Assembly (NCBI GenBank): GCA_947454155.1
Contig: CANGIT010000003.1
Location: 1-64,000, forward strand
DNA: 64,000 nt
Direction of reading: 5' to 3'
Source of the DNA: Chitinophagaceae bacterium
GTDB lineage: Bacteria; Bacteroidota; Bacteroidia; Chitinophagales; Chitinophagaceae
In this document: positions 1 through 64,000 of the stretch, piece after piece
Numbering within the stretch: position 1 is the first letter of the stretch
How the letters are laid out: each line of letters starts with the position of its first letter
Translations under genes and position numbers: made by a program
Notes under the pieces: generated by a model
What the model saw: only the letters and a program-made list of their open reading frames with translations
Database searches by the model: none
What the model was told of the DNA's origin: nothing

Positions 1-108
1 CCTTGTACATACACCTCTACGTTGAGGACAACTATCCAAAGCTCTTGATTTGCTTTTGGATTTAATGATTTCTCTACCTTTTCTTACTAACTGTTGAATT
101 GTTGGCAT
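1..108 (-). CDS. rpsL: 30S ribosomal protein S12, N-terminal part (cut by window edge)
   Basis: The minus strand from the ATG at 106-108 reads 36 codons without a stop to the window edge. They begin [13 protein letters not shown] and continue through [16 protein letters not shown], the highly conserved start of ribosomal protein S12, which sits at the decoding centre of the small subunit. Only the first quarter or so of the protein is present. In most bacteria rpsL opens the str operon (rpsL-rpsG-fusA), so the rest of that operon probably lies beyond the left edge; that is inference. A TAnnTTTG promoter element lies 26 bases upstream. Confidence 0.95.
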
Positions 109-134
109 TTATGAACCATTTATTTTTTGGACGG

Positions 135-142
135 CAAAAGTA
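135..142 (-). promoter_or_regulatory. Bacteroidetes -7 promoter element (TACTTTTG) for rpsL
   Basis: On the minus strand this reads TACTTTTG, an exact match to the Bacteroidetes housekeeping -7 consensus TAnnTTTG, 26 bases before the rpsL start codon. No clear -33 TTTG box is visible, which is common for this promoter class. Confidence 0.6.
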
Positions 143-257
143 GTCATATTCATTTAAAAACGAAAAAAAAATTGCCGTAAAAGTTAAAAATTATCAACAT
201 CGGGGAAAAATACCCTAAAAACGGGCATTTTCGGGCCGATTAAATTCAATATTTTGG

Positions 258-1322
258 CTATACCTTCATCATCCAGCAATGCTTATCAGCGGTATTACCA
301 TAGCGAATGGCATTCATTCTGCTTTTTACTTCAGGAGCAGTAGCCCAATTTTCCACATCAAAAAGCATGGTATATTCTTCGTATCTCAACTCTTTGATGA
401 AAGAAATGGTAGCCGCAGTTCCTGTTCCAAAAACTTCGCGAAGCGTGCCCGCTTTGTGGGCTTCGATGATCTCGTCAATGCTTAATGGACGTTCTTCTAC
501 GGTGATGCCCATATCTTTCAGCACTTTGATCACACTGTCTCTGGTAACACCCGCCAGGATAGTGCCTGATTGCAAATCGGGTGTAATGGCTTTGTCTCCA
601 ATGATGAAAAAGACATTCATCGTGCCACATTCCTGTACGTAACGATGCTCAAACGCATCTGTCCATAAAACCTGGTCGTAACCATTCTTCTTTGCAATGG
701 CAGTTGGATACATGGCCGCACCATAATTGCCTGCAGCCTTGGCATAGCCTGAACCACCCGGCACCGCCCTTACATATTGCTCTTCCACGTAAATGCGCAT
801 TGGCATATTGTAGTAAGGTCCAGTGGGACTAAGAATGATCATGAATTTATACGTATCGCTTGGCCTTACACCAATCATTTCATCTGTACTGAACATGAAA
901 GGACGGATATACAATGAATGGTCTTCCATTTCTGGAATCCAGCTTCTGTCTAAATCCACCAACAACTGCATCCCTTTCATGAAAATATCCTCAGGTACGG
1001 TGGGCATCTGCATTCTTTCTGCAGATTGGTTGAATCTTTTGAAATTATCATGAGGCCTGAAAATAAAAGCCTCTCCTGATGGACTTTTATATGCCTTTAT
1101 GCCTTCAAAAATAGACTGGCCATAATGAATAGCCGCTAAAGACGGAGCCATCAACAAAGGCTGATAAGGTTTGATCTCTGCATTCTTCCATTCTCCATCT
1201 TCATAATCCACCTCCAGCATGTGATCGGTGAAATATTTTCCGAAAGGAATGTTCTCGAGATTTATGTCCGTAAGTTTGCTGTGTTCAGCTTTAGTAATTT
1301 TAAAGTCTGCCGCTGCAATCAT
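258..1322 (-). CDS. ilvE: Branched-chain amino acid aminotransferase
   Basis: A 354-residue class IV PLP-dependent aminotransferase that catalyses the last step of leucine, isoleucine and valine synthesis (and their first degradation step) with 2-oxoglutarate/glutamate. Seen directly: the N-terminal segment HYGQSIFEGIKAY, followed by RPHDNFKRFNQSAERM, the PLP-lysine region YAKAAGNYGAAM, and the C-terminal GTGTAATIS phosphate-binding segment. The length fits the larger BCAT-II subgroup (about 340-365 residues) common in Bacteroidetes. It stands alone, divergent from the 1378 gene with about 55 bases between the starts. No other ilv/leu genes are nearby. Confidence 0.95.
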   Translation of the reverse strand: MIAAADFKITKAEHSKLTDINLENIPFGKYFTDHMLEVDYEDGEWKNAEIKPYQPLLMAPSLAAIHYGQSIFEGIKAYKSPSGEAFIFRPHDNFKRFNQSAERMQMPTVPEDIFMKGMQLLVDLDRSWIPEMEDHSLYIRPFMFSTDEMIGVRPSDTYKFMIILSPTGPYYNMPMRIYVEEQYVRAVPGGSGYAKAAGNYGAAMYPTAIAKKNGYDQVLWTDAFEHRYVQECGTMNVFFIIGDKAITPDLQSGTILAGVTRDSVIKVLKDMGITVEERPLSIDEIIEAHKAGTLREVFGTGTAATISFIKELRYEEYTMLFDVENWATAPEVKSRMNAIRYGNTADKHCWMMKV

Positions 1323-1377
1323 ATGCTGTAATTTTACTGCAAAGAAACTAAAAAAAACGCGCGCAAAATTGAGTTTT

Positions 1378-1878
1378 ATGAGTTTAGAGAACTTTCAAAT
1401 ACCTATTGTATTGATACCTGAATTGTACAAAGATTCATTGGTTCAATTAGAAGCCGAACAAGCTACAAGCATTAATCTTAAAGAAAGTCGGCTTACTTTC
1501 ACCGGTTCAAATCTCAAAAACATATTGATACTAACCGAAGACGCCCATCATTTGCATCTTGCAGACACCGATCTTGAGTTCCTGGCAAACATTCTCAATG
1601 CCTGCAAACTCAACTTGAATGATGTGGCGATTGTAAATCTGTTTCATAACAAAGGCGCTGACTTCATATTGTTGTCTTCTCAATTCAAACCCGAAAACAT
1701 ACTGCTTTTTGGCGTTATTGGCGCTTCCATTGGTATACAGCATCATTCAGATAACTATGAGTTGACGAAATGGCAAAACATCAACATCATCAGCGGCGAT
1801 CATCTTTCTGCAATAGCCACTCAACCAGAACTGAAAAAGAAATTATGGCTACAACTCAAAAAACTCTTTCAAATTTAA
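1378..1878 (+). CDS. Conserved-looking hypothetical protein with UDG-fold-like pattern
   Basis: A 166-residue protein starting MSLENFQIPIVLIPELY; the frame is open further upstream, but that would run into the divergent ilvE, so the ATG at 1378 is preferred. No signal peptide or membrane segment. I do not recognise it firmly. Two stretches resemble the spacing of small uracil-DNA-glycosylase-like folds: LANILNACKLNLNDVAIVNL, and a C-terminal QPELKKKLWLQLKKLF, which recalls the family 4/5 UDG ending with pattern PelKr..WedLkk. The catalytic loops of active UDGs are not evident, so an inactive relative or a HolD-like polymerase accessory protein is possible. First gene of a three-gene run with rdgB and a thioesterase. 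Confidence 0.6.
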   Translation: MSLENFQIPIVLIPELYKDSLVQLEAEQATSINLKESRLTFTGSNLKNILILTEDAHHLHLADTDLEFLANILNACKLNLNDVAIVNLFHNKGADFILLSSQFKPENILLFGVIGASIGIQHHSDNYELTKWQNINIISGDHLSAIATQPELKKKLWLQLKKLFQI

Positions 1879-1888
1879 CCCTCCGCAT

Positions 1889-2470
1889 ATGCTCATCTTT
1901 GCCAGCAATAACGAAAACAAAGTGAAAGAAGTCAATGCCTTGCTCCACGGCATTATGGAAGTCATCAGCCTTAAAGAAGCAGGTATCATGCAAGATATTC
2001 CCGAGCCCTTTTTAACATTGGAAGAAAATGCTACCACCAAGTCGGCAACAATTTACCAGCTTACCGGTAGAGATTGCTTTAGCGAGGATACCGGATTGGA
2101 AGTGCAAGCGCTTGATGGACGACCCGGTGTAAAAAGTGCCAGATACAATGAAGAAGGTGTTTTCGGAAGTAATATCGATAAACTTTTGTTTGAATTGAAA
2201 AACAAGCCCAACAGATCTGCAAGATTCAGAACAGTAATTTCGCTGATAATGAATGGTAAAGAGTTTCAGTTTGAAGGCATTTGCAATGGTCAAATCACGG
2301 AAGCGCCCAAAGGACATGGTGGCTTTGGGTATGACCCGGTTTTCATTCCGGATGGAGCCAAAGTCACTTTCGGCGAAATGGAAATGGATGAAAAAAATCA
2401 ATACAGCCACAGAAAAAAAGCAGTTGCCCAACTCCTCAATTTTCTAAAAACAACTTATGGCAAGAATTAA
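1889..2470 (+). CDS. rdgB: Non-canonical purine NTP pyrophosphatase (RdgB/HAM1)
   Basis: A 193-residue Maf/HAM1-superfamily enzyme that hydrolyses dITP, XTP and dXTP to monophosphates, keeping deaminated purines out of DNA and RNA. Seen: the N-terminal substrate motif FASNNENKVKEV, the acidic metal-binding region FSEDTGLEVQALDGRPGV, GHGGFGYDPVFIP, and a C-terminal SHRKKAVAQL. This is the standard motif set and length. The start lies 10 bases after the preceding stop, and the last 14 bases overlap the thioesterase gene in another frame, so translation is probably coupled. Confidence 0.95.
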   Translation: MLIFASNNENKVKEVNALLHGIMEVISLKEAGIMQDIPEPFLTLEENATTKSATIYQLTGRDCFSEDTGLEVQALDGRPGVKSARYNEEGVFGSNIDKLLFELKNKPNRSARFRTVISLIMNGKEFQFEGICNGQITEAPKGHGGFGYDPVFIPDGAKVTFGEMEMDEKNQYSHRKKAVAQLLNFLKTTYGKN

Positions 2471-2888
2471 ACTGACCATGCCCACTTCGATCTGCGGGGA
2501 GAGTTTACTTCGTGTAAGGGTTGCCGATATCAACTATGGCCACCACCTTGGCAACGATGCAATGGTGGGCCTTTTGCATGAAGCAAGAGTGTTGTGGCTG
2601 CATCAATTAGGCTACACGGAATTTAATGTTGAAGAGAAAAGTCTGATTTTAAGCGAGCTGATTGTCAATTACCTGGCTGAGGCATTCCTTGGAGATGATT
2701 TGAAAATAGAAATCGCCACTGGTGAAAAAACATCCTCCGGATTCGAGTTGTATTATCGGGTAACTACGATAAGAAATGGCGTCAACCTGAATATTGCGAT
2801 TGCAAAAACAGGACTTGTTTTTTTCGACTATTCTTCAAGGAAAATCAGTCCAATGCCCGAAGAATTCTGTAAACGTTTTTGGAGTTGA
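2457..2888 (+). CDS. Acyl-CoA thioesterase-like hotdog-fold protein
   Basis: A 143-residue single-domain hotdog protein. The stretch RVADINYGHHLGNDAMVGLLHEAR corresponds to the YbgC/4HBT pattern D.D..GHvnNa.Y....E.aR, though the first catalytic-type Asp is replaced by Asn within INYGHHLG and the second Asp (GND) remains. The helix and the SELIVNYLAEAFLGDDLKI strand follow as expected. Substrate unknown; hydrolysis of a short or medium acyl-CoA is the family expectation. It overlaps the end of rdgB by 14 bases and ends only 4 bases before the convergent aroE, with no terminator between. Confidence 0.75.
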   Translation: MARIKLTMPTSICGESLLRVRVADINYGHHLGNDAMVGLLHEARVLWLHQLGYTEFNVEEKSLILSELIVNYLAEAFLGDDLKIEIATGEKTSSGFELYYRVTTIRNGVNLNIAIAKTGLVFFDYSSRKISPMPEEFCKRFWS

Positions 2889-2892
2889 AGAC

Positions 2893-3633
2893 TTATTGAT
2901 TCCAGATTTCCCAATTGGCCTCCGCCTGCAGTTCCAGCATGTGGTAGCCATTGCAAACAGCAGCGCCATTGACCATCCCCTTATTCATAAACAAAGTTTG
3001 TGTTGGTTTGTAAATCAGATCATACAACAGATGATCAGGGCCTATGGCTTCATAGGGAATTGGCGGACATTCATTTTCATATGGAGACATTCCTACCGAA
3101 GTGCAGTTGACAATCAACTGATGCGACCTGATGAGAGCTGGCGTTACGTCCTCATAATTCAAGGCAGTATGTTGAAAGATATTTTTCTTCCTGGATATAA
3201 CAATGAAGGAAATGCCTATTTTTCGCAACACCCACTGAACAGACTGTGAAGCGCCGCCATCTCCCAATACCAAGGCTTTTTGATGATTTGGTTTCAGCAA
3301 TGGTAACAATGATTTTTCAAACCCGATAACGTCTGTATTGAAACCTTTCAAAATGCCGTTGATTATTGAGATGCAATTGACGGCACCTAATTCCGCAATA
3401 ATCTTATCAGTATCCTGTAAAAAAGGAATTACAGCCTGCTTATAAGGCATGGTGACGGCAAGTCCTTTCAACTCGGGATGTTCATGCCATAAGGCAGTGA
3501 ATTCACTGATGTCTTTAATTGGAAACAATTCGAATACAGCGTTCTGAATTCCTTCCCGTTCAAACTTTTGTGTGAAAAATGTTTTCGAGGATGAATGCTC
3601 CAATGGGAATCCGATCAGCCCGAAAATACGCAT
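2893..3633 (-). CDS. aroE: Shikimate dehydrogenase
   Basis: A 246-residue NADPH-dependent shikimate 5-dehydrogenase (3-dehydroshikimate to shikimate). Visible motifs: GLIGFPLEHSSSKTFF (shikimate binding), GLAVTMPYKQAVIPFL with the catalytic Lys, AVNCISI, the Rossmann turn VLGDGGASQSV, and near the end NGYHMLELQAEANWEIW. The length is at the short end of the family, as usual for Bacteroidetes. The start lies 3 bases after the stop of the phosphosulfolactate synthase-like gene, so the two form an operon. Confidence 0.93.
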   Translation of the reverse strand: MRIFGLIGFPLEHSSSKTFFTQKFEREGIQNAVFELFPIKDISEFTALWHEHPELKGLAVTMPYKQAVIPFLQDTDKIIAELGAVNCISIINGILKGFNTDVIGFEKSLLPLLKPNHQKALVLGDGGASQSVQWVLRKIGISFIVISRKKNIFQHTALNYEDVTPALIRSHQLIVNCTSVGMSPYENECPPIPYEAIGPDHLLYDLIYKPTQTLFMNKGMVNGAAVCNGYHMLELQAEANWEIWNQ

Positions 3634-3636
3634 GAG

Positions 3637-4401
3637 TTATTTTTTATCGAGGTACATGGTAAAGGTATCTCCTCTAAGTCCGATACGCATGGCTTCCAGT
3701 GCGATGATCTCTGAAGGAGCGATGTTGCCCAGATTCACATTACATCCTATCAGTTGAAGAAAGTAGAGCTGTTGTGCTTTTTGAGGGGCTTCCCAAATGA
3801 TGTTTTCTGCTGGTATCTGCGTAAGAATTTCCTGAACCAAACCTTCCCTTACCTCTCCTGTTCCTCTGTAAATACCGACATTCCCGGCTTCACGCGCCTC
3901 TGCAATCACATAAGCGGAACCTGCATTCAATTCTGCCCTCATCAATTCAATCCATTTATAGGGAGGGATGATTGTGGCCGCATCTTTGCTTCCCACCTCA
4001 CTCAACACCACGCCATGCTTGGATAGTATTTCGATATACTTACATTTTTCATTATGATCTATCGTGATGGAGCCATCGCTTACTTCCATATAGCTGACAC
4101 CAAAATCCTTACATACCTGAATATAATCTTCAAATTGACCTCTAATTAAAAACGCCTCAAATAAGGTGCCGCCAAAATAAACAGGCATATCAAATGAACG
4201 ATATACTTCTAATTTCTCCCTTAAGTTGGGGGTTACAAAAGAAGTTCCAAAACCAAGTTTAACAACATCGATATGCGGAGCGCCCACACTCATAAGATTA
4301 CGGGATTCCTCTATGCTCAATCCTTTGTCCATCACCATAGTGATGCCGTTTTTACGAGGCTTGGCAGTTCTTTCAGGAATTTGGGAGAGATTGAAATTCA
4401 T
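3637..4401 (-). CDS. Phosphosulfolactate synthase-like protein (ComA family)
   Basis: A 254-residue TIM-barrel protein of the ComA/phosphosulfolactate synthase family, which in methanogens adds sulfite to phosphoenolpyruvate in coenzyme M synthesis. Seen: GITMVMDKGLS near the N-terminus, HIDVVKLGFGTS, MEVSDGSITI, the glycine-rich IYRGTGEVREGL and IIWEAPQKAQQ. Homologues are widespread in Bacteroidetes, which do not make coenzyme M, so the product there is uncertain; a role in making C3 sulfonates such as sulfolactate or cysteate is a guess. It heads an operon with aroE and has its own -7 promoter element. Confidence 0.85.
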   Translation of the reverse strand: MNFNLSQIPERTAKPRKNGITMVMDKGLSIEESRNLMSVGAPHIDVVKLGFGTSFVTPNLREKLEVYRSFDMPVYFGGTLFEAFLIRGQFEDYIQVCKDFGVSYMEVSDGSITIDHNEKCKYIEILSKHGVVLSEVGSKDAATIIPPYKWIELMRAELNAGSAYVIAEAREAGNVGIYRGTGEVREGLVQEILTQIPAENIIWEAPQKAQQLYFLQLIGCNVNLGNIAPSEIIALEAMRIGLRGDTFTMYLDKK

Positions 4402-4420
4402 CAGTTTTATATCTTTTGCG

Positions 4421-4428
4421 CAAAGATA
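4421..4428 (-). promoter_or_regulatory. -7 promoter element (TATCTTTG) for the ComA-like/aroE operon
   Basis: The minus strand reads TATCTTTG, an exact TAnnTTTG match, 19 bases before the start codon at 4401. It lies in the 65-base gap after the TPR gene and would give the two-gene operon its own transcript. Confidence 0.6.
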
Positions 4429-4466
4429 TTCAAATGTGCTAAATTATGGCAGAATAAATAAGCGGT

Positions 4467-5894
4467 TTACTTTTTTGTGTTTCTGCTCTTTTTGTAACGG
4501 GCAAGCAGTTCAACAATTTGCTGATGTTGTAAAAATGAAGGATTGATTTCTACAAATTTTTTCATGAGCTTCGAATTGGCTTTCAAAGCATGTTCCAAGT
4601 AGATAAGAGCCTGCTGAAACTTTCCAGCAGCGAAAAGAAAAGCAGATTTGTAGTACACAAAAATAGGCTTGGTAGCAGTATTTTCAAAGGCCATGGCAGC
4701 ATATTCAAAACCTTCTTCAAACATTTCGGCTTCAAACAAACAATTCAACAATTCAATCCAACCATTGGTATGTTTGGGCCTTACCCTGACCACATTTCCA
4801 AGAAAGGTGATGGCTTCATCATAATTCTCCATCGCCAGGTAACAACGTCCCAATGCAAGATTATATTCGGGCTGAAGCAGATGAAATTTTAATGCAATGT
4901 TCAATGATTTGATCGCATTTTGCCAATTCTGTTCGCTCATGTAAGTACCTGCAATCTTGTAGTGCAACTGACTGTCTTCGGGGTTCAAGTGGCTGGCTTT
5001 TTTATAATTAAACCTGGCCTGTGCATAATTTTTTTGTTTGTCGTAACAATGTCCAATCGCTTCATAAATCACAGCTTCAGGCATCGACAGTACAAGCACT
5101 TTTTCCAGGGCTTCAATCGCTTCCTTGTATTTTCTGAGTCTGATGTAGGCATCACCAATGTTTCGGTAGGCATAATCAAATTTCTCATTGATGGCTACAG
5201 CATATTCGTAAGCGTCAATGGCTTTTTCGTAGAGTTTGATTCCCTGGTAAGCCGCTCCAAGGTTGAACCAGGCGAGTTCACTGTAAGGATTCTCATCAAT
5301 GATTTGCTGATGCAACACAATTCCTTCCTCATTTCTGCCCGTGTAATCGGTCCAGAAACAAATTTTATAAAGCGCTTCCTCATTATGAGGGTCTTGCAGT
5401 AAAATCAAACGAAGACAATCAAAAACCTTGTTGAAGTCTTCATAATCATCGTAAACATCTGTGAGCTCAAATAAAAGATTAATTTTTTCATCTCCTTCAA
5501 ACTGATCAATCACCGCCTCCAAAAGCGCTGCCGCTTCCTCCTGCCTGTCGAGTGCCAGCAGGGCTTCTGTTCTCAAAATATAGATATTGGCCTCATTTCG
5601 ATCGAGCCATTCTGCTTTTTCGAGAAAAAACAAAGACTCCTGATAACGTCTTAAAGCAATCAGAGATTCCGACCTTAATACCAGCAGTCCAGCAGAATAG
5701 GGATATTGTGAAAACCCCATTTCGGCTGCCTCCAAAGCCGCCTGAAAATGTTCATTTTCGATATAATAATCTGCAATTTGTTCGAAACCATCTTCCTCAA
5801 TGAAAACACCACCCACGCCATCTTTTAAACGCTGATAGTTTTTCAGCAGCGCTCTCATCTCTCCCTTATCTTGTCTGTTCTCGTTTTTTCCCAT
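4467..5894 (-). CDS. Tetratricopeptide repeat protein
   Basis: A 475-residue protein made almost wholly of TPR units. Repeats with the A..Y..A / P.....L phasing are seen from about residue 25 to the C-terminus, for example AWFNLGAAYQGIKLYEKAID, AYRNIGDAYIRLRKYKEAIE and LALGRCYLAMENYDEAITFL. No signal peptide or lipobox, so it is probably cytoplasmic, and a highly charged N-terminus (MGKNENRQDKGEMRALLKN). TPR proteins scaffold protein-protein contacts; no partner can be named from the sequence. It is monocistronic by spacing. Confidence 0.85.
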   Translation of the reverse strand: MGKNENRQDKGEMRALLKNYQRLKDGVGGVFIEEDGFEQIADYYIENEHFQAALEAAEMGFSQYPYSAGLLVLRSESLIALRRYQESLFFLEKAEWLDRNEANIYILRTEALLALDRQEEAAALLEAVIDQFEGDEKINLLFELTDVYDDYEDFNKVFDCLRLILLQDPHNEEALYKICFWTDYTGRNEEGIVLHQQIIDENPYSELAWFNLGAAYQGIKLYEKAIDAYEYAVAINEKFDYAYRNIGDAYIRLRKYKEAIEALEKVLVLSMPEAVIYEAIGHCYDKQKNYAQARFNYKKASHLNPEDSQLHYKIAGTYMSEQNWQNAIKSLNIALKFHLLQPEYNLALGRCYLAMENYDEAITFLGNVVRVRPKHTNGWIELLNCLFEAEMFEEGFEYAAMAFENTATKPIFVYYKSAFLFAAGKFQQALIYLEHALKANSKLMKKFVEINPSFLQHQQIVELLARYKKSRNTKK

Positions 5895-6032
5895 TGGAGT
5901 GCTTTTTAAAAGTGAATCAATACTGTAATTTAGGTAAAAAAAATCCGCTTTCGATCATTTCCGATCCTTTAATAAATTATTGAAATGTGGAAAAAATGAA
6001 GGCTAAAAATTTCCTTTCCTTGTTATTATCCC

Positions 6033-6040
6033 TATATTTG
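6033..6040 (+). promoter_or_regulatory. -7 promoter element (TATATTTG)
   Basis: Exact TAnnTTTG match 21 bases before the start codon of the small exported protein at 6062. No good -33 box at the usual distance. Confidence 0.6.
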
Positions 6041-6061
6041 TTGTGTATAAACTGAATTGCC

Positions 6062-6415
6062 ATGAGACAAAATGCCAAAAGAATATTGTTTTTAGGAGTA
6101 ATCCTGGGCAGTGTTGTATTGTCTTTTGCGGATCGCGGCTTAAGGAAGAAGTCTAAAAACAAAGTCATCCTTAATATCAATTCTGTACCATCTTTCAAAT
6201 CTGCACTTTCCTTCAACCTGAAAAATGGAATGAAATACAAAGGGATTTCTTTTAACACCAATCAGCCTGAATCGAATTTCATTTCAACCAATACAATTGC
6301 ATCCTTTCAAAAAGGAAATACTATCTACCTTGTGCCCAATTTTCAAAAAGTAATTCAGCCTGAAATCAAACAAGGCTACACCGGCATGAAGTTGATCATC
6401 AAGTCTTCTCACTAA
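6062..6415 (+). CDS. Small exported hypothetical protein
   Basis: A 117-residue protein with a typical signal peptide (MRQNAKRILFLGVILGSVVLSFA, cleavage probably near residue 23). The mature part is basic (DRGLRKKSKNKV), about 95 residues and rich in Asn, Lys and Ser, with alternating hydrophobic strands suggesting a small beta-structured periplasmic or surface protein. I do not recognise a family. It is convergent with the next gene, with only 5 bases between the stops. Confidence 0.7.
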   Translation: MRQNAKRILFLGVILGSVVLSFADRGLRKKSKNKVILNINSVPSFKSALSFNLKNGMKYKGISFNTNQPESNFISTNTIASFQKGNTIYLVPNFQKVIQPEIKQGYTGMKLIIKSSH

Positions 6416-6420
6416 TAATT

Positions 6421-7074
6421 TTATTTTTTATTTTTCATCATTTCTGAAAAATTCAACACCCTGAATCCGTTGTGCGATGGATTGAATAATGTTATTGGTA
6501 CAATGTCTGTATTCAGGTTATTCAGTAAATAAGTGGCTACCCATTCATTTCCTGCTTTTTTATCGTTAATGATGATCTTCACCGGCAAGCCCCGGATGCC
6601 CAAGAAAGACATGTTGTAATCATTATTCAAAAGAGGATAATCATCTGAAAAATACAATTCAACCATTTTTTCTCCGTTAGCTGCTGTGGCTTTTTTACAA
6701 GCATAATCATTGATAGTAGTTATTCCTGGCTGAATGTTGAACACCATATTTCTAAAATCCTTATTTAATCTCAGCCAATCCTCTTGTGTTAGATTGATCA
6801 ATAACTTCTGTCCGCTATATTCTTTTAGAATCATCCCAACGCCTGTCTTGCGATCCCAGATTGAAGATTCCGAACCTAGCTTGCTGGTTAAATCTGTTCG
6901 GGTCTGATCTCCTTTGATGCATAATTTCCATTCAGCATCTCTTAATTGATCTTCGCCTAAATTGTTTTTAATTGAAAGGCTATAATGTGCAGTGAGTTCT
7001 GAAATTGCTTTTTGAGAATAGCCGGCATAGGCCATTAAAATAAAAAAAAACAAAGGGGCGTATGAATATTTCAT
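6421..7074 (-). CDS. Secreted hypothetical protein, GLPGLI/DUF4412-like
   Basis: A 217-residue protein with a signal peptide (MKYSYAPLFFFILMAYAGYSQ). The layout is strand-rich: YSLSIKNN, an RTDLTSKLGSESSIWDRKTG segment, LINLTQEDW, then FNIQPGITTINDYACKKA and FLGIRGLPVKIII. The last parts recall the GLPGLI and DUF4412 families of Bacteroidetes periplasmic proteins, where a variable reporter-like fold precedes 'Y.CKKA'. That link is by memory of the pattern only. Function unknown. Confidence 0.65.
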   Translation of the reverse strand: MKYSYAPLFFFILMAYAGYSQKAISELTAHYSLSIKNNLGEDQLRDAEWKLCIKGDQTRTDLTSKLGSESSIWDRKTGVGMILKEYSGQKLLINLTQEDWLRLNKDFRNMVFNIQPGITTINDYACKKATAANGEKMVELYFSDDYPLLNNDYNMSFLGIRGLPVKIIINDKKAGNEWVATYLLNNLNTDIVPITLFNPSHNGFRVLNFSEMMKNKK

Positions 7075-7141
7075 GAACGGGCTTTGTTGATAAAGTTAAG
7101 ACAAAGATTATCTTTTAAAAGATAAATTACTGCCAAATAAA

Positions 7142-7176
7142 AAGAGGCTGTATCCATCTTTTTGGTACAGCCTCTT
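7142..7176 (-). terminator. Intrinsic terminator downstream of yidC
   Basis: A perfect 11-bp stem, AAGAGGCTGTA (7142-7152) with TACAGCCTCTT (7166-7176) and a 13-base loop. On the minus strand it is followed by a T-rich tract, so it terminates yidC transcripts. Confidence 0.85.
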
Positions 7177-7196
7177 GAGAAAAAAGTTTATTGCCA

Positions 7197-9383
7197 TCAG
7201 GCTTTTCCACCCGATTTATTTTTCAAATCCTGAAGTTTTTTCTGACTTTCCTGCATCGCATCTATACGCTCTTGCCACTTTGATTTTTTCATCGGCTTTT
7301 TTCTATTTTCTGCGATTTCGGCAATAATCTTATCATGATTAATGATGTATTTCTGGATAATCACTTGTAATAATAAAGTAATTGTGTTGGAGATAGTATA
7401 ATACCAGGTAAGTGCTGCAGGAAGCTTATTGAATATACCCAATAACATGAAAGGGAAAATATAAGGCATATACTTCATCAATGGATTGTTGTTGTCCTGC
7501 ATGTTGCTCATGCTGTAGAGGGAAATCAGCAAGCTGGTGATTACAGCAGTAAGGGTAAACAAGCTTACATGGTCGCCATAAAACGGAATGGAAAAAGGCA
7601 GATGGGCAATAGAATCGTATTGGGCTAAGTTGGTGGCCCATAAAAAACTTTCTCCCCTCAATGATATATTGGACTGGAAGAAATAGTACAATGACATGAA
7701 GATGGGTATCTGCAACAAGGCAGGCAAACAACCGCCCAATGGGCTTACACCGGCACTTTTCCAGAGCTTCATTTGCTCCATGCCAAAAGTCTGTTGATCG
7801 TCTTTGTATTTGGCCTTCAGGGCATCAACTTCCGGCTTCAATACTTTCATCTTTGCACCACTGAGATAACTCTTGTACAATATTGGAGAAGTGATCAGAC
7901 GAATCAACAAGGTAAGCAATAGAATAACGATACCCATGCTGGCGATATTCGATCTGAGGAAATCAAACACTGGCAACAGAAAATAACGGTTGATATATTT
8001 TACAAAAGAGAAAATTCCACTTCCATAGGGTACAATGTACTCCATATCGTTGTGGTATTGCTTCAACACATTGTAATCGCTTGGTCCAAAGTACATTTGA
8101 AAAGGCAACACGATTGAATTGCCCTGGGGCATTTGCAAAGTGGCGTCCGTTGTTACCTGTGTTAAATACCCCGCAGCGGTGTCTGTTGGAGTTACCCATC
8201 CGGAATGTGTATTATTGAAATTTTTTGAATAAATTAAAGCACTTAAAAAAAACTGCTGTTTAATTCCAACCCACTTTGTATTGACCAGGTCCTTGGCATC
8301 CGGTTTAGCGATGTATTCGAAGTCAAATTTGTCTTCTGAAAGATAACAATAATGACTCTGGGTCAATTCATAGGCATGGTCTTGCTCTATTTTGGGCGAC
8401 TCCACCTGCCATCTCAGGTTCAGATTTTTTTGTGTAAATACTTGTTCTGCCCCTGATATGTTGATAGCAAAATCAATCATGTAGTTACCTGGATGAATGG
8501 TGTAACTGTGTGTGATTTTTTTTCCGACACTATCTTCCCCAGCTACGAAATTTAATGTAGTGCTGTTGTCTGCATTTTTCACAGGAGCCTGTGCTTTAAA
8601 CAATACATTCTCGATATAAGTAGATTGATTTTTACCGCTGTTTACTGCATAACTGAATTTGTTGAATTCACTCTGGTTAAGGAATACAGGGGTTCCGTCT
8701 GCTTTTTTGAATTTTTTTAGTTCTACGTTGCCAATACTTGCCCCTTTGCTGTTGAAGGTAATTTTCAGTAAATCGTTTTCTAAAATTGTTGTTTCTGCTT
8801 TTGCCCCTGAAGTCAAAAACCAGGAATCCGGTTTCGCTTGAGATGAATCTGCGGGAGCAGTAGTTGCTACTTCTGTTTTAGGACTCAACTCCTGTTGCCA
8901 AACATGGTAAACAGAGTCTGATAAGGGAGCAAGTTGCTTTAATTCAGCTGGCTTGTGATTCATCATGCCCAAAATCAAATTCTGGTCGAGCATTACTTTG
9001 TAGCGCTGGTGTTCATCTAAACCAACGATGAAATTGACAGCAGGATATTTCTTTTCTGATACTGCCACCACTGTCAAACCATTTTTTTCAGCAGGAGAAC
9101 CCAATACCAAAGAAGCTGTATCATATTTAACGGTGGCATTGAACAAAGCGTCATCCGCCATCAAAGAAGAAAGCGCACCAATCCCTTTTGAATCTGCACC
9201 TATAATCACAGCATCTTTAATGTCTTTTTGATTTTTTCTGGCTAACGCCCCAAGGAAGTTCTTGATGGCAGTTTCGGGATTGCCCTGAAATTCATGTTGA
9301 CGTTTGCTATTAATCATCATCATAGTGACCAACAAAGCGCCAATCAGCACAAACCCAATCACCGTATTTCTATCCATTCCCAT
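7197..9383 (-). CDS. yidC: Membrane protein insertase YidC (enlarged N-terminal region)
   Basis: A 728-residue inner-membrane insertase/chaperone. TM1 follows the conserved DRNTVIGFVLIGALL start (the second Met, MDRNTV, may be the true start). The large periplasmic P1 domain begins near residue 196 (TTILENDLLKITFNSKGASI), and the conserved core follows from about residue 480: LLTLLIRLITSPIL with the groove arginine, GVSPLGGCLPALLQIPIFMSLYYFFQ, and the last TMs near LPAALTWYYTISN. Bacteroidetes YidC is usually about 600-650 residues; here about 120 extra residues (35-165) lie between TM1 and P1 and look like a separate alpha+beta domain. Gene order is rplY then yidC, each with its own promoter and terminator. 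Confidence 0.95.
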   Translation of the reverse strand: MGMDRNTVIGFVLIGALLVTMMMINSKRQHEFQGNPETAIKNFLGALARKNQKDIKDAVIIGADSKGIGALSSLMADDALFNATVKYDTASLVLGSPAEKNGLTVVAVSEKKYPAVNFIVGLDEHQRYKVMLDQNLILGMMNHKPAELKQLAPLSDSVYHVWQQELSPKTEVATTAPADSSQAKPDSWFLTSGAKAETTILENDLLKITFNSKGASIGNVELKKFKKADGTPVFLNQSEFNKFSYAVNSGKNQSTYIENVLFKAQAPVKNADNSTTLNFVAGEDSVGKKITHSYTIHPGNYMIDFAINISGAEQVFTQKNLNLRWQVESPKIEQDHAYELTQSHYCYLSEDKFDFEYIAKPDAKDLVNTKWVGIKQQFFLSALIYSKNFNNTHSGWVTPTDTAAGYLTQVTTDATLQMPQGNSIVLPFQMYFGPSDYNVLKQYHNDMEYIVPYGSGIFSFVKYINRYFLLPVFDFLRSNIASMGIVILLLTLLIRLITSPILYKSYLSGAKMKVLKPEVDALKAKYKDDQQTFGMEQMKLWKSAGVSPLGGCLPALLQIPIFMSLYYFFQSNISLRGESFLWATNLAQYDSIAHLPFSIPFYGDHVSLFTLTAVITSLLISLYSMSNMQDNNNPLMKYMPYIFPFMLLGIFNKLPAALTWYYTISNTITLLLQVIIQKYIINHDKIIAEIAENRKKPMKKSKWQERIDAMQESQKKLQDLKNKSGGKA

Positions 9384-9402
9384 AATATTATTTTTTGGAT
9401 GG

Positions 9403-9410
9403 CAAAGTTA
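9403..9410 (-). promoter_or_regulatory. -7 promoter element (TAACTTTG) for yidC
   Basis: The minus strand reads TAACTTTG, an exact TAnnTTTG match, 19 bases before the yidC start codon. A terminator for rplY lies just upstream, so yidC is transcribed independently. Confidence 0.6.
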
Positions 9411-9463
9411 ATCAAACCACTTCACAAGTAGTGGCATGATGTTAATTATTTAAGGGCACAAAA

Positions 9464-9485
9464 AAGCCTGTCTTTTGACAGGCTT
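9464..9485 (-). terminator. Intrinsic terminator downstream of rplY
   Basis: Stem AAGCCTGTC (9464-9472) pairs with GACAGGCTT (9477-9485) around a TTTT loop. On the minus strand the stem is followed by a T-run (A-run 9460-9465 on the plus strand). Confidence 0.88.
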
Positions 9486-9506
9486 GATATGAGAGAAAGA
9501 GATGAG

Positions 9507-10097
9507 TTATTTTTTACCACCTGCTTTAGGAGCGGCAGCTTCTTCTTGTTTCAATTGACGCGTCATGGTTACTGAAGCCACAGGAATTCTTGGTGAGTTC
9601 AGGATTTCCATATTATCGGCAACGATGTTTTCCACACGGATATTGCCATTCAATTCAAGATCGCTGATATCCACTTCAATGCACTCTCTCAGATGTTTTG
9701 GAAGGGCTTTGATTTTTACAGATTTGATTTTCAAAACCAGTTTACCCCCTGCCTTCACACCAGCAGATGTTCCAACAAATTTCAATGGCAAAGTGGCGAT
9801 TACTTTTTTGTCTTCCACCAGTTCCAAGAAGTCAATGTGAATCAGTTCGTCAGATACTTTATCGAACTGCAGATCTTTTAAAATGCAAGAATAATTGTTG
9901 CCATCCACAGTAATGTTGGCCAACATGAATTCTGAGGTATACACGATACCTTTCAATGCAGATGCAGCAGCAGAAAAATTGATTTCTTTTTTACCACCGT
10001 AAATTACACCTGGCACGAGCTTCTGAGAGCGAAGTTGGCGGGTGGCTTTTTTTCCGCTTTCGGTCCTCAGTTGTCCTTCGATTGTAATTGATTTCAT
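9507..10097 (-). CDS. rplY: 50S ribosomal protein L25 / CTC-type general stress form
   Basis: A 196-residue L25 of the long CTC type: an N-terminal 5S rRNA-binding beta-barrel (MKSITIEGQLRTESGKKATR, LVPGVIYGGKKEINFSA) and a C-terminal TL5-type domain (KALPKHLRECIEVDISDLEL). The frame is open for 44 more codons upstream, but those are low-complexity and contain the promoter element, so MKSITIEG is chosen as start. The C-terminus ends in a short basic AAAPKAGGKK tail. It follows prs on the same strand after 174 bases. It has its own promoter and a strong terminator. Confidence 0.93.
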   Translation of the reverse strand: MKSITIEGQLRTESGKKATRQLRSQKLVPGVIYGGKKEINFSAAASALKGIVYTSEFMLANITVDGNNYSCILKDLQFDKVSDELIHIDFLELVEDKKVIATLPLKFVGTSAGVKAGGKLVLKIKSVKIKALPKHLRECIEVDISDLELNGNIRVENIVADNMEILNSPRIPVASVTMTRQLKQEEAAAPKAGGKK

Positions 10098-10120
10098 TGT
10101 AAATAATTTTTTATGAGGCG

Positions 10121-10128
10121 CAAAGGTA
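10121..10128 (-). promoter_or_regulatory. -7 promoter element (TACCTTTG) for rplY
   Basis: The minus strand reads TACCTTTG, an exact TAnnTTTG match, 23 bases before the chosen rplY start at 10097. It lies inside the open upstream extension of the frame, which supports the shorter start. Confidence 0.6.
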
Positions 10129-10222
10129 GGGGTTAATGCCGTAAAAAAGAAGGAAAATATTGAATAATTGAAAGGCGGAAGCACAAAATATAAGCGCCTA
10201 CAATAAAACCTAAAAACATCTT

Positions 10223-10245
10223 CCCTCATAGGGTGAGACTATGGG
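10223..10245 (-). terminator. Possible weak terminator between prs and rplY
   Basis: An imperfect hairpin: CATAG (10227-10231) pairs with CTATG (10239-10243), extended by CC/GG past a bulged T. On the minus strand a short T-run follows (A-run 10212-10216). Much weaker than the other terminators here; partial read-through into rplY is plausible. Confidence 0.35.
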
Positions 10246-10271
10246 CGTGAATAATTGAAAACGAAGCTCAA

Positions 10272-11222
10272 TTAAGATTTCAGCATTCTCGACCTGATGA
10301 ATAAACTGTTGATGCTCTTATTTTCGTAAGCATTGCGAAGTGCTACGGCAAAAAGTTCGTCGGTAGACAATACTTTAATTTTAGGCGTTTGCTGTTTCAG
10401 TGGAATGGTATCACAAACTACCAGTTCTTCAAGCACGCTGTTTTCAATGTTTTCGTAGGCTTTGCCGCTCAATACAGGATGGGTACAAAATGCTCTCACA
10501 CTTCTTGCTCCCTTTTCTATCATCAGTCCGGCAGATTTTGCCAGTGTACCACCTGTATCACAGATATCATCAATCAAGATGATATCGCGATCTTTCACAT
10601 CGCCAATAACCACCATGCTCGCAATTTCGTTGGCTCTTTTTCTGTGTTTGTCACAGATGACCATGTCACACTCAAAAAAAGACGCTACTTCTCTTATTCT
10701 GTTGGCACTGCCCACATCTGGAGCAGCAAAAGTGAGATTAGCCAAATTGAGGCTTTCGATATAAGGGATAAATATGGCAGAAGATTCCAGATGGTCTACA
10801 GGAATATCGAAGTAACCCTGAATCTGAGAAGCATGAAGATCCATGGTCACCACGCGATCGGCGCCCGCGGCCACAAGCATATTCGCTACCAGCTTAGCGC
10901 CAATGGCTACTCTTGGCTTGTCTTTTCTATCTTGTCTGGCATATCCGTAATAAGGAATTACTGCAATCACTTTGTACGCAGATGCTCTTTTCGCCGCATC
11001 AATCATTAACAGCAATTCCATCAGATTGTCAGTGGGCGCGTATGTGCTTTGCACCAGAAAAACAAATTTGCCACGAATACTCTCTTCAAATTCTACACCG
11101 ATTTCACCATCACTGAACTGGCTTATTTTGACCTGCCCTAGTTTTTCACCAAATTTTCTGGCGATTTTTTCTGCTAAATACTGCGATCCTCGTCCTGAAA
11201 AGACCTTAGCGTTTGATTCCAT
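10272..11222 (-). CDS. prs: Ribose-phosphate pyrophosphokinase (PRPP synthase)
   Basis: A 316-residue class I PRPP synthase: ribose-5-phosphate + ATP to PRPP, the precursor of purines, pyrimidines, histidine and NAD. Seen: KISQFSDGEIGVEFEESIRG, the ATP/flexible region YYGYARQDRKDKPR, VTMDLHASQIQGYFDIPVDH, and the PRPP-binding loop ILIDDICDTGGTLAKSA. Full length for the family. Divergent from radC, 73 bases apart, with its own promoter element. Confidence 0.97.
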   Translation of the reverse strand: MESNAKVFSGRGSQYLAEKIARKFGEKLGQVKISQFSDGEIGVEFEESIRGKFVFLVQSTYAPTDNLMELLLMIDAAKRASAYKVIAVIPYYGYARQDRKDKPRVAIGAKLVANMLVAAGADRVVTMDLHASQIQGYFDIPVDHLESSAIFIPYIESLNLANLTFAAPDVGSANRIREVASFFECDMVICDKHRKRANEIASMVVIGDVKDRDIILIDDICDTGGTLAKSAGLMIEKGARSVRAFCTHPVLSGKAYENIENSVLEELVVCDTIPLKQQTPKIKVLSTDELFAVALRNAYENKSINSLFIRSRMLKS

Positions 11223-11255
11223 GCGGTAAAATTATTGGAGGTGAAATTTATTAAG

Positions 11256-11263
11256 CAAAAGTA
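11256..11263 (-). promoter_or_regulatory. -7 promoter element (TACTTTTG) for prs
   Basis: The minus strand reads TACTTTTG, the same octamer as the rpsL promoter, 33 bases before the prs start codon. Confidence 0.55.
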
Positions 11264-11295
11264 CATTTAGTTTTACGCATTAATTACTGTGTAAA

Positions 11296-11997
11296 ATGAA
11301 AAATGTTCACAAGCCTTCCACATCAATTAAAAACTGGTCGCCGGATGACAGGCCGATGGAAAAAATGTTACATAAAGGCAGTGATGCGTTAAGCAATGCT
11401 GAGCTGCTTTCCATTTTGATCAGAAACGGCAACAGAGAAGAATCTGCAGTTGATCTGTCAAGAAAGATATTAAAGAACTGTAATGATGATCTTGTTCAAT
11501 TGGGCAAGAAAAGTGCACATGAATTGATTAAGACACCCGGAATCGGATTGGTGAAGTCTATGAGCATATTGGCGGCTTTGGAGCTTGGCAGAAGAAGAGC
11601 AGTGGAAAAACCAATAGAAAAAATCACAGTAAAATGCAGTACTGATGTGGTGACTTTTTTAATGCAAAAAATGAAAGATCTTCCCCATGAGGTTTTTGCC
11701 GTTGTATTCCTGAACAGAGCCAATAAAATCATTCATTTTGAAATCATCAGTAAAGGGGGCATTACTGGCACGGTGGCCGATCCTAGATTGATATTGAAAA
11801 TGGCCTTGCAAATTGGAGCTGTAAGCCTTATTCTTAGCCACAATCACCCTTCGGGTAATCTTGCCCCAAGTCAGGCCGATAAAGACATTACCGAAAAGAT
11901 AGCTGCCGGAGCTCAGTTGATGGAAATCAAAGTGCTCGATCATATCATCATCAGCGAAAGAGGTTATTTCAGTTTTCTTGATGAAGGCTTATTGTAA
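11296..11997 (+). CDS. radC: RadC family JAB-domain protein
   Basis: A 233-residue RadC: an N-terminal helix-hairpin-helix part (LIKTPGIGLVKSMSILAALELGRR) followed by a JAB/MPN metallo-domain with the full zinc signature SHNHPSGNLAPSQADKDIT and an upstream catalytic-type Glu (HFEIISKGGITGT). Historically called a DNA repair protein, but its biochemical role is unsettled. It starts MKNVHKPSTSIKNW. Divergent from prs; a terminator-type hairpin follows its stop. Confidence 0.92.
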   Translation: MKNVHKPSTSIKNWSPDDRPMEKMLHKGSDALSNAELLSILIRNGNREESAVDLSRKILKNCNDDLVQLGKKSAHELIKTPGIGLVKSMSILAALELGRRRAVEKPIEKITVKCSTDVVTFLMQKMKDLPHEVFAVVFLNRANKIIHFEIISKGGITGTVADPRLILKMALQIGAVSLILSHNHPSGNLAPSQADKDITEKIAAGAQLMEIKVLDHIIISERGYFSFLDEGLL

Positions 11998-12003
11998 TAA
12001 AAA

Positions 12004-12029
12004 AGCCTCTATAGTAAATTATAGAGGCT
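12004..12029 (-). terminator. Intrinsic terminator shared by radC and the DUF3467 gene
   Basis: Perfect 10-bp stem AGCCTCTATA (12004-12013) / TATAGAGGCT (12020-12029) with a 6-base loop. The A-run at 11998-12004 gives a good U-tract on the minus strand; on the plus strand the following tract is weaker (TGTTTTAAA). Best for the minus-strand DUF3467 gene, possibly bidirectional. Confidence 0.8.
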
Positions 12030-12050
12030 CATGTTTTAAAATAGTGATTA

Positions 12051-12365
12051 CTAAGCCATGCCTGCTGGACCTCCAAAATTGAAAGGAATCTCCACAGATT
12101 CCAAATCCTGAATAGTACCGTTAGCAGCTTCAAAATTCTTTACATTGTCGATCATTGCTTTCATGAATCGCTTGGCATGAAAAGGCGTAAGTATGATTCT
12201 ATTCTTCACTTTGCTTTTGGGTGTGCCGGGCATCACGTTGACAAAGTCCACTACAAATTCGGCATGACTATGGGTAATGATAGCCAGGTTGGCATAAGTA
12301 CCTTCTGCTACTTCTTCTGAAATTTCAATATTAAGTTGATTTTCTGGTGCTTTGTTTTCTGACAT
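12051..12365 (-). CDS. DUF3467 domain protein
   Basis: A 104-residue acidic protein. The core EGTYANLAIITHSHAEFVVD, FVNVMPGTPKSKVKNRIILT and HAKRFMKAMIDNVKNFE is the DUF3467 pattern, a small conserved bacterial family of unknown function. No signal peptide, so cytoplasmic. It begins 3 bases after the stop of the upstream secreted-protein gene, so the two are probably co-transcribed. Confidence 0.85.
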   Translation of the reverse strand: MSENKAPENQLNIEISEEVAEGTYANLAIITHSHAEFVVDFVNVMPGTPKSKVKNRIILTPFHAKRFMKAMIDNVKNFEAANGTIQDLESVEIPFNFGGPAGMA

Positions 12366-12368
12366 TTT

Positions 12369-13094
12369 TTAGTGATTGTTATTAATGAATGATAATATTT
12401 TTACAGAAGTTTGTTCAGGTTGTTTGTCGAATTCTTCATCCGAAACAGCAGTTTCAATACCAGTAATTGAACTAAACTCTTCCATCAGTTTCTTGCGCGT
12501 GAGTTTTATTTTTTTAAGTTCACCTTTTTTCTCATCAAATAGATAGTATGTGAAAGCGGTACCAAACTGCCTTAGTTCAGATTGAATGTAATTTGTGCTT
12601 ACATAATCTAAAGTAGCCGTATAGAATTTATACAATGAATTATTTTTCCCCTTGTAAAGCACTTGTAAAAAACAATCTTTGATTTTTATGTTGGAAATAG
12701 ATTTAGAACTGACAAAGTGCATATCTTCTTTTACAAAGTCACTCGAATGTTGACTGATCAGAAAAGAATCAATTTCTGATGGTGTTTTGATGATTTTTAA
12801 ATTACTGCCGTTGATGTACAATTCAACTGTCTGATTGTACATGTTATATCCCAATTTAATGTTACTGGATTTCTCATTGCCTGCATAAGCGTTTCCTCCC
12901 AATTGTTCGCCAAACAAAAAAGAAGTACCAATCACTTTAAAATTGCCTAATTGCTGGTAAGTACCTTCCTGCCCTTTTTCAACCATTATACGCTGATAGG
13001 CTATGGCAGGATCCACATAACTTAAAGCCTGTGAGTAGGAGAAATGCGAAAAGAAAAAATAAGTTATAAAAGAAAGAAAAAAGATTTTTTTCAT
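12369..13094 (-). CDS. Secreted hypothetical protein
   Basis: A 241-residue protein with a signal peptide (MKKIFFLSFITYFFFSHFSYSQ). The mature part is strand-rich (FKVIGTSFLFGEQLGGNAYAG, YNMYNQTVELYINGS, CFLQVLYKGKNN) with a lysine-rich segment near residue 195 (KKGELKKIKLTRKKL). I do not recognise a family. It sits 3 bases before the DUF3467 gene in the same orientation. Confidence 0.65.
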   Translation of the reverse strand: MKKIFFLSFITYFFFSHFSYSQALSYVDPAIAYQRIMVEKGQEGTYQQLGNFKVIGTSFLFGEQLGGNAYAGNEKSSNIKLGYNMYNQTVELYINGSNLKIIKTPSEIDSFLISQHSSDFVKEDMHFVSSKSISNIKIKDCFLQVLYKGKNNSLYKFYTATLDYVSTNYIQSELRQFGTAFTYYLFDEKKGELKKIKLTRKKLMEEFSSITGIETAVSDEEFDKQPEQTSVKILSFINNNH

Positions 13095-13124
13095 GAAATA
13101 TTATTGAGGCTGTGAAATTACATA

Positions 13125-13156
13125 AAAAAAGGCTGTTGAAATCAACAGCCTTTTTT
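13125..13156 (-). terminator. Intrinsic terminator of the SusC/SusD operon
   Basis: A 15-bp near-palindrome: A-run plus GGCTGTTGA (to 13139) pairs with TCAACAGCC plus T-run (13142-13156) around a 2-base loop. It has U-tracts on both strands. It lies just past the stop of the DUF1735 gene, the last of the operon. Confidence 0.9.
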
Positions 13157-13173
13157 ATAAGAAGATATTTAGC

Positions 13174-14100
13174 TTATTGCATTTTAATACATTCTTCAGT
13201 TACTCTGTAACCTGTACCACCTACATAACCATATCTCACTTTGAACTCTTTAGCGGCAGGATCGTAAACATTGTTACATTCTGCAGAACGAGACCATTGT
13301 GGAGTATAGCCTGGGCTGGTTGTTGGCAACCCTGTACCGAAATCTACAGTAGGGACACTTCCTGGATAATCAACAATTGTTACATTGTTGGTAGCAGGAT
13401 CTACATCAAAAATTGCATAGTAACCACTTGCACCTAAGTCGCCTAATTCTACTGCACAACTTGTAGCGTTTACAGTGTATAAGGTTTTAGGTCTGTTGGT
13501 GATGGCTCTTGGAGCAGAAGGATGGTAGAAATAACCATTTGAGATATAATCTCCATCATAGATATTTTTGATATTGATGATCAACATCACTTTGTTCATG
13601 TTGCCAGCAATCTGAGCATCTCCATCTACAGAGATTACTTTGAAGGCCAAACCATAAGAATTGTTTGGATCCAAGCTTGTTGTGTTAGGAACTGTTACAG
13701 TAACTGCACCTCTTTGTTGACCAGCAGGGATAGTAACTGTAAGAGAAGCCACATTATAATCAGCAGCATCTAAAGGAATAATACCTGCACCACTTGTGTT
13801 ATAATCGTCAATGATTGAAGGATCTACAGCTACCTGTACGTGAATATCACTTTTAGCAGGAGCTTCAGAATAGAATCCGATTGTCAGTTTATCTTGGTCG
13901 ATAACCTGAGCTTGATCAGACACTACAAGTCCTACGTTTTTTACATAATTCACACCACCTTCGAGGTTGAATCCAACACCGTCTTTTGAGCCGGCCGGAT
14001 CTTTGATGCCATACTCTTGATTGTCAAAACCCTTGTCTTTCATACAAGATGTAGTGAACAAAGCAACAGAAGCAAGTAAAATAAAAGATATTTTTTTCAT
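13174..14100 (-). CDS. DUF1735 (BT_3987-like) surface lipoprotein
   Basis: A 308-residue lipoprotein; the lipobox is FTTSC with Cys19. Residues about 40-190 fit the DUF1735/BT_3987 N-terminal beta domain: a YVKNVGLVVSDQ start, a paired strand region VASLTVTIPAGQQRGAVTVT, and SYGLAFKVISVDGDA. The C-terminal half (from about residue 195) is a separate strand-rich part ending CIKMQ. Such proteins accompany SusC/SusD pairs and are thought to help bind ligand at the surface. Last gene of the operon, 24 bases after susD. Confidence 0.85.
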   Translation of the reverse strand: MKKISFILLASVALFTTSCMKDKGFDNQEYGIKDPAGSKDGVGFNLEGGVNYVKNVGLVVSDQAQVIDQDKLTIGFYSEAPAKSDIHVQVAVDPSIIDDYNTSGAGIIPLDAADYNVASLTVTIPAGQQRGAVTVTVPNTTSLDPNNSYGLAFKVISVDGDAQIAGNMNKVMLIINIKNIYDGDYISNGYFYHPSAPRAITNRPKTLYTVNATSCAVELGDLGASGYYAIFDVDPATNNVTIVDYPGSVPTVDFGTGLPTTSPGYTPQWSRSAECNNVYDPAAKEFKVRYGYVGGTGYRVTEECIKMQ

Positions 14101-14124
14101 GTTGATTGATTTAAAAATTGAAGA

Positions 14125-15795
14125 TTAATGTAAATCCCAGAATACGTGAGCAAAAGGATAAGCACCAGCTGAAGGTTGAGCACCTACGTTAGCAGGATTA
14201 TACAAATACTCACTTTGTGGATAAAGCAATCTGCAAGGAATTTCTGTTGCAGTGTTAGCAGGGTAAACTGAAATGGCAGGACCAGCATCGAAACCTACTG
14301 ACTCACCATAAACGAAATGATGAACAGAAGCAGACATGTCAATTCTTCTGTAATCACTCCATACTTCAAAAGGAGCAATGGCGTTTAATGCAAACCATTT
14401 TTGAGAAATGATGGTGAACAAACCACCAGTAGCTCCGTCAGGAATCACTTCAGTAGCTGTGTAGTCAACATCAGGATATCCCGCGTTGTTTCCTAAGTAA
14501 GTGTTAGCATTGGCGTTAGTAAGCCCCAAAGAAACGAAAGAAGCTTTGATACCATTTTCCATGGTAGTTTGAGGATCACCTGCCATGAAACCACGGTTCA
14601 TACACTCAGCTTGCAAGAAATAAGATTCAGCAGCTGTAAAAATTCTTTGTGGTTGATCTACGCCTCTGTAAGCACCGGCACCGATACCAGCCAAAGTAGA
14701 AGCTGCATTGTCAGTAGAAGAAGGCAAACCGTAAGCTACACCTCTGTAAACACCAGATCCGTTAGCCGCATAGAATTTAGTTCTTCTTCCATCGCCGTTG
14801 TAACCATAATAACCTGGGTCAGACGCAACACCCTGACCTACTGCATAGCTATTAGCTTTGTAGTAAACAGAGTTAGCAGTAGCAGAACCTGCATCATCTT
14901 TCACATAAGAATTGTAGAAAGGATTTCCTTTATCTGACTGATAACCAGGATTAACCTGTGCATCAGCAGTTAAGTAACCACTGCCTTCAGCAGTAATTTT
15001 GTCGATTTCAGCTTGAATATCTACACCTGGAACATAAGAAGCTGCAGTGCCTACTGTACCAGCTGCATTGGCTTCCAATCCACCGTTCATGAATTTAGTA
15101 AGGATTCTCAATTTTAAAGTGTTGCCGAATTGAGCCCAACGAGTTTTCATTGCAGCAACAGTAGTACCGGCATACAATTTAGAACCGAACATGATATCAT
15201 CAGTGGTGATGTTACCATTGGGGCCATTTTCTGATTCATCAGCATCTTTGATGTCAGCAATAGCTGTATCAATTTGTCTGAGCAAATCTTTGTAAACATC
15301 GATACCGTTATCATATCTTGGAGTAGTTACGGCAGAACCTTTCAAAGCGTCTTTGTAAGGTACATTACCATAGATATCCACCAGCAAAGCGTAGTTATGA
15401 GCTTTCATGATTCTGGCTACACCAGCATAGAAAGTAGCTCCGGCTTTGTTAGCTTGATTTTGCATGTTTTGATAATCGTAGTTGTTATCATAAACTGCAG
15501 ACCAGATTTGAGATTGGAAACCTGTAGTGATTGAGTAGGTTTCTTCTTCGGCGTTAGGAGCATACGTTCCAGAACGAGCCCAATAACCGAGATAGTTTTG
15601 CAACCAGCCCCAGTTTCTGGCTACCAGACGGGCGCTGTTATCCTGAGCAGCTGGCAAGATTACATTGTATGCAATCGTGCTATCAGTTGCCTGATTAGGA
15701 TTTTGATTGATGTTGAAATCATCTTTTTTACAACCGGACATAACCATCAGAAAGGCTACCCCCAGCAAAAGAAGAATATTTATTTTCTGTTTCAT
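14125..15795 (-). CDS. SusD/RagB-like nutrient-binding lipoprotein (SusD_2 type)
   Basis: A 556-residue surface lipoprotein with lipobox MVMSGC (Cys22) followed by KKDDFNINQNPNQA, typical of SusD-type starts. Helical TPR-like segments include YYAGVARIMKAHNY-like text around residues 125-145 and YGNVPYKDALKG, a near-universal SusD motif; the conserved EVWSDYRR appears near the C-terminus. It caps the SusC barrel and binds ligand. Substrate cannot be told: it could be a glycan or, as in the SusD_2 group, peptides. 20 bases after susC. Confidence 0.93.
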   Translation of the reverse strand: MKQKINILLLLGVAFLMVMSGCKKDDFNINQNPNQATDSTIAYNVILPAAQDNSARLVARNWGWLQNYLGYWARSGTYAPNAEEETYSITTGFQSQIWSAVYDNNYDYQNMQNQANKAGATFYAGVARIMKAHNYALLVDIYGNVPYKDALKGSAVTTPRYDNGIDVYKDLLRQIDTAIADIKDADESENGPNGNITTDDIMFGSKLYAGTTVAAMKTRWAQFGNTLKLRILTKFMNGGLEANAAGTVGTAASYVPGVDIQAEIDKITAEGSGYLTADAQVNPGYQSDKGNPFYNSYVKDDAGSATANSVYYKANSYAVGQGVASDPGYYGYNGDGRRTKFYAANGSGVYRGVAYGLPSSTDNAASTLAGIGAGAYRGVDQPQRIFTAAESYFLQAECMNRGFMAGDPQTTMENGIKASFVSLGLTNANANTYLGNNAGYPDVDYTATEVIPDGATGGLFTIISQKWFALNAIAPFEVWSDYRRIDMSASVHHFVYGESVGFDAGPAISVYPANTATEIPCRLLYPQSEYLYNPANVGAQPSAGAYPFAHVFWDLH

Positions 15796-15815
15796 ATTGA
15801 TAGAATGATTTAAAA

Positions 15816-18800
15816 TTAGAATTGGATGGTAACGTTAGCACCGAAGATTCTTGTTGGAGGTGTATTGTTCAAGCCATTTACACCTTGAGCATTTCCGGTT
15901 GTGTTAGAGAACTCAGGATCAGTCCATTGGTTGGTTTTAGGCAACCAAGTCAGCAAGTTTCTACCAGTGATAGCCACTGAAACTCCTTTAACTGAAGTTT
16001 TTGAGAACAAAGTAGAAGGCAAAGTGTACACCAAAGACAATTCTCTGAGTTTAGCAAAAGCTGCGCTACAGATGTAGTTAGATTGTACTGAAGTGTTTCT
16101 AGACTGAGACCAGAAACCGTAACCACCGCTCTGCGTATATACGTTAGTATTTGCAGTATATACACCAGAACCTGGAGTTGTTTCGATTACTGAGTTAGGG
16201 AATACAAATGGCTGACGTCCGTTTTGACCTGATCTGTAAGAAATACCAGAGAAGTCCATGTTAGGTCCGAGGCCATTGTAGATTTGGTTACCGGTTCTGT
16301 AATCACCTACCAAATTCAAAGAGATGTTTTTGTAAGTAACATTGAAAGTGGCACCGAAGATGTCGCTAGGCAATGTTTGTCCGAATTTTTTAGCCACCGG
16401 ATCAATTGAAGGATAACCTGTAGTAGCATCAACAATCACATGACCTTGAGCATCGCGCTTGTAGTCAGTAAGTTTGAATGTGTATGCTGGCATTCCAACA
16501 ATGATAAAGTTTGCATTTCCAATACCCAGTTCATTAACACCGTCAACGATTTTTGTAACAGAGTTAGATTGGTGAGTGTAGTTCAATTTCAAATCAGCAG
16601 AGATATCGCCAATTTTGAACAATGGAGTCAATTTCAAATCCAACTCAACACCTTTGTTGGTAAAGTCAGCTGCATTCAACAAAGCACTTGGGTAACCAGT
16701 TGAAGCTGAGTAAGCAACAGTGATGATTTGGTTTGAGTTTTTCTGTCTGTAGATAGTAGCTTCCAGGTTGATTTTGTTTTTCAAGAAACCAACTTCAACA
16801 CCAGCTTCCAGGTTCTTAACAAACTCTGGTTGGTATGAGCTTTGACGAAGCGTATTGTCTGAAGAGAAACCTAACAATGTTCCGTAAGGGAAATTGAGAG
16901 ATGGAGAGTAAGTATTCTCAAGACTGTAAGCGCCAAGGTTTACGTTACCAGTTTTAGAAGTCGCTGCTCTTACTTTCAGGTAAGACACATATTTGTTGTC
17001 TTTCAAAGATTTGATAGCTTCTGTAAGCACAACTGAAGCACTCACACCTGGATAGAAGAAGCTGATTTTACTGAAATCGTAGTTGTAAGGATTAGCCAAA
17101 CGACTGTCGATATCGTTAGAACCGGTAACTTCAGCGAAAGCCCAGTTTTTGTAACCTACTGAAGCTTTTCCGAAGAATCTTTCCAGTTTGGTTTGTGAAG
17201 ATCCTTCAGAAACACCTGGTTCGCCTTTACGTACACTGATATTGTATACTGAAGGAATACCCAAATTGTCTGAACTGCTTGACATAGATTTTGAGTTGGT
17301 TTCGCGGTAAGATTGACCAATCAAGGCATCTACTTTGAAATCACCGAAAGTCTTTTTGTAGGTAGCGAAAATCTCAGAGTTCAGTCTGCTAGAGAAACTA
17401 GAACCATCAACAAGCGCTGCAGGAATATTAGACTGAGCGGTAGCTTTTCCACTTGCCGTAGCAAAAGCACTGTAGTTGTATGCTCCCTGAGTTGCTTTGT
17501 ATGAACCACCAGAGTAAGTAGCACCTACACGGTAAGTTACATTGATATCTGGAGACAATTTGTAGTTGAACTCCAAGTTTCCGAGTAGGTCATCAGAACG
17601 ACCTTTATCTCTGAAATTGTCTACACACCAGTAAGGATTGTAGTAGTAGTCGTTATAGTAACCATCAGGACTTGACCAATAGTCAGATTTCCAGTTTTTG
17701 AATCTGGTTACAGGAATTTGCATTGGCGTGTTGATCAGGTTCCAGTAAGGAGCATAATCTCTTCCGTTTCCGAAAGAACTACCTGCATTCACATCATATT
17801 TACCGTAAGTGTATTGCATATTGAATGAAGCCTTGAATTTAGGGCTGAATTCTTTGCTGGCACTAAGGTGAGTAGATACCCTTTTGTTTACATCTTTAGG
17901 CATTGTTCCTTTGATGTCAACATTTTGGAAACTCATATAGAAATCGCCAGTAGCGATTGAGAAATCTGTTTGGTTGGTAGCACCTGTGTTCCAGAATTTC
18001 CTTTTCTCATCAGGACGAGCCTCATAAGAAGCGAATTGCTGGATACCGCCAGGACCATCACGACCAATTTGTCTGATAGAACCATCAAACTGATCGCCAT
18101 AACCTTGGTTTTCGATTGGATCATAAACACCATTGTGGTTATCATCTTCTGAAGAACCAGAACCGAATTGAGATTGGAATTTAGGCATGAAAGCAACTTT
18201 CTCTACTTGAAGAGTATGACTCAAAGTGATGAGCGGCTTATTTTTTGAACCTCTTTTTGTAGTGATGATGATAGCACCATTCACACCATCAGGACCATAG
18301 ATAGCAGTAGATGAAGCCGATTTCAAAATCGTAACATCAGCGATATCATTGGGGTTGATAGATGAAATGTAGCTCAATGAAACAGGAACACCATCCAATA
18401 CCAACATTGGCTGGTTGTTACCAGTCAATGAACGGATACCACGGAGTGTGATACGTGTGTCAGCGAATACACCATTGTTTACAGTTTGGATGTTCAAACC
18501 GGATACTTTACCTGTCAAACCATTCTGCAGGTTAATTACTTTGGCTTGAGTCAACTCGGCAGCTTTAACTTTAGCTGTAGAGTAACCCAATTCCTTGGCT
18601 TGTCTTTGAACACCAAGACCGGTTACAACAACCTCAGTCATCATCTGTTGGTTTCTCACCATGTTGGCAACAACAAAATTACCAGAAGGAGTAACAGTAA
18701 GGTCATCATAACCAACAGCAGTTACTGTCAGTTTTGTGCTTCCGTCTTTCACTCTGATAGAAAAGTTACCACTAGCATCAGACTGAACAGAGTTTTTTGT

Positions 18801-18938
18801 ACCTGTTTCAGTAACTGTTGCAAATTTCACGGGATCCCCAGGGATGTCCCTCACCTGTCCGGTAATAACCCGAGACTGTGCAGTCGCCAGTATACCACTG
18901 AGCATCAACACTGCAAAAAATGTTAAAAATCTTCTCAT
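15816..18938 (-). CDS. SusC/RagA-type TonB-linked outer membrane transporter
   Basis: A 1040-residue TonB-dependent barrel. In order: signal peptide (to about residue 20), a carboxypeptidase-regulatory-like domain (VITGQVRDIPGDPVKFATV), a TonB-box-like TEVVVTGLG, the SusC plug with LTGKVSGLNIQ, ITLRGIRSLTGNNQPMLVLD and SSTAIYGPDGVNGAIIITT, then a 22-strand type barrel ending in Phe (FGANVTIQF), the usual outer membrane insertion signal. First gene of susC-susD-DUF1735. No anti-sigma, sigma or hybrid regulator gene adjoins. Confidence 0.95.
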   Translation of the reverse strand: MRRFLTFFAVLMLSGILATAQSRVITGQVRDIPGDPVKFATVTETGTKNSVQSDASGNFSIRVKDGSTKLTVTAVGYDDLTVTPSGNFVVANMVRNQQMMTEVVVTGLGVQRQAKELGYSTAKVKAAELTQAKVINLQNGLTGKVSGLNIQTVNNGVFADTRITLRGIRSLTGNNQPMLVLDGVPVSLSYISSINPNDIADVTILKSASSTAIYGPDGVNGAIIITTKRGSKNKPLITLSHTLQVEKVAFMPKFQSQFGSGSSEDDNHNGVYDPIENQGYGDQFDGSIRQIGRDGPGGIQQFASYEARPDEKRKFWNTGATNQTDFSIATGDFYMSFQNVDIKGTMPKDVNKRVSTHLSASKEFSPKFKASFNMQYTYGKYDVNAGSSFGNGRDYAPYWNLINTPMQIPVTRFKNWKSDYWSSPDGYYNDYYYNPYWCVDNFRDKGRSDDLLGNLEFNYKLSPDINVTYRVGATYSGGSYKATQGAYNYSAFATASGKATAQSNIPAALVDGSSFSSRLNSEIFATYKKTFGDFKVDALIGQSYRETNSKSMSSSSDNLGIPSVYNISVRKGEPGVSEGSSQTKLERFFGKASVGYKNWAFAEVTGSNDIDSRLANPYNYDFSKISFFYPGVSASVVLTEAIKSLKDNKYVSYLKVRAATSKTGNVNLGAYSLENTYSPSLNFPYGTLLGFSSDNTLRQSSYQPEFVKNLEAGVEVGFLKNKINLEATIYRQKNSNQIITVAYSASTGYPSALLNAADFTNKGVELDLKLTPLFKIGDISADLKLNYTHQSNSVTKIVDGVNELGIGNANFIIVGMPAYTFKLTDYKRDAQGHVIVDATTGYPSIDPVAKKFGQTLPSDIFGATFNVTYKNISLNLVGDYRTGNQIYNGLGPNMDFSGISYRSGQNGRQPFVFPNSVIETTPGSGVYTANTNVYTQSGGYGFWSQSRNTSVQSNYICSAAFAKLRELSLVYTLPSTLFSKTSVKGVSVAITGRNLLTWLPKTNQWTDPEFSNTTGNAQGVNGLNNTPPTRIFGANVTIQF

Positions 18939-19079
18939 GTGCGGTTTATTATTAGTTTAATAATTTGTAAAAATAAGGATATTTTGATAACGACAAAAAA
19001 ATGTTAATTGTCGGACCAAAATTTCTTATTTACCCTTCTGAGACAATTGTTTAATCAATTCCGTTGCATGCATTAGCTT

Positions 19080-21122
19080 TTAATACTGCCACTTTACGCT
19101 TAAAGCGATTTCTGTCTTATTATTTCCGGGAGTTAAATCATAGCCAGAGCCCCATGATTTTTTCTCAAAAAAATTCCAAAACGTGCCCCTGAATCCAATG
19201 GCAATGTCTTTTTTTAGTATAAATGAGGAAGTTAAACACACTCTGAGTCCTTTATCATACAGGCTAATTGGCAAAAATGTGCCACTCATGTCATATTCAT
19301 TGAGGTCAACCTTACTGAAGTAGGAATCTGTATGGAAATAAATGACACTGGCTCTCCATTTCAATTGATTTTTTATCAGCTTCCCTGATATTGTGTTCGA
19401 AATGGCAAATCCATAATCATCATTGGTAGTACGATTCACAGAAAAATTTGAATTCCAATCCATTTTACTGGTTAAAAAGGTTGAAAGACCGGCTTTTACA
19501 GCGTATTCAACGTGCAAATAATTAATGGTATGCTGTGCGCCTTCAAGATTGTCGAAATACTTCCGATATACAAAAGAAAATAACCCTTGCTTATTTTTGG
19601 CCGGCGTCCATAACCATTGCAATCTGTACTCAACGCCATTTTTTGCAGAAACGTCGCCATAATTGAGCCAAGGACTGCGAAAACACATCAGTTTTAAGGC
19701 GAAATTATTATGGATATTGGCCTGAAAATTCAACAAAGCAAAAGCACTTTTTTCGTTATTTACTGTACTGCTATGCGTCAGCGTACTGGCATAAAAGGCA
19801 TGAAAAGCTGTTGGAATATGGTTCACCACAAAAGCCAAATCCAGCCTGCGTGACAAGCTGGCCTGAAGTCCATTTACCGTAGCCAGACTTTGTTTTTCCG
19901 CAATAGCGGTTTCTCCAAAAAAATGCAATTCATTGATCACTCGATCGTAAAACACCGAAAAGTTATTTAAATGATCCGCACTAAATTCAAATCGCTGGTA
20001 AATTTTATCTCCTAATTGAAATGGTTTCGACCAATGATAATGCAATGCGTTGAAACCCAGTTTGAAATTTCTTTGATGCAGCAACAATTGTATACCCAAC
20101 AACTGCTCTGTCAATTGTTTTCTTGCATTCAATTCCGCTTCTGTGCGATGTAACCCTGATGATACTACCGAAGTCACCAACTCATTATTTCCAATGGTAT
20201 CCTTAACCATAAGCGCATCAAGTTTTTTTTGAGAAAACCATCCTGAAAATTCAACAGCGCCCTTCACGCAAGTGAACGCCATACCGCGATGATAATTAAA
20301 TTCTCCAAAACCCCGATAGGCTTTAACGACCTGGGCATATCTTGACACATCTGCAACAAGCATTGGATTTTTTTGTGCGAAGGTTTGCCATTGAATCAAT
20401 CCATTTCCTAAGCTCAACACATAATTACCCAAAATCAGTTTTTTCAGCCACCCTTCTGATGCATATTGCACATGGAATACAAGATGATCAACCCTTGGCT
20501 TGTCGTTTCGCCGAAACATCGATTCGCCCGGATCTTTTTCCATGGCCATACCAACACTTACTTTAGGTTGAAAAAAATGACTCAGTCTTAATTGCACCCT
20601 TGCCGGCGAGCCCTTGTAGACACTGCCATTATTAGCTGAATCAATCTGATAGCCGATACTTTTTTGCAGCACTATTGATGTACGAATTAAAATTGTATTC
20701 TTTTGAGCAGCTGCAAGATTTAAACCATCAACAGAAGCTTTGCTGATGTCTCCTGCGTAAAAATAATCACCAGCTTTTCTGATCATTTCAGGCGTCCAAA
20801 ACGGCACAGCTTGCAACTCCTCCAATTCTTTAACCAGGCCATAATCCGATTTGTATTTTATCAATGAGGAGACTTGTATCGGGGAAAATATTCTCAGCTG
20901 CATCAACAATGTCTCTGTAGCCTTGTTGATATCAATTTTGTTTTTGCTGAGCGATGCTTTGATAAGATGCAATTCATCACTTGACTCATCAAGTTGCAGC
21001 ACCGTTTCATCATCCAATTCCTGTAGTGTCTGTTCGTTGGTCAACTGCATAGAATCCGTCAATTGCTGAGAAAATATATTTTCAGCATTGATTAGTAGAA
21101 AGAAAATCAACATCCATCTCAT
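19080..21122 (-). CDS. Helix-hairpin-helix plus outer-membrane-type protein (ComEA-like N-terminus)
   Basis: A 680-residue exported protein (signal peptide MRWMLIFFLLINAENIFS). Residues about 62-125 carry a ComEA-like tandem helix-hairpin-helix region (KIDINKATETLLMQL, then DYGLVKELEELQAVPFWTPE), but the hairpins read RIFSPIQ and PFWTPEM instead of the usual PGIG turns. From about 140 to the end it is strand-rich with many aromatic residues and ends LSVKWQY, consistent with a large outer membrane barrel. This architecture recurs in Bacteroidetes; the role is unknown, and a link to DNA uptake is only suggested by the N-terminus. It follows the 269-residue gene by 32 bases. Confidence 0.75.
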   Translation of the reverse strand: MRWMLIFFLLINAENIFSQQLTDSMQLTNEQTLQELDDETVLQLDESSDELHLIKASLSKNKIDINKATETLLMQLRIFSPIQVSSLIKYKSDYGLVKELEELQAVPFWTPEMIRKAGDYFYAGDISKASVDGLNLAAAQKNTILIRTSIVLQKSIGYQIDSANNGSVYKGSPARVQLRLSHFFQPKVSVGMAMEKDPGESMFRRNDKPRVDHLVFHVQYASEGWLKKLILGNYVLSLGNGLIQWQTFAQKNPMLVADVSRYAQVVKAYRGFGEFNYHRGMAFTCVKGAVEFSGWFSQKKLDALMVKDTIGNNELVTSVVSSGLHRTEAELNARKQLTEQLLGIQLLLHQRNFKLGFNALHYHWSKPFQLGDKIYQRFEFSADHLNNFSVFYDRVINELHFFGETAIAEKQSLATVNGLQASLSRRLDLAFVVNHIPTAFHAFYASTLTHSSTVNNEKSAFALLNFQANIHNNFALKLMCFRSPWLNYGDVSAKNGVEYRLQWLWTPAKNKQGLFSFVYRKYFDNLEGAQHTINYLHVEYAVKAGLSTFLTSKMDWNSNFSVNRTTNDDYGFAISNTISGKLIKNQLKWRASVIYFHTDSYFSKVDLNEYDMSGTFLPISLYDKGLRVCLTSSFILKKDIAIGFRGTFWNFFEKKSWGSGYDLTPGNNKTEIALSVKWQY

Positions 21123-21154
21123 CCTATTTTTTTAAGCCATTATAAAATCTTTTA

Positions 21155-21964
21155 TCAAAAAGTCTGGTTAGATAATATTGTACCCGGCGAAAAGCCAAGC
21201 ATCGGGTGGTATTGCACTTGAAAAATGATGGCCGTTTTTTTATGCTTTAAGCCAATGGACAAATGCAATTGATGAGAAGCGCTTTCATACGCACCGGATA
21301 ATTTAAATACATCGGAAAGGCGATAGCTGATAGCCAAACAGAATGCCGGTGGAGCTGACCTCACTTTGTAAGCATCTATAATTAAATCGGTTTCTTTAGA
21401 TAAAGAGTAACAAACACCCATTTTAATCCTACCTGGATTATTGTTAATTTTTTCCTGCATAAAAGTTGACACCAAATCATCGATACTGAATCCAACTTTA
21501 CATACGGAAGTAAACCGCAACTGACCACCTAAAGAAGCTGCTATTTGATGTTTTGATTTTGCAACACCACATCTGTAATTCCTGCCATGAAAAGCGACAC
21601 CAAAAGTCGCGTCTGCCGAAAGCTTTTTTGAAGCCCAAAGATTAAATTCATTACTCGAAAATGTTTCCATACCATAATGCGACATCCACAACCCTGCTTT
21701 CAGCTGATCACTTAAATAATCTCCTGCTAAAACAACCTGCGTCAACTCTTTCATCAAAAAAGCATTAACAACCATCGCTCCCCAATACATTCCTTTCTTC
21801 TGCGTTACAACCGCTGAGTTTCCTATGGCATCAAATGGGGAATGAGTTTGATCGTTTTGAGCTGTAGAAAAAAAGAAATTATCTGTTTTTTCCGCCGTGT
21901 GAGACTGCGCCAACACAGAACAGAATCGGACAATAAGAACAAGACTACACAGAATGAATTTCAT
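21155..21964 (-). CDS. Hypothetical outer membrane protein
   Basis: A 269-residue protein. The ATG at 21962-21964 (MKFILCSLVLIVRFCSVLAQ) gives a clean signal peptide; the frame also allows a TTG two codons earlier. The mature part is a series of amphipathic strands (GLWMSHYGMETFSSNEFNLW, QIAASLGGQLRF, SIGLKHKKTAIIFQVQYHP), resembling small barrels such as PorQ/PorV-type proteins, with no firm family match. It precedes the helix-hairpin-helix barrel gene and probably shares its transcript. Divergent from folD. Confidence 0.65.
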   Translation of the reverse strand: MKFILCSLVLIVRFCSVLAQSHTAEKTDNFFFSTAQNDQTHSPFDAIGNSAVVTQKKGMYWGAMVVNAFLMKELTQVVLAGDYLSDQLKAGLWMSHYGMETFSSNEFNLWASKKLSADATFGVAFHGRNYRCGVAKSKHQIAASLGGQLRFTSVCKVGFSIDDLVSTFMQEKINNNPGRIKMGVCYSLSKETDLIIDAYKVRSAPPAFCLAISYRLSDVFKLSGAYESASHQLHLSIGLKHKKTAIIFQVQYHPMLGFSPGTILSNQTF

Positions 21965-22092
21965 TTTCAAGGGCGGGTAATTTGATGCAAATTATTCAGG
22001 TATGGCAACCTTTCCATGGGAAAAACAACTCGATTCAACCGTTTTTTATCCAGCAGGAGAAAAACAAAACAATCAGGTTATAAGGACTTACT

Positions 22093-22100
22093 TATTTTTG
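22093..22100 (+). promoter_or_regulatory. -7 promoter element (TATTTTTG) 3 bases before folD ATG
   Basis: Exact TAnnTTTG match ending at 22100; the folD ATG is at 22104. With a transcription start normally a few bases after this element, the mRNA would begin at or next to the start codon, that is, leaderless. Confidence 0.6.
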
Positions 22101-22103
22101 CGC

Positions 22104-22976
22104 ATGCAAATACTCGACGGAAAAATTGTATCGCAGGCAGTCAAGGATGAATTGAAAATAAAAGTAGCTCAATTGACAGCCGAAGGGAAAAGGCCACCGC
22201 ATCTTGTTGCCGTTTTACTGGGTAACAACGGCGCCAGCGAAACCTATGTGGCAAGCAAAATAAAAAATTGTGAAGAAATCGGATTCAAAAGCACGTTGAT
22301 CAGAATGAGTGCCGACGTTTCTGAAAAAGAATTAACTGAGATTGTTCAGCAGCTCAATCAAGACGATGGCATAGATGGCATTCTTGTACAGCTGCCCTTG
22401 CCGGAACATATCAGCGAAGAACGAATCATCAACCTCATCAATCCCAGCAAAGACGTAGACGGATTCAGTCCCTATAATACAGGCAAAATGGCATTGGGCA
22501 TGCCAAGCTTTATTCCTGCAACACCATACGGCATCTTGCTGATGCTGGAACATTATCAATTGAATACAGAAGGCAAGAAAGTGGTGGTGATTGGAAGAAG
22601 TAATATCGTTGGCAGACCCATCAGCATTCTACTGAGTCAGGCGCCCTACAACGCCACTGTAACGGTTTGCCATAGCCGAACACAAAACATGCATGAAATC
22701 TGCAAAGAAGCCGACCTATTGATTGCCGCTTTGGGCAAACCCGGTTTTGTAACCGCAGACATGGTGAAGGAAAACGCCGTGGTGGTTGACGTTGGTATCA
22801 CCAGGGTTGCAGACAGCACTAAAAAATCTGGATTCGCCATCAAAGGAGATGTAGATTTTGAATCAACCGCACCAAAATGCAGCTATATCACACCTGTGCC
22901 AGGAGGCGTAGGATTGATGACTATTGCCGCTTTGCTGAGAAACACCTTCAACGCCTACTTGCAAAATAACGCATGA
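22104..22976 (+). CDS. folD: Methylenetetrahydrofolate dehydrogenase / cyclohydrolase
   Basis: A 290-residue bifunctional enzyme interconverting 5,10-methylene-THF, methenyl-THF and 10-formyl-THF. Motifs: ASETYVASKIKNCEEIGF with the catalytic Tyr and Lys, GILVQLPLPEHI, SKDVDGFSPYN, the Rossmann segment VVIGRSNIVGRPIS, and TPVPGGVGLMTIAALL. The frame is open upstream of the chosen start, but FolD homology starts at MQILDGKIVSQAVK (22104) and the promoter element lies directly before it. The stop overlaps the queE start (ATGA). Confidence 0.95.
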   Translation: MQILDGKIVSQAVKDELKIKVAQLTAEGKRPPHLVAVLLGNNGASETYVASKIKNCEEIGFKSTLIRMSADVSEKELTEIVQQLNQDDGIDGILVQLPLPEHISEERIINLINPSKDVDGFSPYNTGKMALGMPSFIPATPYGILLMLEHYQLNTEGKKVVVIGRSNIVGRPISILLSQAPYNATVTVCHSRTQNMHEICKEADLLIAALGKPGFVTADMVKENAVVVDVGITRVADSTKKSGFAIKGDVDFESTAPKCSYITPVPGGVGLMTIAALLRNTFNAYLQNNA

Positions 22977-23602
22977 ATTCAATTACAAAAAATACAGACA
23001 GTGTAATGCTTCCCGTTATGGAGCATTTTTACACCATCCAGGGTGAAGGTCTCCACCAGGGAAGAGCGGCGTATTTCATTCGTCTCGGCGGTTGCGATGT
23101 GGGTTGCGTATGGTGTGATGTGAAGGAAAGCTGGGATGCTGCAGCACACCCAATGATGAGCATTGAAGACATTGTTGAAAAAGTCTCCCATTCAACACCA
23201 AACGGATTGGTTGTCATCACCGGTGGAGAACCTTTGATGCATCCACTCGACTCACTCACAACGCTTCTTCAGCATAAAGGATATGAAACCAGCATAGAGA
23301 CTTCCGGCAGCCATCCACTTTCCGGCTTTTGGAATCATATATGCATCTCCCCTAAAAAATTCAAAGCACCTTTGAAGGAAGTCCTTGCCGCTGCCAACGA
23401 GCTGAAAATTGTGATTTACAACAAATCTGATTTCGAATGGGCAGAACAACATGCGGTTTTGGTGGGCCAACAATGTAAACTTTACCTTCAGCCCGAATGG
23501 AGCAAAAAGGAAAATATGCTGCCAATGATGGTAGAATACATCAAGGCGAATCCTCAATGGGAACTTTCCTTACAAATTCACAAATACATTGATGTGCCTT
23601 AA
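22973..23602 (+). CDS. queE: 7-carboxy-7-deazaguanine synthase
   Basis: A 209-residue radical SAM enzyme of queuosine/7-deazapurine synthesis: 6-carboxytetrahydropterin to CDG. The cluster motif is C41-x3-C45-x2-C48 in GGCDVGCVWCDVKESW, preceded by the family hallmark FYTIQGEGLHQGR and followed by VVITGGEPLMHPL. The C-terminus has LYLQPEWSKKE. Translationally coupled to folD by a 4-base overlap. No queC, queD or queF is in the window. Confidence 0.93.
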   Translation: MNSITKNTDSVMLPVMEHFYTIQGEGLHQGRAAYFIRLGGCDVGCVWCDVKESWDAAAHPMMSIEDIVEKVSHSTPNGLVVITGGEPLMHPLDSLTTLLQHKGYETSIETSGSHPLSGFWNHICISPKKFKAPLKEVLAAANELKIVIYNKSDFEWAEQHAVLVGQQCKLYLQPEWSKKENMLPMMVEYIKANPQWELSLQIHKYIDVP

Positions 23603-23662
23603 TTTGCGAGGAGATCATTTAACAAGCTGACAATTCCTGTTAAGTCACAATCCGCTATCTTC

Positions 23663-25609
23663 ATGAACGTAAAATTCAATAACGCCTTGAAGCCGATACA
23701 TCATCTACTAATTCTTTTATTACTATTACCGATAGCATCATCGGTAAATGCGCAATGGTATAACCCTGATAAAGTCAATAAAAAAGCCAGAGCTGTATAT
23801 GAAAGTGCGTACGATTTGGCGATGCAAGGCGACTACAACAAATCCATTGAGAAAATTGACGAAGCCATAAAAGCAGAGCCGAAGTTTATTGAAGCTTACC
23901 TATCACGAGCAGGCATACGTGCCGAACTGAAGCAATACCAACTTTCCGTCAATGATTTTGAACAGGCATTTTCACTGGACAGCATTTTCTCCGAGACCTA
24001 TCTCCTCCCCTACTCCATCTCGTTGGCATCCATCGGCTCTTTTGAAAAAGCTCTGTATGCCGTCAACCGCTTTTTAACCATCAGCAGTTTGAACAAACAA
24101 AGTATCAGCGCAGGCGAATACAGGAAAAGCGAGTATGAATTTGCCGTAAAATATGCAAAAGAACACCCCGACAGCAGTTATCATTTTTCCCCTTTGAATT
24201 TAGGTCCAGGTATTAATACCATCAATCATGAATACTTTCCTTCCTTAACTATTGATGGCAAAAAAATGATTATTACACGCAGGGTGAATAACGACGAGGA
24301 TTTTTATGTAAGTGAATGGAAAAACGGCTACTGGGATACAGCTCATCCGGTGAAAGGAAAATTGAACACCAATTTGAATGAAGGTGCACAAACGATTTCT
24401 CAAGATGGAAGATGGCTGATTTTTACCGGCTGCAATTATCCTGAAGGATTGGGCAGTTGTGACTTGTATATTTCCTACCTGAAAAAAAATGGAGAATGGA
24501 CCGAGGCTGAAAACATGGGCGCCGTCATCAATTCCGAACAATGGGAATCTACGCCTTCGTTGTCTCCTGATAAAAAAGACCTTTACTTCACCAGCAACCG
24601 CGCTGGCGGATATGGCGGCAAAGATATTTGGGTGAGTCATCGCGGCAGCGACGGCAAATGGTCGACGCCTGAAAATCTGGGAGCAAAAATCAACACCTAT
24701 GGCGATGAAACCTGCCCATTCATTCATGCAGATAATATTACATTGTATTTCAACAGCGATGGGCATATGGGCTATGGCATGTCGGATCTTTTCCTTACCA
24801 GAAAAAATGAGGAGGGCAAATGGATTCTGCCAGTCAATCTCGGCTATCCCATCAATACCACCGACGACGAAGGGTCTTTGATTGTATCATCGGACGGGAA
24901 AACAGCTTATTTCGCCAGTGACAAAGGAAGCGCCGAAAATAAAATCGACATCTATTCATTTCAATTGCGAAACGACATCAGCGCAAACCGAACCTTATGG
25001 ATCAACGGGCATGTGACTGATGCCAAAAGCAAAGCAGGGTTGCCTTCCAACATCATCCTAGCGGAGACCACTCAACGAAATAAAAAAACAACCGTGCAAA
25101 CGGATGAAGACGGCAATTTTCTTATCACTCTTCCCGTTGGCAAGGATTATTCTCTTGAAGTGAACAGAAAAGGCTACCTGTTTTATTCCGACCATTTCAC
25201 CATTGACAAAAATCCGTCAGACAGCTTCTTCGATCTGCAAGTTCCGCTGCAAGCGATTGCGCCTGGCGCTGCCATCGTTTTAAAAAACATTTTTTTTGAC
25301 AGCAAAAGTGCCACATTGAAAAATGAATCCGAAGAGGAATTGAATCTTCTTGCTGGACTACTGAAAGAAAATCCTTCCTTAATCATACAGATATCCGGAC
25401 ACACGGATAACGTAGGCAAAAAAGAAGACAACCAACTGTTGAGTTTGAACCGAGCCAAAGCGGTGGTTAGCTACTTAACAGCCAAAGACATAGAGCCCAA
25501 AAGGCTGATAGCAAAAGGATTTGGCGACACCCGTCCGATTGCTGAAAATGAAACAGAAAAGGGGAAAAGCCTCAACAGAAGAACGGAAATTAACGTTGTT
25601 TCCAACTGA
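23663..25609 (+). CDS. TPR / PD40 propeller / OmpA-family protein (PorE-like)
   Basis: A 648-residue exported protein. Order of parts: signal peptide ending near SSVNAQ (residue 30), TPR units about 38-140 (YDLAMQGDYNKSIEKIDEAI), a beta-propeller of PD40/WD40-like repeats about 190-440 (GRWLIFTGC, KKDLYFTSNRAGGYGGKDIW, GKTAYFASDKG), a carboxypeptidase-regulatory-like domain about 445-520, and an OmpA peptidoglycan-binding domain from about 535 (QISGHTDNVG, then KSLNRRTEINVV). This is the architecture of PorE, the T9SS component that ties the apparatus to peptidoglycan. Bacteroidetes have several paralogues of this design, so PorE itself is not proven. No lipobox. Confidence 0.8.
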   Translation: MNVKFNNALKPIHHLLILLLLLPIASSVNAQWYNPDKVNKKARAVYESAYDLAMQGDYNKSIEKIDEAIKAEPKFIEAYLSRAGIRAELKQYQLSVNDFEQAFSLDSIFSETYLLPYSISLASIGSFEKALYAVNRFLTISSLNKQSISAGEYRKSEYEFAVKYAKEHPDSSYHFSPLNLGPGINTINHEYFPSLTIDGKKMIITRRVNNDEDFYVSEWKNGYWDTAHPVKGKLNTNLNEGAQTISQDGRWLIFTGCNYPEGLGSCDLYISYLKKNGEWTEAENMGAVINSEQWESTPSLSPDKKDLYFTSNRAGGYGGKDIWVSHRGSDGKWSTPENLGAKINTYGDETCPFIHADNITLYFNSDGHMGYGMSDLFLTRKNEEGKWILPVNLGYPINTTDDEGSLIVSSDGKTAYFASDKGSAENKIDIYSFQLRNDISANRTLWINGHVTDAKSKAGLPSNIILAETTQRNKKTTVQTDEDGNFLITLPVGKDYSLEVNRKGYLFYSDHFTIDKNPSDSFFDLQVPLQAIAPGAAIVLKNIFFDSKSATLKNESEEELNLLAGLLKENPSLIIQISGHTDNVGKKEDNQLLSLNRAKAVVSYLTAKDIEPKRLIAKGFGDTRPIAENETEKGKSLNRRTEINVVSN

Positions 25610-25636
25610 CAATCGTCCTAACATTGCTGCGGCAAT

Positions 25637-26737
25637 ATGGACAAAGAAATCATCTGCAGACTTTCATTGAAAAAAGTACCTCACATTGGTGATGTGCATG
25701 CACGCGCACTCTTTTCGCATTTCGGATCTGCAGAAGAAGTTTTCAAAGCCCCTTTAAGTCAGTTAGAAAAAATTGAAGGCATAGGCACCATCAGAGCAAA
25801 ATCGATTCGACAATTCAAAAACTTTTTACCGGCTGAAAAAGAACTCAACTTTGTCTTGAAGCATGGCATTGAACTACTTTGTTTCGGCGACAATGGTTAT
25901 CCCAAACGACTCACCAATTGCACCGATGCTCCCTTTCTACTTTTTTACAAAGGCAACACCCCACTTAACGCCTCAAGAATCATTTCGGTGGTGGGCACCA
26001 GAAACAATACCGAATATGGCAAACAATGCTGCGAACAACTCATCGCGGATTTGAGCGAGAGCAACATCATTGTTGTCAGCGGATTAGCCTATGGCATCGA
26101 CACCATCGCCCACAAAGCCTCGCTACACAACAACATCAATACAATTGCCGTATTGGCTCATGGGCTCGACAGAATTTATCCTCCCAGTAATACCGGACTG
26201 GCCAGGGAAATCATTGATCAAGGCGGATTACTCACCGATTTTCCTAACGGAACCGCTCCCGACAAACAGAATTTCCCGTCGAGAAACAGGATTACCGCTG
26301 GCCTGTGCGACGCACTGATCATCATCGAAACCGGAAAAAAAGGAGGTTCACTCATCACAGCAGATATCGCTTTCAGTTATAACCGCGACATTTTCGCTTT
26401 CCCCGGCAAAGCAACCGATGCAAAAAGCCAAGGCTGCAACGACATGATCAAAACACAAAAAGCCATGCTCATCTCCAATGCCGCTGATGTGCTGGAGACC
26501 ATGAGATGGAATCCAACAACCCAAAAAAGCAAGATAAATCAGCGTTCGCTTTTCACCACATTAAATGAAGAAGAAAGCAAAGTCTTCAATTTCCTGATGC
26601 TACAAAAAGAGAGCAGCATCGACGATATCATGCTCGGCGTGCCGCTTTCACAAAGCAAGCTGGCACAGGCTTTGCTCACCCTGGAGATGAATGGTCAGAT
26701 TCAAACGTTACCCGGGAAAATTTATAAATGTCTTTGA
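25637..26737 (+). CDS. dprA: DNA processing protein DprA
   Basis: A 366-residue DprA/Smf protein, which loads RecA on incoming single-stranded DNA in natural transformation. N-terminal SAM/HhH-like region (KVPHIGDVHARALFSHFG, IEGIGTIRAKSI), then the extended Rossmann fold: SVVGTRNNTEYGKQC, VVSGLAYGIDTIAHKASL, HGLDRIYPPSN, FPSRNRITAGL; then a C-terminal winged-helix part (DDIMLGVPLSQSKLAQALLTLE). Complete for the family. The guaB promoter lies right after its stop. Confidence 0.95.
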   Translation: MDKEIICRLSLKKVPHIGDVHARALFSHFGSAEEVFKAPLSQLEKIEGIGTIRAKSIRQFKNFLPAEKELNFVLKHGIELLCFGDNGYPKRLTNCTDAPFLLFYKGNTPLNASRIISVVGTRNNTEYGKQCCEQLIADLSESNIIVVSGLAYGIDTIAHKASLHNNINTIAVLAHGLDRIYPPSNTGLAREIIDQGGLLTDFPNGTAPDKQNFPSRNRITAGLCDALIIIETGKKGGSLITADIAFSYNRDIFAFPGKATDAKSQGCNDMIKTQKAMLISNAADVLETMRWNPTTQKSKINQRSLFTTLNEEESKVFNFLMLQKESSIDDIMLGVPLSQSKLAQALLTLEMNGQIQTLPGKIYKCL

Positions 26738-26784
26738 TTAAAAAAAAGCGAGGCAGAATTAAAATTCCGAAAAGCATATTTTCT

Positions 26785-26792
26785 TATTTTTG
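26785..26792 (+). promoter_or_regulatory. -7 promoter element (TATTTTTG) 3 bases before guaB ATG
   Basis: Exact TAnnTTTG match ending at 26792; the ATG of guaB is at 26796. Same octamer and same 3-base spacing as at folD, which suggests a leaderless mRNA. Confidence 0.6.
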
Positions 26793-26795
26793 CCT

Positions 26796-28289
26796 ATGGC
26801 AATCAAACGCAACTCCTCCCCTCGTCCATTCGCTGACAAAATCATTTTTGAAGGTCTTACTTTCGACGACGTACTTCTTATCCCGGCTTATTCGCAGGTG
26901 TTACCCAAAGATGTGAATATCGGTACGCAGCTTACTTCAAGTATCAGACTCAACATCCCTATGCTGAGTGCTGCCATGGATACCGTAACTGAAGCACAAT
27001 TGGCCATAGCCATGGCCAGAGAAGGCGGACTTGGGATTCTTCACAAAAACATGAGCATCGCGCAACAAGCCGACCAGGTACGTAAAGTAAAGAGAAGCGA
27101 AAGCGGTTTAATTACCGACCCCATGACCTTGAGTCCGGACGCCACCATTGGGGAAGCCATCAAATTAATGCGTGAGCACAGGATTGGCGGCATTCCGATT
27201 GTTGACCAGCAGCATAAACTGGTGGGCATTTTAACCAATCGCGATCTGCGTTTTGAAACGAACAATAATGAAAAGGTAAGCACAGTGATGACCAAAGATA
27301 ATTTGATCACTGCTCCGGAAGGCACCGATTTGAAAAAAGCAGAACTCATCTTTAAAAAAACCAAAATTGAAAAACTGCCTGTGGTAAACAAACAGGGAAA
27401 ACTCACCGGGCTCATCACATTTGGCGATATCCTGAAACTGAAGAGTCATCCTTACGCTGTTAAAGATGCTTTTGGCAGATTGCTTGTAGGCGCCGGTGTT
27501 GGTATCACTTCCGACATCATGGACAGAGTAAGCGCATTGCATCATTCGGGTGTGGATGTCATTTGTCTGGATAGCGCTCACGGGCATACGAAAGGGGTAA
27601 TAGACGCGCTAAAAAAAATCAAATCAACTTATAAAAAACTGAATGTCATCGCCGGCAATGTAGGCACAGGCGAAGGCGCTTTGGCCCTCGCCAATGCAGG
27701 AGCTGATGCCGTGAAAGTGGGGATAGGTCCCGGCTCCATCTGTACAACACGTATCGTAGCGGGCACTGGTGTTCCCCAAATCAGCGCCATCATGGAAGTA
27801 GCCAGCGCTTTGAAAAACAAGAAAGTTGGCATCATCGGCGATGGTGGCATCCGATACACAGGCGACATGGTTAAAGCCCTGGCGGCCGGCGCTTCATGTG
27901 TGATGATGGGCAATGTGTTTGCAGGAACTGAAGAAAGTCCGGGCGAAGCCATCATCTACGAAGGCAGAAAATTCAAACAATACAGAGGCATGGGTTCATT
28001 GGGGGCTATGGCTCAAGGCAGCAGCGACAGATATTTTCAAGACCCTGAAGCCGATACCAAAAAGTTTGTTCCCGAAGGCATCGAAGGCAGAGTGCCTTTC
28101 AAAGGATACCTGAAAGAAGTCATTCATCAGTTTACCGGTGGTCTTAGAGCAGGGATGGGTTATTGTGGTGCAACGGACATCAAAGCCCTTCAAAAAGCCC
28201 AATTTGTAAAAATCACCAACGCCGGTATGCATGAAAGCCATGCTCACGACATCTTTATCACCAAAGAAGCACCAAACTACAGCAGATGA
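26796..28289 (+). CDS. guaB: Inosine-5'-monophosphate dehydrogenase
   Basis: A 497-residue IMPDH: IMP + NAD to XMP, the committed step of GMP synthesis. TIM barrel start [20 protein letters not shown], tandem CBS domains about residues 98-215 ([30 protein letters not shown]), the substrate loop [18 protein letters not shown] with the catalytic Cys, and [21 protein letters not shown] six bases upstream is also in frame, but the ATG matches the family start and the promoter. Its stop overlaps the start of the DUF4105 gene (ATGA). Confidence 0.96.
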
Positions 28290-29497
28290 TAAAAATAAAA
28301 CATCAAGCTTTTGCCCACTTGTCAATGGGCTATAAAAAGATGTTTTTCATCCTTGCATTATTGCTATCCTTTGCCAACAACACAATTAAAGCACAGGACG
28401 CATCTCGCTTAAGAATTTCACTACTCACCTGCACACCCGGAGATGAACTCTATTCCATCTTCGGCCACAGCGCTATCCGTATCATTGACAGCACAAGCCT
28501 TACAGATTATACCTTCAACTTCGGCACTTTTGATTTTGATGATGAGGGTTTTTACATCAAATTCATGAGAGGCAAACTGCTCTATTTTGTGAGCATAGAA
28601 AGAACAGACGATTTCATTCAAAGCTATATGGCCATGAATCGTGGTGTGACAGAACAAGTACTAGATTTGTCGGCTACAGAAAAAATAGCGCTACAACACA
28701 AACTGCTTGAAAACGCCAAAGAAGAAAACAAGTTCTACAAATACGATTTCTTTTTAGACAACTGCACTACCAGACTCAGAGACTTCATCACCCACAATAT
28801 CCATCCAACGCCTGCACTGCCTGCTGTGATGCCTGCCAACACAAGCTATCGCGATGCCATTCATCAATACCTCGACAAAGGCCATCAGCCCTGGAGTGAA
28901 CTGGGCATCGACATCCTTTTAGGATGCAGAACCGATAAAATAATGACTGCTGCAGAGCAGGAATTTCTGCCCGACAACCTCATGAGTGCTATCGATAGTT
29001 GCCGCAACAAGAAGCTGGTACAAAAAAAGTCAGTCATTTACCAACAACTGATGAACAATGATTCGGCAACACCAACTTCACCTGCTGTCCTTTTCACCGC
29101 GCTGTTCATCTTTGTTACCCTAATAACCCTGATCAATAATCGTTTCAGCAGTATATTGGTCAACATCTTCGACAATATTTTCTTTTTCGCTGTGGGATGG
29201 CTGGGCTTATTATTGATACTGATGTGGGTAGCCACCGACCATTCCATGACCAAAGACAATTTCAATTTACTTTGGGCATTGCCCACGCATTTGCTGCTGC
29301 CATTTCTTAAAAAAAGCAGCACCTCCTTTGCCCATAAATATTTTAGTTTCAGTTTTTATTGGACTGCTGCCACCCTGCTCTTCTGGTTTTTTCTCCCGCA
29401 ACAATTGAACATCGCCCTATTGCCAATCGATTTGATTATTTTCATCAGAACAGGAGATCGTCTTGCCAAAATAAAAAAGGCCAATAAAGCCCTATGA
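28286..29497 (+). CDS. DUF4105 membrane protein (possible lipoprotein N-acyltransferase)
   Basis: A 403-residue protein: N-terminal signal/TM (about 19-37), an extracytoplasmic DUF4105 domain (about 40-240), then four C-terminal hydrophobic segments (about 270-390). The domain shows H61 in YSIFGHSAIRI and C160 in FFLDNCTTRLRDF, a Cys/His pair suggesting papain-like chemistry. As I recall, DUF4105 proteins in Bacteroides were identified as the lipoprotein N-acyltransferase Lnb that replaces Lnt; this should be checked. It overlaps guaB and the downstream hydrolase by 4 bases each. Confidence 0.78.
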   Translation: MIKIKHQAFAHLSMGYKKMFFILALLLSFANNTIKAQDASRLRISLLTCTPGDELYSIFGHSAIRIIDSTSLTDYTFNFGTFDFDDEGFYIKFMRGKLLYFVSIERTDDFIQSYMAMNRGVTEQVLDLSATEKIALQHKLLENAKEENKFYKYDFFLDNCTTRLRDFITHNIHPTPALPAVMPANTSYRDAIHQYLDKGHQPWSELGIDILLGCRTDKIMTAAEQEFLPDNLMSAIDSCRNKKLVQKKSVIYQQLMNNDSATPTSPAVLFTALFIFVTLITLINNRFSSILVNIFDNIFFFAVGWLGLLLILMWVATDHSMTKDNFNLLWALPTHLLLPFLKKSSTSFAHKYFSFSFYWTAATLLFWFFLPQQLNIALLPIDLIIFIRTGDRLAKIKKANKAL

Positions 29498-30285
29498 ACG
29501 AAAATGAAAAAATAGATTACGACATCAGTTCACTTTACTTCAGCAAAACCGGCAAAGGGCCAAATGTGATACTCCTCCATGGATTTGGTGAAGACCATAG
29601 CATCTGGAAATTTCAAGTGGAGTCTTTGTCGAAAGATTTCACCGTTTACACACCCGACCTCCCGGGCAGTGGCGCCTCGGCAATTATTGAAAAACAAAAT
29701 CTGCGTATCACCGACCTTGCTGTCATTATTAAAAATTGGGTTTGGCACCACAACATAAGGCAGCCTGTAATTCTTGGGCACAGCATGGGTGGTTATGTAG
29801 CATTGGCCTATGCTCAATTATTTCCAGATGACATAAAAGCTGTTGGGCTGATACACTCCACCGCATTCGCTGATAGTATGGAACGAAAAGAGATGCGAAA
29901 AAAATCGATGGCATTCATTCAAGATCACGGCACTGCAGCCTTTTTAAAAACCAGCATTCCTGGATTATTTGCCGATATCAATCACCCATTAGTAAGCCTC
30001 TGTATCGAAAAAGGAAGCTCAATACAAGCAGGAATGCTGATGCAATATCAGGAGGCGATGATGCAAAGAGCCGACAGCTCAGTGCTACTATCATCATTGA
30101 AAGTACCAATGCTGATCATTGCCGGCCTGTATGACCAAGCAGTAAGCTATGCCGACTCACTCAGTCAATCCTATTTATCCAAGCAAACCCATTTTTATAC
30201 CCTAAGGCAATCAGCCCACATGGGTATGGTGGAAGAGCCTGGACGCGTTAACAAAATTTTACAGCAATTTCTGAAAGGACTTTGA
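29494..30285 (+). CDS. Alpha/beta-hydrolase
   Basis: A 263-residue alpha/beta-hydrolase fold enzyme. Seen: oxyanion HGFGEDHSIWKFQ, nucleophile elbow VILGHSMGGYVAL (Ser), acid IIAGLYDQAVSY (Asp), and His in RQSAHMGMVEEPGRVN. No signal peptide, so cytoplasmic. Closest by pattern to the MenH/esterase group, but no substrate can be assigned. It overlaps the DUF4105 gene by ATGA and is the third member of the guaB unit. Confidence 0.85.
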   Translation: MNENEKIDYDISSLYFSKTGKGPNVILLHGFGEDHSIWKFQVESLSKDFTVYTPDLPGSGASAIIEKQNLRITDLAVIIKNWVWHHNIRQPVILGHSMGGYVALAYAQLFPDDIKAVGLIHSTAFADSMERKEMRKKSMAFIQDHGTAAFLKTSIPGLFADINHPLVSLCIEKGSSIQAGMLMQYQEAMMQRADSSVLLSSLKVPMLIIAGLYDQAVSYADSLSQSYLSKQTHFYTLRQSAHMGMVEEPGRVNKILQQFLKGL

Positions 30286-30316
30286 TCATGTTCTTTAATG
30301 CTGAGGTTGAAATGTA

Positions 30317-30324
30317 TAAATTTG
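30317..30324 (+). promoter_or_regulatory. -7 promoter element (TAAATTTG)
   Basis: Exact TAnnTTTG match 28 bases before the start codon of the PKD-repeat surface protein. Two copies of TTGCCAAA (30322-30329 and 30332-30339) follow it with a 10-base period; their meaning is unclear. Confidence 0.5.
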
Positions 30325-30352
30325 CCAAAGGTTGCCAAAAACTGATTGACTC

Positions 30353-32992
30353 ATGAAGAAACCGTTACTCACCACCTTGCTAATACTGAGCTGTCTATTG
30401 GCTTCTGCTAAACACATCACAGGCGGTGAAATGATTTACGATCTTCTTTCCAGCACACCCACAACAAGAACTTTTCGCATCACATTGATACTTTTCAGAG
30501 ATGAGAACTGTTTCAATTGTGCCACGATGCCTCCAACGGTAAGAATAGGCATTTACAACAACGACAACAACGAACCCTATGGAGGAAACGGCACCAGCCC
30601 AACCATCGACGTTTCCCTTAATCGTACCGAAACATTACCACTGATTAACGTACCCACTTGTATCAGCAATCAACCTTCATTAAATTATACAGCCGGCTAC
30701 TATCCCTTCACCATCACTTTGAGCAATAACAACAACGGATACACGGCAGCCTATCAAACCTGTTGCAGAATTGACGGCATCAACAATATCATCAGTGTTA
30801 CCGGCACCGCCAGTGCTGGCGCCACGTATTGCACCACCATCCCCGGCACTAACACTCCCGGCAGTGTGGCGTCCGACAACAGTCCAAGATTTTCTACCGG
30901 CATCTCCATCGTTTGTTACCACAATGATTTCACACTTGATTTCAGCGCCACCGATCCTGATGGCGACCAGCTGGTATATTCGCTCTGCAATGCCTATAAT
31001 GGCGGCGATGCGCAAAATGCCTCCAACATCACTCCCAGCACACCTCCTTACGGTTCACTCGACTATTTAACCGGTTATAGTGGCATCAGTCCGCTGGGCC
31101 CCACCGCCAGCATCAATCCCCAAACCGGCATCATTTCTGGAATTGCACCAGCTTCCGGAAAATATGTTGTGTCGGTATGTATAAGTTCTTTCAGAAACGG
31201 CCTTTATGTTGCCACACACCGTAAAGATTTCATCATCACCGTAGCTGATTGCGATTTCGCCAGTGCCGACTTGAATCCGGAATACATCACCTGCGATGGT
31301 TTCAATTTCACATTCAGTAATAATAGCCAGTCGGCTTTGAATCAAACCTTTTATTGGGATTTCGGTGATCCGGGATCAGGCGCCAACAATATATCTACGT
31401 TGCCTACACCCACGCATGTATTTTCTGCTGCAGGTAATTATACCGTGAAATTTGTGGTCAACCGAGGGACTTCCTGCGCGGATTCAACCACGGCCATCAT
31501 CAAAGTTTATCCCGGCTATTTTCCGGCTTTCAACAACAACTCTCCTATTTGCAAAGGAACTCCGGTGCAATTCACCGATCAAACGCAAGCCAACTATGGC
31601 CATGTGAACCAGTGGCATTGGGATTTTGGCATCACCTCCATCAATTCGGATACCAGCGTCCTACAAAACCCCAGTTTCATTTATTCAACACCGGGCGATT
31701 ATACCGCCACACTAATCGTTGGCAGCGACAAGGGCTGCATCGACACGATATCGCATAACGTAACGATTGTAGACAAGCCGGTATTGAATGTAACCAACGA
31801 TACCCTGATTTGCTCTGTGGATCCATTACAACTCAGTGCCAGCACCACCACTCCCGGCAACTATGTTTGGTCGCCCAATTACAACATCAACAATACAAAC
31901 ATTCCCAATCCACGCGTAACTCCAACAGTCGACACCACTTATTATGTAAACTATAGCGATAATTTTGGTTGCGCCAACAGGGATTCCGTTAAAGTTCGTG
32001 TAGTGGATACCGTTACATTGAAAACCGGCCGCGACACCACCATCTGCCGCACCGATGGCATCGCACTCCCTATCACGGGCAACGCCTTGCAATTCACCTG
32101 GTCACCTGCAGGCACGCTCAACAACCCTAATCTACAGCATCCCATCGCCACACCAACCGCAGCCGTTACGGTTTATCATGTAAGGGGCAACATCGGCACC
32201 TGCTATGATACAGACTCCATAAAAGTGTATACCATCCCCTATCCCATAGCGCGTGCAGGAGCCGATACACTGATCTGCTGGGGCACTCCGGCCTATTTAC
32301 ATGCCAGTGGAGGAAGCTCTTATGTATGGACCCCATCGGCGTATTTATCCAACCCCAATATTCCAAATCCAACGGTCATCAACACACAAGAAGATTATAT
32401 CGATTTTACAGTTGCCGTAAGAGACACCTTTGGATGCCCCAAACCAGTGTATGACATCATTCGTGTAGACATCGACCATGTGATTGCCGACGCAGGTCCC
32501 AGAGATACTTCTGTTGTTGCAGGGCAACCTCTTCAACTATTCGCCACCGGCAGTATCAATTACCAATGGACGCCTGTAACACAATGGCTGAGCAATCCCA
32601 ATATCGCCAATCCGGTATCCAACCCTCAGAACAATATCGAGTACATTGTGAAAGTCAGCAACAACATTGGCTGTACGGACTACGACACCATATTGGTCAA
32701 ATACTACAAAGTACTTCCCGACTTTTTTGTACCCAGCGCTTTCACACCCAATAGCGACGGACTGAACGATGTGCTTACCCCCTTGGCACTGGGATTGAAA
32801 TCCGTAGACCTGTTCATGATTTACAACAGATGGGGTCAACAGCTGTATCGTACCACCTCCATCGAGCAAGGCTGGGACGGCAGATACAAAGGCCGTTTGC
32901 AGGAAACCGGTACTTATGTATGGTATGCCGAAGGAAAAGATTACAACAACAAGAAACTGGTAAAGAAAGGCACTGTCATTCTTTTCAGATAA
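30353..32992 (+). CDS. PKD-repeat surface protein with gliding-motility-type C-terminal domain
   Basis: An 879-residue exported protein (signal peptide MKKPLLTTLLILSCLLASA). N-terminal beta region (KHITGGEMIYDLLSSTPT), two PKD domains near residues 320-385 (FYWDFGDPGSG, HVFSAAGNYTVKFVV) and 395-470 (WHWDFGITSIN, STPGDYTATLIVG), several immunoglobulin-like repeats each with W(S/T)P ... NP..NP phasing, and a C-terminal about 85-residue domain (VPSAFTPNSDGLNDVLTP, YNRWGQQLYRT, GTYVWYAEGKD) that is the gliding-motility-associated, type B T9SS sorting signal. Likely a cell-surface adhesin or scaffold secreted by T9SS. Single gene by spacing. Confidence 0.9.
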   Translation: MKKPLLTTLLILSCLLASAKHITGGEMIYDLLSSTPTTRTFRITLILFRDENCFNCATMPPTVRIGIYNNDNNEPYGGNGTSPTIDVSLNRTETLPLINVPTCISNQPSLNYTAGYYPFTITLSNNNNGYTAAYQTCCRIDGINNIISVTGTASAGATYCTTIPGTNTPGSVASDNSPRFSTGISIVCYHNDFTLDFSATDPDGDQLVYSLCNAYNGGDAQNASNITPSTPPYGSLDYLTGYSGISPLGPTASINPQTGIISGIAPASGKYVVSVCISSFRNGLYVATHRKDFIITVADCDFASADLNPEYITCDGFNFTFSNNSQSALNQTFYWDFGDPGSGANNISTLPTPTHVFSAAGNYTVKFVVNRGTSCADSTTAIIKVYPGYFPAFNNNSPICKGTPVQFTDQTQANYGHVNQWHWDFGITSINSDTSVLQNPSFIYSTPGDYTATLIVGSDKGCIDTISHNVTIVDKPVLNVTNDTLICSVDPLQLSASTTTPGNYVWSPNYNINNTNIPNPRVTPTVDTTYYVNYSDNFGCANRDSVKVRVVDTVTLKTGRDTTICRTDGIALPITGNALQFTWSPAGTLNNPNLQHPIATPTAAVTVYHVRGNIGTCYDTDSIKVYTIPYPIARAGADTLICWGTPAYLHASGGSSYVWTPSAYLSNPNIPNPTVINTQEDYIDFTVAVRDTFGCPKPVYDIIRVDIDHVIADAGPRDTSVVAGQPLQLFATGSINYQWTPVTQWLSNPNIANPVSNPQNNIEYIVKVSNNIGCTDYDTILVKYYKVLPDFFVPSAFTPNSDGLNDVLTPLALGLKSVDLFMIYNRWGQQLYRTTSIEQGWDGRYKGRLQETGTYVWYAEGKDYNNKKLVKKGTVILFR

Positions 32993-33053
32993 TTCGTTTG
33001 TTAATCCCATCCATCTTATTTTTACAATCTCATTTCTCTTGAAAAATAACTTT

Positions 33054-33812
33054 ATGCAAAGAATTGCTTTGATTACCGGCGCCACTTCTGGAATAGGAGA
33101 AGCTTGCGCCCGAAAACTTGCTTCAGCAGGATATCGCCTTATTCTCACCGGGAGAAGGGCCGATCGATTAGAGAATATTGCAGCACAATTGCAATCAGCT
33201 CATGAAACAGAAACCCTTACTTTATGCTTTGATGTTCAAAACAGAGAAGAGGTTTTTCAAGCCATTGAATCCATTCCCAAAACATGGCAAAACATTTCGG
33301 TATTGATCAACAATGCAGGTCTGGCGCTGGGCAGAGACAACTTCATCGATGCCAACCTCAACGACTGGGACACCATGATCAAAACCAATGTAAATGGCAT
33401 GATGTATGTAACCAAAGCGCTGCTTCCTTTCCTTCAACAACAAAGCGGTGCGCACATCGTAAACATAGGTTCTATTGCGGGCAAAGAAGTATATGAAAAC
33501 GGTAATGCCTATTGCGCCAGCAAATTTGCGGTTGATGCGCTTTCTAAATCCATGCGAATCGACCTGTTAAAATACGGCATCAAGATTACGGTTGTACATC
33601 CGGGCGCTGTTGAAACAGAATTTTCGGTTGTACGTTATAAAGGAGACCAACAGAAAGCAGATGCCACCTATGTGGGTTTCAAACCTTTGACCGGCGACGA
33701 CATCGCCGATGCCATTCATTATGCCATCAGTCTTCCTCCGCATGTATGCATTAACGATATGGTGATTACTCCGGCCCAACAGGCCAGTGCCATCCATTTT
33801 CACAAGCAATGA
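33054..33812 (+). CDS. Short-chain dehydrogenase (YdfG-like)
   Basis: A 252-residue classical SDR. Cofactor motif LITGATSGIGEACARKLA, LINNAGLALG, active-site NIGSIAG and NAYCASKFAVDALSKSM (Tyr/Lys), HPGAVETEFS. The arginine following the first strand region (GRRADRL) favours NADP(H). It resembles the YdfG/serine 3-dehydrogenase group that acts on beta-hydroxy acids; substrate not proven. ATG at 33054 is chosen over an in-frame TTG at 33039. A bidirectional terminator follows. Confidence 0.88.
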   Translation: MQRIALITGATSGIGEACARKLASAGYRLILTGRRADRLENIAAQLQSAHETETLTLCFDVQNREEVFQAIESIPKTWQNISVLINNAGLALGRDNFIDANLNDWDTMIKTNVNGMMYVTKALLPFLQQQSGAHIVNIGSIAGKEVYENGNAYCASKFAVDALSKSMRIDLLKYGIKITVVHPGAVETEFSVVRYKGDQQKADATYVGFKPLTGDDIADAIHYAISLPPHVCINDMVITPAQQASAIHFHKQ

Positions 33813-33830
33813 CATTTCATTTCCTTATGT

Positions 33831-33869
33831 AAAAAAATGGCTGCTTCTTATTTGAAACAGCCATTTTTT
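33831..33869. terminator. Bidirectional terminator between the SDR gene and sprA
   Basis: Stem AAAAAATGGCTG (ending 33843) pairs with CAGCCATTTTTT (33858-33869) around a 14-base loop, with A- and T-runs on both flanks. It sits between convergent genes. Confidence 0.88.
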
Positions 33870-33887
33870 ATGCGTTGTTATTTTGTT

Positions 33888-36800
33888 TTATTGCGACAAG
33901 GAAATCCTGATCTGAACACCCGCCCTTGTATTGGTGGTAGGTGCACTAGAAGAGATATAAGGTTTCACCCTGCGCTGGTCGAAATACAATTTGATGTTGA
34001 TACGGTTGTTGATGAAATAATCAATTGTTGGTGAGAATGAAATTTCCTTGCTACCGCCTGTGGCGAAATTATTGTCTTGATCGAGTCTACTGTTGGCGGT
34101 AACATTGTCTCTGATTCTGAAATCGATTCTGAAGTTGATTTCATTGTCCAGTTTGCCAGTTTTGTTTTTACTCAGGAATGACGGCAATTTCAAGCCGGCC
34201 AGCAGTTTAAGTCCTTTCTTGCGATATCCTGCTCCAATAACCAGCTCTGTACTTCTGACCTCACTCAACTGGAAGTCGTTAAGGCTCAAACTCAACTGTC
34301 TGGTTTTGGAATATTCAAACTTAGCCTGCATCTGGTTCACAAACATCATATCTACCCCTACCAAAGGAGAGAATTGTTCCGATATGCTCACATTCGGCAC
34401 AAGGAAGTATGGAATGAAATTCTTAGACACTGTATCATAGAAGGAAGGATAACCATAACGTGATACATCCTGGTATAAAAGCGCAGAGGTAAATCCATTC
34501 ATGCTCAAGCTTCCAGAATAACCATGCGTCAGCGTGAAGCTGGTGAATAATTTATCCAGCGGTTTCACGCGGCTCAGTCCGTTGTAATCCAGTTTCCAGT
34601 TGGGTCTTGGAATGATGGCCTTGAAAGGATTAGAGCGGATATTGGCATTGCTTTGACTGATCAAGCCAACAGTTTTCGGATCCTGACCTGTGTAAGCGGC
34701 AATGAATGAAGGAATCAACACATCCACTGCATATTTTCCATAGCCATAATAGTAGCCATCGGCACCAACGGACTGAGTTTGGCTGTATGGATTCAGTTTG
34801 CCCAAACGCTCAGATAAGATCACCCTGTTGTTTTCAAAAGTCTTGAAAGTAGCCGACACACGATTGGGGTCGAATTTGCCAAACAAGGTTTTGAAGGCGA
34901 TATACGACACATCAAAACTACCGCCAGTGTATGGATTCAGATGTTTGAAAGTAGGATTGGTGCCATTCAAAGAAGTATCAATATAGCGGAAGGTTTCGCT
35001 GTAATTTTTGGTAAATGATTTGCTCAGGTTCAATGTGATGTTCAGGTCACGTACCGGCTCAAGTTGTGCAGTAAAAGTGAGTTTCTGATCGAGATTTTGC
35101 TGAATCATTGAATTGAAATTACTGTCCCTGGAAATCAATCCTGAAGCGGCTTTCCTGTTGAGCCAGGAGGTATCCGGTTGCCAGCCCATGATAAAATCGA
35201 ATCCTGGAGCCATGCTGTTGAAATTCTGTCCCACATAACGCGTACTATCCATGTAACCCGGCAAACGGGTGCCGCCATTTTCGGCCGCCGTAAAATTCAC
35301 TTGTTTGATGCTGGTCAATAATTTACCGAACACTTTCAATCCTGGGCTCACATAAGGCATGGCAGATTTATCGACAATCCTTCTGGTTTTGAGCACTTTT
35401 TTACCCGACTTGGTCAGCACGGAATCACGCACTTTGGTGATCCTGTTTCTCCATCTGTCGCGATCATCTTTGTTGGATGGCTGATCGAGCTGACGGAGCC
35501 ATTTCGACTTTTCATACAGCTTCGTGAAATCCATTTGCAAGGTCGCTTCGCCTTGTGATGAGTTCTCCAGGAAATTACCCAGATTCACGGCCAGGCGTGA
35601 AGCACCGATCCAGCGGTAAGTGGCCTGATACCTTACGTTCACATTGGTCCAGTCGATCAACGGGAACTTGGTTGTCGGTAATGTATAAGCGAAATTGGCG
35701 GTTTGGCTGAATACAGTATTGCGGCCACCTTTCATCAGATTGCGCCATACTGTATCTTTCTTGGCCTTGGTATCCAATCGTCCCGCAGGCTCGTCGACAC
35801 GCGAATTGTTGGTAGCCTGGTAATCGAAACTGATGGAACGGGTGAAATTCCAGCGCATGATGTAATCGCGCTGCATGGTAAAGTATTTATCGTAGGTTTC
35901 TGGTACAGCATATTTAGAATCACCGACACTTCTTGGCCTGATGGCACCGAACTGACGACTGACATCCGCTCTGAAACTAAGCTGAGAAGGCAGATAACTG
36001 AAATTAAAATCCTTGATGAGGTCGAACCATTTGGTTTTTGTTTTTTTGAATAACCCTTTGAAAGGCTCCACGTATTTGGGTTGCAACGAATAGTTATACC
36101 CCAGCGCAGCGCGATGCTTGGTTACATCGTTGTATTCAATCAGCGGTGTGTGGCTTTGGGTCTTGATGAAAGAATAGCTGACATCAACATTTTCGATGTC
36201 ATATATTTTGGGCGCTTTGCCGTTGGTTTTGTTTTTCTTCACATTGGTGAAGTTGAGCGTCTTGACTGAATTGAATTCGATGGCATTGTTTCGGATCGAA
36301 TCGCGCTGAGAGGCCGGTGAAGTGCTTAATTTTTCTTTCAGTTTGATATCCATGTCGTAAGGATCATACTGAGGAGTACTGGTTGTTTGAGTAACGCTGG
36401 CATAAACCGGAATGGAGATGCCTGCTTTTTTAGGCAATAACTTACCCAGCTCAAGGTTGGTAGACATGTCGAGCTGCATGAAGTCGTCGCGGTACCTTTC
36501 CACAGTTCTCTGCTCGAGCGTTCCAAAACCGCTGGAATGCGCATTGGCGGAAAGGGATACGGTTCCGAGATCAGCCAGATTCATGTCCAGCCGGCCCAAT
36601 GCGGCCCATCCTCCCTGTTCATTGATGGAAGCCAAACGCAATTCGTTGAACCAAACCTGTCCGCAGGCAGCCAGAGAACTGGTATTCTCAACACCGAGCA
36701 ACATACCTCTGATTTCACCGAGATTAGGATTTCCTATCACCGAGTAAGTATGACCGTTAGCTTGCAACTGTCGGAATATCTGTGCCAAAGAGACGCCGGA

Positions 36801-39800
36801 AACATTTCTGGCTTGTTTGATTTTGGTGAGCGTTTCCAGATCCACATCCAGTGCGTTGGAAGGATACCAGAGTGAATCATTGTAGGCGTCAGAATCGGGA
36901 TTGGAGCCGGCGTTCAGTGGTGTCAGGTTCAAGGGAATCCTGATTTCATAATAGTTGCTCACAAAGTCGGTACCCATTCTGATGACCGCAGTAAGATCTT
37001 TGTTGGCGATGGTATTGGCCGGATTCTGTGCTTGCTCCGCATGAATGTACATCAGCAATTTGCGGAACTGACGAAGATCTCTGTTGGCAAATGTCTGGAA
37101 CACGCCTTTGGCATCTCCCTTACGCAGGTTGCAGAATGTAAGACTCATGGCCTGTTCATTTTGCAACAGGCTCACACCATTATTGCTTAGCGTCTGTACC
37201 CTTTGAATATCTTTTGGTGTGCGATAAGGCAAAGGTGTGCGCTTATCATTTTCTTCGATGTTCACCGCCTCTACGTTGAACTGTGTGGCAGATGACGCGG
37301 TATACAAACCGGTGGAATCCATTTTGTATTGGAACTTGCGCCAGATGTTTCGGGTCAGTTGCAACAAACCGAAACGCATCACCACACTGTCTTCAAAACC
37401 CGTGAGGAACATCCGCATGAAACGGATGGATTTGAAATCCGGGATATTACCGATTTTTCTTTCGTAGCTGCCAATGGGAATACGGAACTGGTACCAGGTT
37501 TCGTTACGTGTAGTTCCATTCACCAGATTCACCGAAACTTCTTTCTTATCAACAATAAAGTTGTTTCCGATAATCATCTCGGGATTGTTTTTAGGTTTGA
37601 TATCGACGATATATTGGAAATATTCTTCGGTTTCGTTAAGTGTATTGTCGCGATTCAGGTCTTCGGCATCTGGATATAAGGTTGCAGCGGAAGAAAACTC
37701 ACTTCCATTATTGATGGGAGAGTTTCCATCTGAGCCATTGTAATTTTTATAGCGGGCAAGGATGCCATCACTACCCGTAAAACCAGCATCACGATAATTC
37801 CTGTAATTATCGCCGGAAGGATCGGTAGCAGCTTTTTGATAGACCGGTGAGTTGGTGCCGAAATTGTTAGACAGGTTATTGAGATAATCGACTCTTACGT
37901 TGGCTTCAGCCGTATCCGTCATACCATCAAAACCAACATCCTGATAAGGACGGTCTTGAGGATTGTTGCTGAATGCATTTGTTACCTGAATAGGATTTCT
38001 GGGCACCCTGCCCCAAATGGTATTATCAACAGGCGAAGGTGCATTAGGCGTATTTAATCCGTTTTCATAAAACCTTCTTCCGTCTTTCAAAACATCTTCT
38101 GAAATATTGCCGAGATTGAAATACAATTTACCACCTGTAGAACTATTGTACTGCGGCAATATGAAAGGATCCTGCATCCAGAATTCGATGAATTCGATAT
38201 TACTGGTTTCAAAATCCGTTTGATCGATACTGCGCATCAAACCACCAAACTTCGATTGTGGATCTGTGAATTTTCCATCAGCCCCAATCTTGGTTCTGTC
38301 ATCTTCAAAGTTGTAAGCACCTCTCTCTTTAGGATAATAGGCCAAATCGAAAGTGACCAGCTGACTCTCTCCAAAGCCTGTGGTTCTTTGCGGGAAAATT
38401 TCTTTCTGATACACTTGTCTTACACGGGGATCACTCAATTCGTTCCTGTCGCTGATGGGATTATTGGGCGCATCCACTTGCTGCAGTGTTTGTTCAATCT
38501 GGTACCACGACATCTTGGCCCTGTTCTTTCCATAGTTGAGGCTGTTATTTTGCAAAGCTTCCGGAAAAAGTTCATTGCCATTTCTGTCGGTGGCATGAGA
38601 AGGTGTTGATGCCATCACCCAGCTGATCAATGGGAAGCGAAGGTCAATACCCGATTTACTTCCTTCAAAATCATCAATATAAACCAGTCCATTATTGCCT
38701 CTGCCGATTTGCGGCGCATGACCGGGTTTGAGGTAGGCCATCTCGGCATAAGCATTAAGGGTAGAAGGAGCAGTGGTGCTATAAAAAGGAAGTTTATCCA
38801 GTATCTTGGTGACACGTGGTACATCTTTTCTGTAATTAGCATCCAAACCATACATCGTGTTGCGGATAGGCTCCTCGTTATAATTCACCTTGGTAAAGAA
38901 AGGCCTTTCACCTAGCCTTACGATAGTACCCCCCAACGACAATTGTTCATTGGCTTTGTTTTTAGCCATATAGTCGAATCGAAGCCCCATGTAATTACGC
39001 TGCTGCAACCCAAACGTAGCGTTGTTTTCAAAATTCACCTGCACGGGCAATCCGGCATTCAGAATCGCCTGGTTCAACATTTTGATGGTACCCAGATCGT
39101 AATTGATATCATAATCCACGCCTTCCACCAGCGAGCGACCGCCAGCAGTTACACGTACAGATCCTTTAGGGATATTGTAACCGATACTAATTTCTGAAGA
39201 GCCCGAAGTTTTTGCCGATCCCTTCAATACAAAGCGGTTCAAATTGGGATATTGCTGCGCCACTGCTTTGATGGAGTCATACAAGGCATAGAACAATGTA
39301 TCCTTTGCGGAAGCCGGAGCAGTTTGATAAACATTCTGTGCCAGATCGCGGCCAAAGGGTTCCAAAACTGGGAATACCACACGACTGTAGGGTGATACAA
39401 CCGTAAATCCTTCCACATAATCGAACACACCATCGGGCTGAGGATCGCCCTGGCTGTTTAATCGATCGAGGTTGATGAGAGAGATGATGGGAGATCCCTG
39501 ATTTTTATCGCCGTAGGGGAAATATCTTTTTGCCCCTAACCCTGGCTGTTGGTATAAAACATCCAATTTAAAATCTGCAGGAGAAAGTGTTCCGTAGCCA
39601 ATTGCATACACATTCTTCATCATCAGTTTCCATATCGGAAGTGAAGGCCGTTGTGAAGTGGCTTTCAAAAGTTTCAAAAACAATACTTTTTGTGTGGCTG
39701 ATGTGCTGTCTGGTGGTACATCCTGCGAAAATTCTCCTACCTGATAAATTCTTCCGTTGTAAGAAAACTGATAGGCCACACCCACCACTTCATCTGTTTG

Positions 39801-41168
39801 CAAAGGCTGATTGAGCGACAACATCCCTACCTGGGGATTAAAAGTATATTGGGTGGAATCCAGTTTTCTGGCAAACGTTTTTTCAAAATCCTGTACCGGA
39901 CTCAAGCCAAGGGTTTGAAGGGTATTGTATACCGTAGCCGGATTTCTTGCTCCGGGGTTATTGACGATGTTAGACAGCAAGTCGTTGGCGCTGTTAAAAG
40001 GAATGCTCAATCCGGTTAAAACGTTCACTACCGGTGGCTGCAGATAAGGATGGGTTTCACCCAGGTCGGCCAAGCCCACAATATCGCGGGTATCGGTGGT
40101 GGTTCCGTTTTTATTGGTCACCCAAACTTCCATTCTGAGAATCTGCACCGGAGCCGTAATAGCCGGAAGGTTAGACATCACACGGTTGTAATTGTCTCTA
40201 AAATACTGACCCACAAGAAAATGTCGGTTTTCTTCGTATTCGTCAGCTTTGATTTCAAAAGGTGTGGCCGATGTTCCCCCTTGCAGATTAACGCTTTGGC
40301 GCTGTGATTTCTGATTGGCCAAAACGCCGGTAACATAAAGTTTTCCGAATTGCAAAGAAGTTTTTAAGCCAAACAATTGCTGAGCTCCCGGAATCAAAGT
40401 TCCCTTGGCCGGGAATGAAACAGTACCGGCTTCAAATCTTTTCAGAATCTCATCGTCCTTACCCGAATAATCCAATTTCAACTGATTATCCAAGTCAAAG
40501 TTGGCGAGGGTATTGTAATTGATAGGAAATTTAAGCTTATCACCGATGTTGGCATTGACATTTAGCTGCGCATTCATTTGAAAATCAAGTCCACCATTTT
40601 TTCTGGCTCTCTCAGGCAAGGTTGGATTGTCGATACGCTGGCCTTGATAACCTGCGGTAATATCAACATTACCCTGAGGAGAAATTTCAATTTTACCATT
40701 ACCAAACAAACGATTGAACAAATTGTCGGTCAATGACAATTTCGGGCGCTGGAATTTGCCGCGATTCAAAATATTGGTGGTGTTGGACCTTTTCTGAAAA
40801 TAATTAATCTCCGCTTGTCTGTTTTTCAGTGCCCAATATTCGTTGAAAGAATAACTGGTGGGTGTTTTGTAAAAACGGCTGCCTATTTTTTCGTAGAGCA
40901 CATACCGTTGGGTGGCAAAATCGAAAACGATGGAATCTTTTTGATTGGAGGGACGAAACTGATCGAAACTGTTGTAAGATCTGAAAGATACATTGTCGCC
41001 ACGATTATCTGTAAGCGGATAATGCAGCGGAACAATCGTGTCCTTTTTTTCCAAGGTAAAAAGATGCTTGTTGGAGGAAACATTCGCCTTAACGAACAAA
41101 CTCAAAAGCAATGACAAGACAAAGCTAAATACCTTGATTGTAAGAAGTAGATTTCTATTAAAATTCAT
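33888..41168 (-). CDS. sprA: SprA/Sov, type IX secretion outer membrane translocon
   Basis: A 2426-residue protein, the size expected for SprA, the giant 36-strand barrel through which T9SS cargo crosses the outer membrane. A signal peptide (LSLLLSLFVKA) is followed by family text such as FFQKRSNTTNILNRGKFQRP-type segments near residue 105, FNRLFGNGKIEISPQGNVDI, GLVYIDDFEGSKSGIDLRFP, FNELRLASINEQGGWAALGR and a strand-rich C-terminal part ending QIRISLSQ. It is followed by ruvA upstream on the same strand (ruvA-sprA, 28 bases apart), an order often seen in Bacteroidetes. It would secrete the C-terminal-domain proteins at 30353, 42965 and 53109. Confidence 0.96.
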   Translation of the reverse strand: MNFNRNLLLTIKVFSFVLSLLLSLFVKANVSSNKHLFTLEKKDTIVPLHYPLTDNRGDNVSFRSYNSFDQFRPSNQKDSIVFDFATQRYVLYEKIGSRFYKTPTSYSFNEYWALKNRQAEINYFQKRSNTTNILNRGKFQRPKLSLTDNLFNRLFGNGKIEISPQGNVDITAGYQGQRIDNPTLPERARKNGGLDFQMNAQLNVNANIGDKLKFPINYNTLANFDLDNQLKLDYSGKDDEILKRFEAGTVSFPAKGTLIPGAQQLFGLKTSLQFGKLYVTGVLANQKSQRQSVNLQGGTSATPFEIKADEYEENRHFLVGQYFRDNYNRVMSNLPAITAPVQILRMEVWVTNKNGTTTDTRDIVGLADLGETHPYLQPPVVNVLTGLSIPFNSANDLLSNIVNNPGARNPATVYNTLQTLGLSPVQDFEKTFARKLDSTQYTFNPQVGMLSLNQPLQTDEVVGVAYQFSYNGRIYQVGEFSQDVPPDSTSATQKVLFLKLLKATSQRPSLPIWKLMMKNVYAIGYGTLSPADFKLDVLYQQPGLGAKRYFPYGDKNQGSPIISLINLDRLNSQGDPQPDGVFDYVEGFTVVSPYSRVVFPVLEPFGRDLAQNVYQTAPASAKDTLFYALYDSIKAVAQQYPNLNRFVLKGSAKTSGSSEISIGYNIPKGSVRVTAGGRSLVEGVDYDINYDLGTIKMLNQAILNAGLPVQVNFENNATFGLQQRNYMGLRFDYMAKNKANEQLSLGGTIVRLGERPFFTKVNYNEEPIRNTMYGLDANYRKDVPRVTKILDKLPFYSTTAPSTLNAYAEMAYLKPGHAPQIGRGNNGLVYIDDFEGSKSGIDLRFPLISWVMASTPSHATDRNGNELFPEALQNNSLNYGKNRAKMSWYQIEQTLQQVDAPNNPISDRNELSDPRVRQVYQKEIFPQRTTGFGESQLVTFDLAYYPKERGAYNFEDDRTKIGADGKFTDPQSKFGGLMRSIDQTDFETSNIEFIEFWMQDPFILPQYNSSTGGKLYFNLGNISEDVLKDGRRFYENGLNTPNAPSPVDNTIWGRVPRNPIQVTNAFSNNPQDRPYQDVGFDGMTDTAEANVRVDYLNNLSNNFGTNSPVYQKAATDPSGDNYRNYRDAGFTGSDGILARYKNYNGSDGNSPINNGSEFSSAATLYPDAEDLNRDNTLNETEEYFQYIVDIKPKNNPEMIIGNNFIVDKKEVSVNLVNGTTRNETWYQFRIPIGSYERKIGNIPDFKSIRFMRMFLTGFEDSVVMRFGLLQLTRNIWRKFQYKMDSTGLYTASSATQFNVEAVNIEENDKRTPLPYRTPKDIQRVQTLSNNGVSLLQNEQAMSLTFCNLRKGDAKGVFQTFANRDLRQFRKLLMYIHAEQAQNPANTIANKDLTAVIRMGTDFVSNYYEIRIPLNLTPLNAGSNPDSDAYNDSLWYPSNALDVDLETLTKIKQARNVSGVSLAQIFRQLQANGHTYSVIGNPNLGEIRGMLLGVENTSSLAACGQVWFNELRLASINEQGGWAALGRLDMNLADLGTVSLSANAHSSGFGTLEQRTVERYRDDFMQLDMSTNLELGKLLPKKAGISIPVYASVTQTTSTPQYDPYDMDIKLKEKLSTSPASQRDSIRNNAIEFNSVKTLNFTNVKKNKTNGKAPKIYDIENVDVSYSFIKTQSHTPLIEYNDVTKHRAALGYNYSLQPKYVEPFKGLFKKTKTKWFDLIKDFNFSYLPSQLSFRADVSRQFGAIRPRSVGDSKYAVPETYDKYFTMQRDYIMRWNFTRSISFDYQATNNSRVDEPAGRLDTKAKKDTVWRNLMKGGRNTVFSQTANFAYTLPTTKFPLIDWTNVNVRYQATYRWIGASRLAVNLGNFLENSSQGEATLQMDFTKLYEKSKWLRQLDQPSNKDDRDRWRNRITKVRDSVLTKSGKKVLKTRRIVDKSAMPYVSPGLKVFGKLLTSIKQVNFTAAENGGTRLPGYMDSTRYVGQNFNSMAPGFDFIMGWQPDTSWLNRKAASGLISRDSNFNSMIQQNLDQKLTFTAQLEPVRDLNITLNLSKSFTKNYSETFRYIDTSLNGTNPTFKHLNPYTGGSFDVSYIAFKTLFGKFDPNRVSATFKTFENNRVILSERLGKLNPYSQTQSVGADGYYYGYGKYAVDVLIPSFIAAYTGQDPKTVGLISQSNANIRSNPFKAIIPRPNWKLDYNGLSRVKPLDKLFTSFTLTHGYSGSLSMNGFTSALLYQDVSRYGYPSFYDTVSKNFIPYFLVPNVSISEQFSPLVGVDMMFVNQMQAKFEYSKTRQLSLSLNDFQLSEVRSTELVIGAGYRKKGLKLLAGLKLPSFLSKNKTGKLDNEINFRIDFRIRDNVTANSRLDQDNNFATGGSKEISFSPTIDYFINNRINIKLYFDQRRVKPYISSSAPTTNTRAGVQIRISLSQ

Positions 41169-41196
41169 TCAGCGGATCAGTTAATGTAGAATTTAC

Positions 41197-41784
41197 TCAA
41201 ATGGCTTTCAGTGCTTTTTTGATGAGATTTTCAAGGTTGTTGATATCAGGATCTGATTTCATTATTTTCTGAATGGCTTGTTCCGCCTGATTTCTGGAGA
41301 TGCCCAATGCCACTAAAGCGTAAAGTGCATCCTGTTCCACCATGTTCAATTGTACTATCGGTGTACTTCCCGCTGCGGATGGCTGTTTACTGATTTTATC
41401 TTTCAGTTCCAGTACAATTCTTTCTGCGGTCTTCTTTCCAATGCCTTTCACACTCTCGAGCAATTTCACATTGCCCTGAGCGATGGCTTTTGCCACCTCA
41501 TCAGATTTCAGCGAAGAAAGCATCATCCTTGCGGTGGACGCCCCTACTCCTGAGATACTGATCAGCAAAAGAAAAATATCCTTCTCCTCTTTTTCATAAA
41601 AGCCAAACAAACTGTGACCATCTTCCTTCACTTGCAGATGTGTATACAATCTACCATCAGCAAGTGATTGAATGGCCGCATAGGTGTTCAGGCTGATGTG
41701 GATTTCGAAACCGATGCCATTCACTTCCAGGTGAACCAGCGCCGGACTTTTATAAGAAAATTTTCCCTGCAGGTATGCGTACAT
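41197..41784 (-). CDS. ruvA: Holliday junction branch migration protein RuvA
   Basis: A 195-residue RuvA. OB-fold domain I (MYAYLQGKFSYKSPALVHLE, GFYEKEEKDIFLLLISISGVG), HhH-containing domain II (SVKGIGKKTAERIVLELKDK), and a C-terminal UBA-like domain III (ALYALVALGISRNQAEQAIQKI). It binds four-way junctions and recruits the RuvB motor, which is not in the window. It lies 28 bases ahead of sprA and may drive it; no strong own promoter is seen apart from a one-mismatch TATTTTCG. Confidence 0.95.
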   Translation of the reverse strand: MYAYLQGKFSYKSPALVHLEVNGIGFEIHISLNTYAAIQSLADGRLYTHLQVKEDGHSLFGFYEKEEKDIFLLLISISGVGASTARMMLSSLKSDEVAKAIAQGNVKLLESVKGIGKKTAERIVLELKDKISKQPSAAGSTPIVQLNMVEQDALYALVALGISRNQAEQAIQKIMKSDPDINNLENLIKKALKAI

Positions 41785-41901
41785 ATGGCATCAATGTAAT
41801 TTACGAAAATAAGGATATTTTATCAGCCTTGTACTGAAAAAATGAATGCCGAAAATTTCCATTATTTTTACGGGCCTGAAAAAATAAAAATATCGTAATC
41901 A

Positions 41902-42900
41902 ATGCAAAAAATCAATGCCGCCATCACAGCCGTAGGAGGTTATGTTCCCGAATATCGATTGACCAACAAAATCCTTGAAACCCTGGTAGACACCAATGAT
42001 GAATGGATTCGGACCAGAACCGGCATTGAAGAAAGAAGAATTCTGAAAGGCGAAGGATTGGCCAGCAGCGACATGGGTGCAGAGGCCGTCAAAGACTTGT
42101 TAAAAAAACGGGGTATCGGACCAGAAGAGATTGATTGTGTGATTTGCGCCACCGTTACACCCGATATGTTTTTTCCTGCAACAGCCAATATCATTTCTCA
42201 TAAAACCGGCATGGTCAATGCATTTGGATTCGATATCAGTGCGGCATGTTCCGGATTTCTGTTCTCACTCACTACCGGAAGTTCATTCATCGAATCGGGC
42301 CGTTACAAGAAAGTGATTGTTGTAGGCGTGGACAAAATGAGCTCCATTGTTGATTATTCCGACAGAACCACTTGTATAATTTTTGGAGATGGCGCCGGAG
42401 CGGTACTGCTCGAAGCCAGTACTGACGAATGCGGCATCAAAGACAGCCTACTGAAAAGCGATGGCAACGGAAAAGATTTTCTGCATATGAAAGCTGGCGG
42501 ATCATTAAAGCCGTCCTCTGTTGAAACCGTCATGGCCAAAGAACATTATATCTACCAGGAAGGACAAACTGTATTCAAATTTGCGGTAAAAGGTATGGCT
42601 GATGTCAGCTACGAACTGATGCAAAGAAATCATCTTACTGCCGATGACATTTCTTGGCTGGTTCCTCATCAGGCCAACCTAAGAATCATTGATGCCACCG
42701 CCAACAGGATGAGTTTGCCTAAAGAAAAAGTAATGATCAACATTCAGAAATACGGCAACACCACTGCAGCCACCATTCCGCTTTGCTTGTGGGAATGGGA
42801 AAAGCAACTCCATAAAGGTGAAAACATTATCCTAGCTGCCTTTGGCGGCGGATTCACTTGGGGGGCCACTTGGGTAAAATGGGCCTACGACACTCAATAA
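41902..42900 (+). CDS. fabH: 3-oxoacyl-ACP synthase III
   Basis: A 332-residue KAS III that starts fatty acid synthesis from acyl-CoA and malonyl-ACP. Cys116 in [13 protein letters not shown], His in [14 protein letters not shown], Asn in [13 protein letters not shown] complete the Cys-His-Asn triad; start motif [13 protein letters not shown] and [15 protein letters not shown] are typical. No plsX, rpmF or acpP beside it. A one-mismatch promoter element (TATTTTTA) lies about 35 bases upstream. Paralogues are common in Bacteroidetes, so this may be one of several. Confidence 0.94.
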
Positions 42901-42964
42901 ACTCATCATACATCGCGTTAAGTCTGGGTAGAAAAACAGGGATTGACGCCAAATCTTTTTTGCG

Positions 42965-44923
42965 ATGAAAACCTTTACCGCCCTTATTTTCAGCATATTG
43001 CTATGCCAGTCTTCGCAGGCACAATATAGCCGTTACCTCATCAAGTTCAAAGACAAGGCCAATAGTCCCTATTCACTTGCCAATCCCGGAGGATTTCTTT
43101 CACAGCGTGCCATTGACAGAAGAAGCAGGCAAGGAATTGCCATAGACAGTTCAGATTTGCCAATCAATCTTTCTTACATAGACAGCGTGAGGTTATCTGG
43201 AAATGTTAGGATTCAAAACGCATCCAAATGGCTGAACGAAATATCAATCCAAACCACAGATGCCAATGCCATCAGCAGGATACAACAATTTCCTTTTGTA
43301 CAGTCAGCGTTGCCTATTGCAACCAGAACTTCAGTTTCACAACGAAAAAACAGTGCAGAAAATTCGCTCTCTCCAATTGATCCGCAAGACCAGATTGTAC
43401 AGCAGCCCAACAACAATTTTTACAACTATGGCAACTCCTGGGGACAGGTAAAAATTCATAAAGGTCAGTTTCTGCACAACCATGGCTTTAGGGGCCAAAA
43501 CATGCAAATGGCCATCATCGATGCAGGTTTCTTCAATTACAATATCCTTCCTACTTTCGACAGCACGAGGCTGAACAACAGAATTTTAGGCACCTGGGAT
43601 TTTGTAGCCGAGGAAAGTTCTGTAGCAGAAGACGATTCTCATGGCATGCACTGCCTGAGCACCATCGCAGCCAATTTACCCGGTGTTTTTGTGGGTACCG
43701 CACCGCAAACTTCATTCTATCTTTTTCGTTCTGAAGATGCTGCCAGCGAATATCCCATTGAAGAACACAACCTGGCCGCCGCTGCAGAACGAGCCGACAG
43801 TTTGGGCGTAGACATTTGCTCAATTTCTTTGGGTTATAGCACTTTCGATGACCCCGCATTTGATTATACCTATTCGCAATTGAACGGCAATACCACCATC
43901 AGTGCCAAAGCAGTTGATATCGCTTCAAAAAAAGGAATGCTGATGATAGCCGCTGCAGGAAATGAGGGCAGCAACTCTTGGCATTATATCATCACACCCG
44001 CAGATGCAGATAGTGTGATGGCGGTTGGCGCAGTGGATACGCTCGGCAATATCGCTGCATTCAGCAGCTACGGCCCTTCCAGCGACAGACAAGTGAAACC
44101 TGCTGTTGCAGCCGTGGGCAGAAACGCCGTGGTGGCCAATAATTTCTCAGGACTTCCCAATTACGGCAGCGGCACTTCATATGCTTGTCCGAATATGGCG
44201 GGCATCACCACATGCCTTTGGCAAGCATTTCCCGAAGCCGGCAACATGGAAATCATCAACACGCTCGAAGCCAGTGCCAGTCAATACAATTCTCCCGACG
44301 ACAGAAAAGGCTATGGCATACCCGATGCGAAAAAAGCTTTCGTGCTCCTGCAAAAAAAATTTTATTCAGGTCAATTCTCATTCAGACAGTGTAAGATTGA
44401 AATGAGCTGGCAGTTAAAAACAGATTCCAGCATGCACCTGGAAGTGGAAAGGAAATTTCCGGGCACAACCGAATATCAAACCATCGCCAATATTTCCAGT
44501 AATGATGCTTATGGCATACATCAGCTCAATTATACCGACGAGCTGAATGGCACGGATTACAGCCAAGTGGCCTATAGATTTAAAATAATTATTGGCTCCG
44601 ACACCACTTATTACCTCGATAGTACACAAATCAATTATCTCACCCCTTGTAACAATCCCATACCTGTCAATAATTCGCTGATTGTCTTTCCGAATCCGGC
44701 TAAAGATTTCCTGTATCTTAATATCGAAAGAACAGCATCATCGATATTGTCATGTGAATTGTACAACGAATCAGGACAGAAAGTAAAGGCAGAACAATTC
44801 AACGTTCAGGCCGGAAGCACCACAAAAGAAATTGACCTGAGAAAAATCAGCAAAGGCGTTTATTTCCTGAAGATCATCGAACAAGGCAAAGTGCTGCAGA
44901 TCAAAAAAATCGTCAAGGGATAA
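42965..44923 (+). CDS. Subtilisin-like (S8) protease with T9SS sorting domain
   Basis: A 652-residue secreted serine protease. Signal peptide to about residue 19 (CQSSQA), a propeptide about 20-120, and the S8 domain with Asp186 (MAIIDAGFF), His226 (DDSHGMHC), oxyanion Asn333 (AAAGNEGS) and Ser405 (GSGTSYACPNMAG), so the triad is intact. The C-terminal about 80 residues (LIVFPNPAKDFLYLNI, SKGVYFLKII, IKKIVKG) are a type A T9SS sorting domain, so it is exported through SprA and probably anchored to the surface. It is convergent with the RsmB-like gene, 3 bases between stops. Confidence 0.94.
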   Translation: MKTFTALIFSILLCQSSQAQYSRYLIKFKDKANSPYSLANPGGFLSQRAIDRRSRQGIAIDSSDLPINLSYIDSVRLSGNVRIQNASKWLNEISIQTTDANAISRIQQFPFVQSALPIATRTSVSQRKNSAENSLSPIDPQDQIVQQPNNNFYNYGNSWGQVKIHKGQFLHNHGFRGQNMQMAIIDAGFFNYNILPTFDSTRLNNRILGTWDFVAEESSVAEDDSHGMHCLSTIAANLPGVFVGTAPQTSFYLFRSEDAASEYPIEEHNLAAAAERADSLGVDICSISLGYSTFDDPAFDYTYSQLNGNTTISAKAVDIASKKGMLMIAAAGNEGSNSWHYIITPADADSVMAVGAVDTLGNIAAFSSYGPSSDRQVKPAVAAVGRNAVVANNFSGLPNYGSGTSYACPNMAGITTCLWQAFPEAGNMEIINTLEASASQYNSPDDRKGYGIPDAKKAFVLLQKKFYSGQFSFRQCKIEMSWQLKTDSSMHLEVERKFPGTTEYQTIANISSNDAYGIHQLNYTDELNGTDYSQVAYRFKIIIGSDTTYYLDSTQINYLTPCNNPIPVNNSLIVFPNPAKDFLYLNIERTASSILSCELYNESGQKVKAEQFNVQAGSTTKEIDLRKISKGVYFLKIIEQGKVLQIKKIVKG

Positions 44924-44926
44924 ATC

Positions 44927-46090
44927 CTATTTTTTCAGCAAAGCATAAAACATAGTATCGGCTGCTGTTTCAAAGCCTTTGACGTATTCCATGTGCAAGC
45001 AATGCCAACCGGACATCCGACAAATCGCTTCTACATTTTTTTCATTTTCCAATTCAAATACCGAACAGGTAATGTAAACCAGCAAGCCATCATCCGCTAA
45101 AAATGGCTGTGCGTGCTTTACAATTTCAGCCTGAAGTTGAGCCATTTTTCCAACATCATTTTCATCAAAAGAATACAATTGTTCGGGAGTTCTGGCCCAG
45201 GTTCCACTGCCCGTGCAAGGAACATCGCAAAGTATGATGTCGAATCTTTCAGCGGCATCCAAGGGCACATTTTTGGAGACATCCGCAGTAAATTCCCTAT
45301 GAATGTTGATGCCGGCCTCCCCCATTCTCAGCAAAAGATTCCGTAAGATATTTTCTCGTATATCAGACACCGTTATGCTCAACCTGCCTTTCAATTTATC
45401 AAAAAGCAAGATTGATTTGCCTCCACTGGCAGCACAAACGTCCCAAGACGAAAATCTTTCACGGTCGGGCAATAAGGCAACCGCTTTGTCCAGCACCTGC
45501 TGAGAACTGAGGTCTTGCACTACGGCTTCTTTATTGATTTTCAAATGTTCGTCCAACTTGCTTCCGGATGGCAAACGCAATGAAGAACGACTCAGCGTTT
45601 CAAATGCCAGATTGGCTTGCTGTAATTTAGCCATCGCCTGATCTTCTTTTCCAGGCCGGAGTCTTAAGAACAAATCAGGTTGTACCAACAGAGATTGAAC
45701 AAAAAGCCTTTCATCAATGGCATTGGAAAGCAAAAAGGGAAAAGGAAAATGCAGGTTGTCTTCAAATGAGAGCAAGGCCAGCTTATCTTTTAGCTGCTGT
45801 GCTACAACCGTTTCCCATTCGGGCCTCAGCGCCTTAACGACAGCACTGGCATCATGGCCGCACAACAATGCCGATTGAATCAACTTTTCCTCCAAACTTA
45901 GCTCCTGTTTGAAAAGATGAAAACAGCGATAATAACTATAACAGAGATCCCCGATGATCTTTCTGTCGCGGGAACCGTATTTCTTCTCTTTTGAAAAAAA
46001 CTGTCGGAGGTGCAAATGCAAGGGCTCTCCTTTAGCATAATTGCCAATAATTTTTTGAGCGGTGCCGAGATAAGAGTAAAAGCGACTCAT
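44927..46090 (-). CDS. RsmB-family rRNA cytosine-C5 methyltransferase
   Basis: A 387-residue NOL1/NOP2/Sun family SAM-dependent RNA m5C methyltransferase. SAM loop WDVCAASGGKSILL, catalytic pair Cys in DVPCTGSGTWARTPEQ (motif IV) and Cys in ITCSVFELENEKNVE (motif VI). The N-terminal about 120 residues (RFYSYLGTAQKIIGNY, SRDRKIIGDLCYSYYR) form a helical RNA-binding part shorter than the NusB-like domain of E. coli RsmB. The target base is not certain. The start codon is directly preceded by the U-tract of the odhB terminator. Confidence 0.88.
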   Translation of the reverse strand: MSRFYSYLGTAQKIIGNYAKGEPLHLHLRQFFSKEKKYGSRDRKIIGDLCYSYYRCFHLFKQELSLEEKLIQSALLCGHDASAVVKALRPEWETVVAQQLKDKLALLSFEDNLHFPFPFLLSNAIDERLFVQSLLVQPDLFLRLRPGKEDQAMAKLQQANLAFETLSRSSLRLPSGSKLDEHLKINKEAVVQDLSSQQVLDKAVALLPDRERFSSWDVCAASGGKSILLFDKLKGRLSITVSDIRENILRNLLLRMGEAGINIHREFTADVSKNVPLDAAERFDIILCDVPCTGSGTWARTPEQLYSFDENDVGKMAQLQAEIVKHAQPFLADDGLLVYITCSVFELENEKNVEAICRMSGWHCLHMEYVKGFETAADTMFYALLKK

Positions 46091-46097
46091 GAAAAAA

Positions 46098-46113
46098 TCC
46101 CGCCGAAGCGGGA
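46098..46113 (-). terminator. Intrinsic terminator of odhB, touching the next start codon
   Basis: Stem TCCCGC (46098-46103) / GCGGGA (46108-46113) with a CGAA loop. On the minus strand it is followed by six T (46097-46092), one further base, then the ATG of the RsmB-like gene at 46090. The U-tract therefore is the leader of the downstream gene. Confidence 0.85.
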
Positions 46114-46135
46114 CTCAGTATTAAAAGTTGATGAA

Positions 46136-47341
46136 TTATAATTCCAGTAAGGCATCTATGGGATCCTTTCCAAAAAGCAGCAAAGAAGGATTTTCAAGCA
46201 ATTGCTTTACGGTAACCAGGAAGCCAACCGACTCTCTTCCGTCGATGATACGATGATCGTAACTCAGGGCAAGATACATCATCGGTTTGATGACCACCTG
46301 TCCATTGACAGCCATTGGTCTTTCTACGATATTGTGCATTCCTAAAATAGCGCTTTGCGGAATATTGATGATGGGTGTGCTCATCATAGAACCAAAAATA
46401 CCACCATTGGTAATGGTGAAAGTTCCACCGCTCATCTCTTCGATCGTCAGTTTATTGTTTTTTGCTTTCGTGGCCAGTTCTACTACAGCCGCCTCAATTT
46501 CCGCCATACTCAAGCTTTCCGCATTTCTGATAACAGGAACCACCAATCCTTTTGGCGCACTAACGGCAATGGACACATCGCAATAATCATGGTAGACGAT
46601 ATTATCGCCATCGATATAGGCATTCACTGCAGGAAATTTCTGCAATGCATAAGTGCAGGCTTTGGTGAAGAAGCTCATGAACCCAAGATTCACACCATGG
46701 GCTTCTTTGAATTTGTCCTTGTATTTTTTTCTGATGTCCATCACAGGCCCCATATCCACTTCATTGAAAGTGGTGAGCATGGCGGTGGTATTTTTGGCCT
46801 CAACCAATCTTCTGCTGACTGTTTTACGAAGATTGCTCATTTTTTCAGGGCGTTCGTTTCGCGAGAACATCTCCATTCCTGGTTTTCTGCCGGGATTGTT
46901 CAATGCTTCCAATACATCCTGTTTTACTATTTTTCCGTTAGCGCCTGAGGCTATAATTTTTGTACTGTCTACTTTCTTATCGGCGATGATGGCCGCAGCA
47001 ACAGGAGTTGTCTTCACATCAGATTTAGCCACTGCAGCCGAATCGGCCACCTGAGCCTTGGCAACAGGGGCTTCCTCTTTTTTAGGTGCTTCGGCAGGAC
47101 GGACCGCATCGGTATCAATCGAACAAACCACATCACCAATGGAAAGCGTATCTCCTTCTTTGGCGATATGTTTAACTGCACCTGCCTGTTCGGCATTAAT
47201 TTCAAATGTGGCTTTCTCACTTTCCAGCTCTGCAATCACCTCATCACGATCAGCCCACGCACCATCAGCCTTGATCCATTTTACCAGGGTTACTTCATTG
47301 ATACTTTCACCAACGGTTGGAACTTTGATTTCTATTGCCAT
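46136..47341 (-). CDS. odhB: 2-oxoglutarate dehydrogenase E2 (dihydrolipoyl succinyltransferase)
   Basis: A 401-residue E2 of the 2-oxoglutarate dehydrogenase complex. One lipoyl domain with Lys43 in [11 protein letters not shown], an Ala/Pro/Lys-rich linker about 80-125, a peripheral-subunit-binding segment ([15 protein letters not shown]), and the catalytic acyltransferase domain about 170-401 with [16 protein letters not shown] near the C-terminus. It takes succinyl groups to CoA in the TCA cycle. Its usual neighbour sucA (E1) is absent: upstream is the terminator of rpoD. Confidence 0.94.
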
Positions 47342-47441
47342 TTACAAATAATTATGTCGGCGAATTTCGTTCAAAAACAGGATTTAAAAAATTTTTATTG
47401 GTCATCGCCATTAAAATAAGACCTTTTAAGGCATAAAAAAA

Positions 47442-47463
47442 CTGTCCGAATTCAATCGGACAG
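47442..47463 (-). terminator. Intrinsic terminator downstream of rpoD
   Basis: Stem CTGTCCGA (47442-47449) / TCGGACAG (47456-47463), 6-base loop, with an A-run at 47435-47441 giving a U-tract on the minus strand. Confidence 0.87.
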
Positions 47464-47488
47464 CTACGCAAACGTTATCGAAAAAACA

Positions 47489-48358
47489 TCAGGCGCCAAG
47501 GAAACCCTTCAGCAAATGACTTTGTGAAGTTTCTCTGAGTTTGTCCAATGCTTTATCTTTTATCTGGCGCACCCTTTCACGGGTGAGGTTATATCTTTCT
47601 CCAATATCTTCGAGGCTAAGCGGATGATCGATTCCTAACCCGAAGAAATATACGATGACCTCTTTTTGTCGGGGTGTCAATGTTTTCAAAGAACGCTCGA
47701 GTTCGGTATTGAAAGAGTCTTCAACAACCAAGGTTCTGTCGGCCATAGTGGCATTTTTATTTTCCAGCAGATCCATGAAAGAGCCATCTTCTCCGTCCAT
47801 GATAGGCTGGTCCATACTTACATGTTTTGCAGCGATACCCAAAGTAGCAGCCACTTCATCTGCATCTATATCCAGCATGGTAGCAATTTCTTCGGGAGTT
47901 GGCTCACGCTCATACTCCTGTTCCAGCTGAGAAAAAGCTTTGTTGATGCGGCTCGACAAACCTACCTTATTCAGCGGCAAACGTACGATTCGCGCCTGTT
48001 CGGCCAAAGCCTGCATGATGGATTGACGAATCCACCAAACCGCATAAGAGATGAATTTAAATCCGCGGGTCTCATCAAATTTCTGAGCCGCCTTGATCAG
48101 CCCGAGATTCCCTTCATTGATTAAATCGGACAAAGTCAGTCCCTGATTTTGATATTGTTTGGCCACAGACACTACAAATCTCAGATTAGCCTTGGTAAGC
48201 CTGTCCAACGCCTGTTGGTCGCCTTTTTTTATTTTCTCGGCCAGCAACACCTCTTCTTCAGGTCCAATAAGTTCTACCTTACCAATTTCCTGTAAATATT
48301 TTTCCAGGCTTTCACTTTCACGATTGGTAATGGATTTTGAAATCTTAAGCTGTCTCAT
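47489..48358 (-). CDS. rpoD: Primary RNA polymerase sigma factor (RpoD/SigA)
   Basis: A 289-residue group 1 sigma factor of the compact Bacteroidetes type that lacks region 1.1. The start [20 protein letters not shown] is the family signature (an in-frame ATG two codons earlier at 48364 also exists). Regions: 1.2 ([20 protein letters not shown]), 2.1-2.4 ([34 protein letters not shown]), 3, and 4.2 ([20 protein letters not shown]). It recognises the TAnnTTTG promoters seen across the window. Confidence 0.96.
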
Positions 48359-48578
48359 GCTCATAATCGGGTGGATTTTAAGGTAATTGTTGAAAATTGA
48401 AAATGGTGGAACCCACTATTCTCAGCTTAAACGTATAAACCACTAATTATTGTATAACCCGGTATGTTTATTATTCCACTTTTCTAAGAAAAGACGGAGA
48501 ATTCATATCAGGAATGAAAAAAAAATGGCCTGATATAAAAAAAATGCCTTAATAAGCTTGTGACGTTGATTTATTTTC

Positions 48579-48586
48579 TATAATTG
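48579..48586 (+). promoter_or_regulatory. Probable promoter (TATAATTG, with upstream TTG)
   Basis: TATAATTG is one mismatch from TAnnTTTG; a TTG at 48558-48560 lies 18 bases upstream, close to the expected -33 spacing. It is 31 bases before the START-like gene. Confidence 0.45.
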
Positions 48587-48617
48587 CACACAAGGAATTA
48601 ATCTTTCCTTTTCTATA

Positions 48618-48998
48618 ATGAGCAAAAAATCACTTTATACTTTAGAATATCCTATCAGATGTTCTCCCAGCATACTTTATGAATTTTTAAGCAGTCCAGC
48701 CGCAATGCAGGAATGGTTTGCTGATAAAGTGGATGAGCGAGACGGCGTTTACAGTTTCAGTTGGAATGGCACAGAAGAGAAAGCCGTTTTGGTTGACAAA
48801 GAACTGGATAAATTCATTCGTTTCCGCTGGAATCACATGGCCAAAGACGAATATTTTGAGTTTGCCATTGAACGTTCGGAAGTCACCAATCAAACCATTC
48901 TGATCATCAAGGATTTTGCCGATAAAAAAGACATCAAAGATCAAAGTCAGTTGTGGGAATATCAGGTAAAAGACCTTTTCCACCGTTTAGGCAGCTGA
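48618..48998 (+). CDS. START-like (SRPBCC/AHSA1-type) domain protein
   Basis: A 126-residue single-domain protein. N-terminal LYTLEYPIRCSPSILYEFLS, SPAAMQEWFADKV, and a FRWNHMAKDEYFEFAIER strand followed by a long C-terminal helix match the small START-like family conserved across Bacteroidetes, a helix-grip fold with a hydrophobic cavity. No signal peptide. Ligand and role unknown. Monocistronic. Confidence 0.88.
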   Translation: MSKKSLYTLEYPIRCSPSILYEFLSSPAAMQEWFADKVDERDGVYSFSWNGTEEKAVLVDKELDKFIRFRWNHMAKDEYFEFAIERSEVTNQTILIIKDFADKKDIKDQSQLWEYQVKDLFHRLGS

Positions 48999-49105
48999 TC
49001 AATGAATGCTGCTATCAGACACCCACTACTACCAATTCGCGTTTTGACGAATTTCAATCATGTTCCTTCTTTAATTTTTTGAAGTGATAGCTACTTCAAA
49101 TGAGT

Positions 49106-49113
49106 TATTTTTG
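49106..49113 (+). promoter_or_regulatory. -7 promoter element (TATTTTTG) for the LptF/LptG gene
   Basis: Exact TAnnTTTG match 54 bases before the chosen start at 49168. An ATG at 49124 opens a 15-codon frame ending in TGA at 49169-49171, overlapping the permease start by ATGA-like spacing; this could be a leader peptide or chance. Confidence 0.55.
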
Positions 49114-49167
49114 TGCGAAGGTCATGGCGTCAACTGAAGACCCATGTTTGCTTCCTTTCAGCTTTGT

Positions 49168-50586
49168 ATGATCAAAAAACTGGATAAACTTATTTTAAAA
49201 GCCTTTTTCGGGCCTTTCATTGTCACTTTCTTCATTGCATTTTTTGTGTTGATGATGCAAAGCCTTTGGAAGTATATTGATGACCTGGTAGGAAAAGGAC
49301 TGGACTTCATCACTATTTGTCAGTTTTTATGGTATGCGAGCGCATCGTTGCTGATGCTGGCTATGCCCATTGCGATTCTTATTTCATCCATCATGACCTT
49401 TGGCAATCTGGGCGAAAGCTTTGAATTGGTAGCCATCAAATCTTCCGGCATCTCACTGTTACGATTCATGCGACCACTCATGTGGGTTTCACTTTTGCTT
49501 TGTGGCATCACTTTTCTTTTTGCCAATTATGTGATCCCCTATGCCAATTTGAAATTCATCACCCTTTACAGCGACATCTATGTCAAGAAGCCTGCCTTCG
49601 ACCTGAAAGAAGGCGTATTCTTCACTCATATCCCCAATTATGCCATCAAGGTGGGTAAAAAAGACAGCGATGGAAAAACCATCCATCACGTGATCATCTT
49701 TGAACAAAACAATGCCTTGCAAGATAATTGTATCGTGGCCGAAAAAGGCGTCATGAAAATTACAGACAACGACAGCTATCTGGAATTTGACCTGGTGAAT
49801 GGATATCGTTATCAGGAAAGAGGAAACATCAATGATGCGAATTCCGAATTCATCAAACTTCATTTCAAAGAATTCAAAAAACTATTCGATCTCAGCATTC
49901 TCAAAAAGCAACAAACCAACGACAGTATTTTCAGCAAAAATTTCAGAATGCTCAGTGCCCGGCAGTTGCAAAAAAATATTGATTCACTCAACAAGACGAA
50001 ACAAAATTTCGAAGCCGGCATTACAAAGCAATTGAACACTTACCTGCGATACAGTGCAAAAGCAGAAAGGGAAATGGCGCATCATAAAATCATCGCAGAT
50101 GTACCCTACACCCATTTATTTCCAGACTCTTTGCAGTTACAGCTCAATCAGTATGCCTTGAATAAAGCCCTCGAGTTAAAAACCCTGATGAATCAAAACA
50201 AGGTGGAAGGTGAAGCCAGAAGAAAAGACATCATCATGCACCAGATAGAATGGCATCGGAAATTCTCCATCTCATTCGCCTGTCTGATTCTTTTTTTCAT
50301 CGGCGCTCCCTTAGGTGCCATCATACGCAAAGGCGGCTTGGGGATGCCTTTGGTGATGGCCATTGTATTCTTCCTGATTTTCCATTTATTGAATATGTTT
50401 GGAGAGAAGTTCGTAAAGGAAGAATTGGTAAGTCCGGCTTTTGGCATGTGGCAGGCCATCATTTGCCTGGCGCCAGTAGGAGCATTTCTAACCTACAAAG
50501 CCATGCACGATTCGCAGCTGTTCAACAAAGAATTCTATTCAAAACTGATAAAAAAATCAAAATCACTTTTCGCCAGATCCATTTGA
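49168..50586 (+). CDS. LptF/LptG family lipopolysaccharide export permease
   Basis: A 472-residue YjgP/YjgQ-family permease. Start MIKKLDKLILKAFFGPFIVTF; three N-terminal TMs (about 15-120), a large periplasmic domain with a coiled-coil-like insert (about 230-340), and three C-terminal TMs (IGAPLGAIIRKGGLGMPL, VFFLIFHLLNMFGEKF). The family motif ANYVIPYANLK is present at the third TM end. With LptB it pulls LPS from the inner membrane; Bacteroidetes often encode the two permeases apart. Whether this is LptF or LptG cannot be told here. An ATG eight codons earlier is also in frame. Confidence 0.9.
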   Translation: MIKKLDKLILKAFFGPFIVTFFIAFFVLMMQSLWKYIDDLVGKGLDFITICQFLWYASASLLMLAMPIAILISSIMTFGNLGESFELVAIKSSGISLLRFMRPLMWVSLLLCGITFLFANYVIPYANLKFITLYSDIYVKKPAFDLKEGVFFTHIPNYAIKVGKKDSDGKTIHHVIIFEQNNALQDNCIVAEKGVMKITDNDSYLEFDLVNGYRYQERGNINDANSEFIKLHFKEFKKLFDLSILKKQQTNDSIFSKNFRMLSARQLQKNIDSLNKTKQNFEAGITKQLNTYLRYSAKAEREMAHHKIIADVPYTHLFPDSLQLQLNQYALNKALELKTLMNQNKVEGEARRKDIIMHQIEWHRKFSISFACLILFFIGAPLGAIIRKGGLGMPLVMAIVFFLIFHLLNMFGEKFVKEELVSPAFGMWQAIICLAPVGAFLTYKAMHDSQLFNKEFYSKLIKKSKSLFARSI

Positions 50587-50641
50587 AATAAATATGTATC
50601 AAAGTCATTTGCATTTTTGGCTTTCCATCAAAAATTCAATC

Positions 50642-51400
50642 ATGAAAAAAGAAAACAGACGATCGTTTTTAGGAACATCATTAAAAGGATCACTATCCTT
50701 GGCTATCGGATTAGCCGGCATCAGCGATTGGGCCCATGCTGAAAACACAGAACAAGAACATACAAATCATGAAGGAATCGGCATTTTCGATCAACAGCCT
50801 CTACCCTATGGCTATACTGACCTGGAAGACATCATCGATGCGATGACCATGGAAATACATTACACCAAACACGCGGCCGCCTACTCAAAAAATGCAAAGG
50901 AAGCTGCTTTGGCCGAAAATGTAAATCCCCAGGAATCCCTGGAAACACTGCTGGGCAAAATCTCACATTACTCCACCAAATTGCGCAACAATGCCGGAGG
51001 CCACTACAACCACGAAATGTTCTGGCAATGCATGCGGCCAAAGCGAATTGACAATTTACCCACTGGAAACTTACTGCAAGCCATTGAAAAAGACTTTGGA
51101 AGTTTTGCAGATTTCAAAACGAAATTTACTGATGCAGCCAAAACAAGATTCGGCAGTGGTTGGGCCTGGTTGTATAAAGATGATAATGGAAATCTGAAAA
51201 CTGGCAGTACCGCCAACCAAGACAATCCTTTGATGGACCTCTCCACTCAAGAGCTTAAAGGCAAACCACTATTATGCTTAGATGTTTGGGAACATGCCTA
51301 TTACCTCAAATATCAAAACCGCCGTGCAGATTACATTCAAAATTGGTGGAACCTGGTCAACTGGGAATATGTGCAGCGGAGATGGGAAAGCAATAGGTAG
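50642..51400 (+). CDS. Exported Fe/Mn superoxide dismutase with twin-arginine signal
   Basis: A 252-residue SodA/SodB-type superoxide dismutase. Metal ligands H73 (MEIHYTKHAAAY), H124 (GGHYNHEMFW), D214 and H218 (CLDVWEHAYYLKYQN) are all present. Unlike the usual about 200-residue cytoplasmic enzyme it has an about 45-residue extension beginning KKENRRSFLGTS, a twin-arginine motif, then a hydrophobic stretch and an AHA cleavage-like site, so it should be folded with metal in the cytoplasm and exported by Tat. An upstream ATG (50594) would add 16 residues but would bury the signal. Fe or Mn preference cannot be judged. Confidence 0.92.
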   Translation: MKKENRRSFLGTSLKGSLSLAIGLAGISDWAHAENTEQEHTNHEGIGIFDQQPLPYGYTDLEDIIDAMTMEIHYTKHAAAYSKNAKEAALAENVNPQESLETLLGKISHYSTKLRNNAGGHYNHEMFWQCMRPKRIDNLPTGNLLQAIEKDFGSFADFKTKFTDAAKTRFGSGWAWLYKDDNGNLKTGSTANQDNPLMDLSTQELKGKPLLCLDVWEHAYYLKYQNRRADYIQNWWNLVNWEYVQRRWESNR

Positions 51401-51528
51401 AATGTGGAATCTGAAATATTGATTGTGAAATACTAAATATAGAAATACCTTCGAAAAGCGATGTAGGAGAGAATAATTAGGAATAAAACCCTAACGAGCG
51501 AACAATCAAACAATAAACAATAAACTAT

Positions 51529-52893
51529 ATGCAAACCTGGAAAGATTATCAGGATCAACACAAAGACCGTTTCCTGAACGAATTGCTTGAACTTTTAAGA
51601 ATACCGAGTATCAGCGCCAAGTCAGAACATAAAGGCGATATGATTCGCTGTGCGGAGGCCATCCAGCAACGCTTGCGTGAAGCAGGTGCCGATACTGTTG
51701 AGATTTATCCTACAGAAGGACATCCAGTAGTATTCGCCCAAAAAATGATAGACCCTGCCAAACCAACCATTTTGGTATATGGTCATTATGACGTACAGCC
51801 TGCCGAACCATTAGACCTCTGGCATCACGGACCTTTCGACCCGACAATTGTTGATGGTAAAATTTTTGCAAGAGGCAGTTGCGACGACAAAGGGCAGGTG
51901 TACATGCATGTGAAAGCGTTTGAAACAATGGTACAAACGGGAACGCTTACCTGTAATGTAAAATTCTGCATCGAAGGTGAAGAAGAAGTCGGCTCTCCCA
52001 ATTTGGGTAAGTTTGTGGCCTCACACAAAGAACTGCTGAAAGCGGACTGCGTTTTGATCAGCGACAGTGCCATGATCAGTCTTGACACACCCAGTATCGA
52101 CATCGGTGTGCGCGGATTGAGCTATATTGAAGTAGAAGTGACGGGCCCGAACCGCGACCTTCACAGTGGTGTTTATGGTGGAGCTGTAGCCAACCCGATA
52201 ACCATGCTTTCCAAAATGATCGCGTCATTGCACGACGAAAACAACCATATCACTGTTCCGGGATTTTATGATGATGTGCTGGAAGCCACAGAGGCAGAAA
52301 GAGAATTGATGGCAAAAGCACCATTCAATGCCGAAGAGTACGCCAACGATCTGGGGGTAAAATCACTTTGGGGAGAAAAAGGATTCAGCACCAATGAAAG
52401 AACGGGCATCAGACCTACCATGGAAGTCAATGGCATCTGGGGTGGATATACCGGCGAAGGCGCCAAAACTGTATTGCCTTCAAAAGCATTCGCAAAAATC
52501 TCAGCCCGATTGGTTCCCAATCAGGAATCACATAAGATCACTGAATTGTTGAAAGACCATTTAATGAACATAGCTCCTGCCGGCGTTGAAGTAAAAGTTT
52601 CATTCCATCATGGAGGTGAGCCTTATATCACACCTATAGACAGTAAGGCTTATCAGGCTGCTGCCAAAGCCATGGAAACCACATTTGGCAAGGCTCCTAT
52701 TCCAGTTCGCGGAGGTGGCAGTATTCCTATTTGCGCTTTGTTTGAAAAAGAACTGGGCATCAAGATAGTCTTCATGGGCTTTGGACTCGACAGTGATAAT
52801 CTGCATAGTCCCAATGAAAAATTCGACATCGCCAATTATTACAAAGGGATTGAGACCATACCTTACTTCCATAAATATTTTGCTGAAATGTAA
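51529..52893 (+). CDS. M20-family dipeptidase
   Basis: A 454-residue dinuclear zinc peptidase of the M20 (PepV/CNDP-like) family. Metal-site motifs: VYGHYDVQPAEPLDLW, ARGSCDDKGQVYMH, the catalytic Glu in CIEGEEEVGSPN, and DLHSGVYGG at the lid domain; a C-terminal His occurs in DNLHSPNEKFD. No signal peptide, so likely cytoplasmic cleavage of dipeptides with broad or beta-alanyl-histidine-type specificity. A strong terminator follows. The 128 bases upstream are A-rich with no clear signal. Confidence 0.93.
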   Translation: MQTWKDYQDQHKDRFLNELLELLRIPSISAKSEHKGDMIRCAEAIQQRLREAGADTVEIYPTEGHPVVFAQKMIDPAKPTILVYGHYDVQPAEPLDLWHHGPFDPTIVDGKIFARGSCDDKGQVYMHVKAFETMVQTGTLTCNVKFCIEGEEEVGSPNLGKFVASHKELLKADCVLISDSAMISLDTPSIDIGVRGLSYIEVEVTGPNRDLHSGVYGGAVANPITMLSKMIASLHDENNHITVPGFYDDVLEATEAERELMAKAPFNAEEYANDLGVKSLWGEKGFSTNERTGIRPTMEVNGIWGGYTGEGAKTVLPSKAFAKISARLVPNQESHKITELLKDHLMNIAPAGVEVKVSFHHGGEPYITPIDSKAYQAAAKAMETTFGKAPIPVRGGGSIPICALFEKELGIKIVFMGFGLDSDNLHSPNEKFDIANYYKGIETIPYFHKYFAEM

Positions 52894-52915
52894 GCATGAC
52901 CAAAACATTGACGCT

Positions 52916-52937
52916 AATACGCCCTTCTGGGCGTATT
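52916..52937 (+). terminator. Intrinsic terminator after the dipeptidase gene
   Basis: Stem AATACGCCC (52916-52924) / GGGCGTATT (52929-52937) with a TTCT loop and a T-run to 52942. Confidence 0.92.
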
Positions 52938-52977
52938 TTTTTGGACCACACGTAATCAACATTAGCTCTTAAGGCAT

Positions 52978-52985
52978 TATATTTG
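52978..52985 (+). promoter_or_regulatory. -7 promoter element (TATATTTG)
   Basis: Exact TAnnTTTG match, the same octamer as at 6033. It is 123 bases before the ATG at 53109, implying a leader of over 100 bases, or a start at the in-frame ATG 53073. Confidence 0.5.
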
Positions 52986-53108
52986 TCAACTTCTGTTTCG
53001 ATCTACTCCCTTTTAGAAAATAACGCACAATTTTACAAAAGTACTTTAGCAATTCTCCACTCAAGAATTGCCATGATTTTGTTTTTATCCTGCATACAAA
53101 TACAACAT

Positions 53109-54263
53109 ATGAATAAAAAAATCTACTACATTCTAGCCTTAGCTACAGTCATCGGTGTGGCCTCTTTGAGTTTTGAAACCAGTCTTTACAAAACTTGTAA
53201 AACACTGACCTTAGCCTATCCGGGCGGTGGCGCATCGGGCTATGGCGCAGGATTATCAGGTGCTTCATGGGACAACAGCGGCAGAACATGCAACTCTTGC
53301 CACTCAGGAGGAAGTTATAATCCTACCACCACACTGACTTTATTGAGCGGAACCACACCTGTTACCCAATACACGCCAGGTGCTTCCTACTCACTCCAAA
53401 TGAAAATCACATCCGTTTCCGGAGCGCCTAAGTATGCCTTCTGCATGATGTGTGCTAAAACCACCTTGCATACCAACATCAATACTTGGGGAACCTGCCC
53501 CAGCGGAAGCGCCAATCATACAGTTTCTTCCAGAAATTACATTGAGCAAACTTCTGCCAGAACCGCAACTGGAACCAGCCCTACTTCTTACTACACTTAC
53601 ACTATTCCATGGACAGGTCCTGCAGCAGGATCTGGTAGCGTAACATTCTTTGCTGAAGGCATGGCAGTAAACGGAACTGGTGGTACAGGTGGCGATAGCC
53701 CTACGCCTGGCGTAAGTCTTAATGTAACGGAGAATACTACTTTACCTGTAACATTCGTGTCGGTTAATGCCGTAAAATCAAGCAAAGGAGTAAACATCAG
53801 CTGGACAATTGAAAATGAAATCAACACCAAAGATTATTCCGTTGAAACAAGCACAGATGGCACTAATTTCACTGCTATCGGTAAAGTGGCTTCATCCAAC
53901 GCAACCGCCAGAAAAACATACACTTTCATTCAATTCAATCCTCAAGCAGGCAAAAACCTGTATCGTATCGTGAGTACGGATATCAATGCCGCTAAAAACT
54001 ACAGTTCAGTAGCAGAAGTCAATTATCCAGCCATTGCCGATTTGATGATCAGTCCTAATCCAGTAAGAAGCACTTTGAATCTGATTGGTCAAAATACCAA
54101 TGGCAAGAACTTTATTATCTCCGACATCAATGGAAAGAGAATGAAAACAGGCATTTTGAACGGCAATACAATCAATGTTGCTGAGTTGACAGCCGGCACT
54201 TATATCCTTACTGTTTACAACAAAGAAGTAAAACTGAAAACGATCAAGTTTATCAAGCTCTGA
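53109..54263 (+). CDS. T9SS-sorted secreted protein with a CxxCH motif (choice-of-anchor V-like)
   Basis: A 384-residue exported protein: hydrophobic N-terminal signal (KIYYILALATVIGVASLSF), then a GLSGASWDNSGRTCNSCHSG segment with Cys61-x2-Cys64-His65, a c-type heme attachment motif, leading into a beta domain that resembles Reeler/choice-of-anchor V proteins of Bacteroidetes. A fibronectin-like part follows (about 245-310) and a type A T9SS sorting domain ends the protein (LMISPNPVRSTLNLIG, TAGTYILTVYN, IKFIKL). The frame is open upstream to 52983; the ATG at 53109 gives the cleanest signal peptide. Whether heme is bound is unproven. Confidence 0.85.
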   Translation: MNKKIYYILALATVIGVASLSFETSLYKTCKTLTLAYPGGGASGYGAGLSGASWDNSGRTCNSCHSGGSYNPTTTLTLLSGTTPVTQYTPGASYSLQMKITSVSGAPKYAFCMMCAKTTLHTNINTWGTCPSGSANHTVSSRNYIEQTSARTATGTSPTSYYTYTIPWTGPAAGSGSVTFFAEGMAVNGTGGTGGDSPTPGVSLNVTENTTLPVTFVSVNAVKSSKGVNISWTIENEINTKDYSVETSTDGTNFTAIGKVASSNATARKTYTFIQFNPQAGKNLYRIVSTDINAAKNYSSVAEVNYPAIADLMISPNPVRSTLNLIGQNTNGKNFIISDINGKRMKTGILNGNTINVAELTAGTYILTVYNKEVKLKTIKFIKL

Positions 54264-54289
54264 TAATTTTCTTAATGGAAATTGATAAT

Positions 54290-54312
54290 GCCTCAAAAAT
54301 AAATTTTGAGGC
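54290..54312 (+). terminator. Intrinsic terminator of the T9SS cargo gene
   Basis: Stem GCCTCAAAA (54290-54298) / TTTTGAGGC (54304-54312), 5-base loop, then seven T. Confidence 0.92.
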
Positions 54313-54362
54313 TTTTTTTATTATGACTTTTCTACTCATGAAACATTGAACTTATTAAACGA

Positions 54363-54390
54363 AAAAAGCTCAGCAAATGCTGAGCTTTTT
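54363..54390. terminator. Orphan terminator-type hairpin
   Basis: Stem AAAAAGCTCAGCA (54363-54375) pairs perfectly with TGCTGAGCTTTTT (54378-54390) around an AA loop. No gene lies close on either strand apart from the already terminated T9SS cargo gene, so it probably marks the end of a lost gene. Confidence 0.7.
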
Positions 54391-54475
54391 AGTTGTACCG
54401 GAAGGAGGACAATTATCTAACCGGGTGATAATAGATTTATTGAAATTCTTACACTTTAAAAATAATTTGATTTAA

Positions 54476-54610
54476 TCAGAGCGAGAAACAGAATGTGAAT
54501 GAAGAATAAAGCACAACCCAAAAATCAGAATGAGAAACGGAATGAGAATGAAGAAAAAAGTACAACCCAAAAATGAGAGCGAGAAACAGAATGTGAATGA
54601 AGAAAAAAGT
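54476..54610. repeat. 49-bp tandem repeat, about 2.7 copies
   Basis: Copy 1 is 54476-54524, copy 2 is 54525-54573, copy 3 starts at 54574 and holds for about 36 bases. Each copy begins T(C/G)AGA..GAGAAAC and ends ACAACCCAAAAA (copies 1 and 2). A reversed partial version (GCTCTCAC...CGCTCTGAC) follows at 54625-54651. No spacers of constant length between unique segments, so not CRISPR. Confidence 0.85.
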
Positions 54611-54696
54611 CAGAACTACATGATCGCTCTCACTTTCATTTTCGCTCTGACTTTTATTACAGATATCAAATCCTAATTAGATAAAGTCTTAAAATC

Positions 54697-54729
54697 AAAA
54701 AAGACCGCCTTTGAAAAGCAGTCTTTTTT
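54697..54729 (-). terminator. Terminator downstream of the T9SS tail remnant
   Basis: Stem AAAAAAGACcGC (from 54697) pairs with GCaGTCTTTTTT (to 54729) with one mismatch and a 10-base loop; U-tracts on both strands. It lies 30 bases past the stop of the minus-strand remnant. Confidence 0.78.
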
Positions 54730-54758
54730 GTTATGAGATTTATTTTTTCAAGAAGTGA

Positions 54759-54980
54759 TTAGTTATTTCTTGATTTTACAATTTTAGTTGAATAAACTAC
54801 AGAATTATCAGCAGTTACAATTTTTACAATATACAAACCGTTGCTGTATTTTTTTAATCCTAAATCAACATTTGTAGATATGCCAGAACCGCTACTTAAA
54901 TTATCAATTCTATTAACAATTCTTCCTAAACGATCTATTATTTGGTAAATATCCCATGGTGAACAAAGTAGCACATGCAT
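54759..54980 (-). pseudogene. Isolated C-terminal sorting-domain remnant of a T9SS cargo gene
   Basis: The 73-codon frame ends in a type A T9SS sorting domain: IIDRLGRIVNRIDNL, KKYSNGLYIVKIVTAD, YSTKIVKSRNN. The first residues (MHVLLCSPWDIYQ) are unlike any such protein and there is no signal peptide or cargo domain in front, so the 5' part of the gene has been lost. It keeps its own terminator. Its broken end faces the broken end of the symporter remnant about 30 bases away. Confidence 0.8.
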
Positions 54981-55008
54981 TATAAACAGACGCCAATGAA
55001 CTCATTAA

Positions 55009-55443
55009 AGTGTACAATCTTATCTCGCACCACCAATTGCAGCTGTTTTTCTTTTGGGTGTTTATAGCAAAAGAATCAATGCCAAAGGAGCATTCAGCGC
55101 AATGGTCATTGGATTTGGAATAGGTATCTTTAGAATCATTCTCGAATTGAACAAATCTACATTAACAGGTTTTTGGTATGATTTTGCCAATCTCAATTTC
55201 TTGTATTTCTGTATTATTTTATTCTTGATTTCAATCGCATTAATGATCATCATTAGTTTGTTAAGCGAAGCTCCATCAGAAGCACAATTGAATGGATTAA
55301 CATTTGCAACTACAGTAAATGAAGACAAAGCAAATTCAAGAGCGAGTTGGAATGCAAAAGATGTTTGGCTTTCTGTATTTGTGGTTGTAATGATAGTTGC
55401 TATTTTCCTGTATTTCTCACCGTTAGGTGTAGGTGACGCATAA
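55009..55443 (+). pseudogene. C-terminal remnant of a sodium/solute symporter (SSS family)
   Basis: Reading from 55009 gives SVQSYLAPPIAAVFLLGVYS, KRINAKGAFSAMVIGFGIGI, then two further hydrophobic segments (NFLYFCIILFLISIALMIII, VWLSVFVVVMIVAIFLYF) and a TAA at 55441. This is the last roughly 145 residues of an SglT-like transporter, which is normally about 500-600 residues. In the same frame TAA at 55006-55008 stands just before the homology, so the rest is absent. A functional short gene from an internal start is possible but unlikely. Confidence 0.82.
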
Positions 55444-55466
55444 GAAAAATGATTTCGTATTATTTA

Positions 55467-55496
55467 AAATCCCGGCTTTATGTCGGGATTTTTTTT
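55467..55496 (+). terminator. Intrinsic terminator after the symporter remnant
   Basis: Stem AAATCCCGGC (55467-55476) / GTCGGGATTT (55482-55491) with one G-T pair, 5-base loop, then a T-run to 55496. Confidence 0.85.
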
Positions 55497-55514
55497 AAAC
55501 ACAAACTTAAATGA

Positions 55515-56414
55515 TTAAATAAAATTCTTTCGATAATTTGCCGGAGACAGTCCTGTGAAACTTTTAAAAAAACGAGAGAAATGATGACGGTCGTAAAACC
55601 CACATTTAACTGCTACTTGATCTATTGAAATATTCGTGTGATGAAAAAGTGTAATCGCATGATCAATTCTTCTTTGCAAAATAAAATCTCGAACGGTACA
55701 TTTAAGGTTATCCTTAAACAATCTGGCGAATGAATTTTTTGCCAGGTTGGCTATTTTACTCAACTCTTGATTCGTAAGCGGATCTACAATATGGTTATCA
55801 ATATGTTTAACAATATTTAAAATTCTTTCATCGATAGTAGGCACTTTCCAAATTAATGCTGGGAGCAATTGAATTGCATACAACACAAAATATTTTATGC
55901 TGATATTATTTCTAAAATCAATAAAAACGGGCTCTTCTATCATTTTTAATTCTATGCTTCTGATTAATTTTTCAGCATATGTATCTATTTCAAATTGATA
56001 AACGTTTGGTTTAATCCAATCATAAGGGAAACCCATTTTAAAATGAACAAACATTTGATCAATCATACCCTCTTTATTGTATAAATTGATTTCTGATTCT
56101 TTATTTATTTGAATGCTTTTAATTTTTTCATATTTAAACTTACTGGGCTTTTTTAAATAACATGAGAAGGCCGTATTAGGTGGAATTATAATTATGGATT
56201 TGGGTCGAATTTCAAATGTTTTTCCTTCAAATGAAATGAATCCTCCACCAAGACGACTATGATAAATTCTCCAAAAAGGTGAAGTCAAATTTTGACACTG
56301 CCATTCTGCAAGCATTGAATAGCGGCTGCAAAGAATAGAAATTTTTACATCTGTAATTTCCTGTTTTGTCTCCCATGGATCATATTTCTGTTGATCTGAA
56401 ATCAAGTTACTCAT
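55515..56414 (-). CDS. AraC-family transcriptional regulator
   Basis: A 299-residue regulator. An N-terminal cupin-like sugar-sensing part (GGGFISFEGKTFEIRPKSI, IPPNTAFSCYLKKP) is followed by a C-terminal double helix-turn-helix (about 200-299): LTNQELSKIANLAKNSFARL and SIDQVAVKCGFYDRHHFSRF, with the family end FTGLSPANYRKNF. Divergent from the fucose operon with a 220-base shared control region containing paired direct repeats, so it most likely senses a sugar or its breakdown product and controls that operon and itself. Confidence 0.92.
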   Translation of the reverse strand: MSNLISDQQKYDPWETKQEITDVKISILCSRYSMLAEWQCQNLTSPFWRIYHSRLGGGFISFEGKTFEIRPKSIIIIPPNTAFSCYLKKPSKFKYEKIKSIQINKESEINLYNKEGMIDQMFVHFKMGFPYDWIKPNVYQFEIDTYAEKLIRSIELKMIEEPVFIDFRNNISIKYFVLYAIQLLPALIWKVPTIDERILNIVKHIDNHIVDPLTNQELSKIANLAKNSFARLFKDNLKCTVRDFILQRRIDHAITLFHHTNISIDQVAVKCGFYDRHHFSRFFKSFTGLSPANYRKNFI

Positions 56415-56436
56415 GTTTCAACGATTATATCAACTA

Positions 56437-56444
56437 CAAAAATA
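56437..56444 (-). promoter_or_regulatory. -7 promoter element (TATTTTTG) for the AraC-type gene
   Basis: The minus strand reads TATTTTTG, an exact TAnnTTTG match, 22 bases before the regulator's start. The nearer of the two direct repeats begins 12 bases upstream of it, in the -33 region. Confidence 0.6.
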
Positions 56445-56456
56445 ACAACTAACTAT

Positions 56457-56491
56457 GTTTATTTTATACACAAATTGGGTTTTTTTATACA
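56457..56491. promoter_or_regulatory. Paired direct repeats, candidate AraC-type operator
   Basis: GTTTATTTTATACA (56457-56470) and GGTTTTTTTATACA (56478-56491) match at 12 of 14 positions and are spaced exactly 21 bases start to start, two helical turns. AraC-family dimers typically bind direct half-sites with this spacing. The left copy overlaps the -33 region of the regulator's own promoter. Confidence 0.65.
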
Positions 56492-56634
56492 ACTGCTTCT
56501 ATTTTCAAAAAATTATCTTCGTTTTGTTTATTCGTAATTGTTTGAAGCGAATGCTAACTAAATAAAAAGTTGAATATCAGTTTAGCGTTTCCAGAAATAA
56601 TAAAATAAATACTCAAAAAAATTAAAAAGAAAGT

Positions 56635-57399
56635 ATGTTTTCATTGCAAAACAAAAAAGTTTTAATAACAGGTGCTGGCAGTGGAATTGGCAAATCAACA
56701 GCATTGATTTTGTCTGAAATGGGCGCTTCTGTTTTTGTAACTGATTTGAATAAAACGAATGCAGATGAAGTAACTGATAATATTAATGAAAACGGAGGTA
56801 CAGCAGAAACCATAATTTTCAACGTAGCAAAAAACCATGAAGTAAAAAATGCATTTTCAAAAATAAATAAACTCGATATCCTAATAAATTGTGCTGGAAT
56901 CAGCCATATCGGAAATGCAGAAAACACAACTGAAGAAGATTTCGAAAATGTATTTAATGTAAATGTAAAAGGCACTTTTAATTGCATGCATGAAGCCATA
57001 CCAATTATGAAATCAAATGGTGGTGGTGTAATTATTAATATCAGCTCCATAGCGGCAAAAGTTGGACTAACAGAAAGATTTGCATACAGCATGAGTAAAG
57101 GAGCCGTATATGCAATGACATTGAGTGTAGCAAAAGATTACATCAGTGAAAACATCAGATGCAATTGCATTTCTCCAGCAAGAGTACACACACCATTTGT
57201 AGATGATTTTATTTCAAAACATTATCCCGGTAAAGAAAAAGAAGTTTTCGAAAAGCTTTCGAAAAGTCAGCCCATTGGAAGAATGGGAACCACAAATGAA
57301 ATAGCTGCTTTGATCTTGTATTTATGCAGCGATGAAGCGGCTTTTATTACAGGTAGTGATTTTCCTATTGATGGCGGATTTGTAACACTAAATAATTAA
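56635..57399 (+). CDS. SDR dehydrogenase, probable 2-keto-3-deoxy-L-fuconate dehydrogenase
   Basis: A 254-residue classical SDR: LITGAGSGIGKSTALIL, acidic VTDLN after strand 2 (NAD preference), INCAGISHIG, NISSIAAKVG, and Tyr/Lys in AYSMSKGAVYAMT; C-terminal FPIDGGFV. In the non-phosphorylative L-fucose/L-rhamnose routes an SDR of this type oxidises 2-keto-3-deoxy-L-fuconate at C4. The assignment comes from the neighbours: the next gene encodes the hydrolase for the resulting diketo acid, 24 bases downstream. Confidence 0.85.
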   Translation: MFSLQNKKVLITGAGSGIGKSTALILSEMGASVFVTDLNKTNADEVTDNINENGGTAETIIFNVAKNHEVKNAFSKINKLDILINCAGISHIGNAENTTEEDFENVFNVNVKGTFNCMHEAIPIMKSNGGGVIINISSIAAKVGLTERFAYSMSKGAVYAMTLSVAKDYISENIRCNCISPARVHTPFVDDFISKHYPGKEKEVFEKLSKSQPIGRMGTTNEIAALILYLCSDEAAFITGSDFPIDGGFVTLNN

Positions 57400-57423
57400 A
57401 AAATAAAAATTCAAAAGTTAAAA

Positions 57424-58275
57424 GTGAAATTAATACGATTTGGAACAATTGAAAACGAAAAACCTGGCATTCATATTGACGGCAACAATTACGATGTAAG
57501 TGCATTTGTGAATGACTACGATGAACATTTTTTTGCCAATGATGGCATACAAGATTTAAGCAACCAATTGGTTGAAAAAAATCTTCCTTCAATTCCTGAG
57601 TCATCTAGAATTGCGGCTCCAATTGCGCGACCTTCAAAAATCATTTGTGTTGGTTTGAATTATGCAAAACATGCAAAGGAAACCAATGCCGATATCCCAA
57701 AAGAACCAATCATTTTCTTGAAGGCAACCACATCACATTCAGGACCATTTGACAATATCATTATCCCCAAAAATTCAGTAAAAACAGATTGGGAAGTGGA
57801 GTTAGCCATTGTAATTGAAAAAAAAGCCAGCTATGTTGAAATTGATGAAGCGATGGATTATGTAGCTGGATATGTTTTACATAATGATGTTAGTGAAAGA
57901 GCATTTCAATTAGAAAGAGGAGGAACATGGGATAAAGGAAAAGGTTGCGACAGCTTTGCACCAATTGGTCCATGGTTGGTAACCAAGGATGAAATCAAAG
58001 ATCCACATAATTTACGCCTATGGTTGTCTGTTAATGGAACATTAATGCAAGATGGAAATACAGATGATTTGATTTTCAATATCCCATTTTTAGTTTCTTA
58101 TATCAGTCAATTTATGACCTTATTGCCCGGCGATATTATAAGCACAGGAACGCCTGCTGGTGTTGGTCTTGGCTTTACCCCTAATATATTTTTAAAAGAA
58201 GGAGATGTTGTAGAATTAGGAATTGAAGGATTGGGATGTAGCAAACAGCAAGTTGTATCCTACACTAAAATGTAA
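57424..58275 (+). CDS. FAA-hydrolase family protein, probable 2,4-diketo-3-deoxy-L-fuconate hydrolase
   Basis: A 283-residue fumarylacetoacetase-family enzyme starting at GTG. Seen: KIICVGLNYAKHAKET, IIFLKATTSHSGPFD, metal ligands in TDWEVELAIVIEKK (Glu, Glu) and LHNDVSERAFQLE (Asp), and STGTPAGVGLGF. Such enzymes cleave 2,4-diketo-3-deoxy sugar acids to pyruvate and, from L-fucose, L-lactate. Same operon as the SDR; the next gene follows by 22 bases. Confidence 0.87.
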   Translation: MKLIRFGTIENEKPGIHIDGNNYDVSAFVNDYDEHFFANDGIQDLSNQLVEKNLPSIPESSRIAAPIARPSKIICVGLNYAKHAKETNADIPKEPIIFLKATTSHSGPFDNIIIPKNSVKTDWEVELAIVIEKKASYVEIDEAMDYVAGYVLHNDVSERAFQLERGGTWDKGKGCDSFAPIGPWLVTKDEIKDPHNLRLWLSVNGTLMQDGNTDDLIFNIPFLVSYISQFMTLLPGDIISTGTPAGVGLGFTPNIFLKEGDVVELGIEGLGCSKQQVVSYTKM

Positions 58276-58297
58276 CTATTAAAATAATAAAACGTAT

Positions 58298-59545
58298 ATG
58301 AAAAGTAAGAACCCTTATTTATTTGCATTTATGCTCATTACCACTTTATTCTTTATGTGGGGATTTGCACATAATCTAGATCCTATATTAATTCCTCATT
58401 TAAAAAAATCATTTACACTTAGTACTACACAAGCCACTTTGGTTGACTCTGCAGTATTTATCGCGTATTTTATCATGGCCTTGCCTGCAGGGTTTATCAT
58501 GAAAAAATATGGTTATAAATCCGGCATCATATTGGGTTTGCTTTTATTTGCATTGGGTTCGTTTTTATTTGTACCTGCCGCCAATAACCAGTCGTATAAT
58601 TTCTTTTTAGTGGCATTATTTATTATTGCATGTGGCTTAACAATTTTGGAAACTGCAGCAAATCCTTATGCCGCATTATTAGGCGACCCTAAAACATCGG
58701 TACAAAGATTGAATTTAGCACAGTCTTTCAATGGTTTGGCAGCTGCTTTAGCTCCGGTTATTGGCGGTTATTTAATTTTCACAAAAGGTAAATCGGAAGC
58801 AGAGTTGAATCTAATGAGTGAATCTGCAAGAAAAATCGCATTGGCATCTGAAGCGTCTACAGTAAAGACACCCTACATCGTTTTAGGCATTGTATTGATT
58901 TTAATTGCGGTTATTTTTGGATTTACCAAACTTCCAAAAATAGAGATTAAAAGTAAAAAAGCATCAAGTAAAACGGTTTTCCATGCGCTAAAACACAAAC
59001 ATTTAAGCTGGGCTGTAGTGGCACAATTTTTTTATGTTGGTGCGCAAGTGTCAGTTTTCAGTTTATTTATTTTATACGCTACCAAAGCGGCTACAATTGA
59101 TGAACACACCGCAGCCATTTACCTTAGCACCTGTGGTTTTGCATTTTTAGTAGGTCGTTTTTTAGGTACTTTTTTAATGCGATTTATTTCACCCGCTTCT
59201 TTATTAGCAATGTATGCTATAATAAATGTTTTATTGTGCATCATAGCCATGCTAGGCACCGGCATGATTACCATTTATTCCATTGTTGGCATTTGTTTTT
59301 TCATGTCAATTATGTTTCCAACTATTTTTTCTTTAGGCATTAAAAATCTCGATGGTGACACTGAATATGGAAGTAGTTTAATCATTATGTCGATTGTAGG
59401 TGGGGCAATTTTACCAAGAGCATTTGGCGTAATTAGTGATGCGTACAATAATATTCAAATGGGGTATATAGTCCCTTTAATTTGCTTTGTTGTTATATTT
59501 TATTTTGGCATTAAAGGATATAAAACACAAGAATCTAAAAAATAA
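58298..59545 (+). CDS. fucP: L-fucose:H+ symporter (MFS)
   Basis: A 415-residue MFS transporter with 12 hydrophobic segments. The start KNPYLFAFMLITTLFFMWGF, AHNLDPILIPHLKKSF, and LETAANPYAALLGDP are FucP/NagP-family hallmarks; the Asn-Leu-Asp (HNLDP) carries the likely protonation site. The setting with L-fucose enzymes favours fucose, though related sugars are possible. Its presence may be connected with the loss of the nearby SSS transporter, but nothing shows they shared a substrate. Confidence 0.88.
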   Translation: MKSKNPYLFAFMLITTLFFMWGFAHNLDPILIPHLKKSFTLSTTQATLVDSAVFIAYFIMALPAGFIMKKYGYKSGIILGLLLFALGSFLFVPAANNQSYNFFLVALFIIACGLTILETAANPYAALLGDPKTSVQRLNLAQSFNGLAAALAPVIGGYLIFTKGKSEAELNLMSESARKIALASEASTVKTPYIVLGIVLILIAVIFGFTKLPKIEIKSKKASSKTVFHALKHKHLSWAVVAQFFYVGAQVSVFSLFILYATKAATIDEHTAAIYLSTCGFAFLVGRFLGTFLMRFISPASLLAMYAIINVLLCIIAMLGTGMITIYSIVGICFFMSIMFPTIFSLGIKNLDGDTEYGSSLIIMSIVGGAILPRAFGVISDAYNNIQMGYIVPLICFVVIFYFGIKGYKTQESKK

Positions 59546-59550
59546 TAAAA

Positions 59551-59889
59551 ATGACTAGACATTGTTTCGCTCTTGATTTGGTTGATGATCCAGCGCTAAT
59601 TGCTGAATATGAGCATTGGCATAAATCAGAAAACTCCTGGCCTGAAATCAAAAAAAGCATCCTTGATGCAGGCATAACACAAATGGAAATTTATCGAATA
59701 GGTAATCGTTTGTTTATGATTATGGAAACAGATGACAGTTATGATTCCGAAAGAAAAAACAACATGGATAAATTAAACCCTAAAGTACAAGAATGGGAAT
59801 TGTTGATGTGGAAATTTCAACAACCCTTGCCTTGGGCAAAAGAAGGCGAAAAATGGATTAAAATGGATAATATTTTTAAACTCATTTAA
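59551..59889 (+). CDS. L-rhamnose mutarotase family protein (sugar 1-epimerase)
   Basis: A 112-residue small ferredoxin-like fold protein. ALDLVDDPALIAEYEHWHK, NSWPEIKKSILDAGITQMEI and YRIGNRLFMIMETDD match the RhaM/DUF718 pattern (E-Y..H...WPE..... G). It interconverts anomers of a 6-deoxyhexose, feeding the aldose dehydrogenase the right one. In this operon the substrate is probably L-fucose. Located 5 bases after fucP. Confidence 0.88.
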   Translation: MTRHCFALDLVDDPALIAEYEHWHKSENSWPEIKKSILDAGITQMEIYRIGNRLFMIMETDDSYDSERKNNMDKLNPKVQEWELLMWKFQQPLPWAKEGEKWIKMDNIFKLI

Positions 59890-59896
59890 GTAACCC

Positions 59897-60733
59897 ATGA
59901 GAATTGATGCACATCAACATTTTTGGCATTACCATCCTAAAAAACATGAATGGATTGAAGACAATATGTCCGTAATAAGAAAGGATTTTTTGCCTTCAGA
60001 TTTTTTGCCATTACTTCAAGAAAATAATTTCGATGGTTGCATTGCCGTACAGGCAGATCAAAACGAAATAGAAACAAAATTTCTAATTGATCTTGCCATA
60101 AAAAATAACGTTATCCAAGGCGTTGTTGGTTGGGTAGATTTAAAAGCAGAAAACATTTATGAACAACTAGCTTATTATAAACAGTATGATGTTGTAAGAG
60201 GTTTCAGACATGTACTGCAAAATGAGGAACCGGATTTCATGCTAGAATCTAATTTCCTAAACGGAATACAATGCTTACAAGATTTTAATTACACATACGA
60301 TTTACTCATTTTTCCGCAGCATTTACCCGCTGCAATTAAACTTGTAAAACAGAATCCCCATCAGCTTTTTGTTATCGACCACATTGCAAAACCATACATA
60401 AAATTTGGACTTATTGCACAATGGAAAAAAGACATTGAATTAATAGCAAAATTTGAAAATGTTTTTTGCAAAATAAGTGGAATGGTTACTGAAGTGGATT
60501 ATGAAAATTGGCAAGACTCTGATTTTTTGCCATACCTAGATATTGTTGTAAAAGCTTTTGGCACGAAAAGAATAATGTATGGAAGCGACTGGCCCGTGTG
60601 CTTGGTTGCAGCATCGTATCCTGAAATGCTGAATGTTGTAGAAAATTATTTCAACGGTTTTTCAGAAACTGAACAGGAAGATTTTTTTGGGAAAAATGCA
60701 CAACTATTTTATCAATTAAATAAAATAAAGTGA
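59897..60733 (+). CDS. Amidohydrolase, probable L-fuconolactonase
   Basis: A 278-residue COG3618-type amidohydrolase. RIDAHQHFWHYHPKKHEW (HxH metal motif), GVVGWVDL, VVRGFRHVLQNEE, LFVIDHIAKPYIK, FCKISGM and IMYGSDWPVCLV (Asp) are the conserved blocks. It would open L-fucono-1,5-lactone to L-fuconate. Overlaps the next gene by 4 bases. Confidence 0.9.
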   Translation: MRIDAHQHFWHYHPKKHEWIEDNMSVIRKDFLPSDFLPLLQENNFDGCIAVQADQNEIETKFLIDLAIKNNVIQGVVGWVDLKAENIYEQLAYYKQYDVVRGFRHVLQNEEPDFMLESNFLNGIQCLQDFNYTYDLLIFPQHLPAAIKLVKQNPHQLFVIDHIAKPYIKFGLIAQWKKDIELIAKFENVFCKISGMVTEVDYENWQDSDFLPYLDIVVKAFGTKRIMYGSDWPVCLVAASYPEMLNVVENYFNGFSETEQEDFFGKNAQLFYQLNKIK

Positions 60734-61755
60734 TTACAAAAATACCACCGATAATATTTGGCACCAGTGGCTTAGGCAATTTGTATACAGCGCCATCATT
60801 TGAGGTTAAAATGGAAATTATAAATCAATTCATTACGCATGCTCCAGGCGGCATTTCTATGTTTGATACAGCCGGTAAATATGGAGCGGGCTTAGCTTTG
60901 GAAGTACTAGGCAAATGCTTAAAAAAATTAAATGTCAAAAAAGAAGACGTTATCATCAGTAATAAATTGGGTTGGTACCAAACTGAATTAACAACGTCTG
61001 AACCAACATTCGAAAAAGGAATTTGGAAAGATTTAAAAAACGATGCCATTCAAAAAATTAGCTACAAAGGCATTATAGATTGTTTTAATCAAGGCAATGA
61101 TTTACTTGGCGATTACCCTTCACAGATGGCTTCTGTACACGATCCGGATGAATATCTTGCTGCAGCAACAAATAAAAAAGAAGAAGAAAAAAGATACAAC
61201 GATATTTTAGAATCTTATATCGCATTAAACGAATTAAAGCAACAAGGAAAAATCATATCGATTGGCGTGGGTGCCAAAAACTGGAAAATAACCGAACGCA
61301 TCTCTCACGATATCAAATTGGATTGGGTAATGTTTGCCAACAGCATCACTTTAAAAGCGCATCCGAAAGAATTGCTTGCATTTGTAGAAGCGTTACATAA
61401 TCAGCAAACAACTGTAATTAATTCGGCAGTATTCAATGGAGGATTTTTGGTAGGCAAAGATTTTTACAATTATGTAAAAGTTGATTCCTCAACAGATGAA
61501 GGTAAAAAATTGTATGCATGGAGAACATCATTTTTTGAATTATGTAATGCATTTGAAATTCATCCTGCAGCAGCTTGTATGAACTTTGGATTGAACATAC
61601 CAGGTGTAGATAGTATCGCCATCAGCACTTCTCGTCCCGAAAAAGTAAAAGAAAATATTGGTATGGCAACAAAAAATATTCCTGCAACATTTTGGGAGGC
61701 GATGAAGCGAAAGGGTTTATTGTCTGAAATTATTAACAACAAAAAAAATCAATAA
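60730..61755 (+). CDS. Aldo/keto reductase, probable L-fucose (D-threo-aldose) 1-dehydrogenase
   Basis: A 341-residue AKR starting at GTG: IIFGTSGLGNLY, ISMFDTAGKYGAGLALE (Asp, Tyr), VIISNKLGWY (Lys) and MASVHDPDEYL (His) give the AKR tetrad; GKIISIGVGAKNW and a C-terminal cofactor segment ISTSRPEKVKENIG follow. It belongs to the D-threo-aldose 1-dehydrogenase group that oxidises L-fucose to the lactone with NAD(P). Start overlaps the lactonase stop; its stop overlaps the next start (TAATG). Confidence 0.88.
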   Translation: MITKIPPIIFGTSGLGNLYTAPSFEVKMEIINQFITHAPGGISMFDTAGKYGAGLALEVLGKCLKKLNVKKEDVIISNKLGWYQTELTTSEPTFEKGIWKDLKNDAIQKISYKGIIDCFNQGNDLLGDYPSQMASVHDPDEYLAAATNKKEEEKRYNDILESYIALNELKQQGKIISIGVGAKNWKITERISHDIKLDWVMFANSITLKAHPKELLAFVEALHNQQTTVINSAVFNGGFLVGKDFYNYVKVDSSTDEGKKLYAWRTSFFELCNAFEIHPAAACMNFGLNIPGVDSIAISTSRPEKVKENIGMATKNIPATFWEAMKRKGLLSEIINNKKNQ

Positions 61756-62765
61756 TGAAAACCTTAGTTTGTACGAAACCTTTTCAATTTGATTATACCA
61801 TAATGGAAAAACCCATTGCCAAAGATGGAGAAACGCTTTTAAAAATTGAACGAATTGGTATATGTGGAACAGACCTTCATGCATTCGAAGGCACACAGCC
61901 ATTTTTTAGTTACCCAAGAATTTTAGGTCATGAATTAGCCGCTACAATAATTGAAACAAATGCAAAAGGTTTTCTGCCTAATGAAGCCGTTACTATAATT
62001 CCTTACTTCAATTGCGGAAATTGTATTGCCTGCAGAATGGAAAAAGAAAATTGTTGTTCCAATATAAATGTTTTTGGTGTACATATTGACGGAGGAATGA
62101 GAGAATTTGTAGTTGTTCCTGATGAAGCTTTGGTAAAAAGTGAAGGATTAAGTTTTGATGAGCTGGCATTGGTAGAGCCTCTAGCAATTAGTGCTCATGG
62201 CGTAAGAAGAGCTGATGTGAAAAAAAATGAATTTGTGTTAGTTGTTGGCGCTGGCCCAATAGGGATTGGCACTATGGAATTTGCAAAAATTGCAGGTGGC
62301 AATGTAATCGCAATGGATGTTAATGAAGGACGGCTGAATTTTTGTAAAGAAAATTTGCAGATAGAACATACCATTAATCCTGTTACAGAAGACGCAATGG
62401 AAAAACTCAAACAAATTACCAATAACGACATGCCAACAGTAATTATCGATGCAAGTGGCAACCAAAAAGCAATCAACAATGCATTTCAATATTTAGGACA
62501 TGGCGGAAGATTTGTTTTAATTGGACTACAAAAAGGCGAAATACAATTTATGCACCCTGAGTTTCATAAAAGAGAGAGCACTTTAATGAGTAGTAGAAAT
62601 GCAACAAGAGAAGATTTTCAACATGCCATAACTTGTATAAAAAAAGGACTTATTCATCCGCTTCATTACTTAACACATCGCGTGCAATTTGATGAAGTAA
62701 TTGAACAATTTGAAAGTTGGTTAAAGCCGCAGACGGGCGTAATTAAAGCCATGATAACATTTTAA
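61755..62765 (+). CDS. Zinc-type alcohol dehydrogenase, sugar-acid oxidoreductase candidate
   Basis: A 336-residue medium-chain dehydrogenase: catalytic zinc site GICGTDLHAFEG and RILGHELAA, structural zinc cysteines in FNCGNCIACRMEKENCC, Rossmann VVGAGPIGIGTMEFAK. It resembles the RspB/LgoD group acting on sugar acids such as L-galactonate or D-mannonate. Placed between the fucose dehydrogenase and uxuA, it may form the second half of a uronate module; the substrate is inferred only. Confidence 0.82.
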   Translation: MKTLVCTKPFQFDYTIMEKPIAKDGETLLKIERIGICGTDLHAFEGTQPFFSYPRILGHELAATIIETNAKGFLPNEAVTIIPYFNCGNCIACRMEKENCCSNINVFGVHIDGGMREFVVVPDEALVKSEGLSFDELALVEPLAISAHGVRRADVKKNEFVLVVGAGPIGIGTMEFAKIAGGNVIAMDVNEGRLNFCKENLQIEHTINPVTEDAMEKLKQITNNDMPTVIIDASGNQKAINNAFQYLGHGGRFVLIGLQKGEIQFMHPEFHKRESTLMSSRNATREDFQHAITCIKKGLIHPLHYLTHRVQFDEVIEQFESWLKPQTGVIKAMITF

Positions 62766-62781
62766 AAAAAGGGAGCTGTTT

Positions 62782-62808
62782 CTATCGTTTTTTTAAAACA
62801 TTCGATAG
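62782..62808. repeat. Inverted repeat between the alcohol dehydrogenase gene and uxuA
   Basis: CTATCG (62782-62787) pairs with CGATAG (62803-62808) around a T- and A-rich 15-base loop in the 65-base gap. Too weak for a strong terminator; possibly an mRNA processing or partial-termination point. Confidence 0.35.
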
Positions 62809-62830
62809 CACATTAAAAATTGAAAATTAA

Positions 62831-64000
62831 ATGAAGACGAATGAATTTTTCATGGAACAAACCATGAGGTGGTTTGGACCAAATGACCCTGTAAGTTTGT
62901 GGGATATAAGACAGGCGGGTTGTACAGGTGTTGTATCAGCATTGCATCATATTGCCATTGGCGAAGTGTGGTCAATAGAAGAAATCAATATAAGAAAAGC
63001 TCAAATTGAAGCTGCGGGATTGAGTTGGACTGTAATAGAAAGTTTACCCGTTCATGAAGACATCAAAAAACAAAAAAATAATTTTCTACACTGGATCGAA
63101 AATTACAAACAGAGCTTAAGGAATATTGCTGCCTGTGGGCTCAAAGTGGTAACATATAATTTCATGCCGATTTTAGATTGGATGCGCACCAATTTATCAT
63201 TTGAAATGCCTGATAAAAGCCTTGCACTTCGCTTCGAAAAATCAGCATTTATTGCTTTCGACTTGTTCATTTTAAATCGACCCAATGCTGCTGATGATTA
63301 TACTCAAATAGAAATTGATAAAGCAAAAAATCGCTTTGAAATAATGAGTGAAGTTGAAAAAGAAATATTACTACATGCTGTTTTACAAGGATTACCTGGT
63401 AGTGAAGAGAAATTTACTTTTTCAGCAATTTTAGAAGCAATTAATAATTACAAAAACATTGATGCTGCTAAATTAAAAACACATTTGTTTTTTTTCTTGC
63501 AACAAGTTGTCCCAGTTGCAGAAGCATTGGGATTGAAAATGGCTATCCATCCTGATGATCCTCCATTTGCGATTTTAGGATTACCAAGAATTGTGAGCAC
63601 AGAGCAAGATGTAAAAGATTTGATAGAGTCCATTCCATCAACTGCAAATGGCTTGTGTTTCTGTACAGGATCTTTTGGTGTAAGGGCAGATAATGATTTG
63701 AGTGGAATGATAAAGAGATGGGGAAACCATATTCATTTCATTCACCTAAGAAGTACAAAGCGTGACGAAGAAGGAAATTTTTTCGAAGCAGATCATTTAT
63801 CCGGAGATGTAGATATGTACGGTGTTGTAAAAGAAATTGTGCAAGTGATGAAAGACAGAAAAATATCAATACCCATGCGACCAGATCATGGACATCAGAT
63901 GCTCGATGACCTGAATAAAAAAACATATCCAGGCTACAGTGCGATTGGCAGATTAAGGGGATTGGCAGAGCTAAGGGGATTAGAATTGGGCATTCAACGT
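62831..64000 (+). CDS. uxuA: Mannonate dehydratase (cut by window edge)
   Basis: 390 codons are open from the ATG at 62831 to the window edge, nearly the full UxuA length (about 390-400). Start [39 protein letters not shown], metal site [47 protein letters not shown] and the near-terminal [13 protein letters not shown] are the conserved blocks. UxuA dehydrates D-mannonate to 2-keto-3-deoxygluconate in glucuronate breakdown. Its presence at the end of a fucose operon suggests that the substrate polymer contains both fucose and uronic acid. Confidence 0.95.

Follow-up and report, generated by a model that had tools for sequence, protein, structure and literature searches.

The window, a stretch of 64,000 nucleotides from a Chitinophagaceae bacterium, carries a yidC gene whose product has an additional domain between the first transmembrane helix (TM1) and the periplasmic P1 domain (Table 1). 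By its domain content, the 728-residue protein is a putative insertase of the YidC type: both the P1 domain and the insertase core of the YidC/Oxa1/Alb3 proteins were detected, and the NCBIfam YidC model NF002356 scored 485.5 bits against a cut-off of 460. The LLIRLITSP motif contains the arginine of the hydrophilic groove, which we take to be the counterpart of E. coli R366; a simple pattern with this arginine matches 51 of the 64 YidC sequences collected and misses 13. The gene gave the single YidC match in its genome (G000; 2.92 Mb in 32 contigs, rated 100% complete), and the neighbour that we presume to encode a protein like ribosomal protein L25, as well as the secreted-looking protein on the other side, occupy the same places in 10 relatives compared. 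Further upstream, a gene that we take to be phosphoribosyl-pyrophosphate-synthetase-like was present in 7 of these relatives, and the loci of the other 3 do not show it. Because gene order is conserved and only one YidC match was found, we regard the protein as the normal orthologue rather than a second copy.

Table 1. Features of the yidC locus in the window; residue numbers refer to the 728-residue protein.
Feature	Coordinates	Strand	Evidence
yidC	7197..9383	-	Open reading frame, 728 aa; Pfam and NCBIfam matches
TM1 helix, residues 5-30	9294..9371	-	Helix 5-30 in AlphaFold2 model; lipoprotein profile aligns from residue 16
NTF2-like (DUF4878-type) inserted domain (very probable), residues 34-148	8940..9284	-	Profile matches, AlphaFold2 model, fold matches
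Low-confidence linker joining the inserted domain to P1, residues 149-199	8787..8939	-	Block means of 45-50 for residues 151-192; model ends at 192
P1 periplasmic domain (YidC_periplas), residues 201-460	8004..8783	-	Pfam PF14849, E 7.9e-29
Insertase core 60KD_IMP, residues 483-678	7350..7937	-	Pfam PF02096, E 1.3e-44; LLIRLITSP at residue 492
Presumed ribosomal protein L25-like neighbour gene	9507..10229	-	Upstream of yidC, as in 10 relatives compared
217 aa secreted-looking protein	6421..7074	-	Downstream of yidC, as in 10 relatives compared; weak DUF4412 match

The original prediction, made from the DNA letters, had described the protein as longer than the usual 600-650 residues and had placed a domain of about 120 residues at about residues 35-165, ahead of a normal P1 domain starting near residue 196. 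The unusual length is borne out, since YidC has 605-643 residues at 59 of 63 other loci (a set that includes three genes fetched twice), and at the other four the start was misplaced in the automated reading or the N-terminus was absent. Residues 35-165 do map to 8889-9281, and a normal P1 domain does follow the extra segment, with Pfam placing its start at residue 201. In the part before residue 200, Pfam gave just a chance-level match for the whole protein (KxDL, E 0.082). The protein resembles other Bacteroidota YidC proteins (NF002356, with PF14849 and PF02096) in TM1, P1, insertase core, gene order and the finding of a single copy, but its TM1 and P1 are separated by about 110-115 additional residues, which none of the 61 other loci whose N-terminus could be read has. 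Measured over whole open frames, 67-113 residues separate the start motif from the site corresponding to residue 200 at these 61 of the 63 loci, compared with 200 here; nearly all values fall at 79-107, and the extremes may be misplaced starts. The two loci outside this count, L020 and L066, are those without a readable N-terminus. Related proteins are therefore shorter and have a short linker, rather than the same length with a disordered linker, and relatives differ from one another in the sequence of this linker and, to some degree, in its length.

The insert was also searched for in 93 genomes of the genus, 394 of the family and 396 of the order, samples that overlap. Matches of any kind occurred in 21 of the 93 genus genomes (E up to 10), and in 19 family and 14 order genomes (both at E up to 0.1), and the insert lay within YidC in G000 only; the remaining matches were smaller separate frames, or short stretches inside longer frames. 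All longer frames with a match were fetched and none was YidC, while a few weak matches in frames of fewer than 260 codons (e.g., G011:C19, G260, G742) lie outside the fetched set. When residues 200-728 were compared by tblastn with 29 loci that had weak insert or profile matches, four of the places being present twice, nothing was found at E up to 0.01, and two positive controls were recovered. The lipoprotein family profile described below detected, in the 93 genus genomes, frames of at most 274 codons, the YidC of the window excepted. Several candidate fusions were rejected. The sole frame above 500 codons besides YidC among the profile matches listed (G369:C38, 517 codons) was not YidC; eight open frames of 671-717 codons (G489, G170, G473, G422, G328, G424, G277 and G013) were ordinary YidC proteins, 607-618 residues long and preceded by open sequence; and one further match that was tested resembles what is presumably a glycoside hydrolase, not YidC. 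A scan of the viral_contigs set with YidC found no relative. The insert is genuine, and private to this genome within the genomes sampled. A fusion carried as assembled sequence by one genome only is what a chimera of assembly or binning would also produce, but the reading frame runs uninterrupted across both joints, gene order is conserved, and G+C content is normal (0.41 in the insert, 0.40 in the yidC gene and 0.41 in the window). Since a misassembly would be unlikely to put a periplasmic domain here both in frame and in the right orientation, we consider an artefact of this kind exceedingly improbable.

Judged by profile comparison, the inserted segment and a lipoprotein from Ferruginibacter-like Chitinophagaceae are homologous, though much diverged, and the best matches of the insert are to this lipoprotein. 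A profile of eight of these lipoproteins, which had themselves been found using the insert, matched it with E 2.8e-9, compared with 0.061 for the best of 2000 shuffles. A second profile was built from 52 proteins picked by patterns of the lipoprotein itself, which avoids selection through the insert, and this also gave a significant match (E 1.9e-6 at Z 4000, against 0.16 for the best of 2000 shuffles). YidC was the only one of 281 open frames of at least 60 codons in the window to match this profile (E 2.6e-7) when matches at E up to 10 were admitted, and among 64 YidC frames the window's alone matched (3.8e-6), with none of the 63 others doing so at E up to 10. The 52 proteins came from a pattern scan that returned 62 loci; ten (L129, L131, L136, L139, L142, L144, L146, L148, L149 and L151) were left out of alignment A3 by hand, under no strict rule, several of them being partial or split matches and L139 a near-copy of L138. 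Alignment A3 itself includes the insert as its 53rd row, and the match of its own profile to the window's YidC is by construction.

The match to the lipoproteins is collinear over about 110 residues, extends into TM1 and stops before the lipoprotein C-terminal tail, so that TM1 of YidC occupies the place of the lipoprotein signal peptide in the profile alignment. Divergence is strong. Identity to the lipoproteins is 15-25%, and the insert has YKVMLDQ where they have WKVAFDK, the W being absent. Residues P36, F43, S65, K129, V130 and D133, which are invariant in the 53-row alignment, are still present, but other near-invariant residues of the family have been lost. The insert shares with the lipoprotein a collinear domain that follows a membrane anchor; in contrast to the lipoprotein, which is a separate protein with a lipobox-like cysteine and a C-terminal tail, it contains no cysteine, has no such tail, and sits inside yidC rather than in a gene of its own.

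At the eight loci first read, the lipoprotein has 175-214 residues, phoH lies near, and a second small DUF4878-like lipoprotein, crcB and ppa lie downstream, as far as the sequence reaches. At seven of the eight, a gene for a C92-like papain-fold lipoprotein stands between phoH and the lipoprotein (e.g., L041:1474-3190 and L035:1357-2712). Most of these gene names are our presumed identifications; for the C92-like gene, the one protein run matched PF05708 with E 8.4e-5, below the cut-off. No Pfam family of its own was found for the phoH-locus lipoprotein. PMC3924330 notes that DUF3828 is paired in a comparable way with NlpC/P60 peptidases. The genome with the fusion retains its own separate lipoprotein copy, of 186 residues, in a phoH-type setting that lacks the C92-like gene. 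This copy and the insert are 22% identical over 97 columns, and the copy is by far the closer fit to the family profile of the two; recent copying of the genome's own lipoprotein into YidC is therefore unsupported. A tree computed to locate the source of the insert gave an end branch of 6.77 and an unsure placement, and was unusable.

The fold of the insert was predicted with AlphaFold2 for residues 1-192 together with the 53-row family alignment. The model (mean pLDDT 70.6, pTM 0.55) has helices at residues 5-30 (TM1), 36-49, 52-58, 67-76, 78-84 and 134-142, with strands between 92 and 131, and block means of 82-88 for residues 41-60 and 91-130, 63-70 for residues 61-90 and 45-50 for residues 151-192. 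The first PDB match by Foldseek was the DUF4878 structure 3k7c (probability 1.00, E 6.4e-3, 4.8 A, TM-score 0.53 by target length); none reached E 0.001, and many further rows were NTF2-like or designed NTF2-like proteins. With VIA-align, the best match was PBP5 of Enterococcus faecium, at Z 9.2 (rmsd 2.6 A over 103 residues), just somewhat higher than the best Z of 7-8 often seen when a model has no clear match, and 3k7c aligned at Z 8.3 (rmsd 3.1 A over 95 residues). The predicted order of elements, with helices at 36-58 and 67-84 followed by strands at 92-131, is that of an NTF2-like fold, and the top matches are mostly NTF2-like, at moderate scores. These matches span residues 34-148. The extra domain proposed originally is thus supported in kind, as an NTF2-like domain of the DUF4878 type, and its extent is refined, a low-confidence linker running from residue 149 to P1.

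Searches by sequence profile gave less. The suggested search of the segment alone against NTF2-clan profiles of Pfam drew a blank: the insert matched neither DUF4878 (PF12870), whose gathering cut-off it did not reach, nor MecA_N at E up to 10, and its matches in Pfam and NCBIfam were at chance level at most and none NTF2 (KxDL, 0.023; shikimate dehydrogenase, 0.044). Profile A1 found no NTF2-like protein among PDB sequences, where the top rows were syntaxin-binding protein 1 (E 0.047). Among the 53 members of the family alignment, 16 matched DUF4878 at E up to 0.01, the best at 3.8e-6. The original expectation that structure prediction would return a folded segment held when the family alignment was supplied, but AlphaFold2 without an alignment (residues 30-155) gave a mean pLDDT of 45.5, and the fold assignment consequently leans on the alignment. 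The poor single-sequence model and the missing Pfam match are what would be seen if the segment were an expanded disordered linker that resembles the lipoproteins by chance. However, the profile matches lie far beyond those of 2000 shuffles and are collinear along the segment, and helices and strands are in place in the model built with the alignment, which makes a disordered linker very unlikely. We conclude that residues 34-148 very probably form an NTF2-like domain homologous to that of the lipoprotein family.

PBP5 and its relatives, the closest match by VIA-align, presumably carry their NTF2-like domain N-terminally in a larger envelope protein, directly following a transmembrane anchor. 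The likeness to their MecA_N domain is structural, as is that to DUF4878; the host protein is a different one, and the insert matches neither Pfam profile. Among the matches listed in the open-licence PMC literature, there was no description of a YidC with an NTF2-like domain, although absence there is weak evidence.

The only YidC found in this genome thus very probably carries, in frame within its TM1-P1 linker, an NTF2-like domain homologous to that of a small lipoprotein of the same bacterial group. TM1 occupies the position of the signal peptide and lipid anchor of the lipoprotein, so that, given what is known of YidC topology, the domain should face the periplasm next to P1, immediately above the membrane. 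There it may act as a tethered accessory module, with a pocket or open sheet that would bind a ligand or peptide. The bound partner would most likely be a substrate as it emerges or else a partner in the envelope, and binding would bring it to the insertase, the insertion step itself being left to the unaltered YidC core. A precedent comes from PMC3924330, where DUF4878 domains are argued, from structure and context, to be extracellular ligand-binding modules with a pocket, perhaps regulating the partners to which they are fused. In E. coli, TM1 and P1 of YidC touch the SecYEG translocon (PMC5766551), and P1 binds SecF, yet YidC functions after a large deletion in P1 (PMC7618853), suggesting that the TM1-P1 linker is a tolerant place beside the translocon. 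We give this account as a whole, a periplasmic NTF2-like domain working as a tethered binding accessory beside P1, about an even prospect, and regard the binding role as plausible but tentative.

The chief rival to an accessory binding module accepts the NTF2-like fold, and holds that a shuffled-in lipoprotein domain drifts passively, as a neutral spacer, in a linker that tolerates insertions. The loss of near-invariant residues, the occurrence of the fusion in a single genome and the variable linker of the relatives would all be expected from such drift. Also in its favour are the reports that YidC functions despite a large deletion in P1 (PMC7618853) and that a cleavable signal sequence can take the place of E. 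coli TM1 when SecYEG is co-expressed (PMC5766551). Against passive drift, the frame is open with normal composition, six family-invariant residues are retained, and much of the core of the model is confident. Passive drift is possible, if somewhat doubtful, and it remains the main rival because divergence is strong and only one genome carries the fusion.

Two other roles were weighed against tethered binding. By analogy with NTF2-like folds, which often associate, the domain might be an oligomerisation or docking module that joins YidC copies, or joins YidC to the genome's separate lipoprotein. Several of the fold matches, among them the CaMKII hub found with VIA-align, are indeed oligomeric, and the genome does keep a separate relative of the domain; however, a similar fold does not show function, and the insert and that lipoprotein share few residues. 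We regard docking as unlikely. It is quite unlikely, too, that the insertase is gated by a ligand or client, with a former lipoprotein sensor making the insertion of membrane proteins depend on an envelope signal or on a particular class of clients. Model bacteria cannot do without YidC, and its layout hardly varies among the relatives compared; a lineage whose only YidC found has acquired a lipoprotein-type domain is a natural experiment on the tolerance of the TM1-P1 region. The fusion also hints that this orphan lipoprotein family may act near the insertion machinery.

The 62 lipoprotein loci from the pattern scan carry the titles Ferruginibacter, Chitinophagaceae, Chitinophagales, Sphingobacteriales, Bacteroidetes and Bacteroidota, those of a few named genera, and in one case Streptomyces; the term Ferruginibacter-like used above follows from these titles. 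The Streptomyces case, L120, is on a contig titled Streptomyces griseus (isolate HRS-ES1-bin-403); it has a lipoprotein of the Chitinophagaceae type, its place in the tree is firmly among Chitinophagaceae rows, and the label is probably wrong. Some members of the genus (G010:C43, G057:C10 and G106:C13) have two adjacent copies of the lipoprotein gene, the second diverged, in frames of 199-216 codons.
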